Positions 1 through 64,000 of a stretch of 64,000 nucleotides of DNA are shown here, in pieces. A program made the translations under genes and the position numbers. Each line of letters starts with the position of its first letter. Within the stretch, counting starts at the first letter, position 1. This stretch comes from Gammaproteobacteria bacterium (GTDB lineage Bacteria > Pseudomonadota > Gammaproteobacteria > SURF-13). The notes below the pieces were generated by a model that made no database searches, was not told where the DNA came from, and saw only the letters and a list, made by a program, of their open reading frames with translations. The stretch spans positions 62,001 through 126,000 of the forward strand of contig JAUXUQ010000002.1 of the NCBI GenBank assembly GCA_030680605.1, written 5' to 3'.

Positions 1-147
1 GCCGGTGCTGGTCGCGGCATAGATGTCACCGAACTCCGCACGTGAGGACTTAAAGCCCGTGGTGCTGCTGTTGGCGATGTTGTTTGAAATCACATTGAGC
101 TCGGCAGCAGCAGCATTGAGCCCACTTAGTGCTGTACGGAATGACAT
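1..147 (-). CDS. flgE: Flagellar hook protein FlgE (N-terminal 49 residues, cut by window edge)
   Basis: This is the 5' part of a minus-strand gene that continues beyond base 1. The translation starts MSFRTALSGLNAAAAELNV, followed by the rod/hook family signature in which NVISNNIANSSTTGFKSSR is visible. That N-terminal helix forms the inner coiled coil shared by all flagellar rod and hook proteins. FlgE polymerises into the hook outside the cell after export by the flagellar type III apparatus, so it has no Sec signal. An AGGAG ribosome binding site lies 7-8 bases before the ATG. It follows flgB, flgC and flgD in the same direction and is presumably the fourth gene of that operon. The distinction from FlgF/FlgG rests on order after flgD. 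Confidence 0.93.
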   Translation of the reverse strand, partial: MSFRTALSGLNAAAAELNVISNNIANSSTTGFKSSRAEFGDIYAATSTG

Positions 148-199
148 GATCTATCTCCTCTTGTAACGGACGGTAAGTCTGCGACTCACATGCGATTAA

Positions 200-880
200 C
201 TAGAATATTTGTCGTACGGCGGACAGTGCGATGGTGTTTCCCCCGAAGAGATTGAGGCTCAGCCCCTGCCCGTTATTGCCCAGGGTGACACTCTCGACGC
301 GGGCATCGATCAGGGTGTCCGCGCCCTGCGCACGACCATCGATGAGAGTGGTGGCCTGGATGCGATAGCGACCGGGTGCGGCTGCCTCACCCCCATCCGT
401 GGTTCCGTCCCAGCCAAAGGACACGAGTCCACTGGCTTGCTGGCCGAGGTCGAGGCGGCGTACCAGTTGGCCTGCGGCGTCGTAAATGGCGAGGGTAAGG
501 TTTGAGGTACTCGTGGCAAGATCCACGGCACCGCTGAGGCCTGTGTCGGGGGCGAGTATGTTGCCATAGCTGCCCGGAGCCAGAACGCCGCGGCCTACCA
601 TACTGGCGCCCTGCAGGGCCTGGCCGGAGCCCAGACTGTCGGCTAGTTTGGAGAAGGCTGTCTGCAAATCCTGGATGCCGCTTACAGTACTGAACTGTGC
701 GATCTGGCTCAGGAATTCGGCATTATCGAGCGGTTTGGTGGGGTTCTGGTTCTGCAGTTGTGCAGTCATAAGTTTCAGAAACTGTTCCTGGCCGAGCTTG
801 TTTTTGGCGCCGGATGCCGGGGCTGTGGTCGTCGCCAAACCCAGTGCTTCATAAGGATTGGTGCTTTCTATAGTGTTCAT
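200..880 (-). CDS. flgD: Flagellar hook cap / hook assembly scaffold FlgD
   Basis: This 226-residue protein is the usual length for FlgD. The N-terminal third carries the conserved FlgD block with LGQEQFLKLMTAQLQNQNP at about residues 29-47 and FLSQIAQFSTV near 57-67. The C-terminal part is the FlgD Ig/tudor-like region with a WDG turn. FlgD caps the growing hook and promotes FlgE polymerisation, then is replaced by hook-associated proteins. It is exported by the flagellar apparatus. A GGAG site precedes the ATG. It lies between flgC and flgE, 13 bases after flgC, which fits cotranscription from the sigma-54 promoter upstream of flgB. Confidence 0.96.
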   Translation of the reverse strand: MNTIESTNPYEALGLATTTAPASGAKNKLGQEQFLKLMTAQLQNQNPTKPLDNAEFLSQIAQFSTVSGIQDLQTAFSKLADSLGSGQALQGASMVGRGVLAPGSYGNILAPDTGLSGAVDLATSTSNLTLAIYDAAGQLVRRLDLGQQASGLVSFGWDGTTDGGEAAAPGRYRIQATTLIDGRAQGADTLIDARVESVTLGNNGQGLSLNLFGGNTIALSAVRQIF

Positions 881-893
881 TTATGTCTCCTGC

Positions 894-1322
894 CTACTGG
901 CCAAGTGTGAGTGTTTTCAGTAGCAGCTGTTTTGAGGTATTGGCCGCCTCGACGTTGCTCTGGTAAGAGCGCGAGGCTGAAATCATGTTAGCCATTTCCT
1001 CTACCATGTTGACGTTGGGTAGATAGATATAGCCATTGGCGTCGGCCTGGGGATTCCCGGGTTCGTAGCGGCTTTGTACCGGTGCCTTGCTTTCAACGAT
1101 GCCGAGCACCTGCACGCCGCGGCTGGCGTTTTGCCCCAGATCATTGCCGCCGTTGAGTGCACCCATCACGGCGGCGAATACCGGATGACGTGCACGGTAG
1201 GCTTGTTCCGCACTGCTGCTGGCAGTTTCTGCGTTGGCGAGATTGCTGGATGTGGTGTTGAGGCGCAGCGACTGCGCGCTCATGCCGCTGCCGGCGATAT
1301 CAAAGATATTGAGTAGTGACAT
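894..1322 (-). CDS. flgC: Flagellar proximal rod protein FlgC
   Basis: FlgC is a rod subunit in the periplasmic drive shaft. The N-terminus reads SLLNIFDIAGSGMSAQSLRL, almost the family consensus, and the C-terminus has NVNMVEEMANMISASRSYQ, the typical rod-protein terminal helix. Two starts are possible, at 1328 and 1322. I prefer 1322 because the AGGTGA site then sits at a normal distance and the protein begins exactly where FlgC proteins do (142 residues). The 1328 ATG overlaps the flgB stop as ATGA. Either way the gene is translationally close-coupled to flgB. Confidence 0.95.
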   Translation of the reverse strand: MSLLNIFDIAGSGMSAQSLRLNTTSSNLANAETASSSAEQAYRARHPVFAAVMGALNGGNDLGQNASRGVQVLGIVESKAPVQSRYEPGNPQADANGYIYLPNVNMVEEMANMISASRSYQSNVEAANTSKQLLLKTLTLGQ

Positions 1323-1324
1323 AG

Positions 1325-1726
1325 TCATTCACCTCTGATGGCGCCCAACAGGCCCTTGATTTTACCGTTGAGAAAGGTAATGCTGGCCGAATAGCGCAAT
1401 GCGTTCTGCGCAAACTCGGCATGCTCCACTTGCGTATCTACCGTGTTGCCGTCCAGGGAGGCTTGGGACGGGTTGCGGTAGAGCAAGGAATATTCATCGC
1501 GGATGCCGGTGCCGGGCTGTATGTGCTTTGCATGGGTGACTGCGACCGATGTGTGGTCACCCGCCGCCTGCGCGCTGGCAAGCGCGGCCTTGAAGTCGAT
1601 GTCGCGTGCGCGGTAGTGGGGGGTGTCGGCGTTGGCGAGGTTGGTGGCGAGGATTTCGGCACGCTGTGCATACAGGCCGAGTGCCTGCTCATGTACTCCA
1701 AATGCGCCATCAAGTGTTATCGGCAT
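1325..1726 (-). CDS. flgB: Flagellar proximal rod protein FlgB
   Basis: At 133 residues this is a normal FlgB. The conserved N-terminal rod signature is visible as AEILATNLANADTPHYRARD at about residues 23-42, and the C-terminal helix contains NALRYSASITFLNGKI. FlgB is the first rod component assembled on the MS ring/FliE. It is first in the flgBCDE unit and lies about 28 bases downstream of the inferred transcription start of a strong sigma-54 promoter (1764-1779), so it is probably a middle-class (RpoN-dependent) flagellar operon. Confidence 0.96.
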   Translation of the reverse strand: MPITLDGAFGVHEQALGLYAQRAEILATNLANADTPHYRARDIDFKAALASAQAAGDHTSVAVTHAKHIQPGTGIRDEYSLLYRNPSQASLDGNTVDTQVEHAEFAQNALRYSASITFLNGKIKGLLGAIRGE

Positions 1727-1763
1727 GTTGCTGGTCCTGCTTTAGCTTCCTGCGCTGCACAGG

Positions 1764-1779
1764 AGCAATCTCCGTGCCA
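1764..1779 (-). promoter_or_regulatory. Sigma-54 (RpoN) promoter for flgBCDE
   Basis: Reading the minus strand gives TGGCAC-GGAGA-TTGCT, a full match to the -24/-12 consensus TGGCAC-N5-TTGCW with exactly 10 bases between the invariant GG and GC. The inferred start is near 1754, giving a leader of about 28 bases before flgB. In Pseudomonas and Vibrio, flgB operons are RpoN-dependent with a bacterial enhancer-binding protein; that activator is not in this window. Confidence 0.9.
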
Positions 1780-2135
1780 GACGTGGGAAAGCCTGCCGGG
1801 AGCAGAAAAACAGCAGTTGCAGAGGGGATGGGCGGCACGGCGACAGGTGGGTGTGCGGCAAGATCATGCCGCAGCGGCAAGGTGTGGGGAAGGCGTACAG
1901 GTTATCGGCAGGCCGTGACCGGAACTGAAGTCAGTCTCGGGTATGCGAAGAACGGTGGCCGGATGTCAGCAGTAGTGCCGCCGGAGTCACGTGCTCGCGG
2001 ATAGGGGCGATTTCTGCAGCTGATCCGGACAGGATAATTCCGTTAAGCAGCATACCCAACAGGCCACCGGCGTCCCGCTGCCACCCCACGCATACAAGAT
2101 CCTGCATGGTTGTTACGGATGTCCTGCGGCGGCAG
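1780..2135. other. Intergenic region between cheR and flgB
   Basis: About 350 bases lie between the cheR stop and the flgB promoter. I see no convincing gene. Short reading frames here have no recognisable domain and no ribosome binding site. No T-tailed hairpin follows cheR, so termination there is unclear. The region is the natural place for upstream activator sites of the sigma-54 promoter, but I cannot point to a specific site. Confidence 0.6.
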
Positions 2136-2987
2136 CTATCGCCCCGCCGTACTGTTCTTCAATCGGTAAACCACCCCGCTGGCATAGTGCACCATTTCGA
2201 AAGCGCTGCTCAGGTTGGAAATGGCCTCCGATGAGCCAAGGATCAGGTAGCCATCAGGATTGAGCGCTTGTGCCATCCGGGTCAGGATGTCACGCTTGAG
2301 GTCTGCCGAGAAATAGATCAACACGTTGCGGCAGAAGATGATGTCGAATTTGGCCAGTGCGGCGTAGCTTTGTTTGAGGTTTAACTCCTTGAAGCTCACG
2401 CGGGTGCGCAGCTCGGGTTTCACCTGCCACTTGCCGTCCACGGGTGTGAAGAAACGCTGGCGCCGCTCGGGTGACAGGCCACGTGCAAGGCTGGTGCTGT
2501 CATAGATGCCGGCATTGGCCTCTTTCAGGATGGCGCTGGAGATATCAGTGCCGACGATCTGTACCCCCCATGTCAGTTGCCCGGGCTTGCCCAGCAAATA
2601 CTCCTGCACCGCAATGCTGATGGAGTACGGTTCCTGGCCCGAGGAGCAGGCGGCGGACCAGATACGCAGGGGCCGGCCGAGCGGGGTCTGTGCAAACTGT
2701 GGCAGGATATGCAGGGTAAGCGCGTCATACGGTGTAGTATCACGGAACCAGAGCGTCTCATTGGTGGTCATGGCGTCGATCACGCGTGTGCGCAGGCTGG
2801 CCCCGCGTATGCCGGACAGGCGTGTGACCAGTTCACCGAGCGTCGCCAGACCTTCTTCCTGCATCAGGCGGCCCAGGCGACTGCTGACCAGATAGTGTTT
2901 GTCTTCGCCCAAGAGGATGCCGCAGGCTTCTTCCAGAAGAATACGGAAGGCCTGGTACTCTGAAGGTGTAATGGTTGGTGAGGCCAA
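2136..2987 (-). CDS. cheR: Chemotaxis protein methyltransferase CheR
   Basis: CheR methylates specific glutamates on chemoreceptors using S-adenosylmethionine. The 283-residue protein has the N-terminal CheR helical domain (about 1-75) and the SAM-binding domain (about 80-280). Visible motifs are IWSAACSSGQEPYSI at about 109-123, the SAM loop, and FDIIFCRNVLIYF near 214-226. The start is a TTG at 2987 that gives the usual N-terminal length; an internal ATG would cut into the domain. It lies downstream of cheV on the same strand, separated by 369 bases, matching the pseudomonad order cheR-cheV-flgA. Confidence 0.93.
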   Translation of the reverse strand: MASPTITPSEYQAFRILLEEACGILLGEDKHYLVSSRLGRLMQEEGLATLGELVTRLSGIRGASLRTRVIDAMTTNETLWFRDTTPYDALTLHILPQFAQTPLGRPLRIWSAACSSGQEPYSISIAVQEYLLGKPGQLTWGVQIVGTDISSAILKEANAGIYDSTSLARGLSPERRQRFFTPVDGKWQVKPELRTRVSFKELNLKQSYAALAKFDIIFCRNVLIYFSADLKRDILTRMAQALNPDGYLILGSSEAISNLSSAFEMVHYASGVVYRLKNSTAGR

Positions 2988-3356
2988 AAGATAAGCTCTT
3001 TTTGGGTGGAATATGTGGTTTATGATAACGCCGGTTGCAGGATAAAGTGCAGAAAGATGGCGGAATCGCCGATGCAGCGTGAGAAAACGCTCACCCCGTG
3101 CGCATTATAACCGGGCTGGCGATGATTGCCGCAGGCGTGATTTGAACAGTGATTTGGGCACGGTTCAGTACACACCTGCTGTATCGATGTGATCGCCGGG
3201 GCCGGACACACGCACGAATCGAGCCTACAGTAACCAGTAAGTAGTTCCCGCTGAATGCTGCGCATCAAGTCCGGTGCTTGTGACCCGATATGCACCGCTA
3301 TCATGTGCCGAGGATGATCTGGGGCCGTTGCGGTCAGCCCGGGCCGGACTCTGTAT
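2988..3356. other. Intergenic region between cheV and cheR
   Basis: No credible gene is seen; a 94-codon minus-strand frame here is Cys/His/Pro-rich with no domain. On the minus strand a TATAAT hexamer (3104-3109) could be a -10 box for cheR, but no good -35 lies at the right distance. A small GTGAG/CTCAC hairpin sits near 3079-3094. Neither is strong enough to call as a promoter or terminator. Confidence 0.5.
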
Positions 3357-4307
3357 CTAGGCCGCCTGGACCGAAGATGCCTGCTCCAGGTGCTTGATTA
3401 CGTTCTGGGCCAGGTCATCGGCATGAAACTTGGGCAGGAAGGTGTTGGCCCCGACTTTCTGTACCAGGGCGGCGTTGAATACCCCGCTCAACGAGGTGTG
3501 CAACATCACATACAAATCCTTCAGGCGTGGATCTTTTCTGATTTCGGTAGTGAGTGTATAGCCGTCCATTTCCGGCATCTCGACGTCCGAGATCACCATC
3601 GCAAAACGTTCCGTAACCGACACGTCTTCATCGGCCAGCTTCTGCAGCAGTGTAAGCGCCTGGCGCCCGTCGCACGCCACGGTGCAGGTCACGCCGAGCT
3701 GTTCCAGCGTACGCACGATCTGCTTGCGCGCTACGCTCGAATCATCCACGACCAGAATATGCTGATGCGTGCGTCGCTCTGCGGCTTCCGCGCCACTGCT
3801 CTGGAGTACGGCATCAGAGACTTCGGTTACGGTGCCACTTACCTCGGCCAGCACTTTTTCCACGTCGATGATCTCGACCAGATCGTTATCGACATGTGTT
3901 ACCGCCGTCATATAACTGTTGTTGCCGGCGCCCTTGGGCGGCGGCAGGATGGTTTCCCATTTCATATTGACGATGCGGTCTACGCTACTGACCAGAAACC
4001 CCTGTATCGAGCGGTTGTACTCAGTAATAATGATAAAGCTGCCGGCATACTCTTTGAGGGCGGGACCGCCGATAGCCAGACCCAGATCCATCACGGGGAT
4101 GGTTTTGCCGCGCATGTGCGCCATACCGCGCACGACAGGGTGTGAGCGCGGCACATGGGTGAGTGGCGGGCACTTGATCACTTCCTGGATCTTGAATACG
4201 TTAATGCCGAAACGCTGACGGCTGCCAAGGCGAAACAGCAGCAACTCCAGCCGGTTGTGTCCAACCAGACGTGTGCGTTGATTAACCTCGTCCATTACGC
4301 CTGCCAT
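3357..4307 (-). CDS. cheV: Chemotaxis coupling protein with receiver domain, CheV
   Basis: The 316-residue protein joins a CheW-like coupling domain (about 15-155) to a response-regulator receiver domain (about 183-307). The receiver has the acidic pair D188/D189, the phosphoacceptor D241 in VISDVEMPEMDG, the conserved Thr271 and Lys293, so it should be phosphorylatable by CheA. CheV couples receptors to CheA and acts as an adaptation or phosphate-sink component. A strong AGGAGGG site precedes the ATG. It diverges from flgA across 123 bases that contain a candidate sigma-28 promoter on its own strand and a sigma-54 promoter on the other. Confidence 0.95.
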   Translation of the reverse strand: MAGVMDEVNQRTRLVGHNRLELLLFRLGSRQRFGINVFKIQEVIKCPPLTHVPRSHPVVRGMAHMRGKTIPVMDLGLAIGGPALKEYAGSFIIITEYNRSIQGFLVSSVDRIVNMKWETILPPPKGAGNNSYMTAVTHVDNDLVEIIDVEKVLAEVSGTVTEVSDAVLQSSGAEAAERRTHQHILVVDDSSVARKQIVRTLEQLGVTCTVACDGRQALTLLQKLADEDVSVTERFAMVISDVEMPEMDGYTLTTEIRKDPRLKDLYVMLHTSLSGVFNAALVQKVGANTFLPKFHADDLAQNVIKHLEQASSVQAA

Positions 4308-4353
4308 GATACCCTCCTGAATAATATGGGAACTGCACTCTAGCTAATTGGGA

Positions 4354-4381
4354 ATAGCGGCGGGCAGGGCACAAGACTTTA
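4354..4381 (-). promoter_or_regulatory. Candidate sigma-28 (FliA) promoter for cheV
   Basis: On the minus strand the sequence reads TAAAGTCT, 12 bases, GCCGCTAT. The consensus is TAAAGTTT-N11-GCCGATAA, so both boxes are close but the spacer is one base longer than ideal. The inferred start gives a leader of about 40 bases to cheV. Late-class control of a chemotaxis adaptor is what one would expect. Confidence 0.55.
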
Positions 4382-4402
4382 GTCTGGGAGACATCCGCCT
4401 GC

Positions 4403-4418
4403 TGGCATGTGATTTGCA
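4403..4418 (+). promoter_or_regulatory. Sigma-54 (RpoN) promoter for flgA
   Basis: The sequence TGGCAT-GTGAT-TTGCA matches the -24/-12 consensus with exact GG-N10-GC spacing. With the -12 C at 4417 the transcript would start near 4429, only about two bases before the first usable flgA ATG at 4431. This implies a nearly leaderless message or a different start codon for flgA. Confidence 0.85.
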
Positions 4419-4430
4419 CTGATTCCAGAC

Positions 4431-5240
4431 ATGAAAACCCGGAACGCAGAAAAAATACCTGCCCAGTATGTCCTGCCACAGGCTGTCGAGAGCTGGCACC
4501 GGCCCGTACGGGCAGGTGCCAGCGGGGGTGGCAACTGCCTGCTGACAGGGGTACTTGCAGTATGGCTGCTGGGCTGTAGTTCGGCGCTGGCGGATGCATT
4601 TCAGGATCTGGATCAGATCATCGATGCCGTGAGTGAGTTTGCCGTGGAGGCGGGTGCTGACAGGTCAGCACGGGCAGGCGGGACATACCGGGTAGAGGTA
4701 GGCGCACTCGATTCGCGGCTGCGGCTTGCCGCATGCGGCACAAAATTGACGGTTTATGCACCGCCGGGCACGCGTAGTCTGGGCAATACTACCGTGGGGG
4801 TGCGCTGTAAGGGCCCCCGGCCCTGGTCGCTCTATGTGCCGGTGGCCATCAAGCTGTATGGTGAGGCCGTTGTGGCGGCGCGTCCCTTGGCCATGGCCAG
4901 CGTTCTGAAGTTGCAGGATGTACGCATGGCCCAGGTTGAGTTGAGTGCTGGTGCTGCCGGCGTGCTGACAGACCCGCAGCAGGTGGTGGGTAAGGTGTTG
5001 CGGCGGCCCCTGCCGGGCGATATGGTAGTGACGTTAGATAGCCTGGAAGAGCCGCGTCTGGTGCGTCGCGACGAGCAAGTGATACTGGTGGCCGAGGGCT
5101 CAGGTATGGAGGTGCGCATGCAGGGCCGGGCCCTTACCGATGGTGTTGCGGGCGAGCTTATAAAGGTGCGTAATCTCGGCTCCAAGCGGGTGATTGAGGG
5201 TACAGTGGTGGCGCCCGGCCTGATCCGGGTGCATATGTAA
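4431..5240 (+). CDS. flgA: Flagellar P-ring assembly chaperone FlgA
   Basis: FlgA is a periplasmic chaperone for FlgI P-ring assembly. The 269-residue translation has an unusually long stretch (about 35 residues) before a hydrophobic Sec-type segment (about 36-54, ending ALADA). It then has the SAF/ChapFlgA domain (roughly 115-269) with VPVAIKLYGEAVVAARPLA and a C-terminal GTVVAPGLIRV. Earlier in-frame sequence has a stop at 4410 and there is no downstream in-frame ATG, GTG or TTG before the signal segment, so 4431 is the only standard start although no clear ribosome binding site precedes it. A sigma-54 promoter lies immediately upstream. Confidence 0.92.
   Translation: MKTRNAEKIPAQYVLPQAVESWHRPVRAGASGGGNCLLTGVLAVWLLGCSSALADAFQDLDQIIDAVSEFAVEAGADRSARAGGTYRVEVGALDSRLRLAACGTKLTVYAPPGTRSLGNTTVGVRCKGPRPWSLYVPVAIKLYGEAVVAARPLAMASVLKLQDVRMAQVELSAGAAGVLTDPQQVVGKVLRRPLPGDMVVTLDSLEEPRLVRRDEQVILVAEGSGMEVRMQGRALTDGVAGELIKVRNLGSKRVIEGTVVAPGLIRVHM
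4493..4522. repeat. Near-perfect 30-base inverted repeat inside the flgA 5' coding region
   Basis: Arms CTGGCACC (4493-4500) and GGTGCCAG (4515-4522) flank a second perfect palindrome GCCCGTACGGGC (4502-4513); only the 4501/4514 pair is mismatched. In the mRNA this would be a very stable hairpin about 65 bases from the inferred start, within the odd N-terminal extension before the signal peptide. A regulatory role is inference. Confidence 0.7.
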
Positions 5241-5255
5241 GGGCATAAACAGGGC

Positions 5256-5282
5256 TAAAGTTTCCATTTTGCCTGCCGCTAC
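5256..5282 (+). promoter_or_regulatory. Sigma-28 (FliA) promoter for flgMN
   Basis: TAAAGTTT, 11 bases, GCCGCTAC: the -35 is perfect, the spacing exact and the -10 matches 6 of 8 positions of GCCGATAA. It lies about 44 bases upstream of the flgM ATG. FliA-driven flgM expression is the known feedback arrangement, since FlgM is the anti-sigma factor for FliA. Confidence 0.88.
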
Positions 5283-5325
5283 AATCAGCGGGGAACTATA
5301 AATAGGATTATTGGAGTGCTGAGTC

Positions 5326-5643
5326 ATGACGCGAGAAATTGATGCATTGGTTGCCGGGCTGGGTAAGTCTCACGCCAAGGGTTCCGAGGCGCGCGTGGAG
5401 CGTGGGCAGGCATCGCAGGCGCAGGATAGCCATGTCGCTCCGGTTGCTGACAGGCTGAGCCTTACCGAAACCAGCGCCCGGGTGCAGGAGCTGCAGGCGC
5501 GGGTAGCTTCATTGCCTGTGGTCGACGAGCAGCGTGTGCAGGAGATCAAGCAGGCGATTGCCCAAGGTAGCTACGGGATCGACTCTGCGCGCGTTGCCGA
5601 AAAGATCGTGCGGCTGGAAGCCGCGCTCACGGATAAAGCCTGA
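5326..5643 (+). CDS. flgM: Anti-sigma-28 factor FlgM
   Basis: FlgM binds and inhibits FliA until the hook-basal body is finished and FlgM is exported. The 105-residue protein has the expected disordered N-terminal half and the C-terminal sigma-binding helices, visible as DRLSLTETSARVQELQ at about 43-58 and EIKQAIAQGSYGIDSARVA near 73-91. The family is usually about 90-110 residues. GGAG lies nine bases before the ATG. It is preceded by its own FliA promoter and followed seven bases later by flgN. Confidence 0.95.
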   Translation: MTREIDALVAGLGKSHAKGSEARVERGQASQAQDSHVAPVADRLSLTETSARVQELQARVASLPVVDEQRVQEIKQAIAQGSYGIDSARVAEKIVRLEAALTDKA

Positions 5644-5650
5644 GCACGCC

Positions 5651-6139
5651 ATGACATCGCCCATGCACGCAGCTGACTCTTCCTCGGCCTCGCTGCTGGA
5701 AATTATGCAGTGCGGAATCGAACACTGTATGCAGTTATTGCAGGTGTTGCATCGTGAGCACACTGCAGTGACCAGTAACACCCCGGAGTTGCTGGAGCAG
5801 GCAGCACAAGAAAAACTGTACTGGTTACGGCAGGTGGAGGCGCTCGTCGATGCCCGCAGTGATGGCCTGCGCGCGGCAGGCGTGACGGGTGATCCACAGA
5901 GTGCAGCACCTGGCTTGACTGCCCACCCGGATGTTGTCGCACGCTGGCAACAGGTGCAGCGCATCCTGGTGGAGTGTCAGCGCCAGAACCAGATCAATGG
6001 CAGTGTCATAGAGCTCAGCCGTCGCCATACACTGCGTGCGCTTTCCCTGCTCCGTGGCCAGTCCGCCGACCAGACGGTTTACAGTGCCTCTGGTGAGGCA
6101 TTCGGGCCACCTCCGCCGCACATGCTGGCAACCGCCTGA
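5651..6139 (+). CDS. flgN: Flagellar export chaperone FlgN
   Basis: FlgN is the cytosolic chaperone for the hook-filament junction proteins FlgK and FlgL. The 162-residue product is strongly helical, with a long N-terminal helix (SLLEIMQCGIEHCMQLLQVL) and a conserved NQINGSVIELSRRHTLRAL stretch near residues 115-133, typical of the FlgN family. The start at 5651 is seven bases after the flgM stop; no strong ribosome binding site is seen, so it may be coupled to flgM translation. Function is assigned from position after flgM together with this helical motif. Confidence 0.9.
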   Translation: MTSPMHAADSSSASLLEIMQCGIEHCMQLLQVLHREHTAVTSNTPELLEQAAQEKLYWLRQVEALVDARSDGLRAAGVTGDPQSAAPGLTAHPDVVARWQQVQRILVECQRQNQINGSVIELSRRHTLRALSLLRGQSADQTVYSASGEAFGPPPPHMLATA

Positions 6140-6190
6140 TCTTTGACGCCCCGGTTTTATAGATCACACCTGCCCTGCACTGCCTGGCCG

Positions 6191-6955
6191 ATGCCCGCTA
6201 CCCATACGCCCGAGATACTGGCGGAACAGGCTGTTGACAAGGGTGTAACACGGGTGGAAAGAGTCACCCATGGGGCGCGTATTGCAGGCCTGGTGCTACG
6301 GCTGCATCAGAAACGCGCACTACTCTCGGTAGGCGTGCCGGGTGTAGCTGAGCGGTACAACAGTACCCTGCTTTCCGTGCGACCCGACAACAACAGCATG
6401 TTGCTGGATGAGTTGATCCCCAGGCAGGGCCATGCGCATCTGATTCAGCAGCGTGCGCTGCATGTGCAGGGACAATTGCGCGGTGTCGAGATCGATTTTT
6501 CCAGTGTGTTGCTCGAAGCTGGCTCCAAAGATGGCATGGCCTACTACCGGGTGGCGTTACCCGGCACGTTGAACTACGCGCAACGCCGCTCCCATTATCG
6601 CGCCCGCATCGGGGCGGGTAGTCAGATACGAGTAACTTTCATGACTGCATGGGGCGAGACGTTGTCGGGTCAGCTGTCTGATATTGCGGTGGGCGGACTC
6701 GGCGCCCGATGCAATTTTCCTGATACAGCGCTCAACCATGGCGACCTCATTCCCCGCTGTGTGATCAGGTTTGCGCCGCATGACGAGATATCGAGCGCAG
6801 TAGAGGTGCGTTCTGTGAGCAGGGAGATACAGTCAGGCCAGTGGCGTGTGGGCGTGCGCTTTTTGGATTTGGATATGGCGACGGAGGCGCGCATAGCACG
6901 TTTTGTGGCATCACTTGACCGCGAGATGCGCAAGCAGGACAGACAGCGGAAGTAG
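6191..6955 (+). CDS. ycgR: PilZ-domain flagellar brake protein (YcgR/FlgZ type)
   Basis: The 254-residue protein has an N-terminal YcgR-like domain (about 30-125) and a C-terminal PilZ domain (about 130-245). The c-di-GMP binding elements are visible as RSHYR (R133 and R137, RxxxR) and DIAVGG (D164 to G169, the D/NxSxxG motif with Ala for Ser). YcgR-type proteins bind c-di-GMP and slow the flagellar motor. It follows flgMN as in Pseudomonas flgZ. A TTG at 6143 would add 16 residues without domain character; I prefer the ATG at 6191, although neither has a strong ribosome binding site. Several c-di-GMP enzymes are encoded elsewhere in this window. Confidence 0.88.
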   Translation: MPATHTPEILAEQAVDKGVTRVERVTHGARIAGLVLRLHQKRALLSVGVPGVAERYNSTLLSVRPDNNSMLLDELIPRQGHAHLIQQRALHVQGQLRGVEIDFSSVLLEAGSKDGMAYYRVALPGTLNYAQRRSHYRARIGAGSQIRVTFMTAWGETLSGQLSDIAVGGLGARCNFPDTALNHGDLIPRCVIRFAPHDEISSAVEVRSVSREIQSGQWRVGVRFLDLDMATEARIARFVASLDREMRKQDRQRK

Positions 6956-7013
6956 TCTGGTTGCTGTGTCGGCAGGCAGGTAGCGGTACGGACGAGTGTT
7001 GTCGATGCGATGT

Positions 7014-7090
7014 TGGTCGGGGTGAGAGGATTTGAACCTCCGGCCCCTAGCTCCCGAAGCTAGTGCTCTACCAAGCTGAGCTACACCCCG
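7014..7090 (-). tRNA. tRNA-Pro (anticodon CGG), CCA encoded
   Basis: The minus strand folds as a full cloverleaf: acceptor CGGGGTG/CACCCCG, D arm with GTAGCTCAGC, anticodon stem CTAGC/GCTAG around loop TTCGGGA, and T arm with GGTTCAAATCC. The discriminator A is followed by an encoded CCA. The gene is 77 bases. It lies between ycgR and ispB. Confidence 0.97.
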
Positions 7091-7185
7091 ATTGAATGAC
7101 AGTGGCGGACAGTACGTGTCACATTGCAAGACCGCAGCAGGGCAGGCATGCGTTCCCCAATGCCTTGCTGTTTGTGACATGCCAC

Positions 7186-8190
7186 TCAATAACTGCGGCT
7201 GACAGAAAATTCGGCAAGCACGATGAGGGCGTCCTTATATGGCGATCCGGGTAACGCCGCCAGCGTGGCAATGGCCTTGTCAGCCTCCACCTTGGCCGAG
7301 CGCGCAGTGTACGCGATGGCCCCGGTGGATTCAATGGCGGCAGTGACCGACAGGATGTGCTCGCGTCCACCCGCTGCAATGGCATTGTGCAATACGCCCT
7401 TTTGCGCTGCATCGGCAGTACGCAGGGCGTGAATGAGGGGTAGCGTTGGCTTTCCTTCGGCCAGGTCGTCTCCCACGTTTTTCCCCAGTTGCTCGGACGA
7501 TGCACTGTAATCCAGTGCATCGTCCGTGAGTTGAAACGCCATGCCCAGATGCATGCCGTAAGCGGCCAAGGCCTGCCGTACCTGTGCAGATTGGTGGCTG
7601 AGTACTGCGCCCAGCAAGGCAGCGGCCTCGAACAGTTTTGCCGTTTTGCAGCGGATCACTTCCAGATAGCGCTGTTCGGTGGTGTCCGGGTCATGGCAGT
7701 GCAGGAGCTGCAGGACCTCGCCCTCGGCAATGACATTGGTAGTGTGGGCAAGAATTTGCATCACCTCCATCTCATCGGCCTCCACCATCATTTCAAACGC
7801 GCGCGAATACAGAAAGTCACCTACCAGCACGCTGGCCTCGTTGCCCCATACGCTGTTAGCGGTTTCCTTGCCGCGCCTGAGTTCAGACCCATCTACTACG
7901 TCGTCGTGCAACAAGGTGGCGGTATGAATAAACTCGATCACGGCCGCCAGGCCGATATGCTGGCTGCCCTGGTAACCGCAGGCGTGGGCGGCGAGCAGTA
8001 CCAGCGCCGGGCGCAGACGTTTGCCGCCACTGTTAATGATATGGCTCCCCAGCTGATTGATCAGCACGACGTCGGAGGCAAGCCGTTGCTGGATCAAGGC
8101 GTCTACCGCCTGCATGTCCCGGCGGATAAGGGCGTGCATGTCCTCTAGCGTCATGTGTCGGGCCGTATTGGGGGTATGGAGAGCGGCCAT
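7186..8190 (-). CDS. ispB: Octaprenyl (polyprenyl) diphosphate synthase IspB
   Basis: This trans-prenyltransferase builds the ubiquinone side chain by adding isopentenyl diphosphate units to farnesyl diphosphate. Both aspartate-rich motifs are present: HDDVVD at about 95-100 (first, here the DDxxD form) and LTDDALD at about 221-227 (second). GGKRLRP near 55-61 binds diphosphate. The 334-residue length fits long-chain synthases. It is divergent from rplU-rpmA, the standard gammaproteobacterial arrangement, which supports IspB over the short-chain IspA. Confidence 0.93.
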   Translation of the reverse strand: MAALHTPNTARHMTLEDMHALIRRDMQAVDALIQQRLASDVVLINQLGSHIINSGGKRLRPALVLLAAHACGYQGSQHIGLAAVIEFIHTATLLHDDVVDGSELRRGKETANSVWGNEASVLVGDFLYSRAFEMMVEADEMEVMQILAHTTNVIAEGEVLQLLHCHDPDTTEQRYLEVIRCKTAKLFEAAALLGAVLSHQSAQVRQALAAYGMHLGMAFQLTDDALDYSASSEQLGKNVGDDLAEGKPTLPLIHALRTADAAQKGVLHNAIAAGGREHILSVTAAIESTGAIAYTARSAKVEADKAIATLAALPGSPYKDALIVLAEFSVSRSY

Positions 8191-8244
8191 GCTAGCAGGC
8201 CATCCTTAAAAATGCAGCAACCGGGTGGCTCGTGCGGGAGGGGT

Positions 8245-8273
8245 TTGACCTTGGGCGCTGGAGGCGCTACAAT
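8245..8273 (+). promoter_or_regulatory. Sigma-70 promoter for rplU-rpmA
   Basis: TTGACC, 17 bases, TACAAT. This is close to consensus with ideal spacing, and the inferred start gives a leader of about 29 bases before rplU. It lies in the divergent gap with ispB. Confidence 0.85.
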
Positions 8274-8308
8274 TTCGGGCTCGATTGTATAGGCAGGGTG
8301 TAAATGGT

Positions 8309-8626
8309 ATGTACGCGGTGATTGAGACCGGCGGCAAGCAGTACCGGGTCGCTGAAGGTGAGACGGTGCGAGTGGAGCTGCTGCCTGCGGAGCAAGGCGC
8401 TGTGATCGATTTTGATCAGGTGCTGCTGGTGGGTGAGGGGTCCGATATCAACGTCGGTGCGCCCTATGTTCAGGGCGGCAAAGTGACGGCTACCGTAAAG
8501 GCCCATGGCCGTGGCGACAAGGTGCGTATCATAAAATTCCGTCGCCGCAAGCATTACGCCCGTACCCAGGGTCATCGTCAGGCCTATACTGAACTTCAGA
8601 TTACCGGCATTACCGCAGGTAACTAG
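8309..8626 (+). CDS. rplU: 50S ribosomal protein L21
   Basis: The 105-residue protein begins [14 protein letters not shown] and contains [18 protein letters not shown], both diagnostic of L21, which binds 23S rRNA. An in-frame TTG at 8285 precedes the ATG at 8309, but the family N-terminus starts exactly at MYAVI. rpmA follows 21 bases later in the same unit. Confidence 0.98.
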
Positions 8627-8647
8627 CCCATTTAAAGGCAGGCAACC

Positions 8648-8905
8648 ATGGCACACAAAAAAGCTGGCGGCAGCACCCGTAACGGCCGCGATTCCCAATC
8701 CAAGCGCCTCGGCGTCAAGTGCTTCGGTAGCGAGCGCGTGGTGGCGGGCAACATCATCGTGCGGCAGCGCGGCACAGCCTATCACCCGGGGGTCAATGTT
8801 CGGGTGGGCAAGGATCACACGTTGTTCGCCATCGCCGACGGCTTGGTGAAGTTTGAGGTGAAAGGTCCGCTGGGCCGCCGTTTCGTGAGCGTAGTGGCAG
8901 GCTGA
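8648..8905 (+). CDS. rpmA: 50S ribosomal protein L27
   Basis: The 85-residue protein starts [16 protein letters not shown] and contains [20 protein letters not shown], the classical L27 sequence. L27 reaches into the peptidyl-transferase centre. Unlike the common rplU-rpmA-obgE arrangement, the unit ends here at a strong terminator, and no obgE follows in the window. Confidence 0.98.
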
Positions 8906-8940
8906 GCACTGCCCGCAACAACAGCCTTGAGGAACCAGCA

Positions 8941-8970
8941 AAAAAGCCCCGCTTGCGGGGCTTTTTTTTG
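8941..8970 (+). terminator. Intrinsic terminator after rpmA
   Basis: GCCCCGC-TT-GCGGGGC forms a perfect 7-bp GC stem with a tight loop, extended by A/T pairs, followed by eight T. The upstream A run makes it work in both directions. Confidence 0.95.
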
Positions 8971-9085
8971 TGCCGTCGCAGCAACCTGCGGGTAGCGTGG
9001 CGGCCGTTTTACGCCCCGGGTTTTGCAGCCCTGCAAGGCAGAAAAGCCCTGCGTACGTCGTGCGGGAACAGCTGTCGAGTTCCTG

Positions 9086-9091
9086 TATAAT
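9086..9091 (+). promoter_or_regulatory. Probable -10 box of tRNA-Leu promoter
   Basis: A perfect TATAAT lies 18 bases before the tRNA 5' end. No good -35 hexamer is seen 16-18 bases upstream, so the promoter call rests on the -10 and position only. Confidence 0.5.
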
Positions 9092-9108
9092 ATGGCCTAA
9101 TCAAGATT

Positions 9109-9190
9109 GCGAAAGTGGCGAAATTGGTAGACGCGCTGGCTTTAGGTGCCAGTGGGGCAACCCGTGAGAGTTCAAGTCTCTCCTTTCGCA
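9109..9190 (+). tRNA. tRNA-Leu (anticodon TAG), CCA not encoded
   Basis: This class II tRNA has acceptor GCGAAAG/CTTTCGC, anticodon stem CTGGC/GCCAG around loop TTTAGGT, a variable arm (GGGGCAACCC) and T arm with GTTCAAGTC. After the discriminator A the sequence is CAAG, so the CCA end must be added post-transcriptionally, unlike the other four tRNAs in this window. Confidence 0.96.
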
Positions 9191-9236
9191 CAAGCCTGCT
9201 AGTGCAGGCGCCCATCAGCCGTGAGGAATATTGACG

Positions 9237-10553
9237 ATGCACGTATCGATTGAAACCACCACCGGGCTTGAGCGCCGGATGACTGTTGAGCTGCCTGAGG
9301 AGCGGGTAACGCAGGCCCTCCAGATCCGGCTCAGGAAACTCGCCCGCACCGTACGCCTGGATGGCTTTCGGGTAGGAAAGGTGCCGTTCACGGTGGTGGA
9401 GAAGAAGTTTGGAAAGCAGGTGCTGGGCGAGGTGCTGGGTGATCTGATGCAGCAAAGTTTCGAGGAGGCTGTGGAACAAAACAGCCTGCGGCCGGCAGGG
9501 GGGCCACGTATCGAAGCCCGCACCGCAAGCGAGGGCCAGGGCTTGGCCTACAGCGCGACATTTGAAGTATATCCCGAGATTGCCTGGGGTTCCTTCAGCG
9601 CGTTGAAGGTGGCGCAGCCGGATGCCAGCATTACCGAAGAGGACATCGACGCCATGCTGGAGACGCTGCGCAAACAGCGTCGCAGCTGGAACCAGGTTGA
9701 GCGCGGGGCCATCCAGGGTGACCAGTTGCAGGTGACCTTCACTACCCGCATAGACGGTGGCGAGCCGCAGGGTGACCCTGATAAGGAGCACGCCTTTATA
9801 GTGGGGTCCAATGCCCCGGAGTTTGATCAGCAGTTGCTGGGCGCAGAGGCCGGGCAGACCATTACCGTCAATTACAGCTTCCCGGCCGATTACCAGAGCC
9901 CTGACCTGGCAGGCAAACCGGTGGAGTATACCCTGCAGGTGATTTCGGTTTCCGAGCCGGTGCTGCCAGCACTGGATGAAGACTTCGTGCGCTCCTTCGG
10001 GGTGGAAGATGGCACGCTTGAGGCGCTGCGGCGTGAGGCGCGTAACAACATGCAGCGCGAGCTGGACCAGGCCATCCGTACCCAGACCAAGCAGCAGTTG
10101 ATGGACGCCATGCTGGCGGCGTATCCGATTGAGATACCCAAGGCGCTGCTGGAGCGCGAGATCGATCATTTGCAGGCGCAGGCGCGCAATCAGGTCGGTG
10201 TTCAGGGCAGGGGCGCGCACGCCGCAGAACGGCCGCGTGACGAGTACGCCGCCGCCGCCCGTCGCCGGGTGACCCTGGGGCTGTTGTTCAGCGAGGTGGC
10301 GCTACGCGAGAATATCAAGCCCGAGCCGGGCCGTGTGCGCGGCCTGGTGGAAGGTATTGCGGCCACCTACCAGAAGCCGGATGAAGTGGTAAACTGGTAC
10401 TATCAGAATCCTGATGAACTGGCGCGTATTGAGTCACTGGCGCTGGAGGATCAGGTGGTGGACTGGTTGCTGGCGCAAGTCGATGCCAGCAGAGTGCCCA
10501 CAACATTTTCCGCCCTGCTGAATCCCGGCAGTGTCCAGACGATTAAAGGATAG
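9237..10553 (+). CDS. tig: Trigger factor, ribosome-associated chaperone and prolyl isomerase
   Basis: Trigger factor binds the ribosome exit tunnel and shields nascent chains. The 438-residue protein has the N-terminal ribosome-binding domain (1-115) with the signature GFRVGKVP near residues 42-49, a FKBP-like PPIase domain (about 155-240) and the helical C-terminal chaperone domain. A GAGGAA site lies eight bases before the ATG at 9237, which decides the start over the TTG at 9231. It heads the conserved tig-clpP-clpX-lon cluster, with clpP starting eight bases after its stop. Confidence 0.97.
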
Positions 10554-10560
10554 GGGCGCA

Positions 10561-11202
10561 ATGACCGATACGTACACTAGCAACGGAGCGGATTCAGTGA
10601 CCAACCTTAACCTCGTGCCCATGGTAGTAGAGCAATCACCACGAGGTGAGCGTGCCTACGATATCTATTCGCGCCTGCTCAAGGAGCGCGTAATTTTTCT
10701 GGTGGGTCCGGTTGAAGACCACAGCGCAAACCTGATCGTGGCCCAGCTGCTGTTTCTGGAGTCAGAGAATCCTGACAAGGACATCCATCTCTACATCAAT
10801 TCGCCGGGTGGCGTAGTAAGCGCGGGGCTGTCGATCTACGACACCATGCAGTTTATCAGGCCGGATGTGAGCACCATGTGCATCGGCCAGGCGGCGTCCA
10901 TGGGCGCATTGCTGCTTGCGGGCGGCGCCAAGGGCAAGCGCTACTGTCTGCCGCATTCGAGGCTCATGATTCACCAGCCACTGGGCGGCTTCCAGGGCCA
11001 GGCCGCCGACATTGACATACACGCGCGTGAGATATTGGCGGTGCGTGAGCGACTGAACCGGATTCTGGAGAAGCACACCGGCCAGTCGCTGGAAAAGGTT
11101 CAGCGTGACACGGATCGCGATAATTTTATGGACGGTCAGGCGGCAGTGAAGTATGGTTTAATTGACTCGGTGCTGACAGAGCGCGAGGCCAAGAAGGCTT
11201 GA
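10561..11202 (+). CDS. clpP: ATP-dependent Clp protease proteolytic subunit ClpP
   Basis: ClpP forms the double-heptameric serine protease chamber that partners ClpX. The 213-residue protein has the catalytic triad at S113 (GQAASMGA), H138 (RLMIHQP) and D187 (RDTDRDNFM). A short propeptide-like N-terminus precedes [19 protein letters not shown]. An AGGATAGGGG stretch precedes the ATG at 10561. It sits between tig and clpX in the same direction. Confidence 0.98.
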
Positions 11203-11227
11203 GCAACCAGTATGTGCGAGGCAATCG

Positions 11228-12520
11228 ATGATCGACGATAAACACGGCAAGAGCGGTAGCGGTGACAAGCTGTTGTACTGCTCATTCTGCGGCAAGAGTC
11301 AGCACGAAGTGCGCAAGCTCATCGCTGGTCCTTCGGTGTATGTCTGCGACGAATGTGTCGAGCTGTGCAACGACATCATCCGCGAGGAAGTGCGAGAGAA
11401 GTCCACGCTCGCCAAGGGCAAGCTGCCCACGCCACACGAAATCAAGAGCATCCTGGATGACTATGTGGTTGGTCAGACGCACGCCAAAAAGGTATTGTCG
11501 GTTGCAGTCTATAACCACTACAAGCGGCTTGAGGTCGGGCAAAAGAAGGAAGATGTCGAGCTGACCAAGAGCAACATCCTGCTGGTGGGCCCCACCGGCT
11601 CCGGCAAGACCCTGCTCGCCGAAACGCTGGCGCGGCTGTTGAATGTGCCCTTTGCCATTGCCGATGCCACTACCCTGACCGAGGCCGGATATGTCGGCGA
11701 GGATGTGGAAAACATCGTCCAGAAACTGTTGCAAAAGGCCGAATACGATGTGGAGAAGGCGCAGACGGGCATCGTCTACATTGATGAAATCGACAAAATT
11801 TCGCGCAAGTCCGACAATCCCTCCATCACCCGTGACGTATCCGGTGAAGGCGTGCAGCAGGCGCTGCTCAAGCTGATCGAAGGTACCATCGCCTCCGTAC
11901 CGCCGCAGGGCGGGCGCAAGCATCCGCAGCAGGAGTTCCTGCAGGTCAATACTGCCAATATCCTGTTTATCTGTGGTGGTGCGTTTTCCGGACTGGAAAA
12001 AATCATTCGCGACCGCTCCGAGCGGGGCGGCATCGGTTTCTCCGCCGAAGTCAGGAGCAAGGACAACAAAAAGAGCATGAGTGAGGTGTTGCACTCCGTC
12101 GAACCCGAGGACCTGATTCGCTATGGCCTCATCCCTGAGTTTGTCGGGCGTCTGCCGGTCGTGGCGACGCTGGAGGAGCTGGACGAAGAGGCCTTGATGC
12201 GCATTCTTACCGAGCCGAAAAATGCCATCGTCAAGCAATTCACGAAATTGTTTGAAATGGAGGGCAGTCAGCTGGAGTTTCGCGAGGACGGGCTGCTGGC
12301 AGTGGCGCGCAAGGCGCTGGAACGCAAGACCGGCGCACGCGGACTGCGCTCCATACTCGAGCGTGTGCTGCTGGATACCATGTATACCCTGCCATCCATG
12401 AGCCAGGTGAGCAAAGTGGTAGTCGATGCCGGCGTGATCAATGGGCAGAACGAACCACTCATGATATACGACGGTACCGAGCAGCAGCGTGCGGCGCCGC
12501 ACTCGGGCGTGGGGGCTTGA
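11228..12520 (+). CDS. clpX: Clp protease ATP-binding subunit ClpX
   Basis: ClpX is the AAA+ unfoldase that feeds substrates to ClpP. The 430-residue protein has an N-terminal zinc-binding domain with C18, C21, C40 and C43, the Walker A GPTGSGKT at 121-128, Walker [10 protein letters not shown], and the IGF loop (RGGIGFSAE) that docks on ClpP. The start lies 25 bases after clpP, indicating a joint operon. Confidence 0.98.
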
Positions 12521-12612
12521 ATTATCGAGGCGTGGTCCGCATCTCGGTAGCAGGACAACACTTTCAATACTGAAGGCGCAGGGCTGCGGCCCGGGTGTCA
12601 GGAATTATCGCT

Positions 12613-15039
12613 ATGACGTCTGAATCCACTGACCTGACTGCAACTACTCCCACCGTGGTGCCGGTGTTGCCGCTGCGCGATGTGGTGGTGTACCCGCACA
12701 TGGTCATCCCGCTGTTTGTCGGTCGTGCCAAGTCCATTAAGGCGCTGGAGGCCGCGATGGCGGGTAACAAGCAGGTTCTGCTCGCTGCCCAGAAGAGTGC
12801 GGCACTGGACGAGCCCCAGAGCGCCGATATTTACGAGATCGGTACGCTTTCGAGCATCCTGCAGTTGCTCAAGCTGCCTGACGGCACGGTGCGCGTGTTG
12901 GTGGAGGGCGGAGAGCGGGCGCGCATACTGCACTTCCTGGACAGTGAAGACTACTTTACGGCACAGGTCGCTACGACCCCAGCCACGCCGATGGATGAGC
13001 GCGAGACCGAGGTGCTGGCGCGTTCACTGCTCGACCAGTTTGACCAGTATGTAAAGCTCAACAAAAAGGTTCCGCCGGAGATCATGTCATCGCTCTCCAG
13101 CATCGACGACCCCGGTCGTCTGGCGGATACGGTGGCGGCGCACATGACGTTGCGTCTGGAGGAAAAGCAGAACATTCTGGAGATGGTTGAGCCGCGCGGA
13201 CGGCTGGAGCACCTGATTGGTCTGCTCGAGCGTGAACTTGATCTATTGCAGGTGGAGAAGCGCATCCGTGGGCGTGTCAAGCGCCAGATGGAAAAGAATC
13301 AGCGCGAGTACTATCTCAATGAGCAGATGAAGGCGATCCAGAAGGAGCTGGGCGACCTCGACGAGGCTCCAAACGAGCTGGAAGATCTGGCCAGGAAGAT
13401 CAAGAAATCCGGTATGCCCAAGGAGGCGCGCAACAAGGCCTCGGCAGAGCTCAACAAACTCAAGATGATGTCGCCGATGTCAGCCGAGGCGACCGTGGTG
13501 CGTAACTACCTCGACTGGCTGGTCAGTGTGCCGTGGAAAAAACAGAGCAAGACCAGCCATGACCTGGCGCTCGCGGAAGAAGTGCTGGAGGCCGACCACT
13601 ATGGCCTGGAGAAGGTCAAGGAGCGCATCCTGGAGTACCTGGCCGTGCAGCAGCGCGTCAACAAGCTGAAGGGTCCGATTCTCTGTCTGGTAGGCCCCCC
13701 CGGCGTGGGCAAGACCTCGCTGGGGCGCTCGATCGCGCGCGCCACCAACCGCAAGTTTGTACGCATGTCACTGGGCGGCATGCGTGATGAGGCTGAAGTA
13801 CGCGGCCATCGTCGCACCTATATCGGTTCCATGCCCGGCAAGATCATTCAGAACCTGGCCAAGGTAGGAACACGTAATCCATTGTTTTTGCTTGATGAAA
13901 TAGACAAAATGGCGATGGATTTCCGGGGCGATCCGGCATCTGCCTTGCTCGAGGTGCTCGACCCCGAGCAAAATCATTCCTTCAACGATCACTACCTGGA
14001 GGTTGATTATGACCTGTCCAGCGTGATGTTCGTGGCCACGGCCAATACCCTCAATATCCCTGCGCCACTGCTCGACCGCATGGAAGTGATACGCCTCTCG
14101 GGTTATACCGAAGATGAGAAGATCAATATTGCGCAGCGCTACCTGATTCCCAAGCAAATGGGCAGCAACGGGCTGAAGGGCAAGGAGTTGGCGTTCAATG
14201 AGGCGGCATTGCGCGATATCATCCGCTACCACACCCGTGAGGCGGGGGTGCGTAATCTGGAGCGCGAAATATCCAAGGTGTGCCGCAAGGTGGTGAAGGA
14301 GATTTTACTCAAGCCGGGCAAGCATCGTGCGGTGATTGGTGTGCGTAGTCTGGAGAAGTATCTCGGTGTGCGCCGTTTCCGCTTTGGACGGGCAGAAGAG
14401 CATGACCAGATCGGCCAGGTCACGGGGCTCGCCTGGACCGAGGCAGGCGGCGAATTGCTCACGATCGAGGCCGCCGTGGTGGGTGGCAAGGGCAATATTA
14501 TTCGCACCGGCCAGCTCGGCGATGTCATGAAAGAATCCATTGAAGCCGCGCGGACAGTAGTGCGTAACCGGGCAGCGGTACTGGGCATCGGGAGCGATGT
14601 GTTTGAAAAGAGTGATATTCACATCCATGTGCCGGAAGGCGCGACGCCCAAGGATGGCCCCAGCGCGGGTGTCGGTATGTGCACCGCACTGGTTTCCGCA
14701 CTGACACAGATACCGGTACGTGCCGATGTGGCCATGACCGGCGAAATCACCTTGCGCGGAGAAGTATTGCCGATTGGCGGGCTCAAGGAAAAGTTGCTGG
14801 CCGCACACCGTGGCGGTATTACAACAGTCATCATTCCCGAAGAGAATCGCCGGGATTTGACGGAAATCTCCAAAGATGTATTGCAGCGGTTGAATGTTCG
14901 CCCGGTACGTTGGATTGACGAAGTGCTTAATATTGCATTGCAATATAAACCTGAACCGTTGTCGGAAAAACCCGCACCAGTAGTGAAGCAGGACAGTTCA
15001 GCAGAAAGCAAAGAAGGGAACAATCTCACCAAGCACTGA
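12613..15039 (+). CDS. lon: ATP-dependent protease Lon
   Basis: Lon degrades misfolded and regulatory proteins. The 808-residue protein has the N-terminal LON domain ([19 protein letters not shown]), AAA+ module with Walker [10 protein letters not shown] and Walker [10 protein letters not shown], and the C-terminal protease domain with the Ser684/Lys725 dyad in PKDGPSAG and GGLKEKLL. It ends with a short polar tail of about 30 residues beyond the usual core. I choose the ATG at 12613 with AGGA about ten bases upstream rather than the GTG at 12595. It follows clpX after a 92-base gap and precedes hupB. Confidence 0.98.
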
Positions 15040-15065
15040 TGCGCCCGGGGCACGAGCGTATTTGC

Positions 15066-15095
15066 TTGACACGGCTTTCCGGCAGTTGGTATAAA
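15066..15095 (+). promoter_or_regulatory. Sigma-70 promoter for the HU gene
   Basis: TTGACA, 18 bases, TATAAA. The -35 is perfect and the -10 has one mismatch. It lies about 65 bases upstream of the HU start codon. Confidence 0.8.
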
Positions 15096-15159
15096 GGCGC
15101 AAGCTGTGATGCAGCCGAAGCATGGGCCATACCATATTTAACCAGAGGGAGATCCATCA

Positions 15160-15432
15160 GTGAATAAATCAGAATTAATCGATGCAGTTGCAGCTTCCGC
15201 CGATATTTCCAAGTCTGCGGCGGGCGAAGCTGTAGACTCCGTGATCGCCGCGATTACCAAGGCGCTGAAAAAGGGTGATCAGGTGGCATTGGTCGGCTTC
15301 GGCACCTTCCTGGTGCGTAAGCGCGCAGCGCGTAGCGGACGTAACCCGCAGACCGGCGCCACCATCAAGATCAAGGCCGCCAAGGTACCTGCGTTCAAGG
15401 CTGGCAAAGCCCTCAAGGATGCCGTAAACTAG
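15160..15432 (+). CDS. hupB: DNA-binding protein HU-beta
   Basis: HU is a small nucleoid protein that bends DNA. The 90-residue protein begins [18 protein letters not shown] and carries the [12 protein letters not shown] beta-arm motif that wraps the minor groove. The start is GTG, with an AGAGGGAG site upstream. Location directly after lon matches hupB in many gammaproteobacteria, and its own promoter is visible. Confidence 0.96.
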
Positions 15433-15443
15433 GCGGCTTCCTT

Positions 15444-15519
15444 GGGTGCTTAGCTCAGCTGGGAGAGCGTCGCCTTTACACGGCGAATGTCGGGGGTTCG
15501 AACCCCTCAGCACCCACCA
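15444..15519 (+). tRNA. tRNA-Val (anticodon TAC), CCA encoded
   Basis: Full cloverleaf: acceptor GGGTGCT/AGCACCC, D arm TAGCTCAGCTGGGAGAGC, anticodon stem TCGCC/GGCGA around TTTACAC, T arm GGGGGTTCGAACCCCT, discriminator A and encoded CCA. It begins 12 bases after hupB. Confidence 0.97.
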
Positions 15520-15574
15520 GCACAGCTGGGTACCTCATAAAAGTTGCGGAACCGGAGTGTCGGCGGGCAGGGCG

Positions 15575-15596
15575 GTTACCACAGGCACGTGGTAAC
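15575..15596. repeat. Perfect hairpin between tRNA-Val and tRNA-Asp
   Basis: GTTACCAC and GTGGTAAC form an 8-bp perfect stem around a 6-base loop. There is no following T run, so it is unlikely to be an intrinsic terminator; it may be a processing signal in a joint tRNA transcript, or simply structure. Confidence 0.5.
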
Positions 15597-15645
15597 GCTG
15601 GGCGTTGCCGGTCAAAGGCCGGGCTTTTCGAGGTGACAGCATTTA

Positions 15646-15722
15646 GGAGTGGTAGTTCAGCTGGTTAGAATACCGGCCTGTCACGCCGGGGGTCGCGGGT
15701 TCGAGTCCCGTCCACTCCGCCA
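15646..15722 (+). tRNA. tRNA-Asp (anticodon GTC), CCA encoded
   Basis: Full cloverleaf: acceptor GGAGTGG/CCACTCC, anticodon stem CCGGC/GCCGG around loop CTGTCAC, T arm GCGGGTTCGAGTCCCG, discriminator G followed by CCA. Confidence 0.97.
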
Positions 15723-15736
15723 CTGTATTGTGACGA

Positions 15737-15766
15737 GAGGGCGCTCTGTTATGGGCGTCCTCTTTT
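15737..15766 (+). terminator. Intrinsic terminator after tRNA-Asp
   Basis: GAGGGCGC pairs with GCGTCCTC (one G-T wobble) across a 10-base loop, followed directly by TTTT. Confidence 0.8.
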
Positions 15767-15815
15767 AATTCTCAGGGTTACCGCAGCTTCTTAATTGTAT
15801 CGGTAGAATCGTCTA

Positions 15816-17729
15816 ATGTTGCAGGCACTTCGTGAGCGCTCCAAGGCTTGGGTCGCACGCGTCATCATTCTCCTACTCATCATTCCGTTTGCGTTGTGGG
15901 GCATACAGGAGTATGCCAATCCCAATGCGGCAGTCAGCGTCGCGAGCGTCAACGGCACAGGTATAGACCAGCGCGAGTTTCAGCGGGCGTATGAGCAGGA
16001 GAGGCAGCGCCTGCGCAGCCTGCTTGGCAAGGCGTACGACCAACAGTACGCAGACGAAACGCAGGTCAAGCATGCAGTAGTTGAGCGCATGGTCGAGGAA
16101 GTATTGATTGGTCAGGCCGCTACGGCCGCCGGTCTGCGGATCAGCGATGCAAAGCTGGCAGAGCAGCTTCACGCCATGCCAGAACTGCTTGACAACGGTA
16201 TTTTCTCAAAAGGGATGTATGAGCAGCGCCTGCGCGCCATCGGTCTCACCCCGGCAGAGTTTGAGAATCGCCTGCGTCAGGCGCTGCTCAGCGACCAGCT
16301 CAACAGCGGTGTGACGTTGAGCGCGGTGGTTGCGCAGCGGGAGTTGGAGCGCATGGTTCGTCTCAGGGAGCAGCAGCGCGAGATCGGTTATATGGTTTTG
16401 CCGCTGACGCAGTTTGTCGAGGAGCAGGATCCGGGCGAGGCTGCAATCAGTGCTTATTATCTGGGGCATAGTGAGCAATTTACTGTGCCGGAGCAGGTGA
16501 GCATCGAGTATGTCGACCTGGCAGTGACGAACCTCGCGCTCAATATCATGCCTACCGACTCAGACCTGCGCGAATTTTACGATGAGCATGCAGCCAACTA
16601 TGCCGTGCAGGAGCGCCGCCGTGTGAGCCAGATCGTCATTACTCCTGACCAGGGCGATACCGTGACAATTGACGCGGCGAAAGCCAAGGCTGACTCACTG
16701 GTGCAGCGTCTGCGCAAGGGTGAGGCGTTCGCCGAGCTGGCTGTAGAGTTTTCCCAGGATGCTGCCAGTGCCCGGCAGGGTGGAGACCTCGGATTTGTTG
16801 CCAGAGGTGTGCTGCCCAAGACGGTGGAGGACGCGCTGTTTGCGCTGCAGCCAGGCGCTGTGAGCGAGCCGGTGCAGGTGGCAGGTGGCTTTCATGTGCT
16901 CAAGCTGCTGGAAGTGCAGCCCGCATCCAACAAGAGCTTTGACGCGGTGCGGGATCAGCTCGTACAGGATTATCGGCGCGGCAAGGCCGAGCAGCAGTAT
17001 TTTGAGAAACTGGAAACCCTTGCCAACCTCGTCTTCGAGCACGCCGACACGCTGGCAGTGGCCGCCCAGCAGTTGGGGCTTGAGATAATGACCAGTGCCT
17101 TGTTTCCGCGCAGCGGTGGGGAGGGAATCGCCAGCCATCCCAGGGTCATCAGTGCGGCCTTTGGCGATGAGGTGCTGGCGCGCGGCTTCAACAGCGAGCC
17201 GTTGGAGATCGCTGATCATCACAGTGTGGTACTCCGCATCAAGGAGCGTCAGCCTGCCACGGTACGCTCGCTCGCAGAGGCCAGGGCACTCATTATAGAG
17301 CGCCTGCGCGAGAAGACGGCACGTGAGCGCACGGAGAAGGCTGGTATGGCGCTACAGCAGCGACTGGCGGCTGGCGAAAGCCCGCAGGTCCTGGCGCAGG
17401 AATACAAGCTTGAGTGGTTTGCGCCGGGGCAGATACGGCGGGATGAGAGCAAAATCAATGCGGCTGTGGTGCAAGTAGCCTTCCAGTTGCCGCGACCTGA
17501 GCAGGCGTCCAAGGGTGTCAGCGTGGGCGGGGTAGCGCTTGGGTCGGGTGATTATGCGGTCGTGCAGCTGTCCAGCGTGCGCGATGGCAATATGGCCTCG
17601 CTGGATGCCCCCACGCGAATGCAGTTGCAGCGTGAGTTGCAGCGCACCTATGCGGCTGTGGAGTATCAGGGCTACCTTGATGGACTCAAGCAGGCTGCCG
17701 ATATCGTCATACATCCCGACAAGTTGTGA
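15816..17729 (+). CDS. ppiD: Inner-membrane periplasmic folding factor PpiD
   Basis: PpiD is anchored in the inner membrane next to the SecYEG exit and helps fold exported proteins. The 637-residue protein has a single N-terminal membrane helix (about 14-31), SurA-like helical regions, and a PpiC parvulin domain near 265-355 (RRVSQIVITPDQGD through GGFHVLKLLEVQP). Position after hupB is canonical. A terminator separates it from tRNA-Asp, so it has its own promoter, which I could not identify with confidence. Confidence 0.93.
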   Translation: MLQALRERSKAWVARVIILLLIIPFALWGIQEYANPNAAVSVASVNGTGIDQREFQRAYEQERQRLRSLLGKAYDQQYADETQVKHAVVERMVEEVLIGQAATAAGLRISDAKLAEQLHAMPELLDNGIFSKGMYEQRLRAIGLTPAEFENRLRQALLSDQLNSGVTLSAVVAQRELERMVRLREQQREIGYMVLPLTQFVEEQDPGEAAISAYYLGHSEQFTVPEQVSIEYVDLAVTNLALNIMPTDSDLREFYDEHAANYAVQERRRVSQIVITPDQGDTVTIDAAKAKADSLVQRLRKGEAFAELAVEFSQDAASARQGGDLGFVARGVLPKTVEDALFALQPGAVSEPVQVAGGFHVLKLLEVQPASNKSFDAVRDQLVQDYRRGKAEQQYFEKLETLANLVFEHADTLAVAAQQLGLEIMTSALFPRSGGEGIASHPRVISAAFGDEVLARGFNSEPLEIADHHSVVLRIKERQPATVRSLAEARALIIERLREKTARERTEKAGMALQQRLAAGESPQVLAQEYKLEWFAPGQIRRDESKINAAVVQVAFQLPRPEQASKGVSVGGVALGSGDYAVVQLSSVRDGNMASLDAPTRMQLQRELQRTYAAVEYQGYLDGLKQAADIVIHPDKL

Positions 17730-17907
17730 GGATGTCGACCGGGCAGGCTTGCATTTCACCCCCAACAGGAGTACAACTCGCCGCGCCGATGCTGAACTTT
17801 TTGGCCAGCGCCGGGGTCAAACACACGGCACAACCAGAATTAAAGTATAGTGCGCATGTTGTCGCTATCGAACTAGGTGAAATAAGGACCGTAGCAGGCA
17901 AAAACTT

Positions 17908-18213
17908 ATGCAGGAAGAGTACAAGAGAGGCAAGCAGGACTGCCGTCTGGTCATTGAAAGTGTCAGCGAAGATGGGCGCAAGTTCCGTCCCAGTGACTGG
18001 ATTGAACGCATTTCAACGGCCCTGGCGAGTTTTGGCCCCGATCACCGTATTCAATACTCCAAGACAGCGCAGCCACGCATTGTGAACGGCGAAAAGTGCC
18101 TGGTGGTGGATACGGTGTTGCACGAGAAGGATCCGGTGGCGTTTGAGTATATTCTCAATTTTGCCCGCACCAACCGGCTGAGGATACATGAGGAGTGTGC
18201 GGACAGCCCGTGA
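17908..18213 (+). CDS. Conserved small protein, DUF3579-like
   Basis: The 101-residue protein has no signal peptide or membrane segment. FRPSDWIERISTALASFG and the block from KCLVVDTVLH to YILNFARTNRLRI resemble the DUF3579 family of beta- and gammaproteobacteria; this is recognition by memory, not by search. No function is known to me. AGG lies about ten bases before the ATG. It is convergent with dksA, with only nine bases between the stops, and is preceded by 178 bases without another gene. Confidence 0.7.
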   Translation: MQEEYKRGKQDCRLVIESVSEDGRKFRPSDWIERISTALASFGPDHRIQYSKTAQPRIVNGEKCLVVDTVLHEKDPVAFEYILNFARTNRLRIHEECADSP

Positions 18214-18222
18214 GCCGGGCGG

Positions 18223-18993
18223 TCAGGCCATCTGTTTTTCGCGTATTTCCTCAAGAATCTTGCAGTCTATGCACTGCGTGGCGGTAGGGCGGGCCTCCAG
18301 CCGGCGGATGCCGATTTCCACACCACAAATATCGCAGTAGCCATAGTCACCCATATCCAGGCTGGTGATCGCTTCATCGATCTTCTTGATCAGTTTGCGT
18401 TCGCGGTCGCGGGCGCGCAACTCGAGAGTAATTTCTTCTTCCTGGCTGGCGCGATCGTTGGGGTCGGGGTAGTTGGCGGCCTCATCCTGCATGTGGTGAA
18501 CTGTGCGATCCACTTCCTCCATGAGTTGACGTTTCCACGCCTGCAGGACACGGCGGAAGTGGTCGGCCTGCTGGCTACTCATATAGGCCTCACCCTTTTT
18601 CTCCTGGTAGGGGGAGAAACCCAGCGCTGTGACCTGGGTGGAGGGCGATCTGGCCGATGCAGGCGACGGCATGCGCTTGGGGGCCTGTTTTTTAACGACC
18701 GGAGGAGCTTTTTTTACCGCTATCTTTTTTATCACTGGCTTTTTCACCACTATCTTTTTGGTCACTTGGGGGCGGGGCTTGGCGGCCCGTGGGGCAGCTT
18801 TGGCGCGCTGTGTACCGGCAGGCTTGGTGGGCTTGCGGGTGGGCCTGGCGACCACCTTGGCCTTGGGCGGCACCACTGTGCGCTGCGCGACCTTCTTGCC
18901 GGCCTTGGCCGCAGCCTTCTTGGCTACAGGCTTGGCTTTCACCTTCGCTATCTGCGGGCGGGCCTTGGCGGCTTTTGACTTCGGTGTGGGCAT
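18223..18993 (-). CDS. dksA: RNA polymerase-binding factor DksA with long Lys/Ala/Pro-rich N-terminal tail
   Basis: The last ~130 residues are a canonical DksA: PYQEKKGEAYM at 128-138, coiled-coil tip acids D177 and D180 in DPNDRAS, and a four-cysteine zinc site C220, C223, C241, C244. DksA binds the RNA polymerase secondary channel and potentiates ppGpp. The first ~120 residues are unlike E. coli DksA (151 residues in total). They are a low-complexity, strongly basic Lys/Ala/Pro/Val tail with repeated VKK, AKK and PTRKP units, similar in style to histone H1-like tails. The start has a strong AGGAGGGAG site and a good promoter upstream, so the tail is probably really translated. Confidence 0.95.
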   Translation of the reverse strand: MPTPKSKAAKARPQIAKVKAKPVAKKAAAKAGKKVAQRTVVPPKAKVVARPTRKPTKPAGTQRAKAAPRAAKPRPQVTKKIVVKKPVIKKIAVKKAPPVVKKQAPKRMPSPASARSPSTQVTALGFSPYQEKKGEAYMSSQQADHFRRVLQAWKRQLMEEVDRTVHHMQDEAANYPDPNDRASQEEEITLELRARDRERKLIKKIDEAITSLDMGDYGYCDICGVEIGIRRLEARPTATQCIDCKILEEIREKQMA

Positions 18994-19027
18994 TCACTCC
19001 CTCCTAAACACTGCAAACCAACGTTTC

Positions 19028-19056
19028 TTTATAGCAAATAATCCGGCCGGCCTCAA
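19028..19056 (-). promoter_or_regulatory. Sigma-70 promoter for dksA
   Basis: On the minus strand: TTGAGG, 17 bases, TATAAA, with the inferred start about 30 bases before the dksA ATG at 18993. Confidence 0.7.
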
Positions 19057-19142
19057 TCACCATCACAGATCGGCCTGCCCCGCAACAGGATGACGGCGTA
19101 CAGTCAGTCGTATAAGCTTACCGCCTTTTGAGGGTATGGGCC

Positions 19143-19925
19143 ATGGCTGAACTGCAGGCATTGATCTTTGACGTGGATGGCACGCTCGCGGATACCGAGC
19201 GCGACGGGCACCGCGTAGCATTTAACCGGGCTTTCGCTGCTGCCGGGCTGGACTGGGAGTGGAGTGTAGACGTGTACGGGGAGTTGCTGGCCGTTACCGG
19301 TGGCAAGGAGCGTATGCGCTATTATCTCGACCATTACAACACCACGTTCAAGTGGCCCACCGACCTCGAGGAACTGATCGCCCGTCTGCATGTTGACAAG
19401 ACGCGCCATTATACTGAAATGCTGGCGGGAGGGAGGATCCCGCTGCGTCCCGGAGTATTCCGTCTGTTGCAGGAGGCGCGCGCCACTGGGCTGCGGCTCG
19501 CCATCGCGACCACCACCACTCCGGCCAATGTTGTGGCGCTGCTGGGGTGTGCACAGCCTGCCATTCCGCTCGACTGGTTTGAGGTGATCGCCGCAGGCGA
19601 TATTGTGCCGGCGAAGAAGCCCGCCAGTGATATTTACGTGTTTGTCTTGCAGAAGATGAGGCTTGATGCCGGGCAGTGTCTGGCGTTTGAGGACTCCGAA
19701 AACGGCGTGCGATCTGCCTGTGGTGCCGGGTTGATTACTATCATTACACCCAACGATTACACCCACGATCACGACTTCAGTGACGCCTGCCTGGTGGTGA
19801 GTGATCTGGGTGAGCCGGGAGCGCCTTTTCGGGTGCTGCACGCCGAGGCAGCAGTAAACGCGACCCAGGTGGATGTGGCGCTGTTACGTCGGCTGCACGC
19901 TGACTGTGGCGGCGGCAGGATGTAA
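19143..19925 (+). CDS. cbbY: HAD-family sugar bisphosphate phosphatase, CbbY type
   Basis: The 260-residue protein is a haloacid dehalogenase-like phosphatase. Motif I LIFDVDGTLADTE, an IATTTT motif II, lysine in VPAKKPASDIY and acidic motif IV FEDSENGVRSA are all visible. The cap region VTGGKERMRYY and the LDWEWS segment resemble CbbY, which dephosphorylates the RuBisCO inhibitor xylulose-1,5-bisphosphate to xylulose-5-phosphate. No RuBisCO gene is in the window, so the substrate is inference. The ATG at 19143 is used; an upstream TTG is less likely. Its 3' end overlaps the convergent kinase gene by 42 bases. Confidence 0.82.
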   Translation: MAELQALIFDVDGTLADTERDGHRVAFNRAFAAAGLDWEWSVDVYGELLAVTGGKERMRYYLDHYNTTFKWPTDLEELIARLHVDKTRHYTEMLAGGRIPLRPGVFRLLQEARATGLRLAIATTTTPANVVALLGCAQPAIPLDWFEVIAAGDIVPAKKPASDIYVFVLQKMRLDAGQCLAFEDSENGVRSACGAGLITIITPNDYTHDHDFSDACLVVSDLGEPGAPFRVLHAEAAVNATQVDVALLRRLHADCGGGRM

Positions 19926-21197
19926 ATACCGGGTACCCCGCAGGGCGAGCAAGGCCGCGCCATAGGCCGCCTCGTGTTGTGTGGGTGCCAGCAGCGGCAC
20001 CCCGAGCAGGCGTGCACGAATGTCACGCCACGGCGCGTTTGCCGCCCCACCCCCCACGCTGCGCACCGTGACGGGATAGGGTGCGCCCAGTTCTGCCAAC
20101 AGCTGGTACGCGTGCTGTTCGATTTGCGCCATTCCTTCCAGCATACCCTGAAAAAATTCTAGGTCGTCAGCGGGCCGTGGGTGGAGGCGCGGGGCGAGCG
20201 CAGGGTCGCTGACCGGAAAGCGCTCACCCGGCGCTATCAGCGGATAGTAGTCGAGGCCGGTGGGTCGCTCGGGGTGCAGGCGCGGTGTCATGGTGGTAAT
20301 TTGCGCCGGGCTGAAGAAGTGGCGTAAAACTGCGCCGCCGCTGTTGGAGCCCGCGCCCGCCAGCCACAGATCGCCCAGCCGGTGGCTGTACACGCCGGAC
20401 CTGGGTGCAAAGATGGGTCTTTCCGAGAGTACCTTCATGACCAGGGTGGAACCGAGCGAGGTCACGGCTTCGCCCGCCTTACGTGCGCCGGTAGCGATGA
20501 AGGCGGCAGTGCTGTCGGTGGTGCCTGCGACGATACAGGTGCCGGGCCGAAAGCCAAATCGGGAACAGGTGTCGGTGTTGAGCGGGCCGAGATCGGTGCC
20601 CGGTGCGACCACTTCCGGCAGCAGCTCCCGGCGCACGCCGAGACGGCTGAGCCAGTCGGGCCAGCGGCGGGCGATGACGTCATAGCCGAGCTTGAGGCAG
20701 TTGTGTTCATCACTTACGCCGAGCCGGGCGCCGAGTTTGAAGGCAATCCAGTCCGCCGGTGTCAGCGCATAACGGGCCCGCGGGCCGAGGTCGGCCTGCA
20801 GGTGCATGAGCTTGGCGAGAGCGCTGGACGGGCCGTGGGCGCCGCTCTCGGCGGGCGCAACTTCATCGATATAGCTTGCCTCGCACACGCTGCGGGCATC
20901 GTTATACATGAGGGCGTCAGCCAGCGGCTCGCCCCAGGCGTTGCACAGCAACAGGGTGCCGGAGGTGCCATCTGTGGCCAGTGCCGTGATCTGCGCTGCC
21001 GGGATGTGTTGCAACAGTGCCTGCAGCGCTGTTGTGGCCGCCTGCCACCAGAGAGCGGGGTTCTGCTCTACACAATCACCCTCGCGGCGTGGCACAGGCA
21101 GTGGGGCAGAGGCCTGGCCGCGTACCACGCCGGCCGGATCAATGGCGCATACGCGGCAGGCCGAGGTGCCGAGGTCGATGCCTAGATACAGTGGCAA
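19884..21197 (-). CDS. FGGY-family carbohydrate kinase (pentulose kinase type)
   Basis: Residues YLGIDLGTSACRVCAID form the FGGY N-terminal phosphate loop, ALATDGTSGTLLL follows, and VAGTTDSTAAFIATGA with GSNSGGAVLRHFF are the central and adenosine-binding regions. The 437-residue size and the SNSGGAVL block resemble the shorter D-ribulose/D-xylulose kinases of cyanobacteria and plants more than E. coli XylB (about 484 residues). The substrate is therefore probably a pentulose, but not certain. The start is unclear: a TTG at 21197 gives the family N-terminus; an ATG at 21242 inside queF is the alternative. The TTG lies in a short repeat shared with the infB-rbfA gap. Confidence 0.8.
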   Translation of the reverse strand: MPLYLGIDLGTSACRVCAIDPAGVVRGQASAPLPVPRREGDCVEQNPALWWQAATTALQALLQHIPAAQITALATDGTSGTLLLCNAWGEPLADALMYNDARSVCEASYIDEVAPAESGAHGPSSALAKLMHLQADLGPRARYALTPADWIAFKLGARLGVSDEHNCLKLGYDVIARRWPDWLSRLGVRRELLPEVVAPGTDLGPLNTDTCSRFGFRPGTCIVAGTTDSTAAFIATGARKAGEAVTSLGSTLVMKVLSERPIFAPRSGVYSHRLGDLWLAGAGSNSGGAVLRHFFSPAQITTMTPRLHPERPTGLDYYPLIAPGERFPVSDPALAPRLHPRPADDLEFFQGMLEGMAQIEQHAYQLLAELGAPYPVTVRSVGGGAANAPWRDIRARLLGVPLLAPTQHEAAYGAALLALRGTRYLHPAAATVSVQPT

Positions 21198-21213
21198 GTG
21201 GCGAGTTGCTAGG
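21189..21213. repeat. Short CTAGC-ACTCGCCACT repeat at the queF/kinase junction
   Basis: On the minus strand this reads CTAGCAACTCGCCACTTG then CCACTG. It matches 15 of 16 bases of CTAGCCACTCGCCACT at 40393-40408, in a second intergenic element. The queF stop codon TAG and the kinase TTG start both fall inside it. Confidence 0.65.
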
Positions 21214-21610
21214 GAAGGCTCACCGGCGCGGGCGGCGTCCATGCGGGGTCGCGGTGCTCGGCGGTGACCGTGGTATAGATGCCGCCTCGCACGTAGAACT
21301 CGGCGCGCACGCGCAGGTAGCGCGGGGCACAGGCACGCGCCAGATCGTCCGTGATGCGGTTGGTGACGGCCTCGTGGAAGGCACCCTCGTTGCGGTAACT
21401 CCACAGGTACAGCTTGAGCGATTTGAGTTCCAGGCAGCGCTGGTTGGGCACATAATGGACGTGGAGTGTGGCGAAATCGGGCTGGCCGGTCTTGGGGCAC
21501 AGGCAGGTAAACTCGGGTACCCGCATCTCGATGGTATAATCCCGCTCTGGCATGGGATTGGGGAAGGTCTCGAGTTCCTTGCTGGGTTGGCTAGGCATAT
21601 TCCTGCTCAT
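21209..21610 (-). CDS. queF: NADPH-dependent 7-cyano-7-deazaguanine reductase QueF
   Basis: QueF reduces preQ0 to preQ1 in queuosine biosynthesis. The 133-residue size is the single-domain (type I, Bacillus-like) form. The catalytic cysteine region [14 protein letters not shown] at about 34-47, the [20 protein letters not shown] block that binds substrate and NADPH, and YVRGGIYTT are visible. Two close starts exist, at 21610 and 21598; neither has ideal ribosome binding spacing. It is divergent from smc and followed 11 bases later by the kinase gene on the same strand. Confidence 0.94.
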
Positions 21611-21682
21611 ATGATGGTATTGGCCGCCGCAACTGATAGCGGGCTGTGTAATAATAACTCAAATCTCCCACACTTTAGTTCA

Positions 21683-24600
21683 ATGCGTCTGACGAAGATA
21701 AAACTGGCCGGGTTCAAGTCGTTTGTGGACCCGACCTCGCTGCATTTGCCGAGCAATCTGGTTGCCATCGTCGGCCCTAACGGTTGCGGCAAGTCGAATA
21801 TCATCGACGCAGTACGCTGGGTGATGGGAGAGGGTTCAGCCAAGAGCCTGCGCGGTGAATCCATGGCCGATGTGATTTTCAACGGCGCTGCCGGGCGCAA
21901 GCCGGTGGGGCAGGCCACCATCGAGCTGGTGTTTGACAACAGCGATGGCGGCCTGGGCGGCCCCTATGCGCAGTACGCCGAGGTGTCGATCCGGCGTCAG
22001 GTGGGGCGCGACGGCCAGTCCGACTACTTCCTCAACGGCACGCGCTGCCGGCGGCGCGACATCGTCGATCTGTTTCTCGGCACCGGTCTCGGCCCGCACA
22101 GTTACGCCATCATCGAGCAGGGCATGATCTCGCGCCTCATCGAGGCCCGACCGGATGATTTGCGCGTGCTGCTGGAAGAGGCGGCGGGTGTATCCAAGTA
22201 CAAAGAGCGGCGGCGCGAAACCGAAAACCGCATGGGTCATACGCGCGAGAATCTGGCGCGCATCGGTGATGTGCGTGAAGAACTGGGCAAGCAGCTGGAG
22301 CGCCTGCAACGCCAGGCCAACGCCGCCGAGCGCTATCAGCGCCTGAAGCAGGAAGAGCGCCGGCTCAAGGCCGAGTTGATGGCGCTGCGCCAGCGCAGCT
22401 TGCAGCATGAGGTCAGCGCACGGGTGCAGGAGACCGCTGAACAGGAAACGGCGCTGGAGGCGCGACTGGCAGATCAGCGCCGGGTTGAGGCCGTCATGGA
22501 AAAACAACGTGCCGAACAGACGGGCGCCAATGACGCCTTCAACGTCGCGCAGAAAGATTTTTACAGCATCAGCGCGGAGATCACGCGCTTGGAGCAGGCG
22601 TTGCAGCACGCACGCGAGCGGCGTGTGCAACTGGAGCAGGATCAGGCGCAGGTGGAGCGCAGTCTGGCGGAGGCGCAGACCCATCTCGATGCGGATCGCA
22701 AGCGGGCCGTGGAGACGGAGCAGGAGCTTGCGGCGCTGGAGCCGGAGTGCGCGGGTGCTGAACAGGTGCAGCGTGCCTCACAGGAGGCGCTGATAGCGGC
22801 CGAGCAGACCATGCAGGCCGTACAGGCGGAGTGGGAAACCAGCGCCGGTCGTAATGCGGAAAGCGCACAGCAGATGCAGCTGGCGCGCACCCGCGCCGAG
22901 CACGCACAGACCCAGCTGCGTCAGTTGGACGAACAGGCGCAGCGTGTGCAAGCAGATCGCGCCGGTCTGTCATACGGCACATTAGAGCAGGATGTGCAGG
23001 GGTTGCAGCAGCAGCTGAGCCGGCATGAGCAGCAGGGGCAGGACTTGCAGCAGGAGGCCGAGACCCTGCAGGCGCGCATCGCCGAGTTGCGCGCACAGCA
23101 TCAGCGCCTGTCCGGGCAGCTGCAGGCCGAGCGCGAGCAGGCCGAGTCCATGCGCAGCCGGTTGGCATCACTGGAGGCCTTGCAGCAGGAGGCCTTGGGC
23201 CAGAACGAGGAATCGGTGTCGGACTGGCTGCGCGCGCGCGGCCTGTCTGATGCGCAGCGACTGGCACAGGGCATCGAGGTGGAGAGCGGTTGGGAGCGGG
23301 CACTGGAGGCGGTGCTCGGGTTTCACCTGGGCGCGGTATGTGTGACCGGCTGGGCCGAGATTGCCGCCAGCCTGGAAAGTCTCACCCAGGGTACGCTGGA
23401 TGTGTTTGATACCACAGTGCGGCCGCAGGCGACTGCGAGCCGTCATGACTTGACGTTGCTCAGTGCCAAGGTGCGTTCGGAGTTAACGCTTGCGGCATTG
23501 CTGGCGGATGTGTATGTCGCCGACAGCCTGGTGCAGGCGTTGGCCGTGGCGCCCCGACTGCAGGTGCATGAATCGGTAGTGACGCGCGACGGTGTATGGC
23601 TGGGTAATGGCTGGATGCACGCGGTACGCTCCGGTGAGGTCGCCGCCAACAGCGTGTTGCTGCGCGCGCAGGAAATAAAAACCCTCACTCGCGATGTGCG
23701 AGCCATCAATGCGCAAGTGACGGAGACCCAGCAGCAACTGGAACAGGCGCGCAGCGGGCTGGAGGCTACAGAGGCCCGCCGTGACACCACGCAGGCTGCG
23801 CTCAATCTGGCCCACCGTCAGTATGGCGAAATGGTCGCTGAGACAGGCAACCAGCAAGCGCGGCTGGATCAGTTGCGCGCACACGAGCAGCGCTTGCAGG
23901 CTGAAATGGAAGATATCGGTTCGCGTACCGCCCAAGCGCGGGTGGAGTTGCAGGAGGCGCAGGAGCGTATGCTCCTGGCCGAGCAGCAGCATGCACTGCA
24001 CAGTGCACAGCAAGAGGCATTGGCCGGTCAGCGTGACGCCCGGCGTGCAGCGCTGGAGCAGGCGCGTCTGCAGGCCCATCGCGACCAGGAGGCACTGCAC
24101 CAGTTGGCGCTGCGCAGTGAATCATTACGCACCGCGCTGGGTGCCGCGCAGCAGAGCCTGGAGCGTACGCAACATCAGTTGGATCAGCTGGCTGCACGGC
24201 GTACGGAACTGGAGTCGGCGTTGCATGAAAATGCTGCGCCGACGCAGGCCTACCAGGATGAGCTGGAGCAGGCGCTGGTGAGTCGCACGCAGGCCGAGAC
24301 GGCGCTGGCTGTGGCGCGGCGCATGCTGGAAGAGATCGAGCATGCGCTGCGCACGCTGGAGCAGGAACGGCACAGTATCGACCAGCAGGTGCAGCAGGGC
24401 CGCACCAGTCTTGAGCAGTTGCGTCTGCAGGGGCAGGAATTGCGTGTGCGGGCGCAGGCGCTGGAGGAACAGATTACCGCCGCCGGCTTTGAAACTGCGG
24501 TGCTGCTCGCCGAACTGGTGGGAGAGGCTGAAGAGGCGACGTGGCATGAGAAGTTGAGCCAGATTGAGCAGAAAATCCAGCGCCTCGGCGCGATCAACCT

Positions 24601-25198
24601 CGCTGCGATCGACGAGTTTGCCGAGCTGTCCGAGCGCAAGACCTATCTCGACGCCCAGAATGAAGACCTGTCGCAGGCACTGGCCACACTGGAAGACGCC
24701 ATCCGCAAGATCGACCGTGAGACGCGGACGCGGTTCAGGGAGACGTTCGAGAAGGTCAACACCGGCTTGCAGGCCATGTTCCCGCGCCTGTTCGGTGGCG
24801 GGCATGCGTATCTGGAGTTGGTGGGTGACGAGCAGCTGACCACCGGTGTGACGGTGATGGCCCGCCCGCCGGGCAAACGCAACAGCACCATACATCTGTT
24901 GTCCGGCGGCGAGAAGGCGCTGACCGCGCTGGCACTGGTGATGGCGATTTTCGAACTGAACCCGGCGCCATTCTGCATTCTGGACGAGGTGGATGCCCCG
25001 CTGGATGAGGCCAATGTTGGCCGCTTCTGCCAGCTTATCAGCGAGATGTCGCAGCGTATCCAGTTCATCTATATCACGCATAACAAGGCCAGCATGGAAA
25101 TGGCGCACCAGTTGACGGGTGTCACCATGCAGGAACCCGGCGTGTCGCGGCTGGTGGTCGTGGACGTGGATGAAGCCGTGCAGCTGGTCGCAAGCTGA
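21683..25198 (+). CDS. smc: Chromosome segregation ATPase SMC
   Basis: The 1171-residue protein has the N-terminal head with Walker A GPNGCGKS at 31-38, long coiled coils rich in Gln/Glu/Arg heptads, a hinge region around 500-650, and the C-terminal head with signature LSGGEKALTAL and Walker B FCILDEVDAPLDEAN. SMC with ScpAB organises and segregates chromosomes. Presence of SMC rather than MukB excludes enterobacteria. The ATG at 21683 begins MRLTKIKLAGFKSFVDPT, the family N-terminus; long upstream in-frame sequence is antisense to queF and the kinase and was discarded. Confidence 0.97.
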   Translation: MRLTKIKLAGFKSFVDPTSLHLPSNLVAIVGPNGCGKSNIIDAVRWVMGEGSAKSLRGESMADVIFNGAAGRKPVGQATIELVFDNSDGGLGGPYAQYAEVSIRRQVGRDGQSDYFLNGTRCRRRDIVDLFLGTGLGPHSYAIIEQGMISRLIEARPDDLRVLLEEAAGVSKYKERRRETENRMGHTRENLARIGDVREELGKQLERLQRQANAAERYQRLKQEERRLKAELMALRQRSLQHEVSARVQETAEQETALEARLADQRRVEAVMEKQRAEQTGANDAFNVAQKDFYSISAEITRLEQALQHARERRVQLEQDQAQVERSLAEAQTHLDADRKRAVETEQELAALEPECAGAEQVQRASQEALIAAEQTMQAVQAEWETSAGRNAESAQQMQLARTRAEHAQTQLRQLDEQAQRVQADRAGLSYGTLEQDVQGLQQQLSRHEQQGQDLQQEAETLQARIAELRAQHQRLSGQLQAEREQAESMRSRLASLEALQQEALGQNEESVSDWLRARGLSDAQRLAQGIEVESGWERALEAVLGFHLGAVCVTGWAEIAASLESLTQGTLDVFDTTVRPQATASRHDLTLLSAKVRSELTLAALLADVYVADSLVQALAVAPRLQVHESVVTRDGVWLGNGWMHAVRSGEVAANSVLLRAQEIKTLTRDVRAINAQVTETQQQLEQARSGLEATEARRDTTQAALNLAHRQYGEMVAETGNQQARLDQLRAHEQRLQAEMEDIGSRTAQARVELQEAQERMLLAEQQHALHSAQQEALAGQRDARRAALEQARLQAHRDQEALHQLALRSESLRTALGAAQQSLERTQHQLDQLAARRTELESALHENAAPTQAYQDELEQALVSRTQAETALAVARRMLEEIEHALRTLEQERHSIDQQVQQGRTSLEQLRLQGQELRVRAQALEEQITAAGFETAVLLAELVGEAEEATWHEKLSQIEQKIQRLGAINLAAIDEFAELSERKTYLDAQNEDLSQALATLEDAIRKIDRETRTRFRETFEKVNTGLQAMFPRLFGGGHAYLELVGDEQLTTGVTVMARPPGKRNSTIHLLSGGEKALTALALVMAIFELNPAPFCILDEVDAPLDEANVGRFCQLISEMSQRIQFIYITHNKASMEMAHQLTGVTMQEPGVSRLVVVDVDEAVQLVAS

Positions 25199-25279
25199 GT
25201 TGTGGTTGCGGCAGGCAAGGGCCTTGAAGATATATTGGTGACAGCAACGATCACTGCCTGAACTGCGGAGAGACATTGC

Positions 25280-25879
25280 ATGTTGAGCCTGCGCATGATT
25301 TTGATACTGCTTGGCGTGTTGCTGGTTGCCGGGCTGTATGTGTGGGAAAGGCGCAGGCGTCGTGAGACACAGCAGGCGTATACGGACGCGCCAGCAGAGA
25401 CCCCCCTTGCTGCACCGCCTGCACTGTCCGACGGAGGACCCGGCCTCATTGTGACCTTGCACATCATGGAGCCGGAGGGGCGCCCCTTGCGCGGGCCGGA
25501 TATTATGGCTGCCGCCAACAAGAGCGGGCTGGTCGCGGGTGCGCGTCGTATCCTGCATCACATGTCTGCCGACACTCCGGCCCGCGCTGTGTTCAGCGTT
25601 GCGAGCATGCGTGAACCCGGCAGTTTTGACTGGGAGCGTATCGACACATTTTCCACCCCCGGTCTGGTGGTATTCATGTGCCTGCCGGGTCCGGCGGACG
25701 CGCTCGCCATGTATGAAGACATGATCGATCATGCGCGACGCCTGGCGCATGCCCTGGAGGCTGAGGTGTACGACGAGCGGCGCAGTGTGCTGACCCTGCA
25801 AACGGTGGAGCATACGCGCGAACAAATCCGGGACTTCAACCGCAGACTGCTGCTGGCGCAGAAACAGCAGGGTCATTGA
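25280..25879 (+). CDS. zipA: Cell division protein ZipA (short linker)
   Basis: ZipA anchors FtsZ to the membrane. The 199-residue protein has an N-terminal membrane helix (about 4-21, N-out), a short charged and Pro/Ala-rich linker (about 22-52) and the C-terminal FtsZ-binding domain from about residue 54. That domain includes IVTLHIMEPEGRPLRG and SFDWERIDTFSTPGLVVFMCLPGP. E. coli ZipA has 328 residues, so the linker is much shorter here. Position between smc and ligA is the known gammaproteobacterial order. Confidence 0.93.
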   Translation: MLSLRMILILLGVLLVAGLYVWERRRRRETQQAYTDAPAETPLAAPPALSDGGPGLIVTLHIMEPEGRPLRGPDIMAAANKSGLVAGARRILHHMSADTPARAVFSVASMREPGSFDWERIDTFSTPGLVVFMCLPGPADALAMYEDMIDHARRLAHALEAEVYDERRSVLTLQTVEHTREQIRDFNRRLLLAQKQQGH

Positions 25880-27909
<2,030 letters not shown>

Positions 27910-28110
27910 GAGGGATGCCATGGAGTTTATTTTGCTTACTTCGGGGTGTCAATCGTTGCACGGGCAGGCGCTGCGGGCTTCGCCTCCTGTGCTAAGAGGG
28001 CGCTGACTGCTTAAAACCCAGCCTTGATATTGCACTTGGTTCGCGGCACGATGCGATTATGAGTATACTTTTCCTATGGCTTAGTTAGGCCCCTGCCTAA
28101 GACAGCAACC
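27910..28110. other. Intergenic start of the islet after ligA
   Basis: There is no gene here. A TTAGGC-CCCT-GCCTAA hairpin lies near 28086-28101, just upstream of the restriction-endonuclease-like frame. A TATACT hexamer at 28064-28069 could be a -10 box but lacks a -35 at the right distance. Local AT content is higher than in the neighbouring core genes. Confidence 0.5.
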
Positions 28111-28761
28111 GTGACGGCCGGAGACCGAATACGGATGAAAGAGTGGGGACGGGTCAATGCGGACAAGCCACACCTCTGGAAGGCTGACATCGCGGCTTCC
28201 GTTGACCGGTTCAACCAGTGGTTCATGCGCTTCGCACCCGAGGCGTTCCGCTCGACGCGAATTAAAACTACAGTACATGTCAAAGCTGCACTACTTGCAA
28301 CACGTGACCTGCGCAGTATTGACGCAGCGACGCTCAAGCTTGATCCAAGTGCGCTGTCAACGCTCCGCATGTGTACGGCCCCGCCGCTGGCCGTGGATCG
28401 CTTGATTGGCTTGGCCGATGCTAGCAAGAACCTTGTTGGTCGGATGGAAGATGGCAGGCTCCCGACCAAAATGAGCGCGGCCACTTTAGATGCGGAGTTG
28501 AGGAAACTCTGCCGTATCATCTCAAGGCTGTTAGACCGCGACGCCCCCCGCGTAGCCGTAGGGCCGGATGTTTTGTCGGAGTCTGCGCGTGAGCGCGGGT
28601 GGAGACAAAATAGGAGGCACCCGACACGGCGTCAAGTCACTGTAGGAGCCATGGCGCGACCCGAAGAGGCGCGCCGTGAATTCGTAATAGACGCTTCCCA
28701 GCTCTTCCGGATATATTGTTGCATTATGTTGGCTGGCCTCGTGCCACAAGGCGGAAGATGA
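28111..28761 (+). pseudogene. Truncated XamI-like type II restriction endonuclease, N-terminal part
   Basis: The 216-codon frame starts at a GTG (28111) or at the ATG at 28135. Residues 9-145 contain NADKPHLWKADIAASVD, FNQWFMRFAPEAFRSTR, LRMCTAPPLAVDRLIGLA and NLVGRMEDGRLP. From memory these resemble the N-terminal half of XamI-family endonucleases of about 300 residues. After LLDRD (about residue 145) the resemblance stops, and the rest is low-complexity and Arg-rich without a PD-(D/E)XK core. It is therefore probably a disrupted gene and inactive. No partner methyltransferase is nearby. Family assignment needs a profile search. Confidence 0.55.
28571..28610. repeat. Inverted repeat at the break in endonuclease homology
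   Basis: TTTTGTC (28571-28577) and GACAAAA (28604-28610) are perfect 7-base arms, with CGCG/CGCG pairing inside. The position coincides, within about 30 bases, with where the XamI-like sequence ends. Confidence 0.55.
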
Positions 28762-28830
28762 AGAAAGCGTTATTCAGCCTGGCCGCACGGCGTTTTTAAC
28801 GCAAATTGGAATAAGTCAGGGATCGAACCC

Positions 28831-30576
28831 TTAACTTGGCTGGGCAGTCTTGGCGAGTTTCAGCCCCACCTTCGTGATCACGTCGTGGTCAATCTCCCGC
28901 ACCGTGATGGTGATGCTCCCCCATGCCACCCGATCCCCGACAACAAGCTTGCGGTTGAGCCGGCGTCCCACCAGTTCCGCCAAGGTCAAGGGCTGCTCAT
29001 CCGGTTCCAGGGCAGCGCCATAAATTGCCGCCACGTCGGCTGCGCGGGCTGATCCGTTCAACACAAACTCCCCGAAGAAACGCTGCGTGGAGAGCGGGCC
29101 TTCAATTGGCAGCCGGGCGAAAGCACGCGCCAGCTTCTCATAGTCTCCTCCCACAGCTATCACCACGGCTACGTCGCCGACCATGTACTCCGTCTTCTTA
29201 CCCGGAAACACGAGTTGCCCCCCGCGGGCGAGGGCGACACATACCGCCGGGGTCTCCGGCATAACGCTCCCCAGCAGTTCATTGACGCGGCGACCGATGC
29301 ATGGCGCATCCGCTTCGACGGGAATCTGGAGCAAGTCGGCGGGCCGGGAGAGCGGGAGCGCCAGTTCGGTGCGATCAATGGGCTCCGTCTGCTGGGGTAC
29401 CTGCACACGAAACAGGCGCGCAATCCAGGGCATCGTCGAGCCTTGCGCCACAAGTGATACCAGGACTACAGCGAAAGCCACATGGAATAACAGCGCTGAA
29501 TCCTTGATTCCCGCCATCACGGGAAACAGGGCCAGCACGATGGGCACCGCGCCGCGCAGCCCCACCCAGGCGATGAAGCCCACCTCGCGGCGCGGAAAAT
29601 GAAACGGCAGCAGGCTCAGCCAGATGGCGACGGGACGGGCGACCAGCATCAGAAAGACGGCTACGAGGACGGCGCCGGGCGCGTCCACCCATAGCTTGGT
29701 GGGTGTCACCAGCAGCCCCATCACGAGAAACATGCCGGCCTGCGAGAGCCAGGCGAGGCCGTCCATGACCCGCAACACATGCACGGTGGCGTGAGAGCTC
29801 CGATTGCCGATCAGCAGCCCGGCCAGATAGATGGCCAGAAAACCGCTGCCGCCCAGAAGATTCACCGCCGCGAATAGCGCCAGACCTCCTGAGGCGATGA
29901 GCAGGGCATAGAGACCTTCGGCGAGACGCACCCGTTCCAGCAAGCGCGCCAGCAGGAATCCGCCCACTACCCCGCCCGCCGCGCCCAGTCCGAACTGCTG
30001 GACGAAGCTCCAGAGCAAGTCCATGGGCCCCGGCGATTGTCCTGCCTTGATCCACTCGACCATGACAATCACCAGGAAAATCGCCATCGGGTCATTTGCG
30101 CCGGATTCGATTTCCAGCGTTGACCTCACACGCTCGTTGAGCCGGAGACCACTTTGGCGCAGCAACGAGAACACCGCCGCCGCGTCGGTCGAACCCACGA
30201 TGGCCCCGATCAGCAGGCCGTAACGCCAATCCAGACCAAGCACCCATACCGCAAATGCAGCCACCAAACCAGCCGTGGCGACGACGCCGAACGTCGCCAG
30301 CGCCAGGGCCGGGCGCAGGGCGACGCGGAAGGTCTGCATATTCGTCCGCAGTCCCCCATCGAGCAGGATGATGGCGAGTGCCAAGTTGCCGATGAAGAAC
30401 GCGGTTTGGAAATCGCTGAACTGGATGCGCCCGGGGCCATCTTCACCGGCAAGCATTCCCACGCCGAGAAAGATCAGCAGCAACGGCAGGCCAAGCCGGG
30501 TCGCCAGCAGGCTCGCGAGCACACTCACGAACAACAGCAGGCCGATCAATAAAAGGAGAGTATTGGTTGTTTCCAT
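28831..30576 (-). CDS. cvrA: CPA1 family cation/proton antiporter with TrkA-C domain (CvrA/NhaP2 type)
   Basis: The 581-residue protein has about 12 membrane helices in the first ~390 residues. The antiporter core shows GSTDAAAVFSLL, ESGANDPMAIFL (the ND motif) and GLRGAVPIVLAL. A cytosolic RCK_C/TrkA-C domain (about 400-480) and a further C-terminal regulatory domain follow. Length and layout match E. coli CvrA (YcgO, 578 residues) and Vibrio NhaP2, which exchange K+ (or Na+) for H+. I use the ATG at 30576, since upstream in-frame sequence is not membrane-like. It occupies most of an islet between ligA and the ppiC-type gene. Confidence 0.9.
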   Translation of the reverse strand: METTNTLLLLIGLLLFVSVLASLLATRLGLPLLLIFLGVGMLAGEDGPGRIQFSDFQTAFFIGNLALAIILLDGGLRTNMQTFRVALRPALALATFGVVATAGLVAAFAVWVLGLDWRYGLLIGAIVGSTDAAAVFSLLRQSGLRLNERVRSTLEIESGANDPMAIFLVIVMVEWIKAGQSPGPMDLLWSFVQQFGLGAAGGVVGGFLLARLLERVRLAEGLYALLIASGGLALFAAVNLLGGSGFLAIYLAGLLIGNRSSHATVHVLRVMDGLAWLSQAGMFLVMGLLVTPTKLWVDAPGAVLVAVFLMLVARPVAIWLSLLPFHFPRREVGFIAWVGLRGAVPIVLALFPVMAGIKDSALLFHVAFAVVLVSLVAQGSTMPWIARLFRVQVPQQTEPIDRTELALPLSRPADLLQIPVEADAPCIGRRVNELLGSVMPETPAVCVALARGGQLVFPGKKTEYMVGDVAVVIAVGGDYEKLARAFARLPIEGPLSTQRFFGEFVLNGSARAADVAAIYGAALEPDEQPLTLAELVGRRLNRKLVVGDRVAWGSITITVREIDHDVITKVGLKLAKTAQPS

Positions 30577-30822
30577 CCCTAAGGGTAAGCCGCAGAGGAA
30601 CTCGGTTCGATTGCCGCAGAAACATGCGGCCTGAGCTGATCCTATGCCAAGCTTGACATAGAAAGCCACTCGTCGCCAGAATGTGTACTGGGCCGCTCGC
30701 CGTTGAACCAGCGAGTGTCTGGATGGAATGAAATGAAATCCAGGAATAAAATGAGGCCCGCAAAATCAATGGGCCAGACTCTGAGCCCTTTAATGCCTCC
30801 CTGCTGAAAATGCTGCGGGCAT
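30577..30822. other. AT-richer intergenic region upstream of the antiporter
   Basis: There is no gene. Two small hairpins are visible: CTGGAT/ATCCAG (30719-30743) and GGCCC/GGGCC around 30755-30775. The segment is visibly richer in A than its surroundings and ends at the right copy of the ligA-end repeat. Confidence 0.5.
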
Positions 30823-30832
30823 AAAAAACCGG
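30801..30832 (+). repeat. Right copy of 32-bp imperfect direct repeat (ligA 3'-end-like)
   Basis: The plus strand reads CTGCTGAAAATGCTGCGGGC then a TAA stop, which would encode LLKMLRA-stop, nearly the LigA C-terminus LLKMLQA-stop. It matches 28 of 32 bases of 27878-27909. Its last bases merge into the terminator of the ppiC-type gene. Confidence 0.8.
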
Positions 30833-30858
30833 CAAGCTGCGTGTACAGCCTGCCGGTT
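30823..30858 (-). terminator. Intrinsic terminator after the ppiC-type gene
   Basis: On the minus strand AACCGGCAGGCTG pairs with CAGCTTGCCGGTT (one G-T wobble) around a TACACG loop and is followed by TTTT. Confidence 0.9.
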
Positions 30859-30870
30859 ATCAGTGGAGTG

Positions 30871-31767
30871 TTATTTGTCGGCTTCGGTCGGTGGTGCGTC
30901 AACCGCTGCGGGGGCAGGTTCTGCTGGCTTCGCGGCCGGTGCGTCCTTGATCTCGATCTTGGCTTTGCTCTTGAGCGTGGCGAGATAGGTTTCGACCTCC
31001 TTGTTCTGGAGAATAGAGCGCACGTTGTCCTTCACCTTTTCGAATTCCGGCGGCTGGATGTCGCGCGTGTCTTCCAGCTTGATGATGTGCCAGCCAAACT
31101 GCGTCTGCACCGGGGTCTTGGTGTAGGTGTCTTTTTCCATGGTCTTTACGGCATCACCAAAGGGTTGCACCATCTGCCCGGCTTCAAACCAGTTCAGATC
31201 GCCTCCTTCCTTGGCGGAGCCAGTATCCTGAGACTTCGCCTTGGCGAGTGCGGCAAAGTCGCCACCCTTGTCGAGCTGGGCAATCAGGTCGTTGGCTTCG
31301 TCCTCGGTCTTAACCAGAATGTGGCGTGCGCGATACTCCTTGCTGGTCATGGCGCCTATGCGGCTTTCATACTCCTTGCGCATGGCTTCGTCGGTGAATT
31401 TGGTAGATTCGATGTGATCGCTGATGACGGCGCCCGCAAGGATATTGCGCGTCTGGTTGGCGATTTCAGCGGCGATATCGGGTTTCTTGTCCAGGCCTTT
31501 CTTTACCGCCTCGTCGTAGATCAGCTCGCGGTTGATGAGTTCTTCAAGTGTTGCCTTGCGGTCTGCGGCAGCGTCATCGGTCGCCGGGCGGGACATGGCG
31601 CGCTGCTGCGCGTAGGCATCGTAGGCCGCTTGGGTGATGGCGACGCCATTGACGACTGCAACGGTGGCAGTGCCGCCGGATGTGCTCTCTGGTTTGTTGT
31701 CGCAGGCGGAGATGAACGCCGTGCTGAACAGGACGGTGGCGAGTGCGATGGTTTTCATGGGTGACAT
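30871..31767 (-). CDS. Parvulin-type peptidyl-prolyl isomerase lipoprotein
   Basis: The 298-residue protein starts with a lipoprotein signal whose lipobox FISAC places the modified cysteine at C22. Asp follows at the +2 position, which in E. coli retains lipoproteins in the inner membrane. A SurA-like helical region is followed by a PpiC rotamase domain (about 142-240: YRARHILVKTEDEAND through FGWHIIKLEDTR) and an Ala/Pro-rich tail. It probably folds exported proteins on the periplasmic face of the inner membrane. AAGGA lies six bases before the ATG. It is last in a yciB-yciI-bolA-ppiC unit. Confidence 0.88.
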   Translation of the reverse strand: MSPMKTIALATVLFSTAFISACDNKPESTSGGTATVAVVNGVAITQAAYDAYAQQRAMSRPATDDAAADRKATLEELINRELIYDEAVKKGLDKKPDIAAEIANQTRNILAGAVISDHIESTKFTDEAMRKEYESRIGAMTSKEYRARHILVKTEDEANDLIAQLDKGGDFAALAKAKSQDTGSAKEGGDLNWFEAGQMVQPFGDAVKTMEKDTYTKTPVQTQFGWHIIKLEDTRDIQPPEFEKVKDNVRSILQNKEVETYLATLKSKAKIEIKDAPAAKPAEPAPAAVDAPPTEADK

Positions 31768-31769
31768 GG

Positions 31770-32057
31770 TTAATCCTTGCTGGAGTCAAATTCTTCGGGG
31801 GTCAACGCCCGTATGCTGAGCGCGTGAATTTCTGAGTGCATCTCGCGCGCCAGCGCATCATATACCAGTCGATGGCGTGCGAGCAGCCCCATGCCGGCGA
31901 AAGCCTTGGCCACGACGGTGACGTTGAAGTGGCCGCCGCCTGCCAGGGCGCCGGCATGGCCGGCATGTTTATGGCTTTCGTCGCTGATGGCAAGGTGCGC
32001 GGGCGTGAGTGCTGCGGTCAGGCGAGTCCGGATCATGTCGATGCGGGCAGTGGTCAC
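31770..32057 (-). CDS. bolA: BolA-family protein
   Basis: The 95-residue protein has the BolA fold, including HAGHAGALAGGGHFNVTVVA and LVYDALAREMHSEIHALSIRA with the conserved histidine used for [2Fe-2S] binding with monothiol glutaredoxins. The chosen GTG start overlaps the yciI-like stop codon as TAGTG; an ATG at 32036 is an alternative. BolA proteins act in iron-sulfur trafficking and stress morphology. It lies just before the ppiC-type gene. Confidence 0.9.
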   Translation of the reverse strand: MTTARIDMIRTRLTAALTPAHLAISDESHKHAGHAGALAGGGHFNVTVVAKAFAGMGLLARHRLVYDALAREMHSEIHALSIRALTPEEFDSSKD

Positions 32058-32356
32058 TACGGCAGCACCTGTTTGAAGGGCCGCACCGTGACACGGGCAT
32101 AAACGCCAGCGCTGCAATACGGGTCGGCGTCGGCCCAGGCCTGCGCCTCGGCGAGCGAGCCGAATTCGGCGACGATCAGGCTGCCACTGAAGCCTGCTGT
32201 GCCGGGGTCGGGGCTGTCGATGACGGGGTGCGGGCCGGCCAGCACCAGCCGTCCGGCATCGCGCAGTGCATTCAACCGCGCGAGGTGGGCGGGGCGGGCA
32301 GCGGCGCGTAGCGCGAGGCTGTCCGGCACATCTTCTCCGTAGATGGCGTAGAGCAT
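32057..32356 (-). CDS. yciI: YciI-like protein
   Basis: The 99-residue protein begins [17 protein letters not shown] and has [45 protein letters not shown] and [15 protein letters not shown], the YCII ferredoxin-like fold with its conserved His/Asp. Function is unknown beyond possible small-molecule turnover. It sits four bases after the yciB stop and overlaps bolA by one base. Confidence 0.9.
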
Positions 32357-32360
32357 GGTG

Positions 32361-32903
32361 CTATTTTTCGTCCGTAGGGGGTTGCAGGTAGCGCGACAAA
32401 TACACCGATTGCAGGATAACAAACAGCAGCGTCAGACCCACGATGCCAAACAGCTTGAAATTGACCCAGGTGTCGGTATCGAAGCTGTACACCACATACA
32501 GGTTAATGAAGCCGAGCATGCAGAAGAACACGGTCCAGCTGATATTGAGCCGTGTCCAGAGCTCGGCGGGCAGTGTCATGCTGCCACCCATCATGCGCTG
32601 GGTAAGATTTTTGCTGCCCAGGTACTGACTGCCAAGAAAGGCCGCCGCGAACAGCCAGTTCAGCACCGTGGGTTTCCATTTGATGAACATCTCGTCCTGC
32701 AGCAACAGGGTGGCGCCGCCGAACACCACAATCAGCGCCAGGGTGACGAGATGCATGTTTTCAAAGCGCCGGTGCTTGAGCCAGAAACCGCCGACCTGCA
32801 CAAAAGAGGCGACAATGGCTACGGCGGTGGCGACATAGATGTCGTAAACCTTGTAGGCCGCAAAGAACAGCAGAATCGGAAATAGATCAAACAGGAATTT
32901 CAT
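32361..32903 (-). CDS. yciB: Inner membrane spanning protein YciB (septation protein A)
   Basis: The 180-residue protein has about five membrane helices and the family motifs [35 protein letters not shown] and [20 protein letters not shown]. YciB is linked to envelope integrity and septation. It opens a four-gene minus-strand unit; mutS ends 31 bases upstream on the same strand. Confidence 0.95.
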
Positions 32904-32934
32904 GGCGTTATTTTAGCAGGGACAGCGGGTGATG

Positions 32935-35502
32935 TTACGGCGGCAGCAGGCTTTTTAAGCGATATAAGGTTTCGAGTGCCTCACGCGGCGTAAGTTCATC
33001 GGGTTTGAGCGCGTGCACGGCCTCGCTCAAGGCAGCCGGTGGCGCGGGTGTGAGCAGTGGCAGCTGGCTGCTGCTGTGCGCAGGCGGCATTTGCCCACCC
33101 TGTTCGAGAGCGTACAGGCGCTGTTTGGCCTCGGCGATCACCGCCTGCGGTACGCCGGCCAGCGCCGCCACCTGCAGGCCGTAGCTCTGATTGGCCGGGC
33201 CTTCCTTGACGGCGTGCAGGAATATTATGCTGTCGCCGTGCTCCGCTGCGTCGAGGTGCACGTTGGCGCAGGCAGGCAGCTGCTCGGGCAGGGTGGTCAG
33301 CTCGAAGTAGTGGGTGGCAAACAGGGTGTAGGCGCCCAGCCGTGCGGCGAGATAGTGGGCCGAGGCCCAGGCCAGCGACAGGCCGTCGAAGGTGCTGGTG
33401 CCGCGCCCGACCTCATCCATCAGTACCAGACTGTCGCGGGTGGCGTTGTGCAGGATGGTGGCGGTCTCGGTCATTTCAACCATGAAGGTGGAGCGCCCGC
33501 CGGCCAGATCGTCGGAACTGCCGATGCGGGTGAAGATACGGTCGATGGGGCCTATCGTCGCCCGCGCCGCAGGCACGTAACTGCCGATGTGCGCCAGCAG
33601 CACGATGAGCGCAATCTGGCGCATGTAGGTGGATTTGCCGCCCATGTTGGGGCCGGTGATGATGAGCAGGCGGCGGCTGTCTTTGAGTTCGATATCATTC
33701 GGCACAAACGGTGTGTCGAGTGACGCCTCCACAATCGGGTGACGCCCGTCAGCGATGGTAATGCCTGCTGTGTCGCTGAGTTCCGGCGCGCGCCAGTCCA
33801 GCGTATCCGCGCGTTCGGCGAGTGTGGCGAGCACGTCCATCTCGGCCAGCGCGGCGGCGCACTGTTGCAGTGGAGCGAGCTGGGTAACGAGTTCTTCCAG
33901 CAGTTGCTCGTACAGCATTTTTTCGCGTGCCAGTGCGCGTTCAGCGGCGGAGAGGGCCTTGTCTTCGAAGCTTTTCAGTTCCGGCGTGATGTAGCGTTCG
34001 GCGCCCTTCAGCGTCTGGCGGCGCTGGTAGTCGTCAGGAATCTTGGCGGACTGGGCGCGACTGACTTCAATGTAATAACCGTGCACGCGATTGTAATTCA
34101 CCTTGAGGGTGGCGATGCCGGTGCGCTCACGCTCACGCGCCTCCAGTGCCAGGAGATAGCCGCCGGCGTTTTCGCGTAATTCGCGCAACTCATCCAGTTC
34201 GGTATCGAAGCCGGGTGCGAGGACGCCGCCATCGCGAATCAGCATCGGCGGGTTTTCCACCACCGCGCGCAGCAGTTGCTGGTGCAGGGCGGCATGATCG
34301 CCCAGCTGCTGTGCCAGTGCCGCGATGCGTGGTGCATCGAGCTGAACCAGCAGTGCCTGAACTGCAGGCAGCAGATCCAGCGCAGTGCGCAGTTGCGCGA
34401 GATCGCGCGGGCGCGCCGATTTGAGTGCCACCCGCGCCAGGATGCGTTCGATATCGCCGATGCCGCGCAACAGTTCATGCAAGGGCAGGTAGCGCCGATC
34501 GTCGAGCAGCACGCCGAGGCTGTGCTGACGCAGACGCAGCACTGTGCGGTTGCGTAACGGCCGGTGGATCCAGCGCTTGAGCAGGCGGCTGCCCATGGCG
34601 GTGGCCGTGCGGTCGAGCACGCCGCAGAGGGTGTGTTCATGCGCCCCCGACAGGCTGAACTCAAGCTCCAGGTTGCGACGGCTGGCGGCATCGAGCAGCA
34701 GGGTGTCGCTGCGGTTTTCCAGGCTGAGCGTGTGCAGATGGGGCAGGCGGCTGCGCTGGGTATCCTGGACGTAGGCCAGCAGGGCGCCAGCGGCAGCAAT
34801 GCCCAGCAGTGCCTGCGCGCAGCCAAAACCGGCCAGATCGCGGGTGCCGAATTGCGTGCACAGCAGGCGGGTGGCGGTGTCGAGATCGAAGTGCCACGGT
34901 GCCACCCGCCGCACGCCGCGCCAGCCGTCGAGCACTGCGGTGGGGCCCAGGGTCTCGTTCACCAGTATTTCCGCCGGGCGCAGGCGCTCGAGTTCGATGG
35001 CCAGTGCTTCTTCCCCCTCCAGTTCAAGCAGGCTGAAGCGGCCACCTCCCAGATCGAGCGCCGCCAGCCCGAACCTCCCCTGCTGGGCATGCAGGCACAC
35101 AATCAGGGCGTCGCGCCGCTCCTCCAGCAGGGCCTCGTCGGTGACCGTGCCGGGGGTGATGATGCGCGCCACCTTGCGTTCTACCGGGCCCTTGCTCTTG
35201 GTCGGGTCGCCGACTTGTTCACAGATGGCGACTGACTCCCCGGCGCGTACCAGCCGCGCCAGATAGGCGTCGGCGGCATGGTAGGGGACCCCGGCCATCG
35301 GGATCAGTGCGCCGCCCGACTGGCCGCGGGCGGTGAGGGTGATATCGAGCAGGCAGGCGGCCTTGCGCGCATCCTCGAAAAACAGTTCGTAGAAGTCCCC
35401 CATGCGGTAAAACAGCAGCGTATCCGGGTGCTCGGCCTTGATGCGCAGGTATTGCTGCATGACGGGGGTGTGCTGCACCCCGGGGGCGTCGGGTTTGTTC
35501 AT
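32935..35502 (-). CDS. mutS: DNA mismatch repair ATPase MutS
   Basis: MutS recognises mismatches and recruits MutL. The 855-residue protein has the N-terminal mismatch-binding domain with [11 protein letters not shown] (the conserved Phe-x-Glu wedge). Its C-terminal ATPase has Walker [14 protein letters not shown], Walker [17 protein letters not shown] and [11 protein letters not shown] short C-terminal tail resembles the tetramerisation end. The ribosome binding site (ACAGG) is close to the ATG and weak. mutS diverges from the initiator tRNA operon. Confidence 0.98.
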
Positions 35503-35592
35503 CCTGTCAGTGTAGCGAAACTGTGGGCGCCTTGTCTGTCCGGTATCGGTTTTGCGCCAAGCCCGGTCTGGCGCGGCAGAGTGGGTTATTGC

Positions 35593-35621
35593 TTGAACCA
35601 GCAGGGGATTTTTTGTATAGT
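35593..35621 (+). promoter_or_regulatory. Sigma-70 promoter for initiator tRNA and rimP-nusA-infB
   Basis: TTGAAC, 17 bases, TATAGT. The inferred start is about five bases before the tRNA 5' end. Confidence 0.8.
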
Positions 35622-35632
35622 AGCTGGTCTAT

Positions 35633-35709
35633 TGCGGGGTGGAGCAGTCTGGCAGCTCGTCGGGCTCATAACCCGAAGGTCGCAGGTTCAAATCCTGCCC
35701 CCGCTACCA
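35633..35709 (+). tRNA. metY: Initiator tRNA-fMet (anticodon CAT), CCA encoded
   Basis: The cloverleaf has an unpaired first position (T opposite T), GGG/CCC pairs in the anticodon stem around CTCATAA, T arm GCAGGTTCAAATCCTGC and encoded CCA. Both the 1-72 mismatch and the three G-C pairs are hallmarks of bacterial initiators. It precedes rimP-nusA-infB as metY does in E. coli. Confidence 0.95.
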
Positions 35710-35769
35710 GGTTCTGGTTGTTATGGTTCTGGGTCTGCACGTGGGCCTGCATGTGAAGCGGTTTAGAGG

Positions 35770-35793
35770 AAGTGGGCCTTGCGCCCACTTTTT
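35770..35793 (+). terminator. T-tailed hairpin between tRNA-fMet and rimP
   Basis: AAGTGGGC (35770-35777) and GCCCACTT (35783-35790) form a perfect 8-bp stem with a 5-base loop and TTT follows. It lies 17 bases before the rimP start, so it could terminate tRNA transcripts or attenuate the operon. Confidence 0.75.
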
Positions 35794-35809
35794 GTTTGTG
35801 GAGGCGATT

Positions 35810-36286
35810 ATGCGCAAGGACTCCGCACGGTTGCAGGATATCATCGCGCCGGTAGTGACGGCCTTGGGTTACGAGCTGGTGGGCGTGGTTCATGTGCCGC
35901 AGGGGCGCCACTCGCTGTTGCGGGTGTACATAGACTGCGTGGGGGATGACGCGACCGGTATTACGCTCGAGGATTGCGAGCGCGTCAGCCACCAGGTCAG
36001 CGGTGTACTGGACGTGGAAGACCCGATCAAGGGCCAGTACGCCCTGGAGGTATCTTCGCCGGGGCTGGAGCGTCCATTGTTCAGCAAGGAGCAGTTTGCG
36101 CGCTTTGCCGGTCAGCGCGCCAAGGTGCGGTTGCATACGCCCCTGAATGGCCGCCGCAACTTTACCGGCATGCTGGCCGGGGTACGTGATGAGCAGGTGG
36201 TGATCGTGGAGGACGGCGTTGAGTTTGCGCTGCCCGTCGGGAGTATAGACAAGGCGCAGTTGGCGCCAGACTATAGCGGGAAATAG
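35810..36286 (+). CDS. rimP: Ribosome maturation factor RimP
   Basis: RimP assists 30S assembly. The 158-residue protein has the N-terminal domain with GYELVGVVHVPQGRHSLLRV and YIDCVGDDATGITLEDCERV and an SH3-like C-terminal domain, with ALEVSSPGLERPLF at the junction. GGAGGCG lies seven bases before the ATG at 35810. It is the first protein gene in the nusA operon. Confidence 0.96.
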   Translation: MRKDSARLQDIIAPVVTALGYELVGVVHVPQGRHSLLRVYIDCVGDDATGITLEDCERVSHQVSGVLDVEDPIKGQYALEVSSPGLERPLFSKEQFARFAGQRAKVRLHTPLNGRRNFTGMLAGVRDEQVVIVEDGVEFALPVGSIDKAQLAPDYSGK

Positions 36287-36329
36287 CCGCTGTATTTGAT
36301 TATTGTAGTTGTCAGTATTGGGTGACACC

Positions 36330-37832
36330 ATGAACAAAGAAATTTTACTGGTGGTGGATGCGGTGTCCAATGAAAAGGGCGTCGCAAAATCCATTATCTT
36401 CGAGGCCATTGAGGCCGCGCTCGCCATGGCAACCAAAAAACGCCACGGGGAAGAGATTGATGTGCGCGTTACCATTGACCGCGAGAGCGGGGATTACCAG
36501 ACCTTCCGCCGCTGGCTGGTGGTGGATAACGCCGCCGAGGATTTTCAGCCGGAGAGCCAGTTGAAGCTCATGGATGCGGAAGATGTCCGGGCCGATATCA
36601 CGCTGGGCGAATACATCGAAGAACCGATGGAGTCGGTAAGCTTTGGTCGCATCGGTGCCCAGACCGCCAAGCAGGTGATCGTGCAAAAGGTGCGCGAGGC
36701 CGAGCGTGCCCAGGTGGTAGAAGCTTACAAGGAGCGCGTCGGCGAACTGGTTACCGGCGTGGTAAAGCGTATTGAGCGCGGCAGCGTGTTGCTCGATCTG
36801 GGTAATAATGTCGAGGCACTTGTCAGCCGTGACGAAATGATCCCGCGTGAACCGGTACGTTCCGGTGACCGCCTGCGCGGTTACCTGCATGAAGTGCGGG
36901 CCGAGATACGCGGGCCGCAGCTGTTTGTCAGTCGTACCGCGCCCGAATTGCTGATTGAATTGTTCAAGCTGGAAGTGCCGGAGATCGGTTCCGGTTTGAT
37001 CGAAATCAAGGGCGCAGCGCGCGACCCCGGCCTGCGCGCCAAGATCGGCGTCAAGGGTAACGACCCGCGCATCGATCCGGTGGGTGCCTGTGTCGGCATG
37101 CGCGGTTCGCGCGTGCAGGCGGTATCGAGTGAAATCGCCGGCGAGCGCGTCGATATCATTCTGTGGAATGAAAATCCTGCCCAGTATGTGATTAACGCCA
37201 TGTCGCCTGCCGAGGTGCAGTCCATCGTGGTGGACGAGGATACCCACAGCATGGATGTCGCCGTGACCGAAGATCAGCTGTCACAGGCCATTGGTCGCAA
37301 CGGCCAGAACGTACGTCTTGCCAGCCAGCTCACAGGCTGGGAGTTGAACGTGATGTCAGAGGCGCAGGCCGACGAAAAGAGCGAAGGCGAGTCCGAGGAG
37401 TTGCGCAAGCTGTTCATGGAGCAGTTGGACGTGGACGAAGACGTCGCCGCGATTCTGGTACAGGAGGGCTTCTCCAGCATCGAAGAGGTGGCCTATGTGC
37501 CGGCGCAGGAGATGGTCGCCATCGAGGAATTCGATAAGCAGATCGTGGAGGAGTTGCGCAGCCGCGCCAAGGACGTGTTGCTCACCCGCGCCATTGCCAA
37601 GGAAGAGGTGTTGGGCACGGCACAGGCCGCGCCGGATCTGCTTGCCATGGAGGGGATGGATCCACGCCTGGCACAGATACTGGCCAGCCGCGGCATAGTG
37701 ACCATGGAGGATCTGGCCGAGCAGGCGGTAGACGATTTGCTGGAAATCGATGGCATGGATACCGAGCGAGCCAGCCAGCTCATCATGACGGCGCGCGCGC
37801 CGTGGTTCGCGGGCGAAGAACAGGGTTCGTGA
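36330..37832 (+). CDS. nusA: Transcription termination/antitermination factor NusA
   Basis: The 500-residue protein has the RNA polymerase-binding N-terminal domain beginning [18 protein letters not shown], an S1 domain ([18 protein letters not shown]), two KH domains with [14 protein letters not shown] and [13 protein letters not shown], and two C-terminal acidic repeats as in enterobacterial NusA. NusA controls pausing, termination and antitermination. The ATG at 36330 is chosen over an upstream in-frame codon; rimP ends 43 bases before. Confidence 0.98.
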
Positions 37833-37840
37833 GGCCATAA

Positions 37841-40333
37841 ATGTCTGAAGTTACCGTAAGACAGTTTGCCGACGTGGTGGGAACCACGGTAGAGCGTTTG
37901 CTGGTTCAGCTGAACGAGGCGGGCCTCGTGGGCAAAAGCGCAGATGACATCATCGGCGACAGCGAGAAGTTGCAGTTGCTGACCCACTTGCGGCGTAGTC
38001 ACGGCGCGGGCGAGGAATTGGGAACCGCCGAGCCGCGCAAGGTGACCCTGAAACGCAAGACGGTCAGCGCCCTCAGGTTGACCGGCGCGCAAGGCAAGGT
38101 CAAAACAGTAAATGTTGAGGTGCGCAAGAAACGCACCTACGTCAAGCGCAGCGTTATTGAGAGCGAAGACGCCGAGCGGGTGGCGGCAGAGGCCGCGCTG
38201 AAGCAGGCGGCCGCTGAGGCTGTGCAGCAACAGATGGAAGAAAAGAGCAAGGCGGAAGCCCGGGCTGCCGCGCGCATCGAGGAAGAGGCGCAGGCGCGGG
38301 CTGAAGCCGAGGCCAGGCTCAAGGTGGTGCAAGAGGCCGCTGTGCAGGATGTTATAGCAACACCGGCAGTGCAGCAGCCGGCCAAGCCGGCAGCCGCGCC
38401 TGAAAAGACTGAAAAGAAACCCAAGTGGCGTGGCGAGCGTGCAGGCGGCACCAAATACGGGCGCGAAGAACTGCACATTGCTACCGACCTTTCTGGGCGG
38501 CGCAAGAAAAAACACCGGGCGAGTGGCGTAGTTGTCAGCGGTGCACCCAAGCACGGATTCGAGCGCCCTACCGCACCCATTGTGCACGAAGTAGGCATCC
38601 CGGAAACCATCACCGTGGCCGATCTGGCGCAACGCATGTCGGTGAAGGCGGCCGAGGTCATCAAGGCGATGATGAAGCTCGGCAGTATGGCCACCATCAA
38701 TCAGGTCATTGACCAGGACACCGCCGCAATCGTGGTGGAGGCCATGGGCCATGTGCCCAAATTGCTGGAAGAGAATGCGCTGGAGGCGGGGCTGGGGCAG
38801 GATGAGAGGCAGGCTGGTGACAAGGTCGCGCGCGCGCCGGTAGTGACCATTATGGGTCACGTGGACCATGGCAAGACCTCACTGCTCGACTATATCCGCC
38901 GCTCCAAGGTGGCGACGGGCGAGGCGGGCGGTATCACGCAGCACATTGGCGCCTATCATGTGGAAACGCCGAAAGGGATGATCACCTTTCTCGACACCCC
39001 CGGCCACGCCGCCTTTACCTCCATGCGTGCGCGTGGCGCGAAGCTGACGGATATCGTTGTGCTGGTGGTGGCGGCCGATGATGGCGCCATGCCGCAAACT
39101 ATCGAGGCCATTCAGCACGCCAAGGCCGCCTCCGTTCCAATCGTGGTGGCAGTAAATAAAATAGACAAGCCCGAGGCCGATCCTGAGAGGGTACGGCAGG
39201 ATCTGGTCAAGTATGAAGTGGTGCCGGACGATTGGGGTGGCGACACGATTTTCACCAATGTCTCGGCCAAAACCGGCGCCAATGTCGATGCCCTGCTTGA
39301 TTCCATTCTGGTGCAGGCCGAGGTGCTCGAGCTCAAGGCGCATATGGATGTGCCTGCCTCCGGTGTGGTGGTGGAGTCGAGCCTGGACAAGGGTCGTGGC
39401 CCGGTGGCTACGGTGCTGGTGCAAAACGGCGTACTGCGCAAGGGCGACATGCTGCTCGCCGGTTCCGAGTACGGCCGTGTGCGCGCGCTGCTGGATGAGA
39501 ATGGTGCACAGGTGGATGCAGCCGGGCCGTCGGTGCCGGTGGTGGTGCTGGGACTGTCCGGTACGCCCAATGCAGGCGACGATGTGCTGGTGGTGAAAGA
39601 TGAACGCAAGGCGCGCGAAGTGGCGTTGTTCCGGCAAGGCAAATTCCGCGATGTGAAGCTGGCGCGCGAGCGTGCCGACAAGCCGGAAAATGCCTTCACC
39701 CAGATGGAAGAGGGCAAGGTCAGCACCCTCAATATCATCATCAAGGCCGACGTGCAGGGCTCGGCTGAGGCGTTGGCGGAGTCGCTGAAGAAGCTGTCGA
39801 CGGATGAAGTACGGGTGAGAATCATCTCCAGCGGTGTCGGCGGCATCAACGAGTCGGATGCCACCCTTGCCATGGCGTCGCAGGCATTGCTGGTCGGATT
39901 TAATACCCGTGCTGATGCTACTGCACGTCGCATGGTGTCCGAGCATGGTGTGGATATGCGCTACTACAGTGTGATCTATAACGTGATCGACGATGTACGG
40001 GCCGCGATGACGGGCATGCTGGCGCCGGAATTCCAGGAGCAGATCATCGGCCTGGCTGAAGTGCGCGATGTCTTCAAGTCATCCAAGCTGGGTGCGATTG
40101 CGGGCTGTATCGTGGCGGAAGGCGCGGTGCGACGCAGTAATCCCATCCGTGTGCTACGTGACAACGTGGTGATTTACGAAGGCGAACTGGAATCGCTGCG
40201 TCGCTTCAAGGATGACGTGAATGAAGTGCGCGCGGGTACTGAATGCGGTATCGGCGTCAAGAACTACAACGACGTCAAGCCCGGTGACCAGATCGAAGTC
40301 TTCGAGCGCGTGCAGGTAACTAGAAAACTATAG
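37841..40333 (+). CDS. infB: Translation initiation factor IF-2
   Basis: The 830-residue protein has the N-terminal IF2-N fold ([18 protein letters not shown]), a charged Ala/Glu/Lys-rich linker, a second IF2-N segment, and the GTPase with G1 GHVDHGKT (near 338-345), G3 DTPGH and G4 NKID. Domains II-IV bind fMet-tRNA. It starts eight bases after nusA. The gap to rbfA after it is unusual because it contains a repeat element. Confidence 0.98.
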
Positions 40334-40423
40334 TTACTGGCAGCAAGTGGCTAGTAGCCAGGAAAATCAAGATGAATCTTAATTCTACTCTCCTAGCCAC
40401 TCGCCACTAACTGCTCGCCACTG
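40331..40423. repeat. Imperfect inverted-repeat element between infB and rbfA
   Basis: Perfect 9-base arms AGTGGCTAG (40346-40354) and CTAGCCACT (40393-40401) enclose a second small palindrome AAGATGAATCTT. Outside the arms, AGTTACTGGC and GCCACTAACT extend the symmetry imperfectly, and CGCCACT occurs in tandem. A related segment occurs at 21189-21213. This looks like a REP/MITE-like intergenic element. Confidence 0.7.
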
Positions 40424-40428
40424 TCTTT

Positions 40429-40809
40429 ATGAGAGAATTCAGCCGAACCCTGCGTGTTGCCGAAGACATCAGGCGCGATGTCGCAGCCTTGCTGCAAAGC
40501 GAGATCAAGGATCCGCGCGTCGGCATGGTCACCATCACCCGTGTCGATGTTTCGCCTGATCTGGTGCACGCCAAGGTGTTTATTACCCTGATGGATGACG
40601 GGCACGAACTGACCGCCAGCCTGCAGGCGCTGAATCATGCGGCGGGTTACCTGCGCCGCGCACTGGCGAAGCGCTTGCGGCTGCGTATCGTGCCGCAGTT
40701 GCGCTTTGTGCATGACGAGAGTGTCGTGCGGGGTGCGCGCCTGTCGGCCCTGATTGATGCCGCCGTGGCAGCAGACCGTGGTCCCGGCAAGGCGCATGAC
40801 AAGCAGTGA
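40429..40809 (+). CDS. rbfA: 30S ribosome-binding factor RbfA
   Basis: The 126-residue KH-fold protein begins MREFSRTLRVAEDIRRDVAA and contains IKDPRVGMVTITRVDVSPDL and LRFVHDESV. It acts in late 30S maturation and cold adaptation. It follows infB after the repeat element and overlaps truB by 14 bases. Confidence 0.96.
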   Translation: MREFSRTLRVAEDIRRDVAALLQSEIKDPRVGMVTITRVDVSPDLVHAKVFITLMDDGHELTASLQALNHAAGYLRRALAKRLRLRIVPQLRFVHDESVVRGARLSALIDAAVAADRGPGKAHDKQ

Positions 40810-41752
40810 ACCCGTAACACGCCGCCGCCGTGGTCGGGACGTGCACGGTATCGTGCTGCTCGACAAGCCCTCCGGTATCAGCTCCAACGCAGCGCTGCAA
40901 ATTACCAAACGACTCTACCATGCGCGCAAGGCCGGCCACTGCGGCAGCCTGGATCCGCTTGCCAGCGGGTTGCTGCCGCTGTGTCTGGGGGAGGCGACCA
41001 AGGTGGCGGGCTTCCTGCTCGACACCGACAAGCATTACCAAGCGCGTTGTCGCCTTGGGGTGACCACTACCACCGGCGACGCCGAGGGCGAGGTGCTGGC
41101 CGTGCAGCCGGTCGGGACATATTCCGCTGCGGAGCTGGAAAGCGTGCTGGCAGGCTTCCGGGGTGAGCAGCAACAGATGCCGCCCATGCATTCGGCACTC
41201 AAACAGCAGGGGCAGCCGCTCTACAAGCTGGCCCACAAGGGCCTGTCGGTGGAGCGCGCCGCCCGCAACATCCGGGTGAACACGCTGCATCTGGTGCAAC
41301 ACGCCGGCGACGAACTGACGCTGGAGGTGGCCTGCTCCAAGGGCACGTATATCCGCACACTGGTAGAGGATATTGGCGCCCGCCTCGGCTGTGGTGCGCA
41401 TGTCACCGCGCTGCGCCGTACCGGTGCGGGGGGCTACAGGGTGGAGGATGCTATTACCCTGCCCACCTTGCAGGCACTGGCCGAGCAGGCCGGCCCGACA
41501 GGCCTGGACCACCTGCTGCAGCCGATGCAGAGTGCCCTGGTGGGTTGGCCGCAACTGCGTTTATCCGATGATTCGACCTATTATTTACAGCGTGGGCAGG
41601 CCGTTTTTGTGCCACAGGCGCCGACCTCAGGCTGGGTTTCGCTGTATGCGGCGGACGAGCGCTTTCTGGGTATGGGGGAAATGCTGGGGGACGGTCGGGT
41701 GGCCCCGCGCCGCCTGATCAACTACCCCCCTGCCAACCCCTGCCGGGAGTAA
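40796..41752 (+). CDS. truB: tRNA pseudouridine(55) synthase TruB
   Basis: TruB makes pseudouridine 55 in the T loop. The 318-residue protein has VHGIVLLDKPSGISSN, the catalytic Asp in GHCGSLDPLASGLLP, the tyrosine region YQARCRLGVTTTTGDAEG, and CSKGTYIRTLVEDIG. Its C-terminal part resembles a PUA domain. The ATG at 40796 overlaps rbfA, indicating coupled translation. Confidence 0.96.
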   Translation: MTSSEPVTRRRRGRDVHGIVLLDKPSGISSNAALQITKRLYHARKAGHCGSLDPLASGLLPLCLGEATKVAGFLLDTDKHYQARCRLGVTTTTGDAEGEVLAVQPVGTYSAAELESVLAGFRGEQQQMPPMHSALKQQGQPLYKLAHKGLSVERAARNIRVNTLHLVQHAGDELTLEVACSKGTYIRTLVEDIGARLGCGAHVTALRRTGAGGYRVEDAITLPTLQALAEQAGPTGLDHLLQPMQSALVGWPQLRLSDDSTYYLQRGQAVFVPQAPTSGWVSLYAADERFLGMGEMLGDGRVAPRRLINYPPANPCRE

Positions 41753-41832
41753 TGTTTGCTTCCCAAGCCCGGCCGTTTCCGTTAAAATACTGCACTCACA
41801 ATTGAATGAATGAACGTACCCAGGAGTCGTAC

Positions 41833-42102
41833 ATGTCGCTCAGCGTAGAACAAAAGAGCAAGGTCATCAAGGATCACCAGCGTGCCGCCAAGGATACCGG
41901 GTCACCCGAAGTGCAGGTCGCGTTGCTGTCCACCAACATCGAACAGTTGTCGAGCCACTTCAAGGCCCACATTCACGATCATCACTCCCGCCAGGGTCTG
42001 CTGCGCATGGTAAGTCAGCGTCGCAAGCTGCTCGACTATCTCAAAAAGAAAAATGTGGATAGCTACCGCAAACTGATCGAACGACTGGGTCTGCGTAAAT
42101 AA
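41833..42102 (+). CDS. rpsO: 30S ribosomal protein S15
   Basis: The 89-residue protein has the S15 sequence with [20 protein letters not shown] and [20 protein letters not shown]. An AGGAG site lies seven bases before the ATG at 41833, deciding against the in-frame ATG at 41806. A TAAAAT hexamer around 41783 could be a -10 box of a separate rpsO promoter. Confidence 0.97.
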
Positions 42103-42167
42103 TCAACAACAGACCCGAGTTGCCGTCCCCGCCTGATGTACTGTTCATTCGTATAAGGAACTAATCC

Positions 42168-44249
42168 GTGCCCTCCATCAAGAAAACCTTTCAGTACGGT
42201 GACCACGCGGTCACAATAGAAACCGGTGAAATTGCACGCCAGGCCTCCGGCGCCGTGATGATCGGTATGGGGGACACTGTGGTGATGGTGACTGCAGTCG
42301 GCATCAAGGAAGCCAAGGAAGGTCGTGATTTCTTCCCGCTCACCGTCAACTATCAGGAACGCACCTACGCCGCCGGCAAAATCCCCGGCGGTTTTTTTAA
42401 GCGTGAAGGCCGCCCGAGTGAAAAGGAAACGCTTACCTCGCGTCTGATTGACCGCCCGCTGCGCCCACTGTTCCCCAAAGGTTTTCGTAATGAAGTGCAG
42501 GTGATCGCCACTGTGGTGTCGATCGACCCGGATATTGATTCCGACATTCCGGCCCTGCTGGGTGCCTCGGCAGCGGTCGCGCTTTCCGGCATCCCGTTCA
42601 GCGGCCCCATCGGTGGCGCGCGCGTTGGTTATCGTGATGGCAAGTATTTACTCAACCCCACCCGTAGTCAGCAGCAGGATTCAGCGCTCGACCTGGTGGT
42701 GGCAGGTACTGAAAATGCCGTGCTGATGGTGGAATCTGATGCGCGCGAACTGCCGGAAGAAGTCATGCTGGGCGCGGTGATGTTTGGCCACGAACAGATG
42801 CAAATCGCCATCAAGGCAATCCGCGAACTGGTCGCCGCCGCCGCCCCCACTGCATGGAGCTGGCAGGCCGCAAGCAAGGACGAAGGCCTGATAGCTTCAG
42901 TAGCAGCGGCAGCAGAGGGCATTATCAACGAGGCCTATCAGCTGCGCGAAAAGCAGGCCCGCCAGCAGCGTCTGGCCGAGATTCGTACCACGGTGCTGGC
43001 CAAGTTGGCGCCGGAAGGCTCGGACACGGCAGAAGCCGTCAAGCATGCGATCGAATCCCTGGAAAAGAAAGTCGTGCGTGGCCGTATCCTCAAGGGTGAG
43101 CCGCGTATCGATGGACGTGATACCCGCAGCATACGTCCCATCACGGTGCGCACCGGTGTACTGCCGCGTACCCACGGTTCCGCCCTGTTCACGCGCGGCG
43201 AGACGCAGGCGCTGGTAGTGGCCACGCTCGGCACCGGCCGTGACGCGCAGCTCATCGACGCCATTGAAGGCGAGCGCAAAGAGCCGTTCATGCTGCACTA
43301 CAATTTTCCGCCTTCCTGTACCGGCGAGACCGGCATGGTGGGCAGCCCCAAGCGGCGCGAGATCGGCCATGGCCGTTTGGCCAAGCGTGGCGTCGCGGCC
43401 GTCATGCCGGGCATGGACGAATTTCCATATGTGATCCGTGTGGTGTCCGAAATTACGGAGTCGAACGGTTCCAGCTCAATGGCGAGCGTGTGCGGCAGCA
43501 GTCTGGCATTGATGGATGCCGGTGTGCCGATCAAGTCGCCGGTGGCAGGTATCGCCATGGGCCTGATCAAGGAAAGCGAAGGTTTTGCGGTACTGTCCGA
43601 TATTCTCGGTGACGAAGATCATCTGGGCGACATGGATTTCAAGGTGGCGGGTACCGCACAGGGTGTGACCGCGCTGCAAATGGATATCAAGATCGACGGC
43701 ATCACGCGCGAGATCATGGAAGCAGCACTGGCGCAGGCAAAGGAAGGCCGTCTGCACATCCTCGGCATCATGAACGAGGCACTGTCGACACCGCGCAGCC
43801 AGATGTCTGACTACGCCCCGCGCATCATCAGCTTCAAGATCCACCCGGACAAGATCCGCGATGTGATCGGCAAGGGCGGCAGCACCATCCGCGCCATCAC
43901 CGAAGAGACCGGCGCCACCATCGACATCGTCGACGATGGCACGGTGAAGATCGCCTCGGTAGACAAGGCCGCCGGACTGGAAGCCCGTCGCAGGGTAGAA
44001 GAGATTACCGCCGATGTCGAGGTGGGACGCGTCTATGAAGGCCGCGTTGCCAAGCTCATGGACTTCGGTGCGTTCGTCACCATCCTGCCGGGCCGCGATG
44101 GCCTGGTACACATCTCCCAGATTTCCGAGGAGCGCGTCGAGAACGTCAGCGACAAGCTTACCGAGGGCGAGGTGGTACGGGTCAAGGTGCTTGAGGTCGA
44201 CAAGCAGGGGCGTATTCGCCTCAGCATGAAGGCTGCACTGATCAGCTAG
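42168..44249 (+). CDS. pnp: Polyribonucleotide nucleotidyltransferase (PNPase)
   Basis: PNPase degrades RNA phosphorolytically and forms part of the degradosome. The 693-residue protein has two RNase PH domains ([21 protein letters not shown] and [16 protein letters not shown]), a helical linker, a KH domain ([17 protein letters not shown]) and an S1 domain ([19 protein letters not shown]). The start is GTG with AAGGA upstream. Its last eight bases overlap the convergent CDGSH gene. Confidence 0.98.
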
Positions 44250-44523
44250 TATTCCGGATCCGTTCCCGGATCCGGTTCATATCGTCCTGCAAGTGTTGAT
44301 GCGTACCGTCGCAGTAAGGCGGTGTGCGCGTATGCTTGCAGCCGCACAGCGCCAGCTGGGTTTTTTCGCTCACCGTAAACTGCACTGGCGTAATGCCGGT
44401 GCCCTGATGGGAGCCGTCGCAGAAGGGCTGGTTGGCAGAGCGGCCACAGGCGCACCATGTGTAGGTACCGGGCTCCAGCTCCTGCATGAAAGGGGATTTC
44501 TGCGCAATCACGGGCTCTGTCAT
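44242..44523 (-). CDS. CDGSH-type iron-sulfur domain protein (two motifs)
   Basis: The 93-residue protein has two CDGSH-type [2Fe-2S] motifs: [16 protein letters not shown] and [16 protein letters not shown], each with three Cys and one His ligand. No signal peptide is visible. Such tandem proteins are small electron-transfer or cluster proteins of unclear function. GGAGG lies upstream of the ATG at 44523. It diverges from the FetAB-type iron exporter genes across 81 bases containing a perfect palindrome, suggesting shared control. Confidence 0.9.
44254..44275. repeat. Perfect hairpin just after pnp
   Basis: CCGGATCC and GGATCCGG make an 8-bp perfect stem with loop GTTCCC, starting five bases after the pnp stop and inside the end of the convergent CDGSH gene. 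There is no T run, so it is more likely a 3'-end-stabilising structure than an intrinsic terminator. Confidence 0.55.
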
Positions 44524-44546
44524 ACTAGCCTCCAGTAGTAGCCAAG

Positions 44547-44561
44547 GGTGGATCATCCACC
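44547..44561. promoter_or_regulatory. 15-bp palindrome, candidate operator in the CDGSH/fetA divergent region
   Basis: GGTGGAT-C-ATCCACC is a perfect 7+1+7 palindrome. A TATAAC hexamer (44567-44572) follows five bases later toward fetA, with no good -35, so the palindrome lies where a regulator would control that promoter. The regulator is unknown. Confidence 0.5.
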
Positions 44562-44604
44562 TGCAGTATAACGCGCCAACCTACGGAATGATGGTATACA
44601 CCCC

Positions 44605-45261
44605 ATGCGCGATACTCAGGACGTCGTAACGCCTGCCTCCTCACCCACCATGACCCGTGCAGTGCTGTGTTCGCGACTGCGGGTCGAGCAGCTTGTCAGC
44701 CACAGCCTCGGGCCGGTCAGTTTCAGCCTGGATGAGGGTGAGTGCATGGGCCTCAGTGGGCCTTCCGGCTCCGGCAAGACCTTGTTGCTGCGCGCCATCG
44801 CCGACCTCGATCCGCAGGCGGGTGAGGTATCGCTGGATGGCGTTGAGTGTCGCAGCATGCGCGGGCATCTGTGGCGGCGGCACGTTGGCATGCTGCCAGC
44901 AGAGAGCCAGTGGTGGTGGCCGACAGTAGGAGAGCATTTCATCAACATCGATGCAGAGATGCATGCGATGCTGGGATTTGAGTGTGCGGTCATGCACTGG
45001 CCGGTCACACGCCTGTCGAGCGGCGAGCGGCAACGGTTGGCCTTGCTGCGCCTGCTGGCGCTGCAACCGCAGGTGTTGCTGCTGGACGAGCCGAGCGCCA
45101 ATCTGGACAACAACAACGTGCGCCGGGTAGAGGCGCTGATTGCAGACTATTGTGCCCGGCATAACGCCTGTGTGGTGTGGGTGAGCCATGACATGGAGCA
45201 GATTGCGCGCCTCGGCGGGCGGCACTGCAGGCTGGCAAACGGCAAGCTGGTGGACGCATGA
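44605..45261 (+). CDS. fetA: ABC transporter ATP-binding protein, FetA (YbbL) type
   Basis: The 218-residue ATPase has Walker A GPSGSGKT, an unusual Q-loop region with PAESQWWWPTVGEH, signature LSSGERQRLAL and Walker B VLLLDEPSANLD. Paired with the next gene it matches E. coli FetAB, reported to export iron and to protect from peroxide. No clear ribosome binding site precedes 44605; an ATG at 44650 would shorten the N-terminus by 15 residues. It overlaps fetB by four bases (ATGA). Confidence 0.85.
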   Translation: MRDTQDVVTPASSPTMTRAVLCSRLRVEQLVSHSLGPVSFSLDEGECMGLSGPSGSGKTLLLRAIADLDPQAGEVSLDGVECRSMRGHLWRRHVGMLPAESQWWWPTVGEHFINIDAEMHAMLGFECAVMHWPVTRLSSGERQRLALLRLLALQPQVLLLDEPSANLDNNNVRRVEALIADYCARHNACVVWVSHDMEQIARLGGRHCRLANGKLVDA

Positions 45262-46055
45262 ATGTCATCACCCTGAGCCCGTGGGCGCTGGCACTGGCGG
45301 CAGTACTGGTGCTGGCGCTGGCACTGCTCTCGTTGCGGTTGCGTCTGACACTGGCGCAGGAGATCATTATCGCGGCACTGCGCACCACGGTGCAGTTATT
45401 ACTGGTGGGGCTGGTGCTCAAAACGCTGTTTACCCATGTCCATCTGGGCTGGATTACTCTGATTGCGAGTGCCATGCTGCTGATCGCAGGGCGCGAAGTG
45501 GTGGCGCGCCAGCGGCATGGTTATACCGGCATGTGGGGCTTCGGCATGAGCGTAGTGTCCATGTTTGTCGCCTCATTTTCGGTGACCATACTCGCCCTGG
45601 TGGTGTTGATAGGCCCCACGCCCTGGTATGCGCCACAATATTCCATTCCCCTGCTGGGTATGATGCTGGGAAATGTCATGAGCGGCGTGGCGCTGGCGCT
45701 GGATCGCCTGACCCAGAGCGCATGGCACCAGCGGGCACAGATTGAGGCGCGGCTGCTGCTGGGGCAGGACTGGAGAGAGAGCGTGAGTGGCCTGCGCCGC
45801 GACGCAGTGCGTGTCGGGCTGATTCCCACTGTCAACGCCATGGCAGCGGCAGGCGTGGTGAGCTTGCCCGGCATGATGACCGGGCAGATACTGGCAGGCA
45901 CGCCGCCGCTGGAGGCGGTGAAGTATCAGATACTGGTGATGTTTCTGGTGACCGCATGCACGGGCTTTGGCACGCTCGCGGCCGTCTGGCTGGGGGCCCG
46001 GCGGTTGTTTGATGAACGCGAACGGTTGCGCATCGACCGGTTGCGGGCGGAGTAA
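45258..46055 (+). CDS. fetB: ABC transporter permease, FetB (YbbM, UPF0014) type
   Basis: The 265-residue protein has about seven membrane helices and the UPF0014 signatures RTTVQLLLVGLVLKTLF, MLLIAGREVVARQ, PLLGMMLGNVMSGVALALDRL and SLPGMMTGQILAG. It is the membrane partner of the preceding ATPase. The ATGA overlap indicates coupled translation. The iron-export role is taken from E. coli FetB; the substrate here is inferred. Confidence 0.9.
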   Translation: MNVITLSPWALALAAVLVLALALLSLRLRLTLAQEIIIAALRTTVQLLLVGLVLKTLFTHVHLGWITLIASAMLLIAGREVVARQRHGYTGMWGFGMSVVSMFVASFSVTILALVVLIGPTPWYAPQYSIPLLGMMLGNVMSGVALALDRLTQSAWHQRAQIEARLLLGQDWRESVSGLRRDAVRVGLIPTVNAMAAAGVVSLPGMMTGQILAGTPPLEAVKYQILVMFLVTACTGFGTLAAVWLGARRLFDERERLRIDRLRAE

Positions 46056-46059
46056 CCCC

Positions 46060-46503
46060 ATGCAAAAAATTACGCTGCTGGTGTTGATGCTGGTGTGCGG
46101 TGTTGCCGGTGCGGCGGGTGTGTACACCTGGACCGATGAGCAGGGCAAAGTCCACTACGGTGATCAGCCCGGTAATGCAGCGGCGCGCGAGATCATTCTG
46201 CCTGCCGCGCCTGCGCCGGACGCAAGTCAGCGCGAACGTCTGCAGAAGCAGCAGAAGCTGCTGGAGGTGTTCGAGGCCGAGCGGGAAGAGAAGCGCGAGC
46301 AGGCATCCAAGCGCATCATTGAACAGCAGAAGCGAGAGCAGGAGTGCAAGGCGGCCAGAGTGCGTCTGAAGCAGTACGAGCAGGCCGGCGGCCTCAGAAC
46401 GCAAGAGACCGATGGCACGGAACGCCAGCTTTCAAAGGCAGAGTACCGGCAGGTGCTGGAATACGCGCGCAAGTCCGTGGCGCATTGGTGTGCGGGGCTT
46501 TGA
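46060..46503 (+). CDS. DUF4124 domain secreted protein
   Basis: The 147-residue protein has a Sec signal (about 1-19, ending GAAG), then the DUF4124 motif VYTWTDEQGKVHYGDQPGN and a long charged helix (about 50-110) rich in Glu/Lys/Arg. DUF4124 proteins are common small periplasmic proteins of unknown function in proteobacteria. It starts four bases after fetB, so may be cotranscribed, though I see no functional link. Confidence 0.85.
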   Translation: MQKITLLVLMLVCGVAGAAGVYTWTDEQGKVHYGDQPGNAAAREIILPAAPAPDASQRERLQKQQKLLEVFEAEREEKREQASKRIIEQQKREQECKAARVRLKQYEQAGGLRTQETDGTERQLSKAEYRQVLEYARKSVAHWCAGL

Positions 46504-46583
46504 GTGTGTGCCCTACGGTCAGATGTAAAAGTAGGGAGATGCGGGTGGGTTGCTTTGTTGCCTGCAGCCGCTAAGCTAGCATC

Positions 46584-47303
46584 ATGATTAAGGGCGAAGC
46601 CATACGCAGGCAGTATCTGCACGCAATGGGCATCACGCTGTGGGAGCAGCGACATGCCCGACCACAGGCGGGGGAGAGCATGCCCACAGAGCAGGCAGAC
46701 GCAGTGCCGGTGACACAGACGACGGCTGTAGACAGTAACGATCAGCCTGCATGGGATGAGCTCGAGCAGGCGGTGCGCAACTGCACCCGCTGCCCGCTGC
46801 ATGAAACGCGCACGCAGGCGGTGTTCGGAGTGGGCGACAAGCGCGCCGAATGGATGGTGATAGGCGAGGCGCCGGGCGCCGATGAAGACCGGCAGGGTGA
46901 GCCGTTTGTGGGGCGGGCAGGGCAATTGCTCACCTCCATGCTGAAGGCGCTGGGGTTCACGCGCGAGCAGGTGTATATCGCCAACATTCTGAAGAGCCGG
47001 CCGCCCAACAACCGCGATCCGCTGCCGGAAGAGGTGGCCGCCTGCGAGCCTTATCTCAAACGCCAACTGGAACTGATCCGGCCCAAAATCATCCTCGCGG
47101 TGGGCCGCATCGCGGCGCAGAACCTGCTCAAGACCGACACCAAAATCGGTGCGCTGCGTGGCCAGCGTCATACCTGCCCCGGCACGGACATTCCTGTCGT
47201 GGTGACTTACCATCCGGCCTATCTGTTGCGGTCGCCGCTGGAGAAGCGCAAGGCATGGGAAGACCTGAAGTTCGCGCGCCGGGTGCTGCGGGGTGAGGGG
47301 TGA
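46584..47303 (+). CDS. Uracil-DNA glycosylase, family 4-like
   Basis: The 239-residue protein has an acidic, variable N-terminal ~55 residues, then the glycosylase core. Motif [20 protein letters not shown] starts near residue 94, [14 protein letters not shown] near 133 and TYHPAYLLR near 208. Family 4 enzymes hold a [4Fe-4S] cluster with four Cys. Here C67 and C70 (NCTRC) and C154 are present, but the position usually Cys in the K-C-R-P-P motif is S138. The enzyme removes uracil from DNA. It overlaps rimI by four bases. Confidence 0.85.
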
Positions 47304-47782
47304 GCCAGGTCATGGATGCGCCGCTGGAGATGTTTTCGGACAGCCAGTTGCGCCCCATGACCGCCGAGGACATCGAGGCGGTGATGGCGATCGAGCTGTG
47401 CGCCTATGAGTATCCGTGGAGCGCGGGTATTTTTCAGGACTGCCTGAACGTCGGCTACTGTTGCTGGGTGTACAAGACAGAGCATGCGCTTGCAGGCTAT
47501 GCGGTAATGTCAGTGGGTGCGGGCGAGGCACATCTCCTGAACCTCTGTGTGCGAACTGAGTGGCGCAGGTACGGGCTGGGGCGTCGGTTGCTCAAGCACA
47601 TGCTGAGTATTGCGCGCGGGCATCACGCAGATACTGCATTGCTCGAGGTGCGACCCTCCAACCAGGCCGCCATAAGCCTCTACCATGCCGTGGGCTTCAA
47701 TGAGGTAGGCATGCGCAAGGCCTATTACCCTGCCGCCAATGGCAAGGAAGACGCCATCATTCTTGCGCTCAGTTTGGTATAA
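47300..47782 (+). CDS. rimI: Ribosomal protein S18 N-acetyltransferase RimI
   Basis: This GNAT acetyltransferase modifies the S18 N-terminus. The 160-residue frame contains [37 protein letters not shown] (the acetyl-CoA loop R-x-x-G-x-G), [19 protein letters not shown] and [17 protein letters not shown]. The GTG at 47300 overlaps the glycosylase stop as GTGA; an ATG at 47312 is an equally possible start. Confidence 0.92.
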
Positions 47783-47783
47783 T
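47775..47783 (+). promoter_or_regulatory. Extended -10 promoter for prfC
   Basis: TGG followed by TATAAT forms an extended -10 element with a perfect hexamer; there is no clear -35. It overlaps the rimI stop and lies about 38 bases before the prfC ATG. Confidence 0.6.
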
Positions 47784-47820
47784 AAAAAACATTGATCCCG
47801 CACTCACGCTTTATTCCCAG

Positions 47821-49401
47821 ATGTCTGTAATCGCCATCGAGGCTGCGCGCCGTCGCACCTTCGCCATTATTTCCCACCCTGACGCGGGCAAGACTACGCT
47901 CACTGAAAAACTGCTCCTGTTTGGCGGTGCGATACAGCTCGCGGGTACGGTGAAGGGACGCAAGAGCCAGCGCCATGCAACCTCAGACTGGATGGAGCTG
48001 GAGAAGCAGCGCGGCATCTCGGTCACCTCCTCAGTGATGCAGTTCCCGTATCGCGACAAGATTATCAACCTGCTCGACACGCCGGGGCACGAAGACTTTT
48101 CCGAAGACACCTACCGTACGCTGACCGCGGTCGATTCCGCGCTGATGGTCATCGATTCCGCCAAGGGCGTGGAGGCGCGCACCATCAAGCTGCTGGAGGT
48201 GTGCCGCTTGCGCACCACGCCCATCGTCACCTTCATCAACAAGCTCGACCGTGAAGGCCGCGCCCCCATCGATCTGCTGGATGAAATCGAGACCGTTCTC
48301 AACATCCGCTGTGCGCCGGCCACCTGGCCTATCGGCATGGGCAAGCGCTTTAAGGGTATCTTTCACCTGCCCAATGACAGTGTGCACCTGTTTGCGCCCA
48401 GTCACGGCGGCAAGATACAACAGGGCGAAGTCATACAGGGGCTGGACAACCCGCGCCTCGATGAATTGTTCGGCTCGATGGCAGACGAGCTGCGCGAAGA
48501 GATCGAGCTGGTTAAGGGCGCGAGCCATGAGTTTAATCTGGAGGCCTTTCTCGCCGGGGAGCTTTCGCCGGTGTTTTTCGGCTCGGCGATGAACAATTTC
48601 GGCGTGAAAGAATTGCTCGATGCCTTTGTTGAAGTCGCGCCGCCGCCGCAGCCGCGCGCCACCACCACGCGCAGCGTGCAAGCCGAGGAAGAAAAATTCA
48701 CCGGTTTCGTTTTCAAGATACAGGCCAACATGGATCCGGCGCACCGTGACCGCATCGCGTTCCTGCGCGTGTGTTCAGGCAGCTTCACCAAGGGCATGCG
48801 CATGAAGCATGTGCGCATCGCGCGCGAGGTGCAGATATCGAACGCCATTACCTTCATGGCCGGCGAGCGCGAGCATATCGACGTGGCCTACCCCGGCGAC
48901 ATCATCGGCCTGCATAACCACGGCACCATCCAGATCGGCGATACCTTTACCCAGGGCGAGGCGCTGAAATTTACCGGCATCCCGTATTTTTCGCCGGAAC
49001 TGTTCCGCCGTGTGCGCCTGCGTGACCCGTTGCGATTGAAGGCGCTACAGAAGGGGCTGGATCAATTGTGCGAGGAGGGCGCGACCCAGTTGTTCCGCCC
49101 TTTAAGCAGCAATGACCTGATTCTGGGTGCGGTGGGTGTCTTGCAATTCGACGTGGTGGCCTACCGCCTGCAACACGAGTATGGCGTGGAGTGTGCGTTT
49201 GAAAACGTGCAGGTCGCCACCGCGCGTTGGGTGAAGTGCGCCGACGTCAAAAAGCTGGAAGAGTTTCATCGCAAGGCCAACGATAATCTGGCGCTGGACA
49301 GCTCAGGCCAGCTGGCTTACATTGCCCCCACCCGCATCAACCTTGAGTTGACCATGGAGCGCTGGCCCGACATCGAATTCCGCGCCACCCGCGAGCATTA
49401 G
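47821..49401 (+). CDS. prfC: Peptide chain release factor 3
   Basis: RF3 is a GTPase that recycles RF1/RF2. The 526-residue protein has G1 [12 protein letters not shown] (18-29), switch region [15 protein letters not shown]3 [16 protein letters not shown] and G4 NKLDREGR, followed by EF-G-like domains II and III. Length and the [10 protein letters not shown] motif separate it from EF-G. Confidence 0.97.
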
Positions 49402-49469
49402 CAGGCCTGCTCACGCAGTGAATCTGTAGTGATAGTTTGACGGTGGACTGCAATGGATAGATGCAGCAG

Positions 49470-51725
49470 TTAGCGAAGCTCGAATTTGAACATCTGTGTC
49501 CGCTCCCAACTCTGGACTAACCCGGCAAACTCATCGGCCGGGAGCGGCTTGCTGAAGTAGTAGCCTTGGGCCATGTCGCAGCCCTCTTCGCGCAGAAACT
49601 GGAGCTGCTCGGAGGTCTCCACTCCCTCCGCGATGACTTTCATGTTGAGCGTGCGGGCCATGGCGATGATGGTCTTTACTATCGCGGCATCATTGGGGTC
49701 AGTGGCAATGTCACGTACGAAGCTGCGGTCTATTTTCAAGCAATCAATGGGGCAGCGCTTGAGGGTGCTCAGGGATGAATGGCCCGTACCAAAGTCATCA
49801 AGCGAGCAGGATACGCCGTCCATTTTTAGCGCCTCCAGGCACTGGATGGCATCCTCCGGATCGCGCATCAGCATGCTCTCGGTCAATTCAAGATCGAGTC
49901 TGGATGCCGCGAAGCCGCTTTCCTCGAGCGCCTTCCTGACCGTCTGCAGGAAATCCTTTTGCCGCAACTGCCGGGGCGACAGATTTACCGCCAAGCGCAA
50001 TGGAGGAAGGCCCATCTGCTGCAAGATCCGTGTCTGCGCGCAGGCAGCTTGCAGTACCCATGCGCCAATGGGAACAATCAGCCCGGTTTCCTCGGCCACA
50101 GGGATGAACTCCAGCGGTGCGATAAGCCCTTCTTCGGGCTGGTCCCAGCGTAACAGGGCTTCCATGCCGATGATTGCTCCAGTATGGAGAGTCACTATCG
50201 GCTGGTAGTGCAGCAGGAGCTCTGCTCTCTCCAAAGCGCGGCGTAGACCGCTTTCCAGAGTCAGGCGTCGGCTGGCGCGATTATGGAGATCGGGTGTGTA
50301 GAATCTGAAGGTGTTACGCCCGGACTCCTTGGCATGATACATGGCGGTGTCGGCACTTTTGAGGAGCCCTTCCACACCCTCCTCATCCAGCGGGTACAGG
50401 GTGATACCGATGCTTACGCTCACATGTATCTCCCGATCATCAATAACGAAAGGAAGATCCAGCAGTTTCTGGATTTTCCGGATCATATCGGCGACTTCGT
50501 CCGTGTGATGAATGCCGGGGAGCACTATGGCAAATTCATCCCCTCCGAGGCGGGCAATGGTATCGCTCGTCCGGAGGCCGTTGCTGAGATGCTCGGCCAC
50601 CATCTTAAGCAGCTTGTCACCCGCGCTGTGTCCGAAGGTATCGTTGACATATTTAAAGTAATCGATGTCCATGAATAGCACGGCGACTTGGCAATCCTCG
50701 CGGTCGGCATCCCTTATAATCTGCCGCAGGCGGTCATCAAGCAGCTGTCGATTGGGAAGCCCGGTCAGAGAGTCATACAGCGCAAGCTGCTTGAGGCGCT
50801 CCTCGGCCTGTTTGCGCTCGGTGATGTCGCTCATGAGGCAGTAGTGACCGGAGAAATTATTGTGCTCGTCGTAGATTCCGACCATCACTGCATGTTTGTA
50901 GAAAATCGAACCATCTTTGCGCAGTGCCCTGGCTTCCACATCAGCCTTTCCACTCTCCCGCACGCGCTGGTAGGCGGCCTGCATCAGGCCAAGGTCATCC
51001 GGCTGCACTGTCAGCGATCGCTCGGCGCCGATCAGATCTTCTGGCGCGTAACCGACCATGTCGGCGTAGGCCTTGTTGACCATACGAAAGCGCCCCTCTG
51101 CATCCAGCCGCGCGATTCCCTCCACAGCATGTTCCAGTGCGGTGGCCATTTCGCGCAGTGCCTGTTCCGCTCTGGTACGGTCGGCGATCTCGGCAAGCAA
51201 TAAGGTATTTTGCTGTGATAAGGTGAAGGCGCGCGCGAGTTCCGCGCTGTACAATTCATGCTGTGCCCACACAGCAAGCTCGTGCAGTGTGTTGAGTTGC
51301 TCCTGATCCAGATGGCGCGGGCGGTAGTCTATGAGGCAGAGGGTGCCAAGCCGGCTGCCGTTCGGTGCGCTGATCGGGAAGCCGGCGTAGAAACGGATAT
51401 GCGGCGCTCCTGTCACTAATGGATTATCGGCGAAGCGTTCGTCGAGCCGCGCGTCGGGAACGACCATGGCATGATCTCCCAGAATGGTGTGGCCACAAAA
51501 TGAAATACCGCGTGGCGTTTCGGAGACAGCCAATCCTTGACAGGATTTGAACCACTGGCGCTCGGCGTCCACCAGGCTAATGAGCGCGATCGGTACATCG
51601 AACAGCCGGGTGGCAAAGCGCGTAATGCGATCAAAGCGCGCCTCGGGAGGCGTATCCAGGATGGACAGGGCATGCAGCGTCGACAGCCTTGCTGATTCGT
51701 CGGGTGGCAGCGGCGGTTCTTTCAT
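49470..51725 (-). CDS. GAF-PAS-GGDEF-EAL c-di-GMP signalling protein
   Basis: The 751-residue cytosolic protein has a GAF domain (about 20-165), a PAS domain with PAC tail (about 195-310), a GGDEF domain (about 315-475) and an EAL domain (about 490-740). The GGDEF motif is intact (394-398) and the inhibitory I-site RTSD (385-388) lies five residues before it. The EAL domain has EALLRW, NLSPRQL, ELTES, DDFGTG, KIDRSF and EGVET, so both synthase and phosphodiesterase activities are possible. No membrane segment is seen, so the sensed signal is probably cytosolic. Its ligand is unknown. Confidence 0.93.
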
Positions 51726-51805
51726 GTCATTGCATCATTGTCGGTAGCTCTATTCTCAGGCGATAATGGATGAGAGAGGGCAGGTCAGCCAGGAGTTTGT
51801 TGAAG

Positions 51806-51825
51806 AAAGTCCCTTCACGGACTTT
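51806..51825 (-). terminator. Possible weak terminator after the aspartase-like gene
   Basis: AAAGTCC and GGACTTT form a perfect 7-bp stem with a 6-base loop; on the minus strand it is followed by CTTC rather than a clean T run. It lies about 20 bases after the lyase stop. Confidence 0.4.
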
Positions 51826-51846
51826 ACGTTGTGATCAAGACTATCT

Positions 51847-53241
51847 TCAGGGTTGGCCCTCGCGCGCCGCTTTTAAAACCAGCGCATCAAAATCTTCGCC
51901 CGTCATGAGGCCGCGCTCTGCCACGATGTCGCGTACCGGTCTGCCGGTTTTTTCGGATTCCTGTGCGATCTTCGCCGCCTGCTCGTAGCCAATACTGGGG
52001 TTGAGCAGTGTGGCCAACGCGACGCTGGTGTGCAGAAAATGCTTGCAGCGTTCGCGGTCGACTGTAAGCCCGTGCAGGTTGAGTGCCGTTGCCGCGTTAA
52101 TGGCGTTTGTCAGCCAGTCCATGGCATCAAACAGCGCCGAACCGAGTGCAGGCATCATGACATTCAGTTCCAGTTGCCCGGCCTGGGCCATGAGTGCGAT
52201 GGCGTGATCTTGCCCCTGCACCTGATAGCACACCTGATTCAACATCTCGAACATCACCGGGTTGACCTTGCCCGGCATGATGCTGGAACCCGGCTGCACG
52301 GCAGGCAGGATAATTTCACCCAGCCCGGTGCGCGGGCCGGAGGCCAGCAGCCGCATGTCGTTGGCGATGCGGGTGAGCTCGAGTGCCAGCGCGCGGATGG
52401 CGTTGGAGAGATTCTGCAGGTCGAGCATGGATTGCATCTGCGCTGCGAGGTCAGGCGCCGGACGCAGCGGTTCGCCGGTCAGGCGCGCAAGTTCGGCTGC
52501 GACTTTTGCTGTGTAACCCGGCGCGGTGTTGAGGCCGGTGCCTGCCGCGCTGCCGCCGAGGCCGATGTCGCACAAGGGCGGGCGTGCTTCCTGTAACCGT
52601 TCTGCGCAGCGTGTCAGCGTCCAGGCATAGGCGTTAAATTCGCGGCCTACGGTGGTGGGTACGGCATCCTGTAAATGGGTGCGGGCACTTTTTACGGTAT
52701 CGGCCTCGCGTGCGCCGATGCGTGCATATTCGCTCGCCATGTCATGCACGGCCTTGACGAGGCGCGGCAATTTTGCGAGCACCGCAAGACGGATGGCGGT
52801 CGGTATGGTGTCGTTGGTGCTTTGCCCCATGTTGACGTGATCGTTGGGGTGCACCGGGTGGTAGGTGCCGCATTCGGCGCCGAGTGTGGCATTGGCGAGG
52901 TTGGCGATCACCTCGTTGCTGTTCATGTTGTGGCTGGTGCCAGCACCGGCCTGAAACCGGTCCACTACAAACTGATCGAGATGGTTGCCTGCCAGAATGT
53001 CATCGCAGGCGGTTGTGATGGCCTGTGCCAATGCATCCTCCAGTTGCCCGCACTGCTGATTGGCCGCTGCCGCTGCGCGCTTGACGCGCACATGGGCGAG
53101 GACAAAGTCACGATCAGGGCAGCGACCGCTGATCGGGAAATTGGCCACGGCACGCGTGGTTTGGGCGCCATACCAGGCGTGGGCGGGAACCCTCAGGTCG
53201 CCCAGGCTGTCTCTCTCGGTGCGGAAACTGCTATCATTCAT
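51847..53241 (-). CDS. aspA: Aspartate ammonia-lyase / class II fumarase superfamily lyase
   Basis: The 464-residue protein has the superfamily SS loop GSSIMPGKVNP and general-base region STNDTIPTA. Sequence details favour aspartase: QAGAGTSHNMNSNEVIAN resembles AspA (GAGTSxNMNxNEV) rather than FumC (GSGTQSNMN), and NQVCYQVQGQDHAIALMAQAGQLELN resembles AspA. Other parts, such as RTHLQDAVP and MPGKVNP, are FumC-like, so the substrate (aspartate or fumarate) is not settled. It is divergent from the TlpA-like gene. Confidence 0.8.
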   Translation of the reverse strand: MNDSSFRTERDSLGDLRVPAHAWYGAQTTRAVANFPISGRCPDRDFVLAHVRVKRAAAAANQQCGQLEDALAQAITTACDDILAGNHLDQFVVDRFQAGAGTSHNMNSNEVIANLANATLGAECGTYHPVHPNDHVNMGQSTNDTIPTAIRLAVLAKLPRLVKAVHDMASEYARIGAREADTVKSARTHLQDAVPTTVGREFNAYAWTLTRCAERLQEARPPLCDIGLGGSAAGTGLNTAPGYTAKVAAELARLTGEPLRPAPDLAAQMQSMLDLQNLSNAIRALALELTRIANDMRLLASGPRTGLGEIILPAVQPGSSIMPGKVNPVMFEMLNQVCYQVQGQDHAIALMAQAGQLELNVMMPALGSALFDAMDWLTNAINAATALNLHGLTVDRERCKHFLHTSVALATLLNPSIGYEQAAKIAQESEKTGRPVRDIVAERGLMTGEDFDALVLKAAREGQP

Positions 53242-53292
53242 GCAGGTTTAGTCCGTGCGGCGCATTCTGCCGGCATTGGGTGTGGAGGTTGT

Positions 53293-53829
53293 GTGCAGAT
53301 CAGTATTTACAAGCTTATTTTAATCCTTTTTGCCGCGCTGTGGGTATCCGCTGTGCAGGCCAAGGGCGGCGACGGCCAGGATTTTACCCTGCCGGATGTC
53401 AATGGCGTGAATCACAGCCTGTCGGACTACCGGGGTAAATGGGTGGTGGTGAACTACTGGGCTACCTGGTGCCCACCCTGTCTGGAGGAAATTCCTGAAC
53501 TGGTGATGTTTCATGACAAGCACAAAAACAAGGATGCCCTGGTGTTGGGGGTATCTGTGGAAGACATCGGTGTGCCCGCCCTGCGCAGATTTATGGATGA
53601 ACGCATGATGGATTACCCGGTGTTGCTGGGGGGGGCAGCCTACGAATCACCGCTGGGGCCGGTACGAGGTTTGCCGGTGACCTTTCTCATTGCCCCCAAC
53701 GGCGAGATTGCCGCCACGCACCTGGGGCGAATAGACGCCGCCATGATCGAGCGCTTTATCGCTTCCGCGCCTGCACACTTCCGGGTCAAGGCCGGTGCGC
53801 CTCCTGCCGGAAAACCGGTGCCCAGATAG
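53293..53829 (+). CDS. TlpA-like periplasmic thioredoxin family protein
   Basis: The 178-residue protein has a Sec signal (about 1-23, ending VQA), then a TlpA/ResA-type thioredoxin fold with WCPPC (C60 and C63), NYWATWCPPCLEEIPEL and the cis-proline segment RGLPVTFLIAPNGEI. Such proteins reduce disulfides in the periplasm, for example in cytochrome c maturation, but the partner is not shown here. The start is a GTG with GGAGG about four bases upstream; longer in-frame upstream sequence is antisense to the lyase gene. Confidence 0.87.
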   Translation: MQISIYKLILILFAALWVSAVQAKGGDGQDFTLPDVNGVNHSLSDYRGKWVVVNYWATWCPPCLEEIPELVMFHDKHKNKDALVLGVSVEDIGVPALRRFMDERMMDYPVLLGGAAYESPLGPVRGLPVTFLIAPNGEIAATHLGRIDAAMIERFIASAPAHFRVKAGAPPAGKPVPR

Positions 53830-53837
53830 CAGCGTGC

Positions 53838-54107
53838 ATGACGGCCTGCAGGCGCTATGTCGTGTCGGGTCGGGTGCAGGGCGTAGGTTTCCGGGTTGGC
53901 GCACGGACGCAGGCACGGGCACTCGGTTTGGCCGGCTGGGTGCGCAACCGTGACGACGGTGCAGTTGAGTTGCTGGCCTGTGGTGAAGACAGTGCGCTGG
54001 AGGCCATGCAGGTCTGGCTGCGCAGCGGGCCCGCACTGGCAGCAGTGACGGCGGTAGAGATGACACCGGCGCCGCTGGCAGAGCACGAAAGTTTTGCAAT
54101 TTGCTGA
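53838..54107 (+). CDS. acyP: Acylphosphatase
   Basis: The 89-residue protein has the signature GRVQGVGFR with catalytic R19 and the second catalytic residue N37 in GWVRNRDDGAVEL. Acylphosphatases hydrolyse acyl phosphates; the physiological role is uncertain. It starts eight bases after the TlpA-like stop and may be cotranscribed. Confidence 0.94.
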   Translation: MTACRRYVVSGRVQGVGFRVGARTQARALGLAGWVRNRDDGAVELLACGEDSALEAMQVWLRSGPALAAVTAVEMTPAPLAEHESFAIC

Positions 54108-54125
54108 TACCGCGCACCCATCGCT

Positions 54126-55514
54126 ATGGATTTTTTTCCGGTTTTCATGAAGATCAACGCCAGACCCTGCGTGGTGGTAGGGGGTGGTGAGGTGGCTGCG
54201 CGCAAGACGCGGCAGCTATTGCGCGCGGGTGGCGAAGTGCATGTAGTAGCGCCTGCGTTGTGTCAGCGGTTGCAGGAGCAGGTAGCGCAGCACGCTGTTG
54301 TCTGGCGCAAGGGTCAGTTCGAGCCGAATGATGTTGCAGGTTGCGCGCTGGTCATTGCCGCGACGGATGACATGACCGTGAATAAAGCCGTGCATGCCGC
54401 CGCCGTGCAACACAATATCCCGGTCAATGTGGTGGACAATCCCGCCCTGTGCAGCTTCATCATGCCTGCCGTGGTCGATCGCTCGCCGGTGCTGATTGCG
54501 GTGTCTTCCGGCGGGGCGGCGCCGCTGCTTGCGCGTCTGTTGCGCGCCCGGCTGGAAACACTGATCCCGGCAGCCTATGGACGGCTCGCTACACTGGCCG
54601 CGAAATTTCGTGCCGCAGTGAAACAGCAGATTGGCGATGCAATACTGCGTCGCCGTTTCTGGGAAAATATCCTGCAGGGCCCGGTGGCGGAGCAGGTCTT
54701 TGCCGGTCAGGAGCGGGCCGCTGAGGCGGCGCTACAGGCGGCACTGGAGCAGGCGAGTACTGATACGGCCCGTGGCGAAGTCTATCTGGTGGGTGCCGGG
54801 CCGGGCGACCCGGACCTGCTCACGTTCCGCGCCTTGCGGCTGATGCAGCAGGCGGATGTCGTGCTTTATGACCGCCTCATACCCGATGTCATTCTCAATC
54901 TGGTGCGCACCGATGCCGAACGCATCTACGTGGGCAAGCGTCGCAGCGAGCATACGCTGCGGCAGGAGATGATCAATCAGTTGCTGGTGCAGCATGCCAG
55001 GGCAGGCAAGCGTGTGCTGCGGTTGAAGGGCGGCGATCCGTTTATATTCGGGCGCGGCGGTGAAGAAATTGCCACGCTGGCGGAAGAGGGTATACCGTTT
55101 CAGGTCGTGCCGGGTATTACTGCGGCGTCGGGCTGTGCGGCCTATGCCGGCATTCCACTAACGCATCGGGAGTACGCGCAGTCGTGTGTATTTGTCACCG
55201 GGCAGTTGAAAGACGGCGGTATGGCCTTGAACTGGGCCGGGCTGATACAGCCACAGCAGACCATCGTCGTGTATATGGGGCTGGCGGGCGTCGATATATT
55301 ATGTCGCGAACTGATAGCGCATGGGCTGCCTGCTGCGACGCCGAGTGCGCTGGTCGAGCAGGGCACCACGCCCCGGCAGCGTGTGCTGACTGGTACCCTC
55401 GAGACCTTGCCGGGCATTATCAGCAATACCGACGTGCACGCACCGACGCTGATTATCGTGGGCGATGTGGTGCGCTTGCACGACAGGCTGGCATGGTTCA
55501 ACCTTGGGCACTGA
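54126..55514 (+). CDS. cysG: Siroheme synthase CysG (trifunctional)
   Basis: The 462-residue protein fuses an N-terminal dehydrogenase/ferrochelatase domain ([17 protein letters not shown], Rossmann) with a C-terminal uroporphyrinogen-III methyltransferase. The latter shows [65 protein letters not shown] and YMGLAGVD. Together they convert uroporphyrinogen III to siroheme for sulfite and nitrite reductases. It follows acyP by 18 bases. Confidence 0.97.
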
Positions 55515-55520
55515 ATACCC

Positions 55521-56012
55521 ATGACCGATAACGCTCCCGTGATTGAAGTCAGCATCAGCGAACAGCGCCTGCGCCTGCGTGAGCAGAATCGCATCACGCT
55601 GGACGTTGCCGTGAGCACAGCCAAAAACGGCGCGGGTGAAATCAATGGCAGCGAGTGCACGCCGCGTGGTGCACACGTCGTTCGGGCAAAAATCGGCGCC
55701 GGCTGTGCAGTCAATACGGTCTTCGTAAGCCGCCGCCCGACCGGAGAAATGTATACGCCTGCGCTGCGCCAACACTACCCGCAGCGCGACTGGATACTGA
55801 CACGTATCCTGTGGCTGAGTGGGCTGGAGGTTGGAACAAACCGGCGGGGCAATGTCGACACGATGCGCCGCTACATCTATATTCACGGTTGCCCTGAGGA
55901 AGACGCGGTGGGTGTGCCCAGTTCGCACGGCTGCGTGAAGATGCGCAACCGGGATCTGATCAAACTCTTTGAGCGTGTGCCTGTGGGCGCCCGCGTCATT
56001 ATACGTGAGTGA
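55521..56012 (+). CDS. Cytosolic YkuD-family protein, possible L,D-carboxypeptidase of murein recycling
   Basis: The 163-residue protein is a bare YkuD (L,D-transpeptidase) catalytic domain with H122 in YIYIHGCPEED and SHGC (C138) in GVPSSHGCVKMRN. No signal peptide, membrane helix or LysM domain is visible, so it should stay in the cytoplasm. A transpeptidase has no murein sacculus substrate there. Cytosolic YkuD enzymes acting as L,D-carboxypeptidases on recycled muropeptides have, to my knowledge, been described in Acinetobacter-type bacteria. The adjacent nagZ, 16 bases downstream, supports that reading. The exact reaction remains inferred. Confidence 0.78.
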   Translation: MTDNAPVIEVSISEQRLRLREQNRITLDVAVSTAKNGAGEINGSECTPRGAHVVRAKIGAGCAVNTVFVSRRPTGEMYTPALRQHYPQRDWILTRILWLSGLEVGTNRRGNVDTMRRYIYIHGCPEEDAVGVPSSHGCVKMRNRDLIKLFERVPVGARVIIRE

Positions 56013-56028
56013 GCACAAGGACTACGCC

Positions 56029-57054
56029 ATGCCGCTAGGCCCGGTAATGCTTGATCTGGCAGGGCTCGAAATCAGCCCGGTCGAGCGCGAGCTGCTTCAG
56101 CACCCCGCCGTGGGGGGCGTGATTCTGTTTACCCGCAATTATGCGTCGGCCGATCAGGTCGCGATGCTGGTGGCCGAGATACACCGCTTGCGTGAGCCGC
56201 GCCTGCTGGTGGCGGTGGATCACGAAGGCGGGCGGGTGCAGCGCTTCCGGGAAGGTTTCACGGCCATGCCCGCCGTGCGTCAGCTGGGTGCGTTGTATGA
56301 CAGCGACCGCAAACGTGCCAAACGTCTTGCAGAGACCCATGGCTGGTTGATGGCGGCGGAGGTGCGTGCCGTGGGCATTGATTTCAGTTTCGCGCCGGTG
56401 CTCGATCTCGACCGGGGTGTGAGCACCATCATCGGCGACCGTGCCTTTCATTGTGATCCGGAGCGGGTTGCTGATCTGGCGCATTCCTATATGAGCGGCA
56501 TGGCGCGTGCAGGCATGGCGGCGACCGGCAAACACTTCCCCGGCCATGGCGCAGTAGAGGCTGATTCACACATCGCCATCCCCATGGATAATCGGCGCTA
56601 TGAAGACATCTACGCCGAAGACATATTGCCGTTCGAGCGCATGATTCACTTCGGATTGGCGGCCGTGATGCCAGCCCATGTGATTTATCCGCGCGTTGAT
56701 CCGCACCCTGCGGGATTTTCACCGTTCTGGATGCAGGAAGTACTGCGCAAGCGCCTGGATTTTCAGGGCGTGATTTTCAGTGATGATTTGAGCATGGAGG
56801 GCGCCAGCGTGGCGGGCGGCTATGTCGAGCGTGCCCATGCCGCACTGAATGCGGGTTGTGACATGGCGCTGGTGTGCAACAATCCCGAGGCGGCAGCGCA
56901 AGTCGCGGAAGCACTCGTCGATCATCACAGTCCTGCCTCACACGCCCGCCTGTTGCGCATGCGCGGCCGTACCGCCCCTGACCGCCTGCAACTGCAACAG
57001 ACACCAGCCTGGCAGCAGGCGGTGCAGGCCGTCATCGGCCACGCCATGGTGTAG
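56029..57054 (+). CDS. nagZ: Beta-N-acetylhexosaminidase NagZ
   Basis: NagZ removes GlcNAc from anhydro-muropeptides in cytosolic peptidoglycan recycling. The 341-residue glycoside hydrolase family 3 protein has AVDHEGGRVQRFREGF, the catalytic loop KHFPGHGAVEADSH (168-181) and nucleophile region FSDDLSMEGA (near D252/D253). There is no signal peptide. The ATG at 56029 starts MPLGPVMLDLAG, the family N-terminus. It follows the YkuD gene in the same direction. Confidence 0.96.
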   Translation: MPLGPVMLDLAGLEISPVERELLQHPAVGGVILFTRNYASADQVAMLVAEIHRLREPRLLVAVDHEGGRVQRFREGFTAMPAVRQLGALYDSDRKRAKRLAETHGWLMAAEVRAVGIDFSFAPVLDLDRGVSTIIGDRAFHCDPERVADLAHSYMSGMARAGMAATGKHFPGHGAVEADSHIAIPMDNRRYEDIYAEDILPFERMIHFGLAAVMPAHVIYPRVDPHPAGFSPFWMQEVLRKRLDFQGVIFSDDLSMEGASVAGGYVERAHAALNAGCDMALVCNNPEAAAQVAEALVDHHSPASHARLLRMRGRTAPDRLQLQQTPAWQQAVQAVIGHAMV

Positions 57055-57132
57055 TATGCGGGTCGCTGCTGCCGTCATTTGAGCCGACATCGCCGGTCAT
57101 CACGAATATCCAAATACAGGCTTGCATGCCAT

Positions 57133-57159
57133 TAAAGTCAGCGCGCCATCTGCCGATAA
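57133..57159 (+). promoter_or_regulatory. Near-perfect sigma-28 (FliA) promoter for the HDOD/c-di-GMP operon
   Basis: TAAAGTCA, 11 bases, GCCGATAA: exact spacing, perfect -10 and only two mismatches in the extended -35. The leader to the first gene at 57293 would be about 125 bases. This is the best FliA promoter in the window. Confidence 0.88.
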
Positions 57160-57292
57160 CCTGTCAGCTAACCTCGACCTTGGGAAATATCCCCCGGGTG
57201 CATGGGCGCGTCAAGGGTAGTGCCGATGCGCATCCTGCCTATTCCACAAGCCATTGTTTGGCATGGATATTATACAGAACAGGGGTTCTTTA

Positions 57293-57640
57293 ATGGGGAT
57301 TGTAAAAACCGTCAACCTGGCACCTGGCATGACACTGGAGAGTGATGTCAGGGATCGTAGCGGCCGGTTGCTGTTGCGATTGAATGCTCAAATTACCGAA
57401 AAATCCTTGCGTACGCTCAAGGCCTGGGGTGTTACCTGGGTGCGCATCAAGGACGTCGCTGATGCGGTCTCATCCACCGATGCCCTCCCAGTGCCCGACA
57501 TTACCCCAGCCATCCTTGAGGCGGCAAGGGATGAGGCATCGAAGTTTTTCGCACTTTCAAACCTTGAGCATCCCCTGATTCGGGAATTATTTGAAATCTG
57601 TGTGACAAAAACTTCCCTGCGCATCCAACAAGAGAAATAA
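57293..57640 (+). CDS. Small protein resembling the N-terminal domain of HD-GYP/HDOD regulators
   Basis: The 115-residue protein starts MGIVKTVNLAPGM, with AGGGG seven bases before the ATG. VNLAPGMTLESDVRDRSGRLLL and LTLKAWGVTWVRIKD-like text (here SLRTLKAWGVTWV) match the pattern of the small beta domain often fused ahead of HD-GYP domains. The C-terminal half is helical and acidic. It is followed one base after its stop by an HDOD gene, so it may be a split-off partner of that protein. Its function is unknown. Confidence 0.65.
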   Translation: MGIVKTVNLAPGMTLESDVRDRSGRLLLRLNAQITEKSLRTLKAWGVTWVRIKDVADAVSSTDALPVPDITPAILEAARDEASKFFALSNLEHPLIRELFEICVTKTSLRIQQEK

Positions 57641-57641
57641 T

Positions 57642-58487
57642 ATGCCACGCTCCGCAGAAAGCCTGGTTAAAGGGGCCATAAGTGTTGCATCGCTGCCGGA
57701 AATCTTCATACGCTTGAATGAAGAGGTCAATAACCCTTACAGCAACCTGTCTGACATAGCCGACATCATTTCCGAGGACACGGGTCTGGCAGCCAGAATG
57801 CTGAGGATTGCCAATAGTGCGATGTTCAATTTCCCATCACCAGTCCTCACCATCAGTCATGCCATTACGATTCTGGGGACAAGGCAGCTGAGGGATATCG
57901 TGCTGGCAACCTATGCCATAAAGACATTCAAGGACATTTCGGGTGACCTGGTTAACATGAGATCATTCTGGCAGCATAGCATCGCCTGCGGAATCGCGGC
58001 ACGTGTGCTGGCAACCTACCAGCGTGAGCCTAACATAGAGCGCTTTTATGTGCTGGGGTTGCTGCATGATATAGGCCTGCTTATCCTTTATCAGGAGATC
58101 CCGAGTGTTGCCAGCACAATACTCAAGAAATGCCGCCAAGAAGAATTACTTTTGTATGCCGCAGAGGAGGAGGTGCTGGGCTACAATCACGCCCTGGTGG
58201 GCAGGCTACTGCTCAAGGCGTGGAAACTCCCGGAGTCGGCGCAGGAGGCGGTAGGGTGTCATCATTGTCCGCGGCTTGCCACTTCCTATCCGGACGAGGC
58301 CGCCCTCATACATGTCGCTGACATCCTGGCGACTGCCATGCAAATGGGGGATGGCGGTGAGCACAGGGTACCCCCGATTGAGGCCGAGGCATGGGCGCGC
58401 ATAGGTCTCCAGACCAGCATGATCAATGACATAACCCAGCAAATAGATCTGCAATACAATGATGTCGTAGAGTTGTTTCTTGCCTGA
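57642..58487 (+). CDS. HDOD domain protein
   Basis: The 281-residue protein begins with the HDOD fold: SVASLPEIFIRLNEEVNNP, ISEDTGLAARMLRIANSAMF and SHAITILGTRQLRDIVLATY. It keeps part of the HD-like motif (HDIGLLILYQE, GYNHALVGRLLLKAWKLPE), but HDOD proteins are generally regulators without proven phosphodiesterase activity. It sits between the small PGM-domain protein and a GGDEF-EAL protein, with gaps of one and two bases, so the three are surely one operon under the sigma-28 promoter. Confidence 0.92.
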   Translation: MPRSAESLVKGAISVASLPEIFIRLNEEVNNPYSNLSDIADIISEDTGLAARMLRIANSAMFNFPSPVLTISHAITILGTRQLRDIVLATYAIKTFKDISGDLVNMRSFWQHSIACGIAARVLATYQREPNIERFYVLGLLHDIGLLILYQEIPSVASTILKKCRQEELLLYAAEEEVLGYNHALVGRLLLKAWKLPESAQEAVGCHHCPRLATSYPDEAALIHVADILATAMQMGDGGEHRVPPIEAEAWARIGLQTSMINDITQQIDLQYNDVVELFLA

Positions 58488-58489
58488 CC

Positions 58490-60439
58490 ATGCACCCGAC
58501 AGACAGCAGCAGGGATGAAGTAGTACACCATCTGCAGGAGCGTATTGAGCATCTGGAGCAGGTTAACCGCTGGCATATGCAGGCCCTGGACATGCTGGCT
58601 TCCATGGGCGACATGCACCGAGATGCCAGTCGCAGCCGCACACCCCACTATATATACAGTGTTACCCGCCGACACCTGGCGCGGTTGATTGATTTTGATG
58701 TTACTGCGTTTGTAGGGCTCAACGAGGAAGACTCTTCCTTCGCGCTGGATGATTGTGAGCCACAATCCAGGTTTGAAGAAATTAATCAGGAAGTCGACAG
58801 GCTCATTGATCAGGGGAAATTTGCCTGGGTTCTGAATCGGAATCATCCAGTGGTGCTGAAAGCGGGCGTCAACGGGTCACTGATATTGCTCCACGTACTT
58901 GCTTCAAAAACGCGTGTGCGAGGCGTATTCGTCGGCTTTATGGCTGAGGGCAGCAAATCACCCTCCTCTGTCGTTCTGAACTTCATATCGATCGTGCTCC
59001 ATAACTGTGCTCAGGCCCTGGAAAGTTCGGCGCTTTACAATCTGGTCAGCGCGCACAACAAGGGGCTCAAGAAAATCATACAGCAGCGTACACGTGAGCT
59101 TGAATATCAATATGGGCATGACAGTCTAACCGGCCTGCCTAACAGGCTGCTTTTCCACGACCGAATGAGGCAGGCCATATCGAGTGCTGCACGCTACAAA
59201 AGAATGGTCGCGGTAATGGTTGTCGATCTTGATATGTTTAAGCGCATTAATGACACCCTGGGGCATGAGTCGGGTGACAAGCTGCTTACAGAAGAGGGTC
59301 GGCGCCTGCTCAGGGCAATGGAAGAAACCGATCTTCTGGCCCCGCACGTGAGCGTAACAGTTTCACATCTGGGCGGTGATGAGTTCGGAATTTTGCTGAC
59401 CAGTCTGGGCGATGTTGAGTCCATTCCGCATATAGCCAAGTGCATTATCGAAGCCCTTTCCATGCCGTTGCGCATCAACGGACACGAGATACATGTTACC
59501 AGTAGCGTCGGCATAAGTTTGTACCCTGCCGACGGTGCTGACCCTGAAACCCTGCTCAAGAATGCCAATGCTGCTATGCAGCATGCAAAACAGGATGGCG
59601 GCGACAGATATCTGTTTTATGCCGAGGAAATGAACTCTGCTTCATTGCAGCAACTTTTGCTGGAAAACAGCCTGCGTCATGCTGTTGGGAACAATGAGCT
59701 GATGCTTCATTACCAGCCCAAGGTTGATATCTGTACGGGCAATATCAGCGGTTGGGAAGCCCTTATCCGCTGGCGCCATCCGGACATAGGGGTGGTGCTG
59801 CCAAGCGGGTTCATTCCCATTGCAGAAAATACCGGACTCATAACAACCATCAGCGAATGGGTGTTGCATGCCGCCTGCAGTCAGGCAAAAGTGTGGCTGG
59901 ATGACGGGTTTTCGGATATTTGTATTTCGGTAAACTTGTCGGCCAAACAGTTCCTGCAGAAGAATATGCTTGAGCTTATTGTTTCGATTCTGGATGACGT
60001 CAAGTTGCCAGCGCGCCATCTGGAGCTGGAGATTACCGAAAGTACCATGATGAAAGATATCGAAGCTACCACCGCTACCCTTGATGCCCTGCATAAAATT
60101 GGCGTCAGACTGTCAATCGATGATTTCGGCACAGGTTATTCCTCGCTGAACTATCTGAAGCGCTTCCCCATAGATATTCTGAAGGTTGATCGCTCATTCA
60201 TACGTGATGTCACCTTCAATTCGGACGACGCCGCCATTGTGACGGCCATTATTGCCATGTCCCATAGTATGGGCCTGAAGGTGGTCGCGGAGGGTGTGGA
60301 AACCAGTGAACAGCTCGACTTTTTGCGCTCTATACAATGTGAGGAAATACAGGGCTATCTTTTCAGTGCCGCCGTTCCGGAAGATCAGGCCATCCAGATG
60401 ATGAGATCCGGCAAGCGTCTGCATCATGTGCCTTTGTGA
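58490..60439 (+). CDS. GAF-like-GGDEF-EAL c-di-GMP signalling protein
   Basis: The 649-residue protein has an N-terminal coiled coil and GAF-like sensor (about 10-185), a helical linker, a GGDEF domain (about 205-380; motif HLGGDEF, GGDEF at 295-299) and an EAL domain (about 385-640; EALIRW, NLSAKQF, EITES, DDFGTG, KVDRSF, EGVET). The EAL residues are intact. About eight extra residues (LLAPHVSV) lie before the GGDEF motif, so the usual RxxD I-site is missing from its place. It is last in the sigma-28-driven operon, which links its activity to late flagellar expression. Confidence 0.92.
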   Translation: MHPTDSSRDEVVHHLQERIEHLEQVNRWHMQALDMLASMGDMHRDASRSRTPHYIYSVTRRHLARLIDFDVTAFVGLNEEDSSFALDDCEPQSRFEEINQEVDRLIDQGKFAWVLNRNHPVVLKAGVNGSLILLHVLASKTRVRGVFVGFMAEGSKSPSSVVLNFISIVLHNCAQALESSALYNLVSAHNKGLKKIIQQRTRELEYQYGHDSLTGLPNRLLFHDRMRQAISSAARYKRMVAVMVVDLDMFKRINDTLGHESGDKLLTEEGRRLLRAMEETDLLAPHVSVTVSHLGGDEFGILLTSLGDVESIPHIAKCIIEALSMPLRINGHEIHVTSSVGISLYPADGADPETLLKNANAAMQHAKQDGGDRYLFYAEEMNSASLQQLLLENSLRHAVGNNELMLHYQPKVDICTGNISGWEALIRWRHPDIGVVLPSGFIPIAENTGLITTISEWVLHAACSQAKVWLDDGFSDICISVNLSAKQFLQKNMLELIVSILDDVKLPARHLELEITESTMMKDIEATTATLDALHKIGVRLSIDDFGTGYSSLNYLKRFPIDILKVDRSFIRDVTFNSDDAAIVTAIIAMSHSMGLKVVAEGVETSEQLDFLRSIQCEEIQGYLFSAAVPEDQAIQMMRSGKRLHHVPL

Positions 60440-60524
60440 CAGGGGATGGGTGCAGGCTTGCCTACAGATAGTCGTCTGACAGGGCCTGCTTGAGATGTCA
60501 GATTCGTGTAAGTCGCGCGCACTC

Positions 60525-60553
60525 TGGCCAGTGTCCATTTGCCCCCCTATACT
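60525..60553 (+). promoter_or_regulatory. Possible sigma-70 promoter for hpt-mtnP
   Basis: TGGCCA, 17 bases, TATACT. The -10 is good, the -35 matches 4 of 6. The inferred start is about 25 bases before the hpt ATG. Confidence 0.5.
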
Positions 60554-60583
60554 TCACTACGATGACCTCCGCGAGGAATGCCA

Positions 60584-61141
60584 ATGCCGGTTAATGTAAG
60601 TAAGGCGCTTGATGTTTACGCACATGCCGAGTGTCTGTACGACCAGGCGGCGGTTGAGGCAGCGTTGACGCGCATGGCGGGCGAGATCGCGGATCGCCTC
60701 AAGGGCAGTAACCCCCTGCTCTTGTGCACCATGACCGGTGGTGTGGTGGTGACGGGACATTTGCTGACGCGGCTCGATTTCCCGTTGCAGATCGACTATC
60801 TGCACGCCACGCGCTATGCGAGCAGTACACAGGGCGGTGCGCTACAATGGAATGCACGGCCCGTAACCCCCTTGCGTGATCGCACGGTACTGGTGGTGGA
60901 TGACATCCTGGATGAAGGCAATACGCTGGCAGAGATTTTGGAGTACTGCAAGACGGAAGGGGCGCGGGAGGTGTATAGCGCGGTGCTGGCGAACAAGCTG
61001 CATGACCGCAAATGCGATGTGCACGCCGACTTTGTCGGGTTGACAGTGCCGGACCGCTATGTGTTTGGTTACGGCATGGATTACAAGAGTTACTGGCGCA
61101 ACGCACCCGGCATCTTTGCAGTACGGGAGGAAGATATTTAA
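60584..61141 (+). CDS. hpt: Hypoxanthine-guanine phosphoribosyltransferase
   Basis: The 185-residue protein has the type I PRPP motif VVDDILDEGNTL (105-115) and the N-terminal MTGGVVVTGHLLTRL loop of Hpt-like purine phosphoribosyltransferases. It salvages hypoxanthine or guanine to IMP or GMP. The ATG at 60584 has GAGG at a better distance than the ATG at 60578. The stop is directly followed by the ATG of the phosphorylase gene, which supplies hypoxanthine, so the two steps are probably coupled. Confidence 0.88.
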   Translation: MPVNVSKALDVYAHAECLYDQAAVEAALTRMAGEIADRLKGSNPLLLCTMTGGVVVTGHLLTRLDFPLQIDYLHATRYASSTQGGALQWNARPVTPLRDRTVLVVDDILDEGNTLAEILEYCKTEGAREVYSAVLANKLHDRKCDVHADFVGLTVPDRYVFGYGMDYKSYWRNAPGIFAVREEDI

Positions 61142-61882
61142 ATGACCCAACTGGCCATTATCGGCGGCAGCGGGCTGACCTCGCTGAAAAATCTGGAAGT
61201 CACGCGGCGCGAGGTGGTATATACCCCCTACGGTGAGCCCTCCGGCCCACTGACGCATGGCAGGCTATGCGGCAAGGAGGTGGTATTTCTTCCGCGTCAC
61301 GGCTATGGCCACACCATCCCGCCTCACCTGATCAACTATCGCGCAAATCTGCAGGCACTGCAGCAGATAGGCGTGAAGCAGATCATTGCCATCGCGGCGG
61401 TGGGCAGCATCCGTGCCGACGTGTTGCCGGGCAGTATCGTTATTCCGGATCAGATCGTCGACTATACGTGGGGGCGGGCGCATACGTTTTTCGAGGGTGG
61501 CGAGGTGCCTGTTACACATATTGATTTTAGCCAGCCTTACAGTGCCGAATTGCGTGCATTGCTAATGCGCGGCTGCGCCGACGCCGGGCTGGCATGTAAT
61601 GGTCAGGCGACCTACGGTGCGACACAGGGGCCACGGCTGGAGACCGCCGCCGAGATCAATCGCATGGAGCGTGATGGCTGCGACATTGTGGGCATGACAG
61701 GCATGCCGGAGGCGGGGTTGGCGGCCGAACTCGGGTTGGCCTACGCCTCCTGTGCAGTGGTGGCGAACATGGCGGCGGGGCGGGGCGCGGAGTCCATTTC
61801 CATGGCCGAGATTGAGCACACGCTCAAGCAGGCGATGGAGAACGTGCGCACACTGCTTGAGCATGTGATTCCGCTGACCTGA
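61142..61882 (+). CDS. mtnP: S-methyl-5'-thioinosine phosphorylase (MTAP/PNP family)
   Basis: The 246-residue protein begins [12 protein letters not shown] and contains [52 protein letters not shown] and [10 protein letters not shown]. The text resembles Pseudomonas PA3004, shown to be a methylthioinosine phosphorylase (MTIP), more than ordinary MTA phosphorylase. The reaction would give hypoxanthine and methylthioribose-1-phosphate. The directly upstream hpt can use hypoxanthine. Substrate choice (MTI or MTA) is inference. Confidence 0.87.
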
Positions 61883-61883
61883 C

Positions 61884-62411
61884 ATGGCCGTCAGGGAGGT
61901 CCTGCGTATGGGTAACCCGCTGCTGCTGCAAGTGGCCCAGCCGGTGACCGCGTTTAATACCCCTGATCTCGATGGCCTTATTGCCGACATGTTCGACACC
62001 ATGGCGGCGCGCAATGGCGCTGGACTCGCCGCCCCCCAGATAGGTGTCAGCCTGCGCGTAGTGATCTTTGGTGTGGAGCACAACCCGCGCTACCCGGACG
62101 CCGAGCCGGTGCCGACCACAGCGCTGATCAACCCGGTGATAGAGGTGACGGGTGATGAGGACGACGAATTGTGGGAGGGTTGTTTGAGTGTGCCCGGCAT
62201 GCGCGGCCTGGTGCGGCGCCCAACCCAGGTGCGTTATTCGGGTTTCGACCAGCGCGGCAACCGTATCGAGCGCGAGGTGCGGGATTTCCACGCCCGCGTG
62301 GTGCAGCACGAGTGCGATCATCTCGACGGCATTTTGTATCCGCTGCGCATCGCTGATACGCGCCTGTTCGGTTTTGAGGAGGAGTTGCTGCGGGCCGCAG
62401 ACCGTATCTGA
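61884..62411 (+). CDS. def: Peptide deformylase
   Basis: The 175-residue protein has all three deformylase motifs: [10 protein letters not shown] (45-54), EGCLSVPG (98-105) and QHECDHLDG (141-149), with metal ligands C100, H142 and H146. It removes the N-formyl group from nascent proteins. It starts one base after the phosphorylase stop and overlaps truA by one base (TGATG). Being outside the usual def-fmt context, it may be a second deformylase of the genome. Confidence 0.94.
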
Positions 62412-63187
62412 TGCGCATCGCGCTCGGGGTTGAGTATGACGGTACGCGCTTTTATGGCTGGCAGGTACAGCCTGGTACGCGTACGGTTCAGGGGTGTATC
62501 GAGCGGGCCTTGTCGAAGGTTGCCGATCATCCGCTGCGTGTTATTACCGCAGGCCGTACTGATACCGGTGTGCATGCCCTGGGGCAGGTAATCCACTTTG
62601 ACACCGATGCCGTGCGTGAGGAGCACTCCTGGGTCTTTGGTGCCAATGCCCATCTTCCCGATGACTGTGGCGTGGTGTGGGCGCGGCGCGTGGACGACGA
62701 CTTCAGCGCCCGCTTTTCCGCCACGGCGCGGCATTACCGCTATGTGATCTTCAATCGCGCTGTGCGCCCAGGTGCATTTGGCACCCAGGTGAGCTGGTGT
62801 TACCGTCCGTTGACGGTGGAGTGGATGCAGGCTGCGGCGCACCATCTCGTGGGCGAACACGATTTTTCCTCTTATCGCGCGCTGTCGTGTCAGGCGAAAC
62901 ATGCTGTGCGTACGGTGCAGCGGCTGGATGTTGTGCGTCAGGGGGAATTGGTGGTGATCGATATCGTTGCCAATGCCTTTTTGCAGCATATGGTGCGGAA
63001 TATCGCCGGCGTGTTGATGACGATAGGTGCAGGCGAGCGCCCGCCCGAGTGGGCGCGCGAGGTGCTGGAGGCGCGTGATCGTACGTTGGGTGGGGTAACG
63101 GCCACCCCGCATGGACTGACGCTGATGGCCGTGGACTATCCGGCCCGGTTTGGCTTGCCCCGGCCCACCGCAGCCCTGTGTTTTTAG
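62411..63187 (+). CDS. truA: tRNA pseudouridine(38-40) synthase TruA
   Basis: The 258-residue protein begins [18 protein letters not shown] and has the catalytic Asp51 in AGRTDTGVHALGQV, plus FSARFSATARHYRY and HDFSSYRALSCQAK. TruA modifies anticodon-arm uridines. It precedes trpF as in pseudomonads. Confidence 0.97.
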   Translation: MRIALGVEYDGTRFYGWQVQPGTRTVQGCIERALSKVADHPLRVITAGRTDTGVHALGQVIHFDTDAVREEHSWVFGANAHLPDDCGVVWARRVDDDFSARFSATARHYRYVIFNRAVRPGAFGTQVSWCYRPLTVEWMQAAAHHLVGEHDFSSYRALSCQAKHAVRTVQRLDVVRQGELVVIDIVANAFLQHMVRNIAGVLMTIGAGERPPEWAREVLEARDRTLGGVTATPHGLTLMAVDYPARFGLPRPTAALCF

Positions 63188-63279
63188 CTACAATACGGCT
63201 TTGCTCCGGAGCCGTTCCGTGCCCACGTCGGGTCTTCCCCCTTGCAACCCGGGCAATGTGACACTTTTATCGGTTTTAT

Positions 63280-63903
63280 ATGCGCACACGGGTTAAAATC
63301 TGCGGTATTACCCGCCCGGAGGATGCACGCGCAGCCGCCGGACTGGGAGTGGATGCCATCGGCCTGGTGTTTTATGCGCCCAGCCCGCGCGCGGTAACGA
63401 TAGCGCAGGCGCAGGCGATCGTGGGCACACTGCCGCCGTTTGTCACGGTCGTGGGCCTGTTTGTGGATGCCGCAGCGGCTGAAATCGAGGCCGTGCTGCA
63501 GGCGGTGCGTGTAGACACGCTGCAGTTTCACGGATACGAGACGGCCGCACAGTGTGGCGGCTACGGACGGCCTTACATCAAGGCCTTGCGTATGCGCGAG
63601 GGCCTGGATGTGGCGACCAGTGTGCGTGACTTTGCCGGGGCGAGTGGCGTGCTTCTGGACACGCATCACGAGCAGCTTGCGGGCGGTACCGGTGAAGCAT
63701 TTGACTGGGCGCGGATACCGACTGGCCTGGATGTGCCGGTGATACTTGCGGGTGGCCTCATGCCGCAGAACGTGGCGGCGGCGGTGCGGCAGGTGCGGCC
63801 TTACGCCGTGGATGTGAGCGGCGGTGTGGAAGCAACGAAAGGTATCAAGGATCAGCAGAAAATGGCGGCATTCATACAGGCGGTGAACAGTGTCAACGGC
63901 TAA
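63280..63903 (+). CDS. trpF: Phosphoribosylanthranilate isomerase TrpF
   Basis: The 207-residue TIM barrel begins [19 protein letters not shown] with the catalytic Cys in KICG, and has [38 protein letters not shown] and the phosphate loop [15 protein letters not shown]. It isomerises phosphoribosylanthranilate in tryptophan synthesis. It overlaps trpB by 14 bases. A weak TTGCAA-N17-TTTTAT promoter-like pair ends only about ten bases before the ATG. Confidence 0.97.
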
Positions 63904-64000
63904 GGCAGCGGTGCGTGAGGTATTACCCGACGCCAACGGCCATTTCGGGCCGTATGGTGGCCGCTTTGTCGCCGAGACGCTGATGCAGCCGCTCGAAGAA
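63890..64000 (+). CDS. trpB: Tryptophan synthase beta chain TrpB (N-terminal 37 residues, cut by window edge)
   Basis: The GTG at 63890 opens a frame reading [20 protein letters not shown], the TrpB N-terminus, which continues past the window end. It overlaps trpF by 14 bases, so translation is likely coupled. TrpB condenses indole with serine using pyridoxal phosphate. Confidence 0.93.

Follow-up and report, generated by a model that had tools for sequence, protein, structure and literature searches.

We find a near-perfect match to the FliA (sigma-28) promoter ahead of three closely packed genes that code for a small PGM-motif protein, an HDOD protein and a GAF-GGDEF-EAL protein. In our judgment, these genes rather probably make up a FliA-dependent late flagellar operon that works as one signalling unit, with an output that in this genome is probably a c-di-GMP phosphodiesterase easing the YcgR brake. 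Comparison with relatives points to a control module that has been little described: it would be switched on at a late stage of flagellum assembly, and lineages have exchanged its output enzyme. The window, by which we mean the whole 64,000-nucleotide stretch of DNA analysed, carries the following features at this locus.

57133..57159, + strand: predicted FliA (sigma-28) promoter, TAAAGTC-N12-GCCGATAA, exact to TAAA-N15-GCCGATAA
57160..57292, + strand: predicted 5′ leader of about 127 nt, assuming a transcription start some 7 nt past the −10
57293..57640, + strand: small protein of 115 aa with PGM motif, made up of an N-terminal beta domain and a helical hairpin
57642..58487, + strand: HDOD protein, 281 aa; Pfam HDOD 5e-62; HD-type metal-ligand residues kept
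58490..60439, + strand: GAF-GGDEF-EAL protein, 649 aa; Pfam GGDEF 2e-40, EAL 1e-75

The predicted FliA site and the genes behind it

The predicted promoter at 57133-57159 (+ strand; letters TAAAGTCAGCGCGCCATCTGCCGATAA) bears out the near-perfect FliA site of the original prediction. Performing a pattern search, we find that it is the sole exact TAAA-N15-GCCGATAA match in the 1.87-Mb genome, and shuffling the window produced no exact site in any shuffle. With the spacer relaxed to N14-16, the whole genome yielded three TAAA/GCCGATAA sites, compared to one for the reversed-pattern control. We ranked sites against a 16-position FliA consensus, TAAAGTTT-N11-GCCGATAA. Only four sites genome-wide fall within two mismatches of it: one upstream of fliC (one mismatch), and three with two mismatches each, namely the site upstream of flgM, 57133-57159 and C19:40759. 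The operon site thus ranks alongside those of fliC and flgM. Looser settings lost this resolution. Up to three mismatches gave 11 genome sites against 11 in the control, a signal equal to the control, and a 12-position consensus with at most two mismatches was uninformative (107 against 103 genome-wide). None of the other one-mismatch sites inspected in the genome stood ahead of recognisable motility genes.

Two further matches deserve mention. C19:40759-40785 (− strand), among the top four, is flanked by a GGDEF-EAL gene on one side and on the other by a 361-aa ORF whose likeness to cytochrome c peroxidase was judged by eye only. Within the window, a second perfect match, TAAA-N16-GCCGATAA at 1717-1744 (− strand), overlaps the flgB start codon (AACATGCCGATAAC) and is probably a coincidence of coding sequence.

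The operon site sits in a 238-bp gap between nagZ and the PGM gene, where a Markov model of the gap returned a comparable site in 3 of 20,000 draws (about 1.5 in 10,000). On the operon strand of this gap we found no sigma-70-like site. No terminator-like site was found on that strand either, so that read-through from nagZ is possible, and the earlier claim that the operon is switched on only after hook completion presupposes FliA alone. The leader (57160-57292) had no Rfam match, and its predicted RNA folding was nothing unusual (z −0.95).

The three ORFs are real and as tightly packed as had been claimed, with gaps of 1 nt (PGM to HDOD) and 2 nt (HDOD to GGDEF-EAL), and Pfam confirms the HDOD, GGDEF and EAL domains. 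The HDOD match (PF08668) scores 209 bits against a curated cut-off of 22.9, and residues H112, H142, D143, H183, H207 and H208 are each retained in at least 87 of 90 orthologues. The "PGM domain" needs rewording. The protein has no assignment in Pfam, NCBIfam or PHROGs, and it does belong to a real conserved protein family, as its alignment shows. At four loci (L103, L108, L122 and L177) PGM is fused to HDOD. The AF2 model of the PGM protein has a mean pLDDT of 88; its Foldseek resemblance to a small domain of RNA polymerase beta/beta′ and to MoeA was weak (best E 0.019) and was not used for function.

The third protein begins with a GAF-type region (about residues 50-200). Its first 200 residues form a single domain conserved across nearly all recognised third proteins, including the histidine kinases that occupy the same place in relatives. 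The N-domain was modelled by AF2 with a pLDDT of 90, and Foldseek returned GAF matches, including 3cit (TMt 0.81) and 3eea (E 1.7e-5). The window protein had no Pfam GAF match, and a PDB sequence search with this region gave weak matches only.

Recurrence of the operon and its promoter in relatives

Scanning genome contigs with the HDOD alignment, we obtained 80 loci, most of them with a PGM-motif gene immediately ahead of HDOD. PGM-HDOD followed by a third gene occurs in Gammaproteobacteria, Geobacterales, Nitrospinae and other groups; some lineages carry PGM-HDOD without the third gene. No orthologous operon was found in close family members of the source genome. Among the titles and passages returned by searches of open-access papers, none described a PGM-HDOD-output operon.

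To look for shared promoter motifs without bias, we scanned 54 non-redundant upstream regions for dyads of spaced 4-mers, and the sigma-28 consensus emerged as the top motif. The leading dyad, TAAA/AAAG plus CCGA/CGAT/GATA at sigma-28 spacing, was present in 11 of the 54 regions; in the shuffles, the best pair reached 7-9 each time. The core TAAAG-N14-16-CCGATA was then scored in 73 non-redundant upstream regions; 11 of them had it without a mismatch, and 21 had it when one mismatch was allowed. Controls for the latter count gave 0.3 (Markov), 0.4 (permuted motifs), 0 (reverse complement) and 0-5 (wrong spacings). Core sites were present in 27/90 operon upstreams as against 29/3578 flank windows of the same loci, and flgM upstreams, the positive control, gave 12/18 in the same test. 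The majority of relatives' sites begin 63-94 nt before the PGM gene, while the window site starts 160 nt ahead of the PGM ATG.

The carriers belong to Geobacterales, Syntrophaceae, a Gemmatimonadetes-labelled contig and several gammaproteobacterial families; many are metagenome-assembled, and some taxon labels may be wrong. Sites without mismatch are present, for instance, in Citrifermentans bremense (L067) and in Geomonas species (L072, L085, L093). On a quick HDOD tree, parsimony places 10 changes of promoter state. Neither the nearest operon relatives (L158, L163, L045 and L173) nor Thioalkalivibrio show a recognisable site; the best that L045 offers is a weak candidate whose spacer is short. 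Conservation of the promoter ahead of the same genes, which the original prediction had proposed as a check, is therefore split. Several distant lineages have the site far above chance (21/73), but the nearest operon relatives lack it and the close family lacks the operon itself. Taken on sequence comparison, FliA control receives strong support from the promoter recurring in distant lineages and is weakened by the siteless near relatives.

At two Geobacterales loci, extra sigma-28 core sites without mismatch (L067 8591 and L072 8595) lie about 600 nt downstream of the operon, and the gene that follows there may also be FliA-dependent.

Flagellar context and the exchanged output

The source genome encodes FliA at C7:167663. 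Among 369 Gammaproteobacteria, FliA is encoded by 37 of the 38 PGM-bearing genomes compared to 172 of the 331 without a PGM gene (Fisher p 3e-9, with genomes counted rather than independent events). The PGM gene was called at E at most 1e-15, and its 38 genomes span 22 families. For the wider set of loci, FliA was above the cut-off in 45/50 genomes. The sole PGM-bearing gammaproteobacterial genome without a FliA match is G089 (C1:1729750; L144, L171), where the stretch examined around the PGM gene yielded no HDOD orthologue.

The flagellar cluster lies, as had been noted, about 50 kb from the operon. At window 200-6955 we find flgD-C-B, cheR, cheV, flgA, flgM, flgN and a YcgR-type PilZ gene, and its last three genes follow a second FliA-like site.

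5256..5282, + strand: second FliA-like site, TAAAGTTT-N11-GCCGCTAC, before flgM
5326-5643, + strand: flgM, anti-sigma-28; Pfam FlgM 2e-16
about 5654-6139, + strand: flgN, chaperone; Pfam FlgN 7e-20
6191-6955, + strand: YcgR-type PilZN-PilZ protein, motor brake; Pfam PilZN 8e-14, PilZ 2e-10

The two loci come together in a relative. At L058, a 0-mismatch site and the genes for PGM, HDOD and a hybrid kinase come directly after flgA-flgM-flgN-ycgR, and beyond flgA, at the opposite end, cheV and cheR are transcribed divergently; this flgA-flgM-flgN-ycgR run corresponds to the window's own flgM-flgN-ycgR led by a FliA-like site. Homologues of flgB or flgC are also found near the operon at L051 and L082. 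The suggested feedback on the PilZ brake is plausible, because the YcgR-type brake stands behind a FliA-like site and the L058 operon directly follows flgA-flgM-flgN-ycgR.

The output encoded by the third gene differs between loci. It is a (hybrid) histidine kinase at most of them, GGDEF-EAL in this window and at 14 other loci examined, and GGDEF alone at L122. The claim that c-di-GMP turnover is switched on can thus apply to the GGDEF-EAL lineages only, as most relatives have a histidine kinase in that place. The window protein and its 14 relatives of GGDEF-EAL type all have a complete EAL catalytic set (EAL, N, E, DD, K, E and Q motifs), while GGDEF is degenerate in four of these 15 (RGDEF or TGDEF). 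Because of this, we favour phosphodiesterase as the conserved activity. About 20 EAL-domain proteins score above the cut-off in this 1.87-Mb genome, a high density; functional redundancy is therefore likely, and many inputs may act alongside the operon.

A probable late flagellar operon and its alternatives

We propose the following sequence of events. On completion of the hook, FlgM would be exported and FliA would transcribe fliC, flgM-flgN-ycgR and the PGM-HDOD-GGDEF-EAL operon together. The three products would form a complex, in which the PGM-motif protein would be the small partner, the HDOD protein may be a scaffold or switch for it, and the GAF-gated third protein would provide the output. 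Here that output would be GGDEF-EAL, most likely a c-di-GMP phosphodiesterase; in most relatives the PGM-HDOD unit would end in a (hybrid) histidine kinase. By holding down c-di-GMP in cells that have just acquired flagella, the phosphodiesterase would keep the YcgR brake off. By analogy with PdeH/YcgR and BifA, FliA would make both the brake and the enzyme that holds it off. A late, GAF-gated phosphodiesterase relieving the YcgR/PilZ brake is the likeliest local role.

Known systems resemble this scheme in part. PdeH (YhjH) of E. coli is a stand-alone EAL protein, whereas the EAL protein here carries GAF and GGDEF and is encoded by the third gene behind PGM and HDOD. Both the PdeH phosphodiesterase and the YcgR PilZ brake are FliA-dependent in E. 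coli (PMC8669469), and FliA-like sites likewise precede both the EAL operon and flgM-flgN-ycgR in the window. In P. putida, the BifA phosphodiesterase is partly FliA-controlled and has been proposed to raise swimming by lowering c-di-GMP (PMC5300878). The likeness lies in a c-di-GMP phosphodiesterase gene with a sigma-28 promoter; the difference is that, in the passages of that paper available to us, both sigma-70 and sigma-28 starts are reported and no PGM-HDOD operon is described. Swimming phenotypes have been reported for the HDOD proteins GsmR, Cj0248, SadB and PSPTO_4229, whose accounts, in the parts available to us, mention neither a PGM/GAF-output operon nor a FliA promoter (PMC11004494, PMC11813219). 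The Cj0248 structure 1vqr matches our HDOD profile (8.5e-22).

The above observations raise the question of whether the site could be a chance match, with transcription of the operon coming from nagZ or from a promoter that we did not recognise. The lack of terminator-like and sigma-70-like sites in the nagZ-PGM gap on the operon strand, the siteless nearest relatives and the perfect match over the flgB start codon are all consistent with such a reading. We nevertheless hold it to be very improbable, given the low Markov expectation for the gap and the enrichment of the sigma-28 motif ahead of orthologous operons in distant lineages. If FliA does drive the operon, the GGDEF-EAL protein might mainly make c-di-GMP, so that cells stop and attach after assembly. 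The window GGDEF keeps its motif and Mg-site residues intact and has no inhibitory RxxD I-site, and FliA of E. coli also controls an exopolysaccharide system that can impede motility (PMC8669469). EAL residues invariant in 15/15 members, set against the four degenerate GGDEF domains, make net synthesis unlikely, though less so than a chance promoter.

A broader reading overlaps with the late phosphodiesterase operon that we prefer. The unit might be a general checkpoint sensor, acting late in flagellar assembly through GAF ligand sensing and PGM-HDOD control; it would then not be about c-di-GMP as such, and its GGDEF-EAL or kinase output would be interchangeable wiring. In its favour, the GAF-type domain, PGM and HDOD stay constant as the output varies between (hybrid) histidine kinase, GGDEF-EAL and GGDEF, and some lineages retain PGM-HDOD alone. 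We regard this as a serious but tentative possibility. With similar reserve, we suppose that PGM-HDOD-GAF-output might be a signalling system that has so far gone undescribed and whose tie to sigma-28 is ancestral, in flagellated bacteria from several phyla. It would pass on the completion of flagellar assembly, or the newly motile state, to a phosphorelay or to c-di-GMP as interchangeable outputs.

FliA control of a phosphodiesterase together with the YcgR brake is already known from E. coli, as is that of the BifA phosphodiesterase from P. putida. If our proposal is true, this principle would be extended to a conserved, modular three-gene unit in several phyla, mostly in non-model organisms. 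The literature treats HDOD as a domain of unknown function and reports several motility phenotypes for it; linking one HDOD subfamily with the sigma-28 regulon, with a small partner that is fixed and with a GAF-output protein would give it a concrete and testable context. The exchange of (hybrid) histidine kinase and GGDEF-EAL at one locus also offers a clean natural experiment in rewiring.
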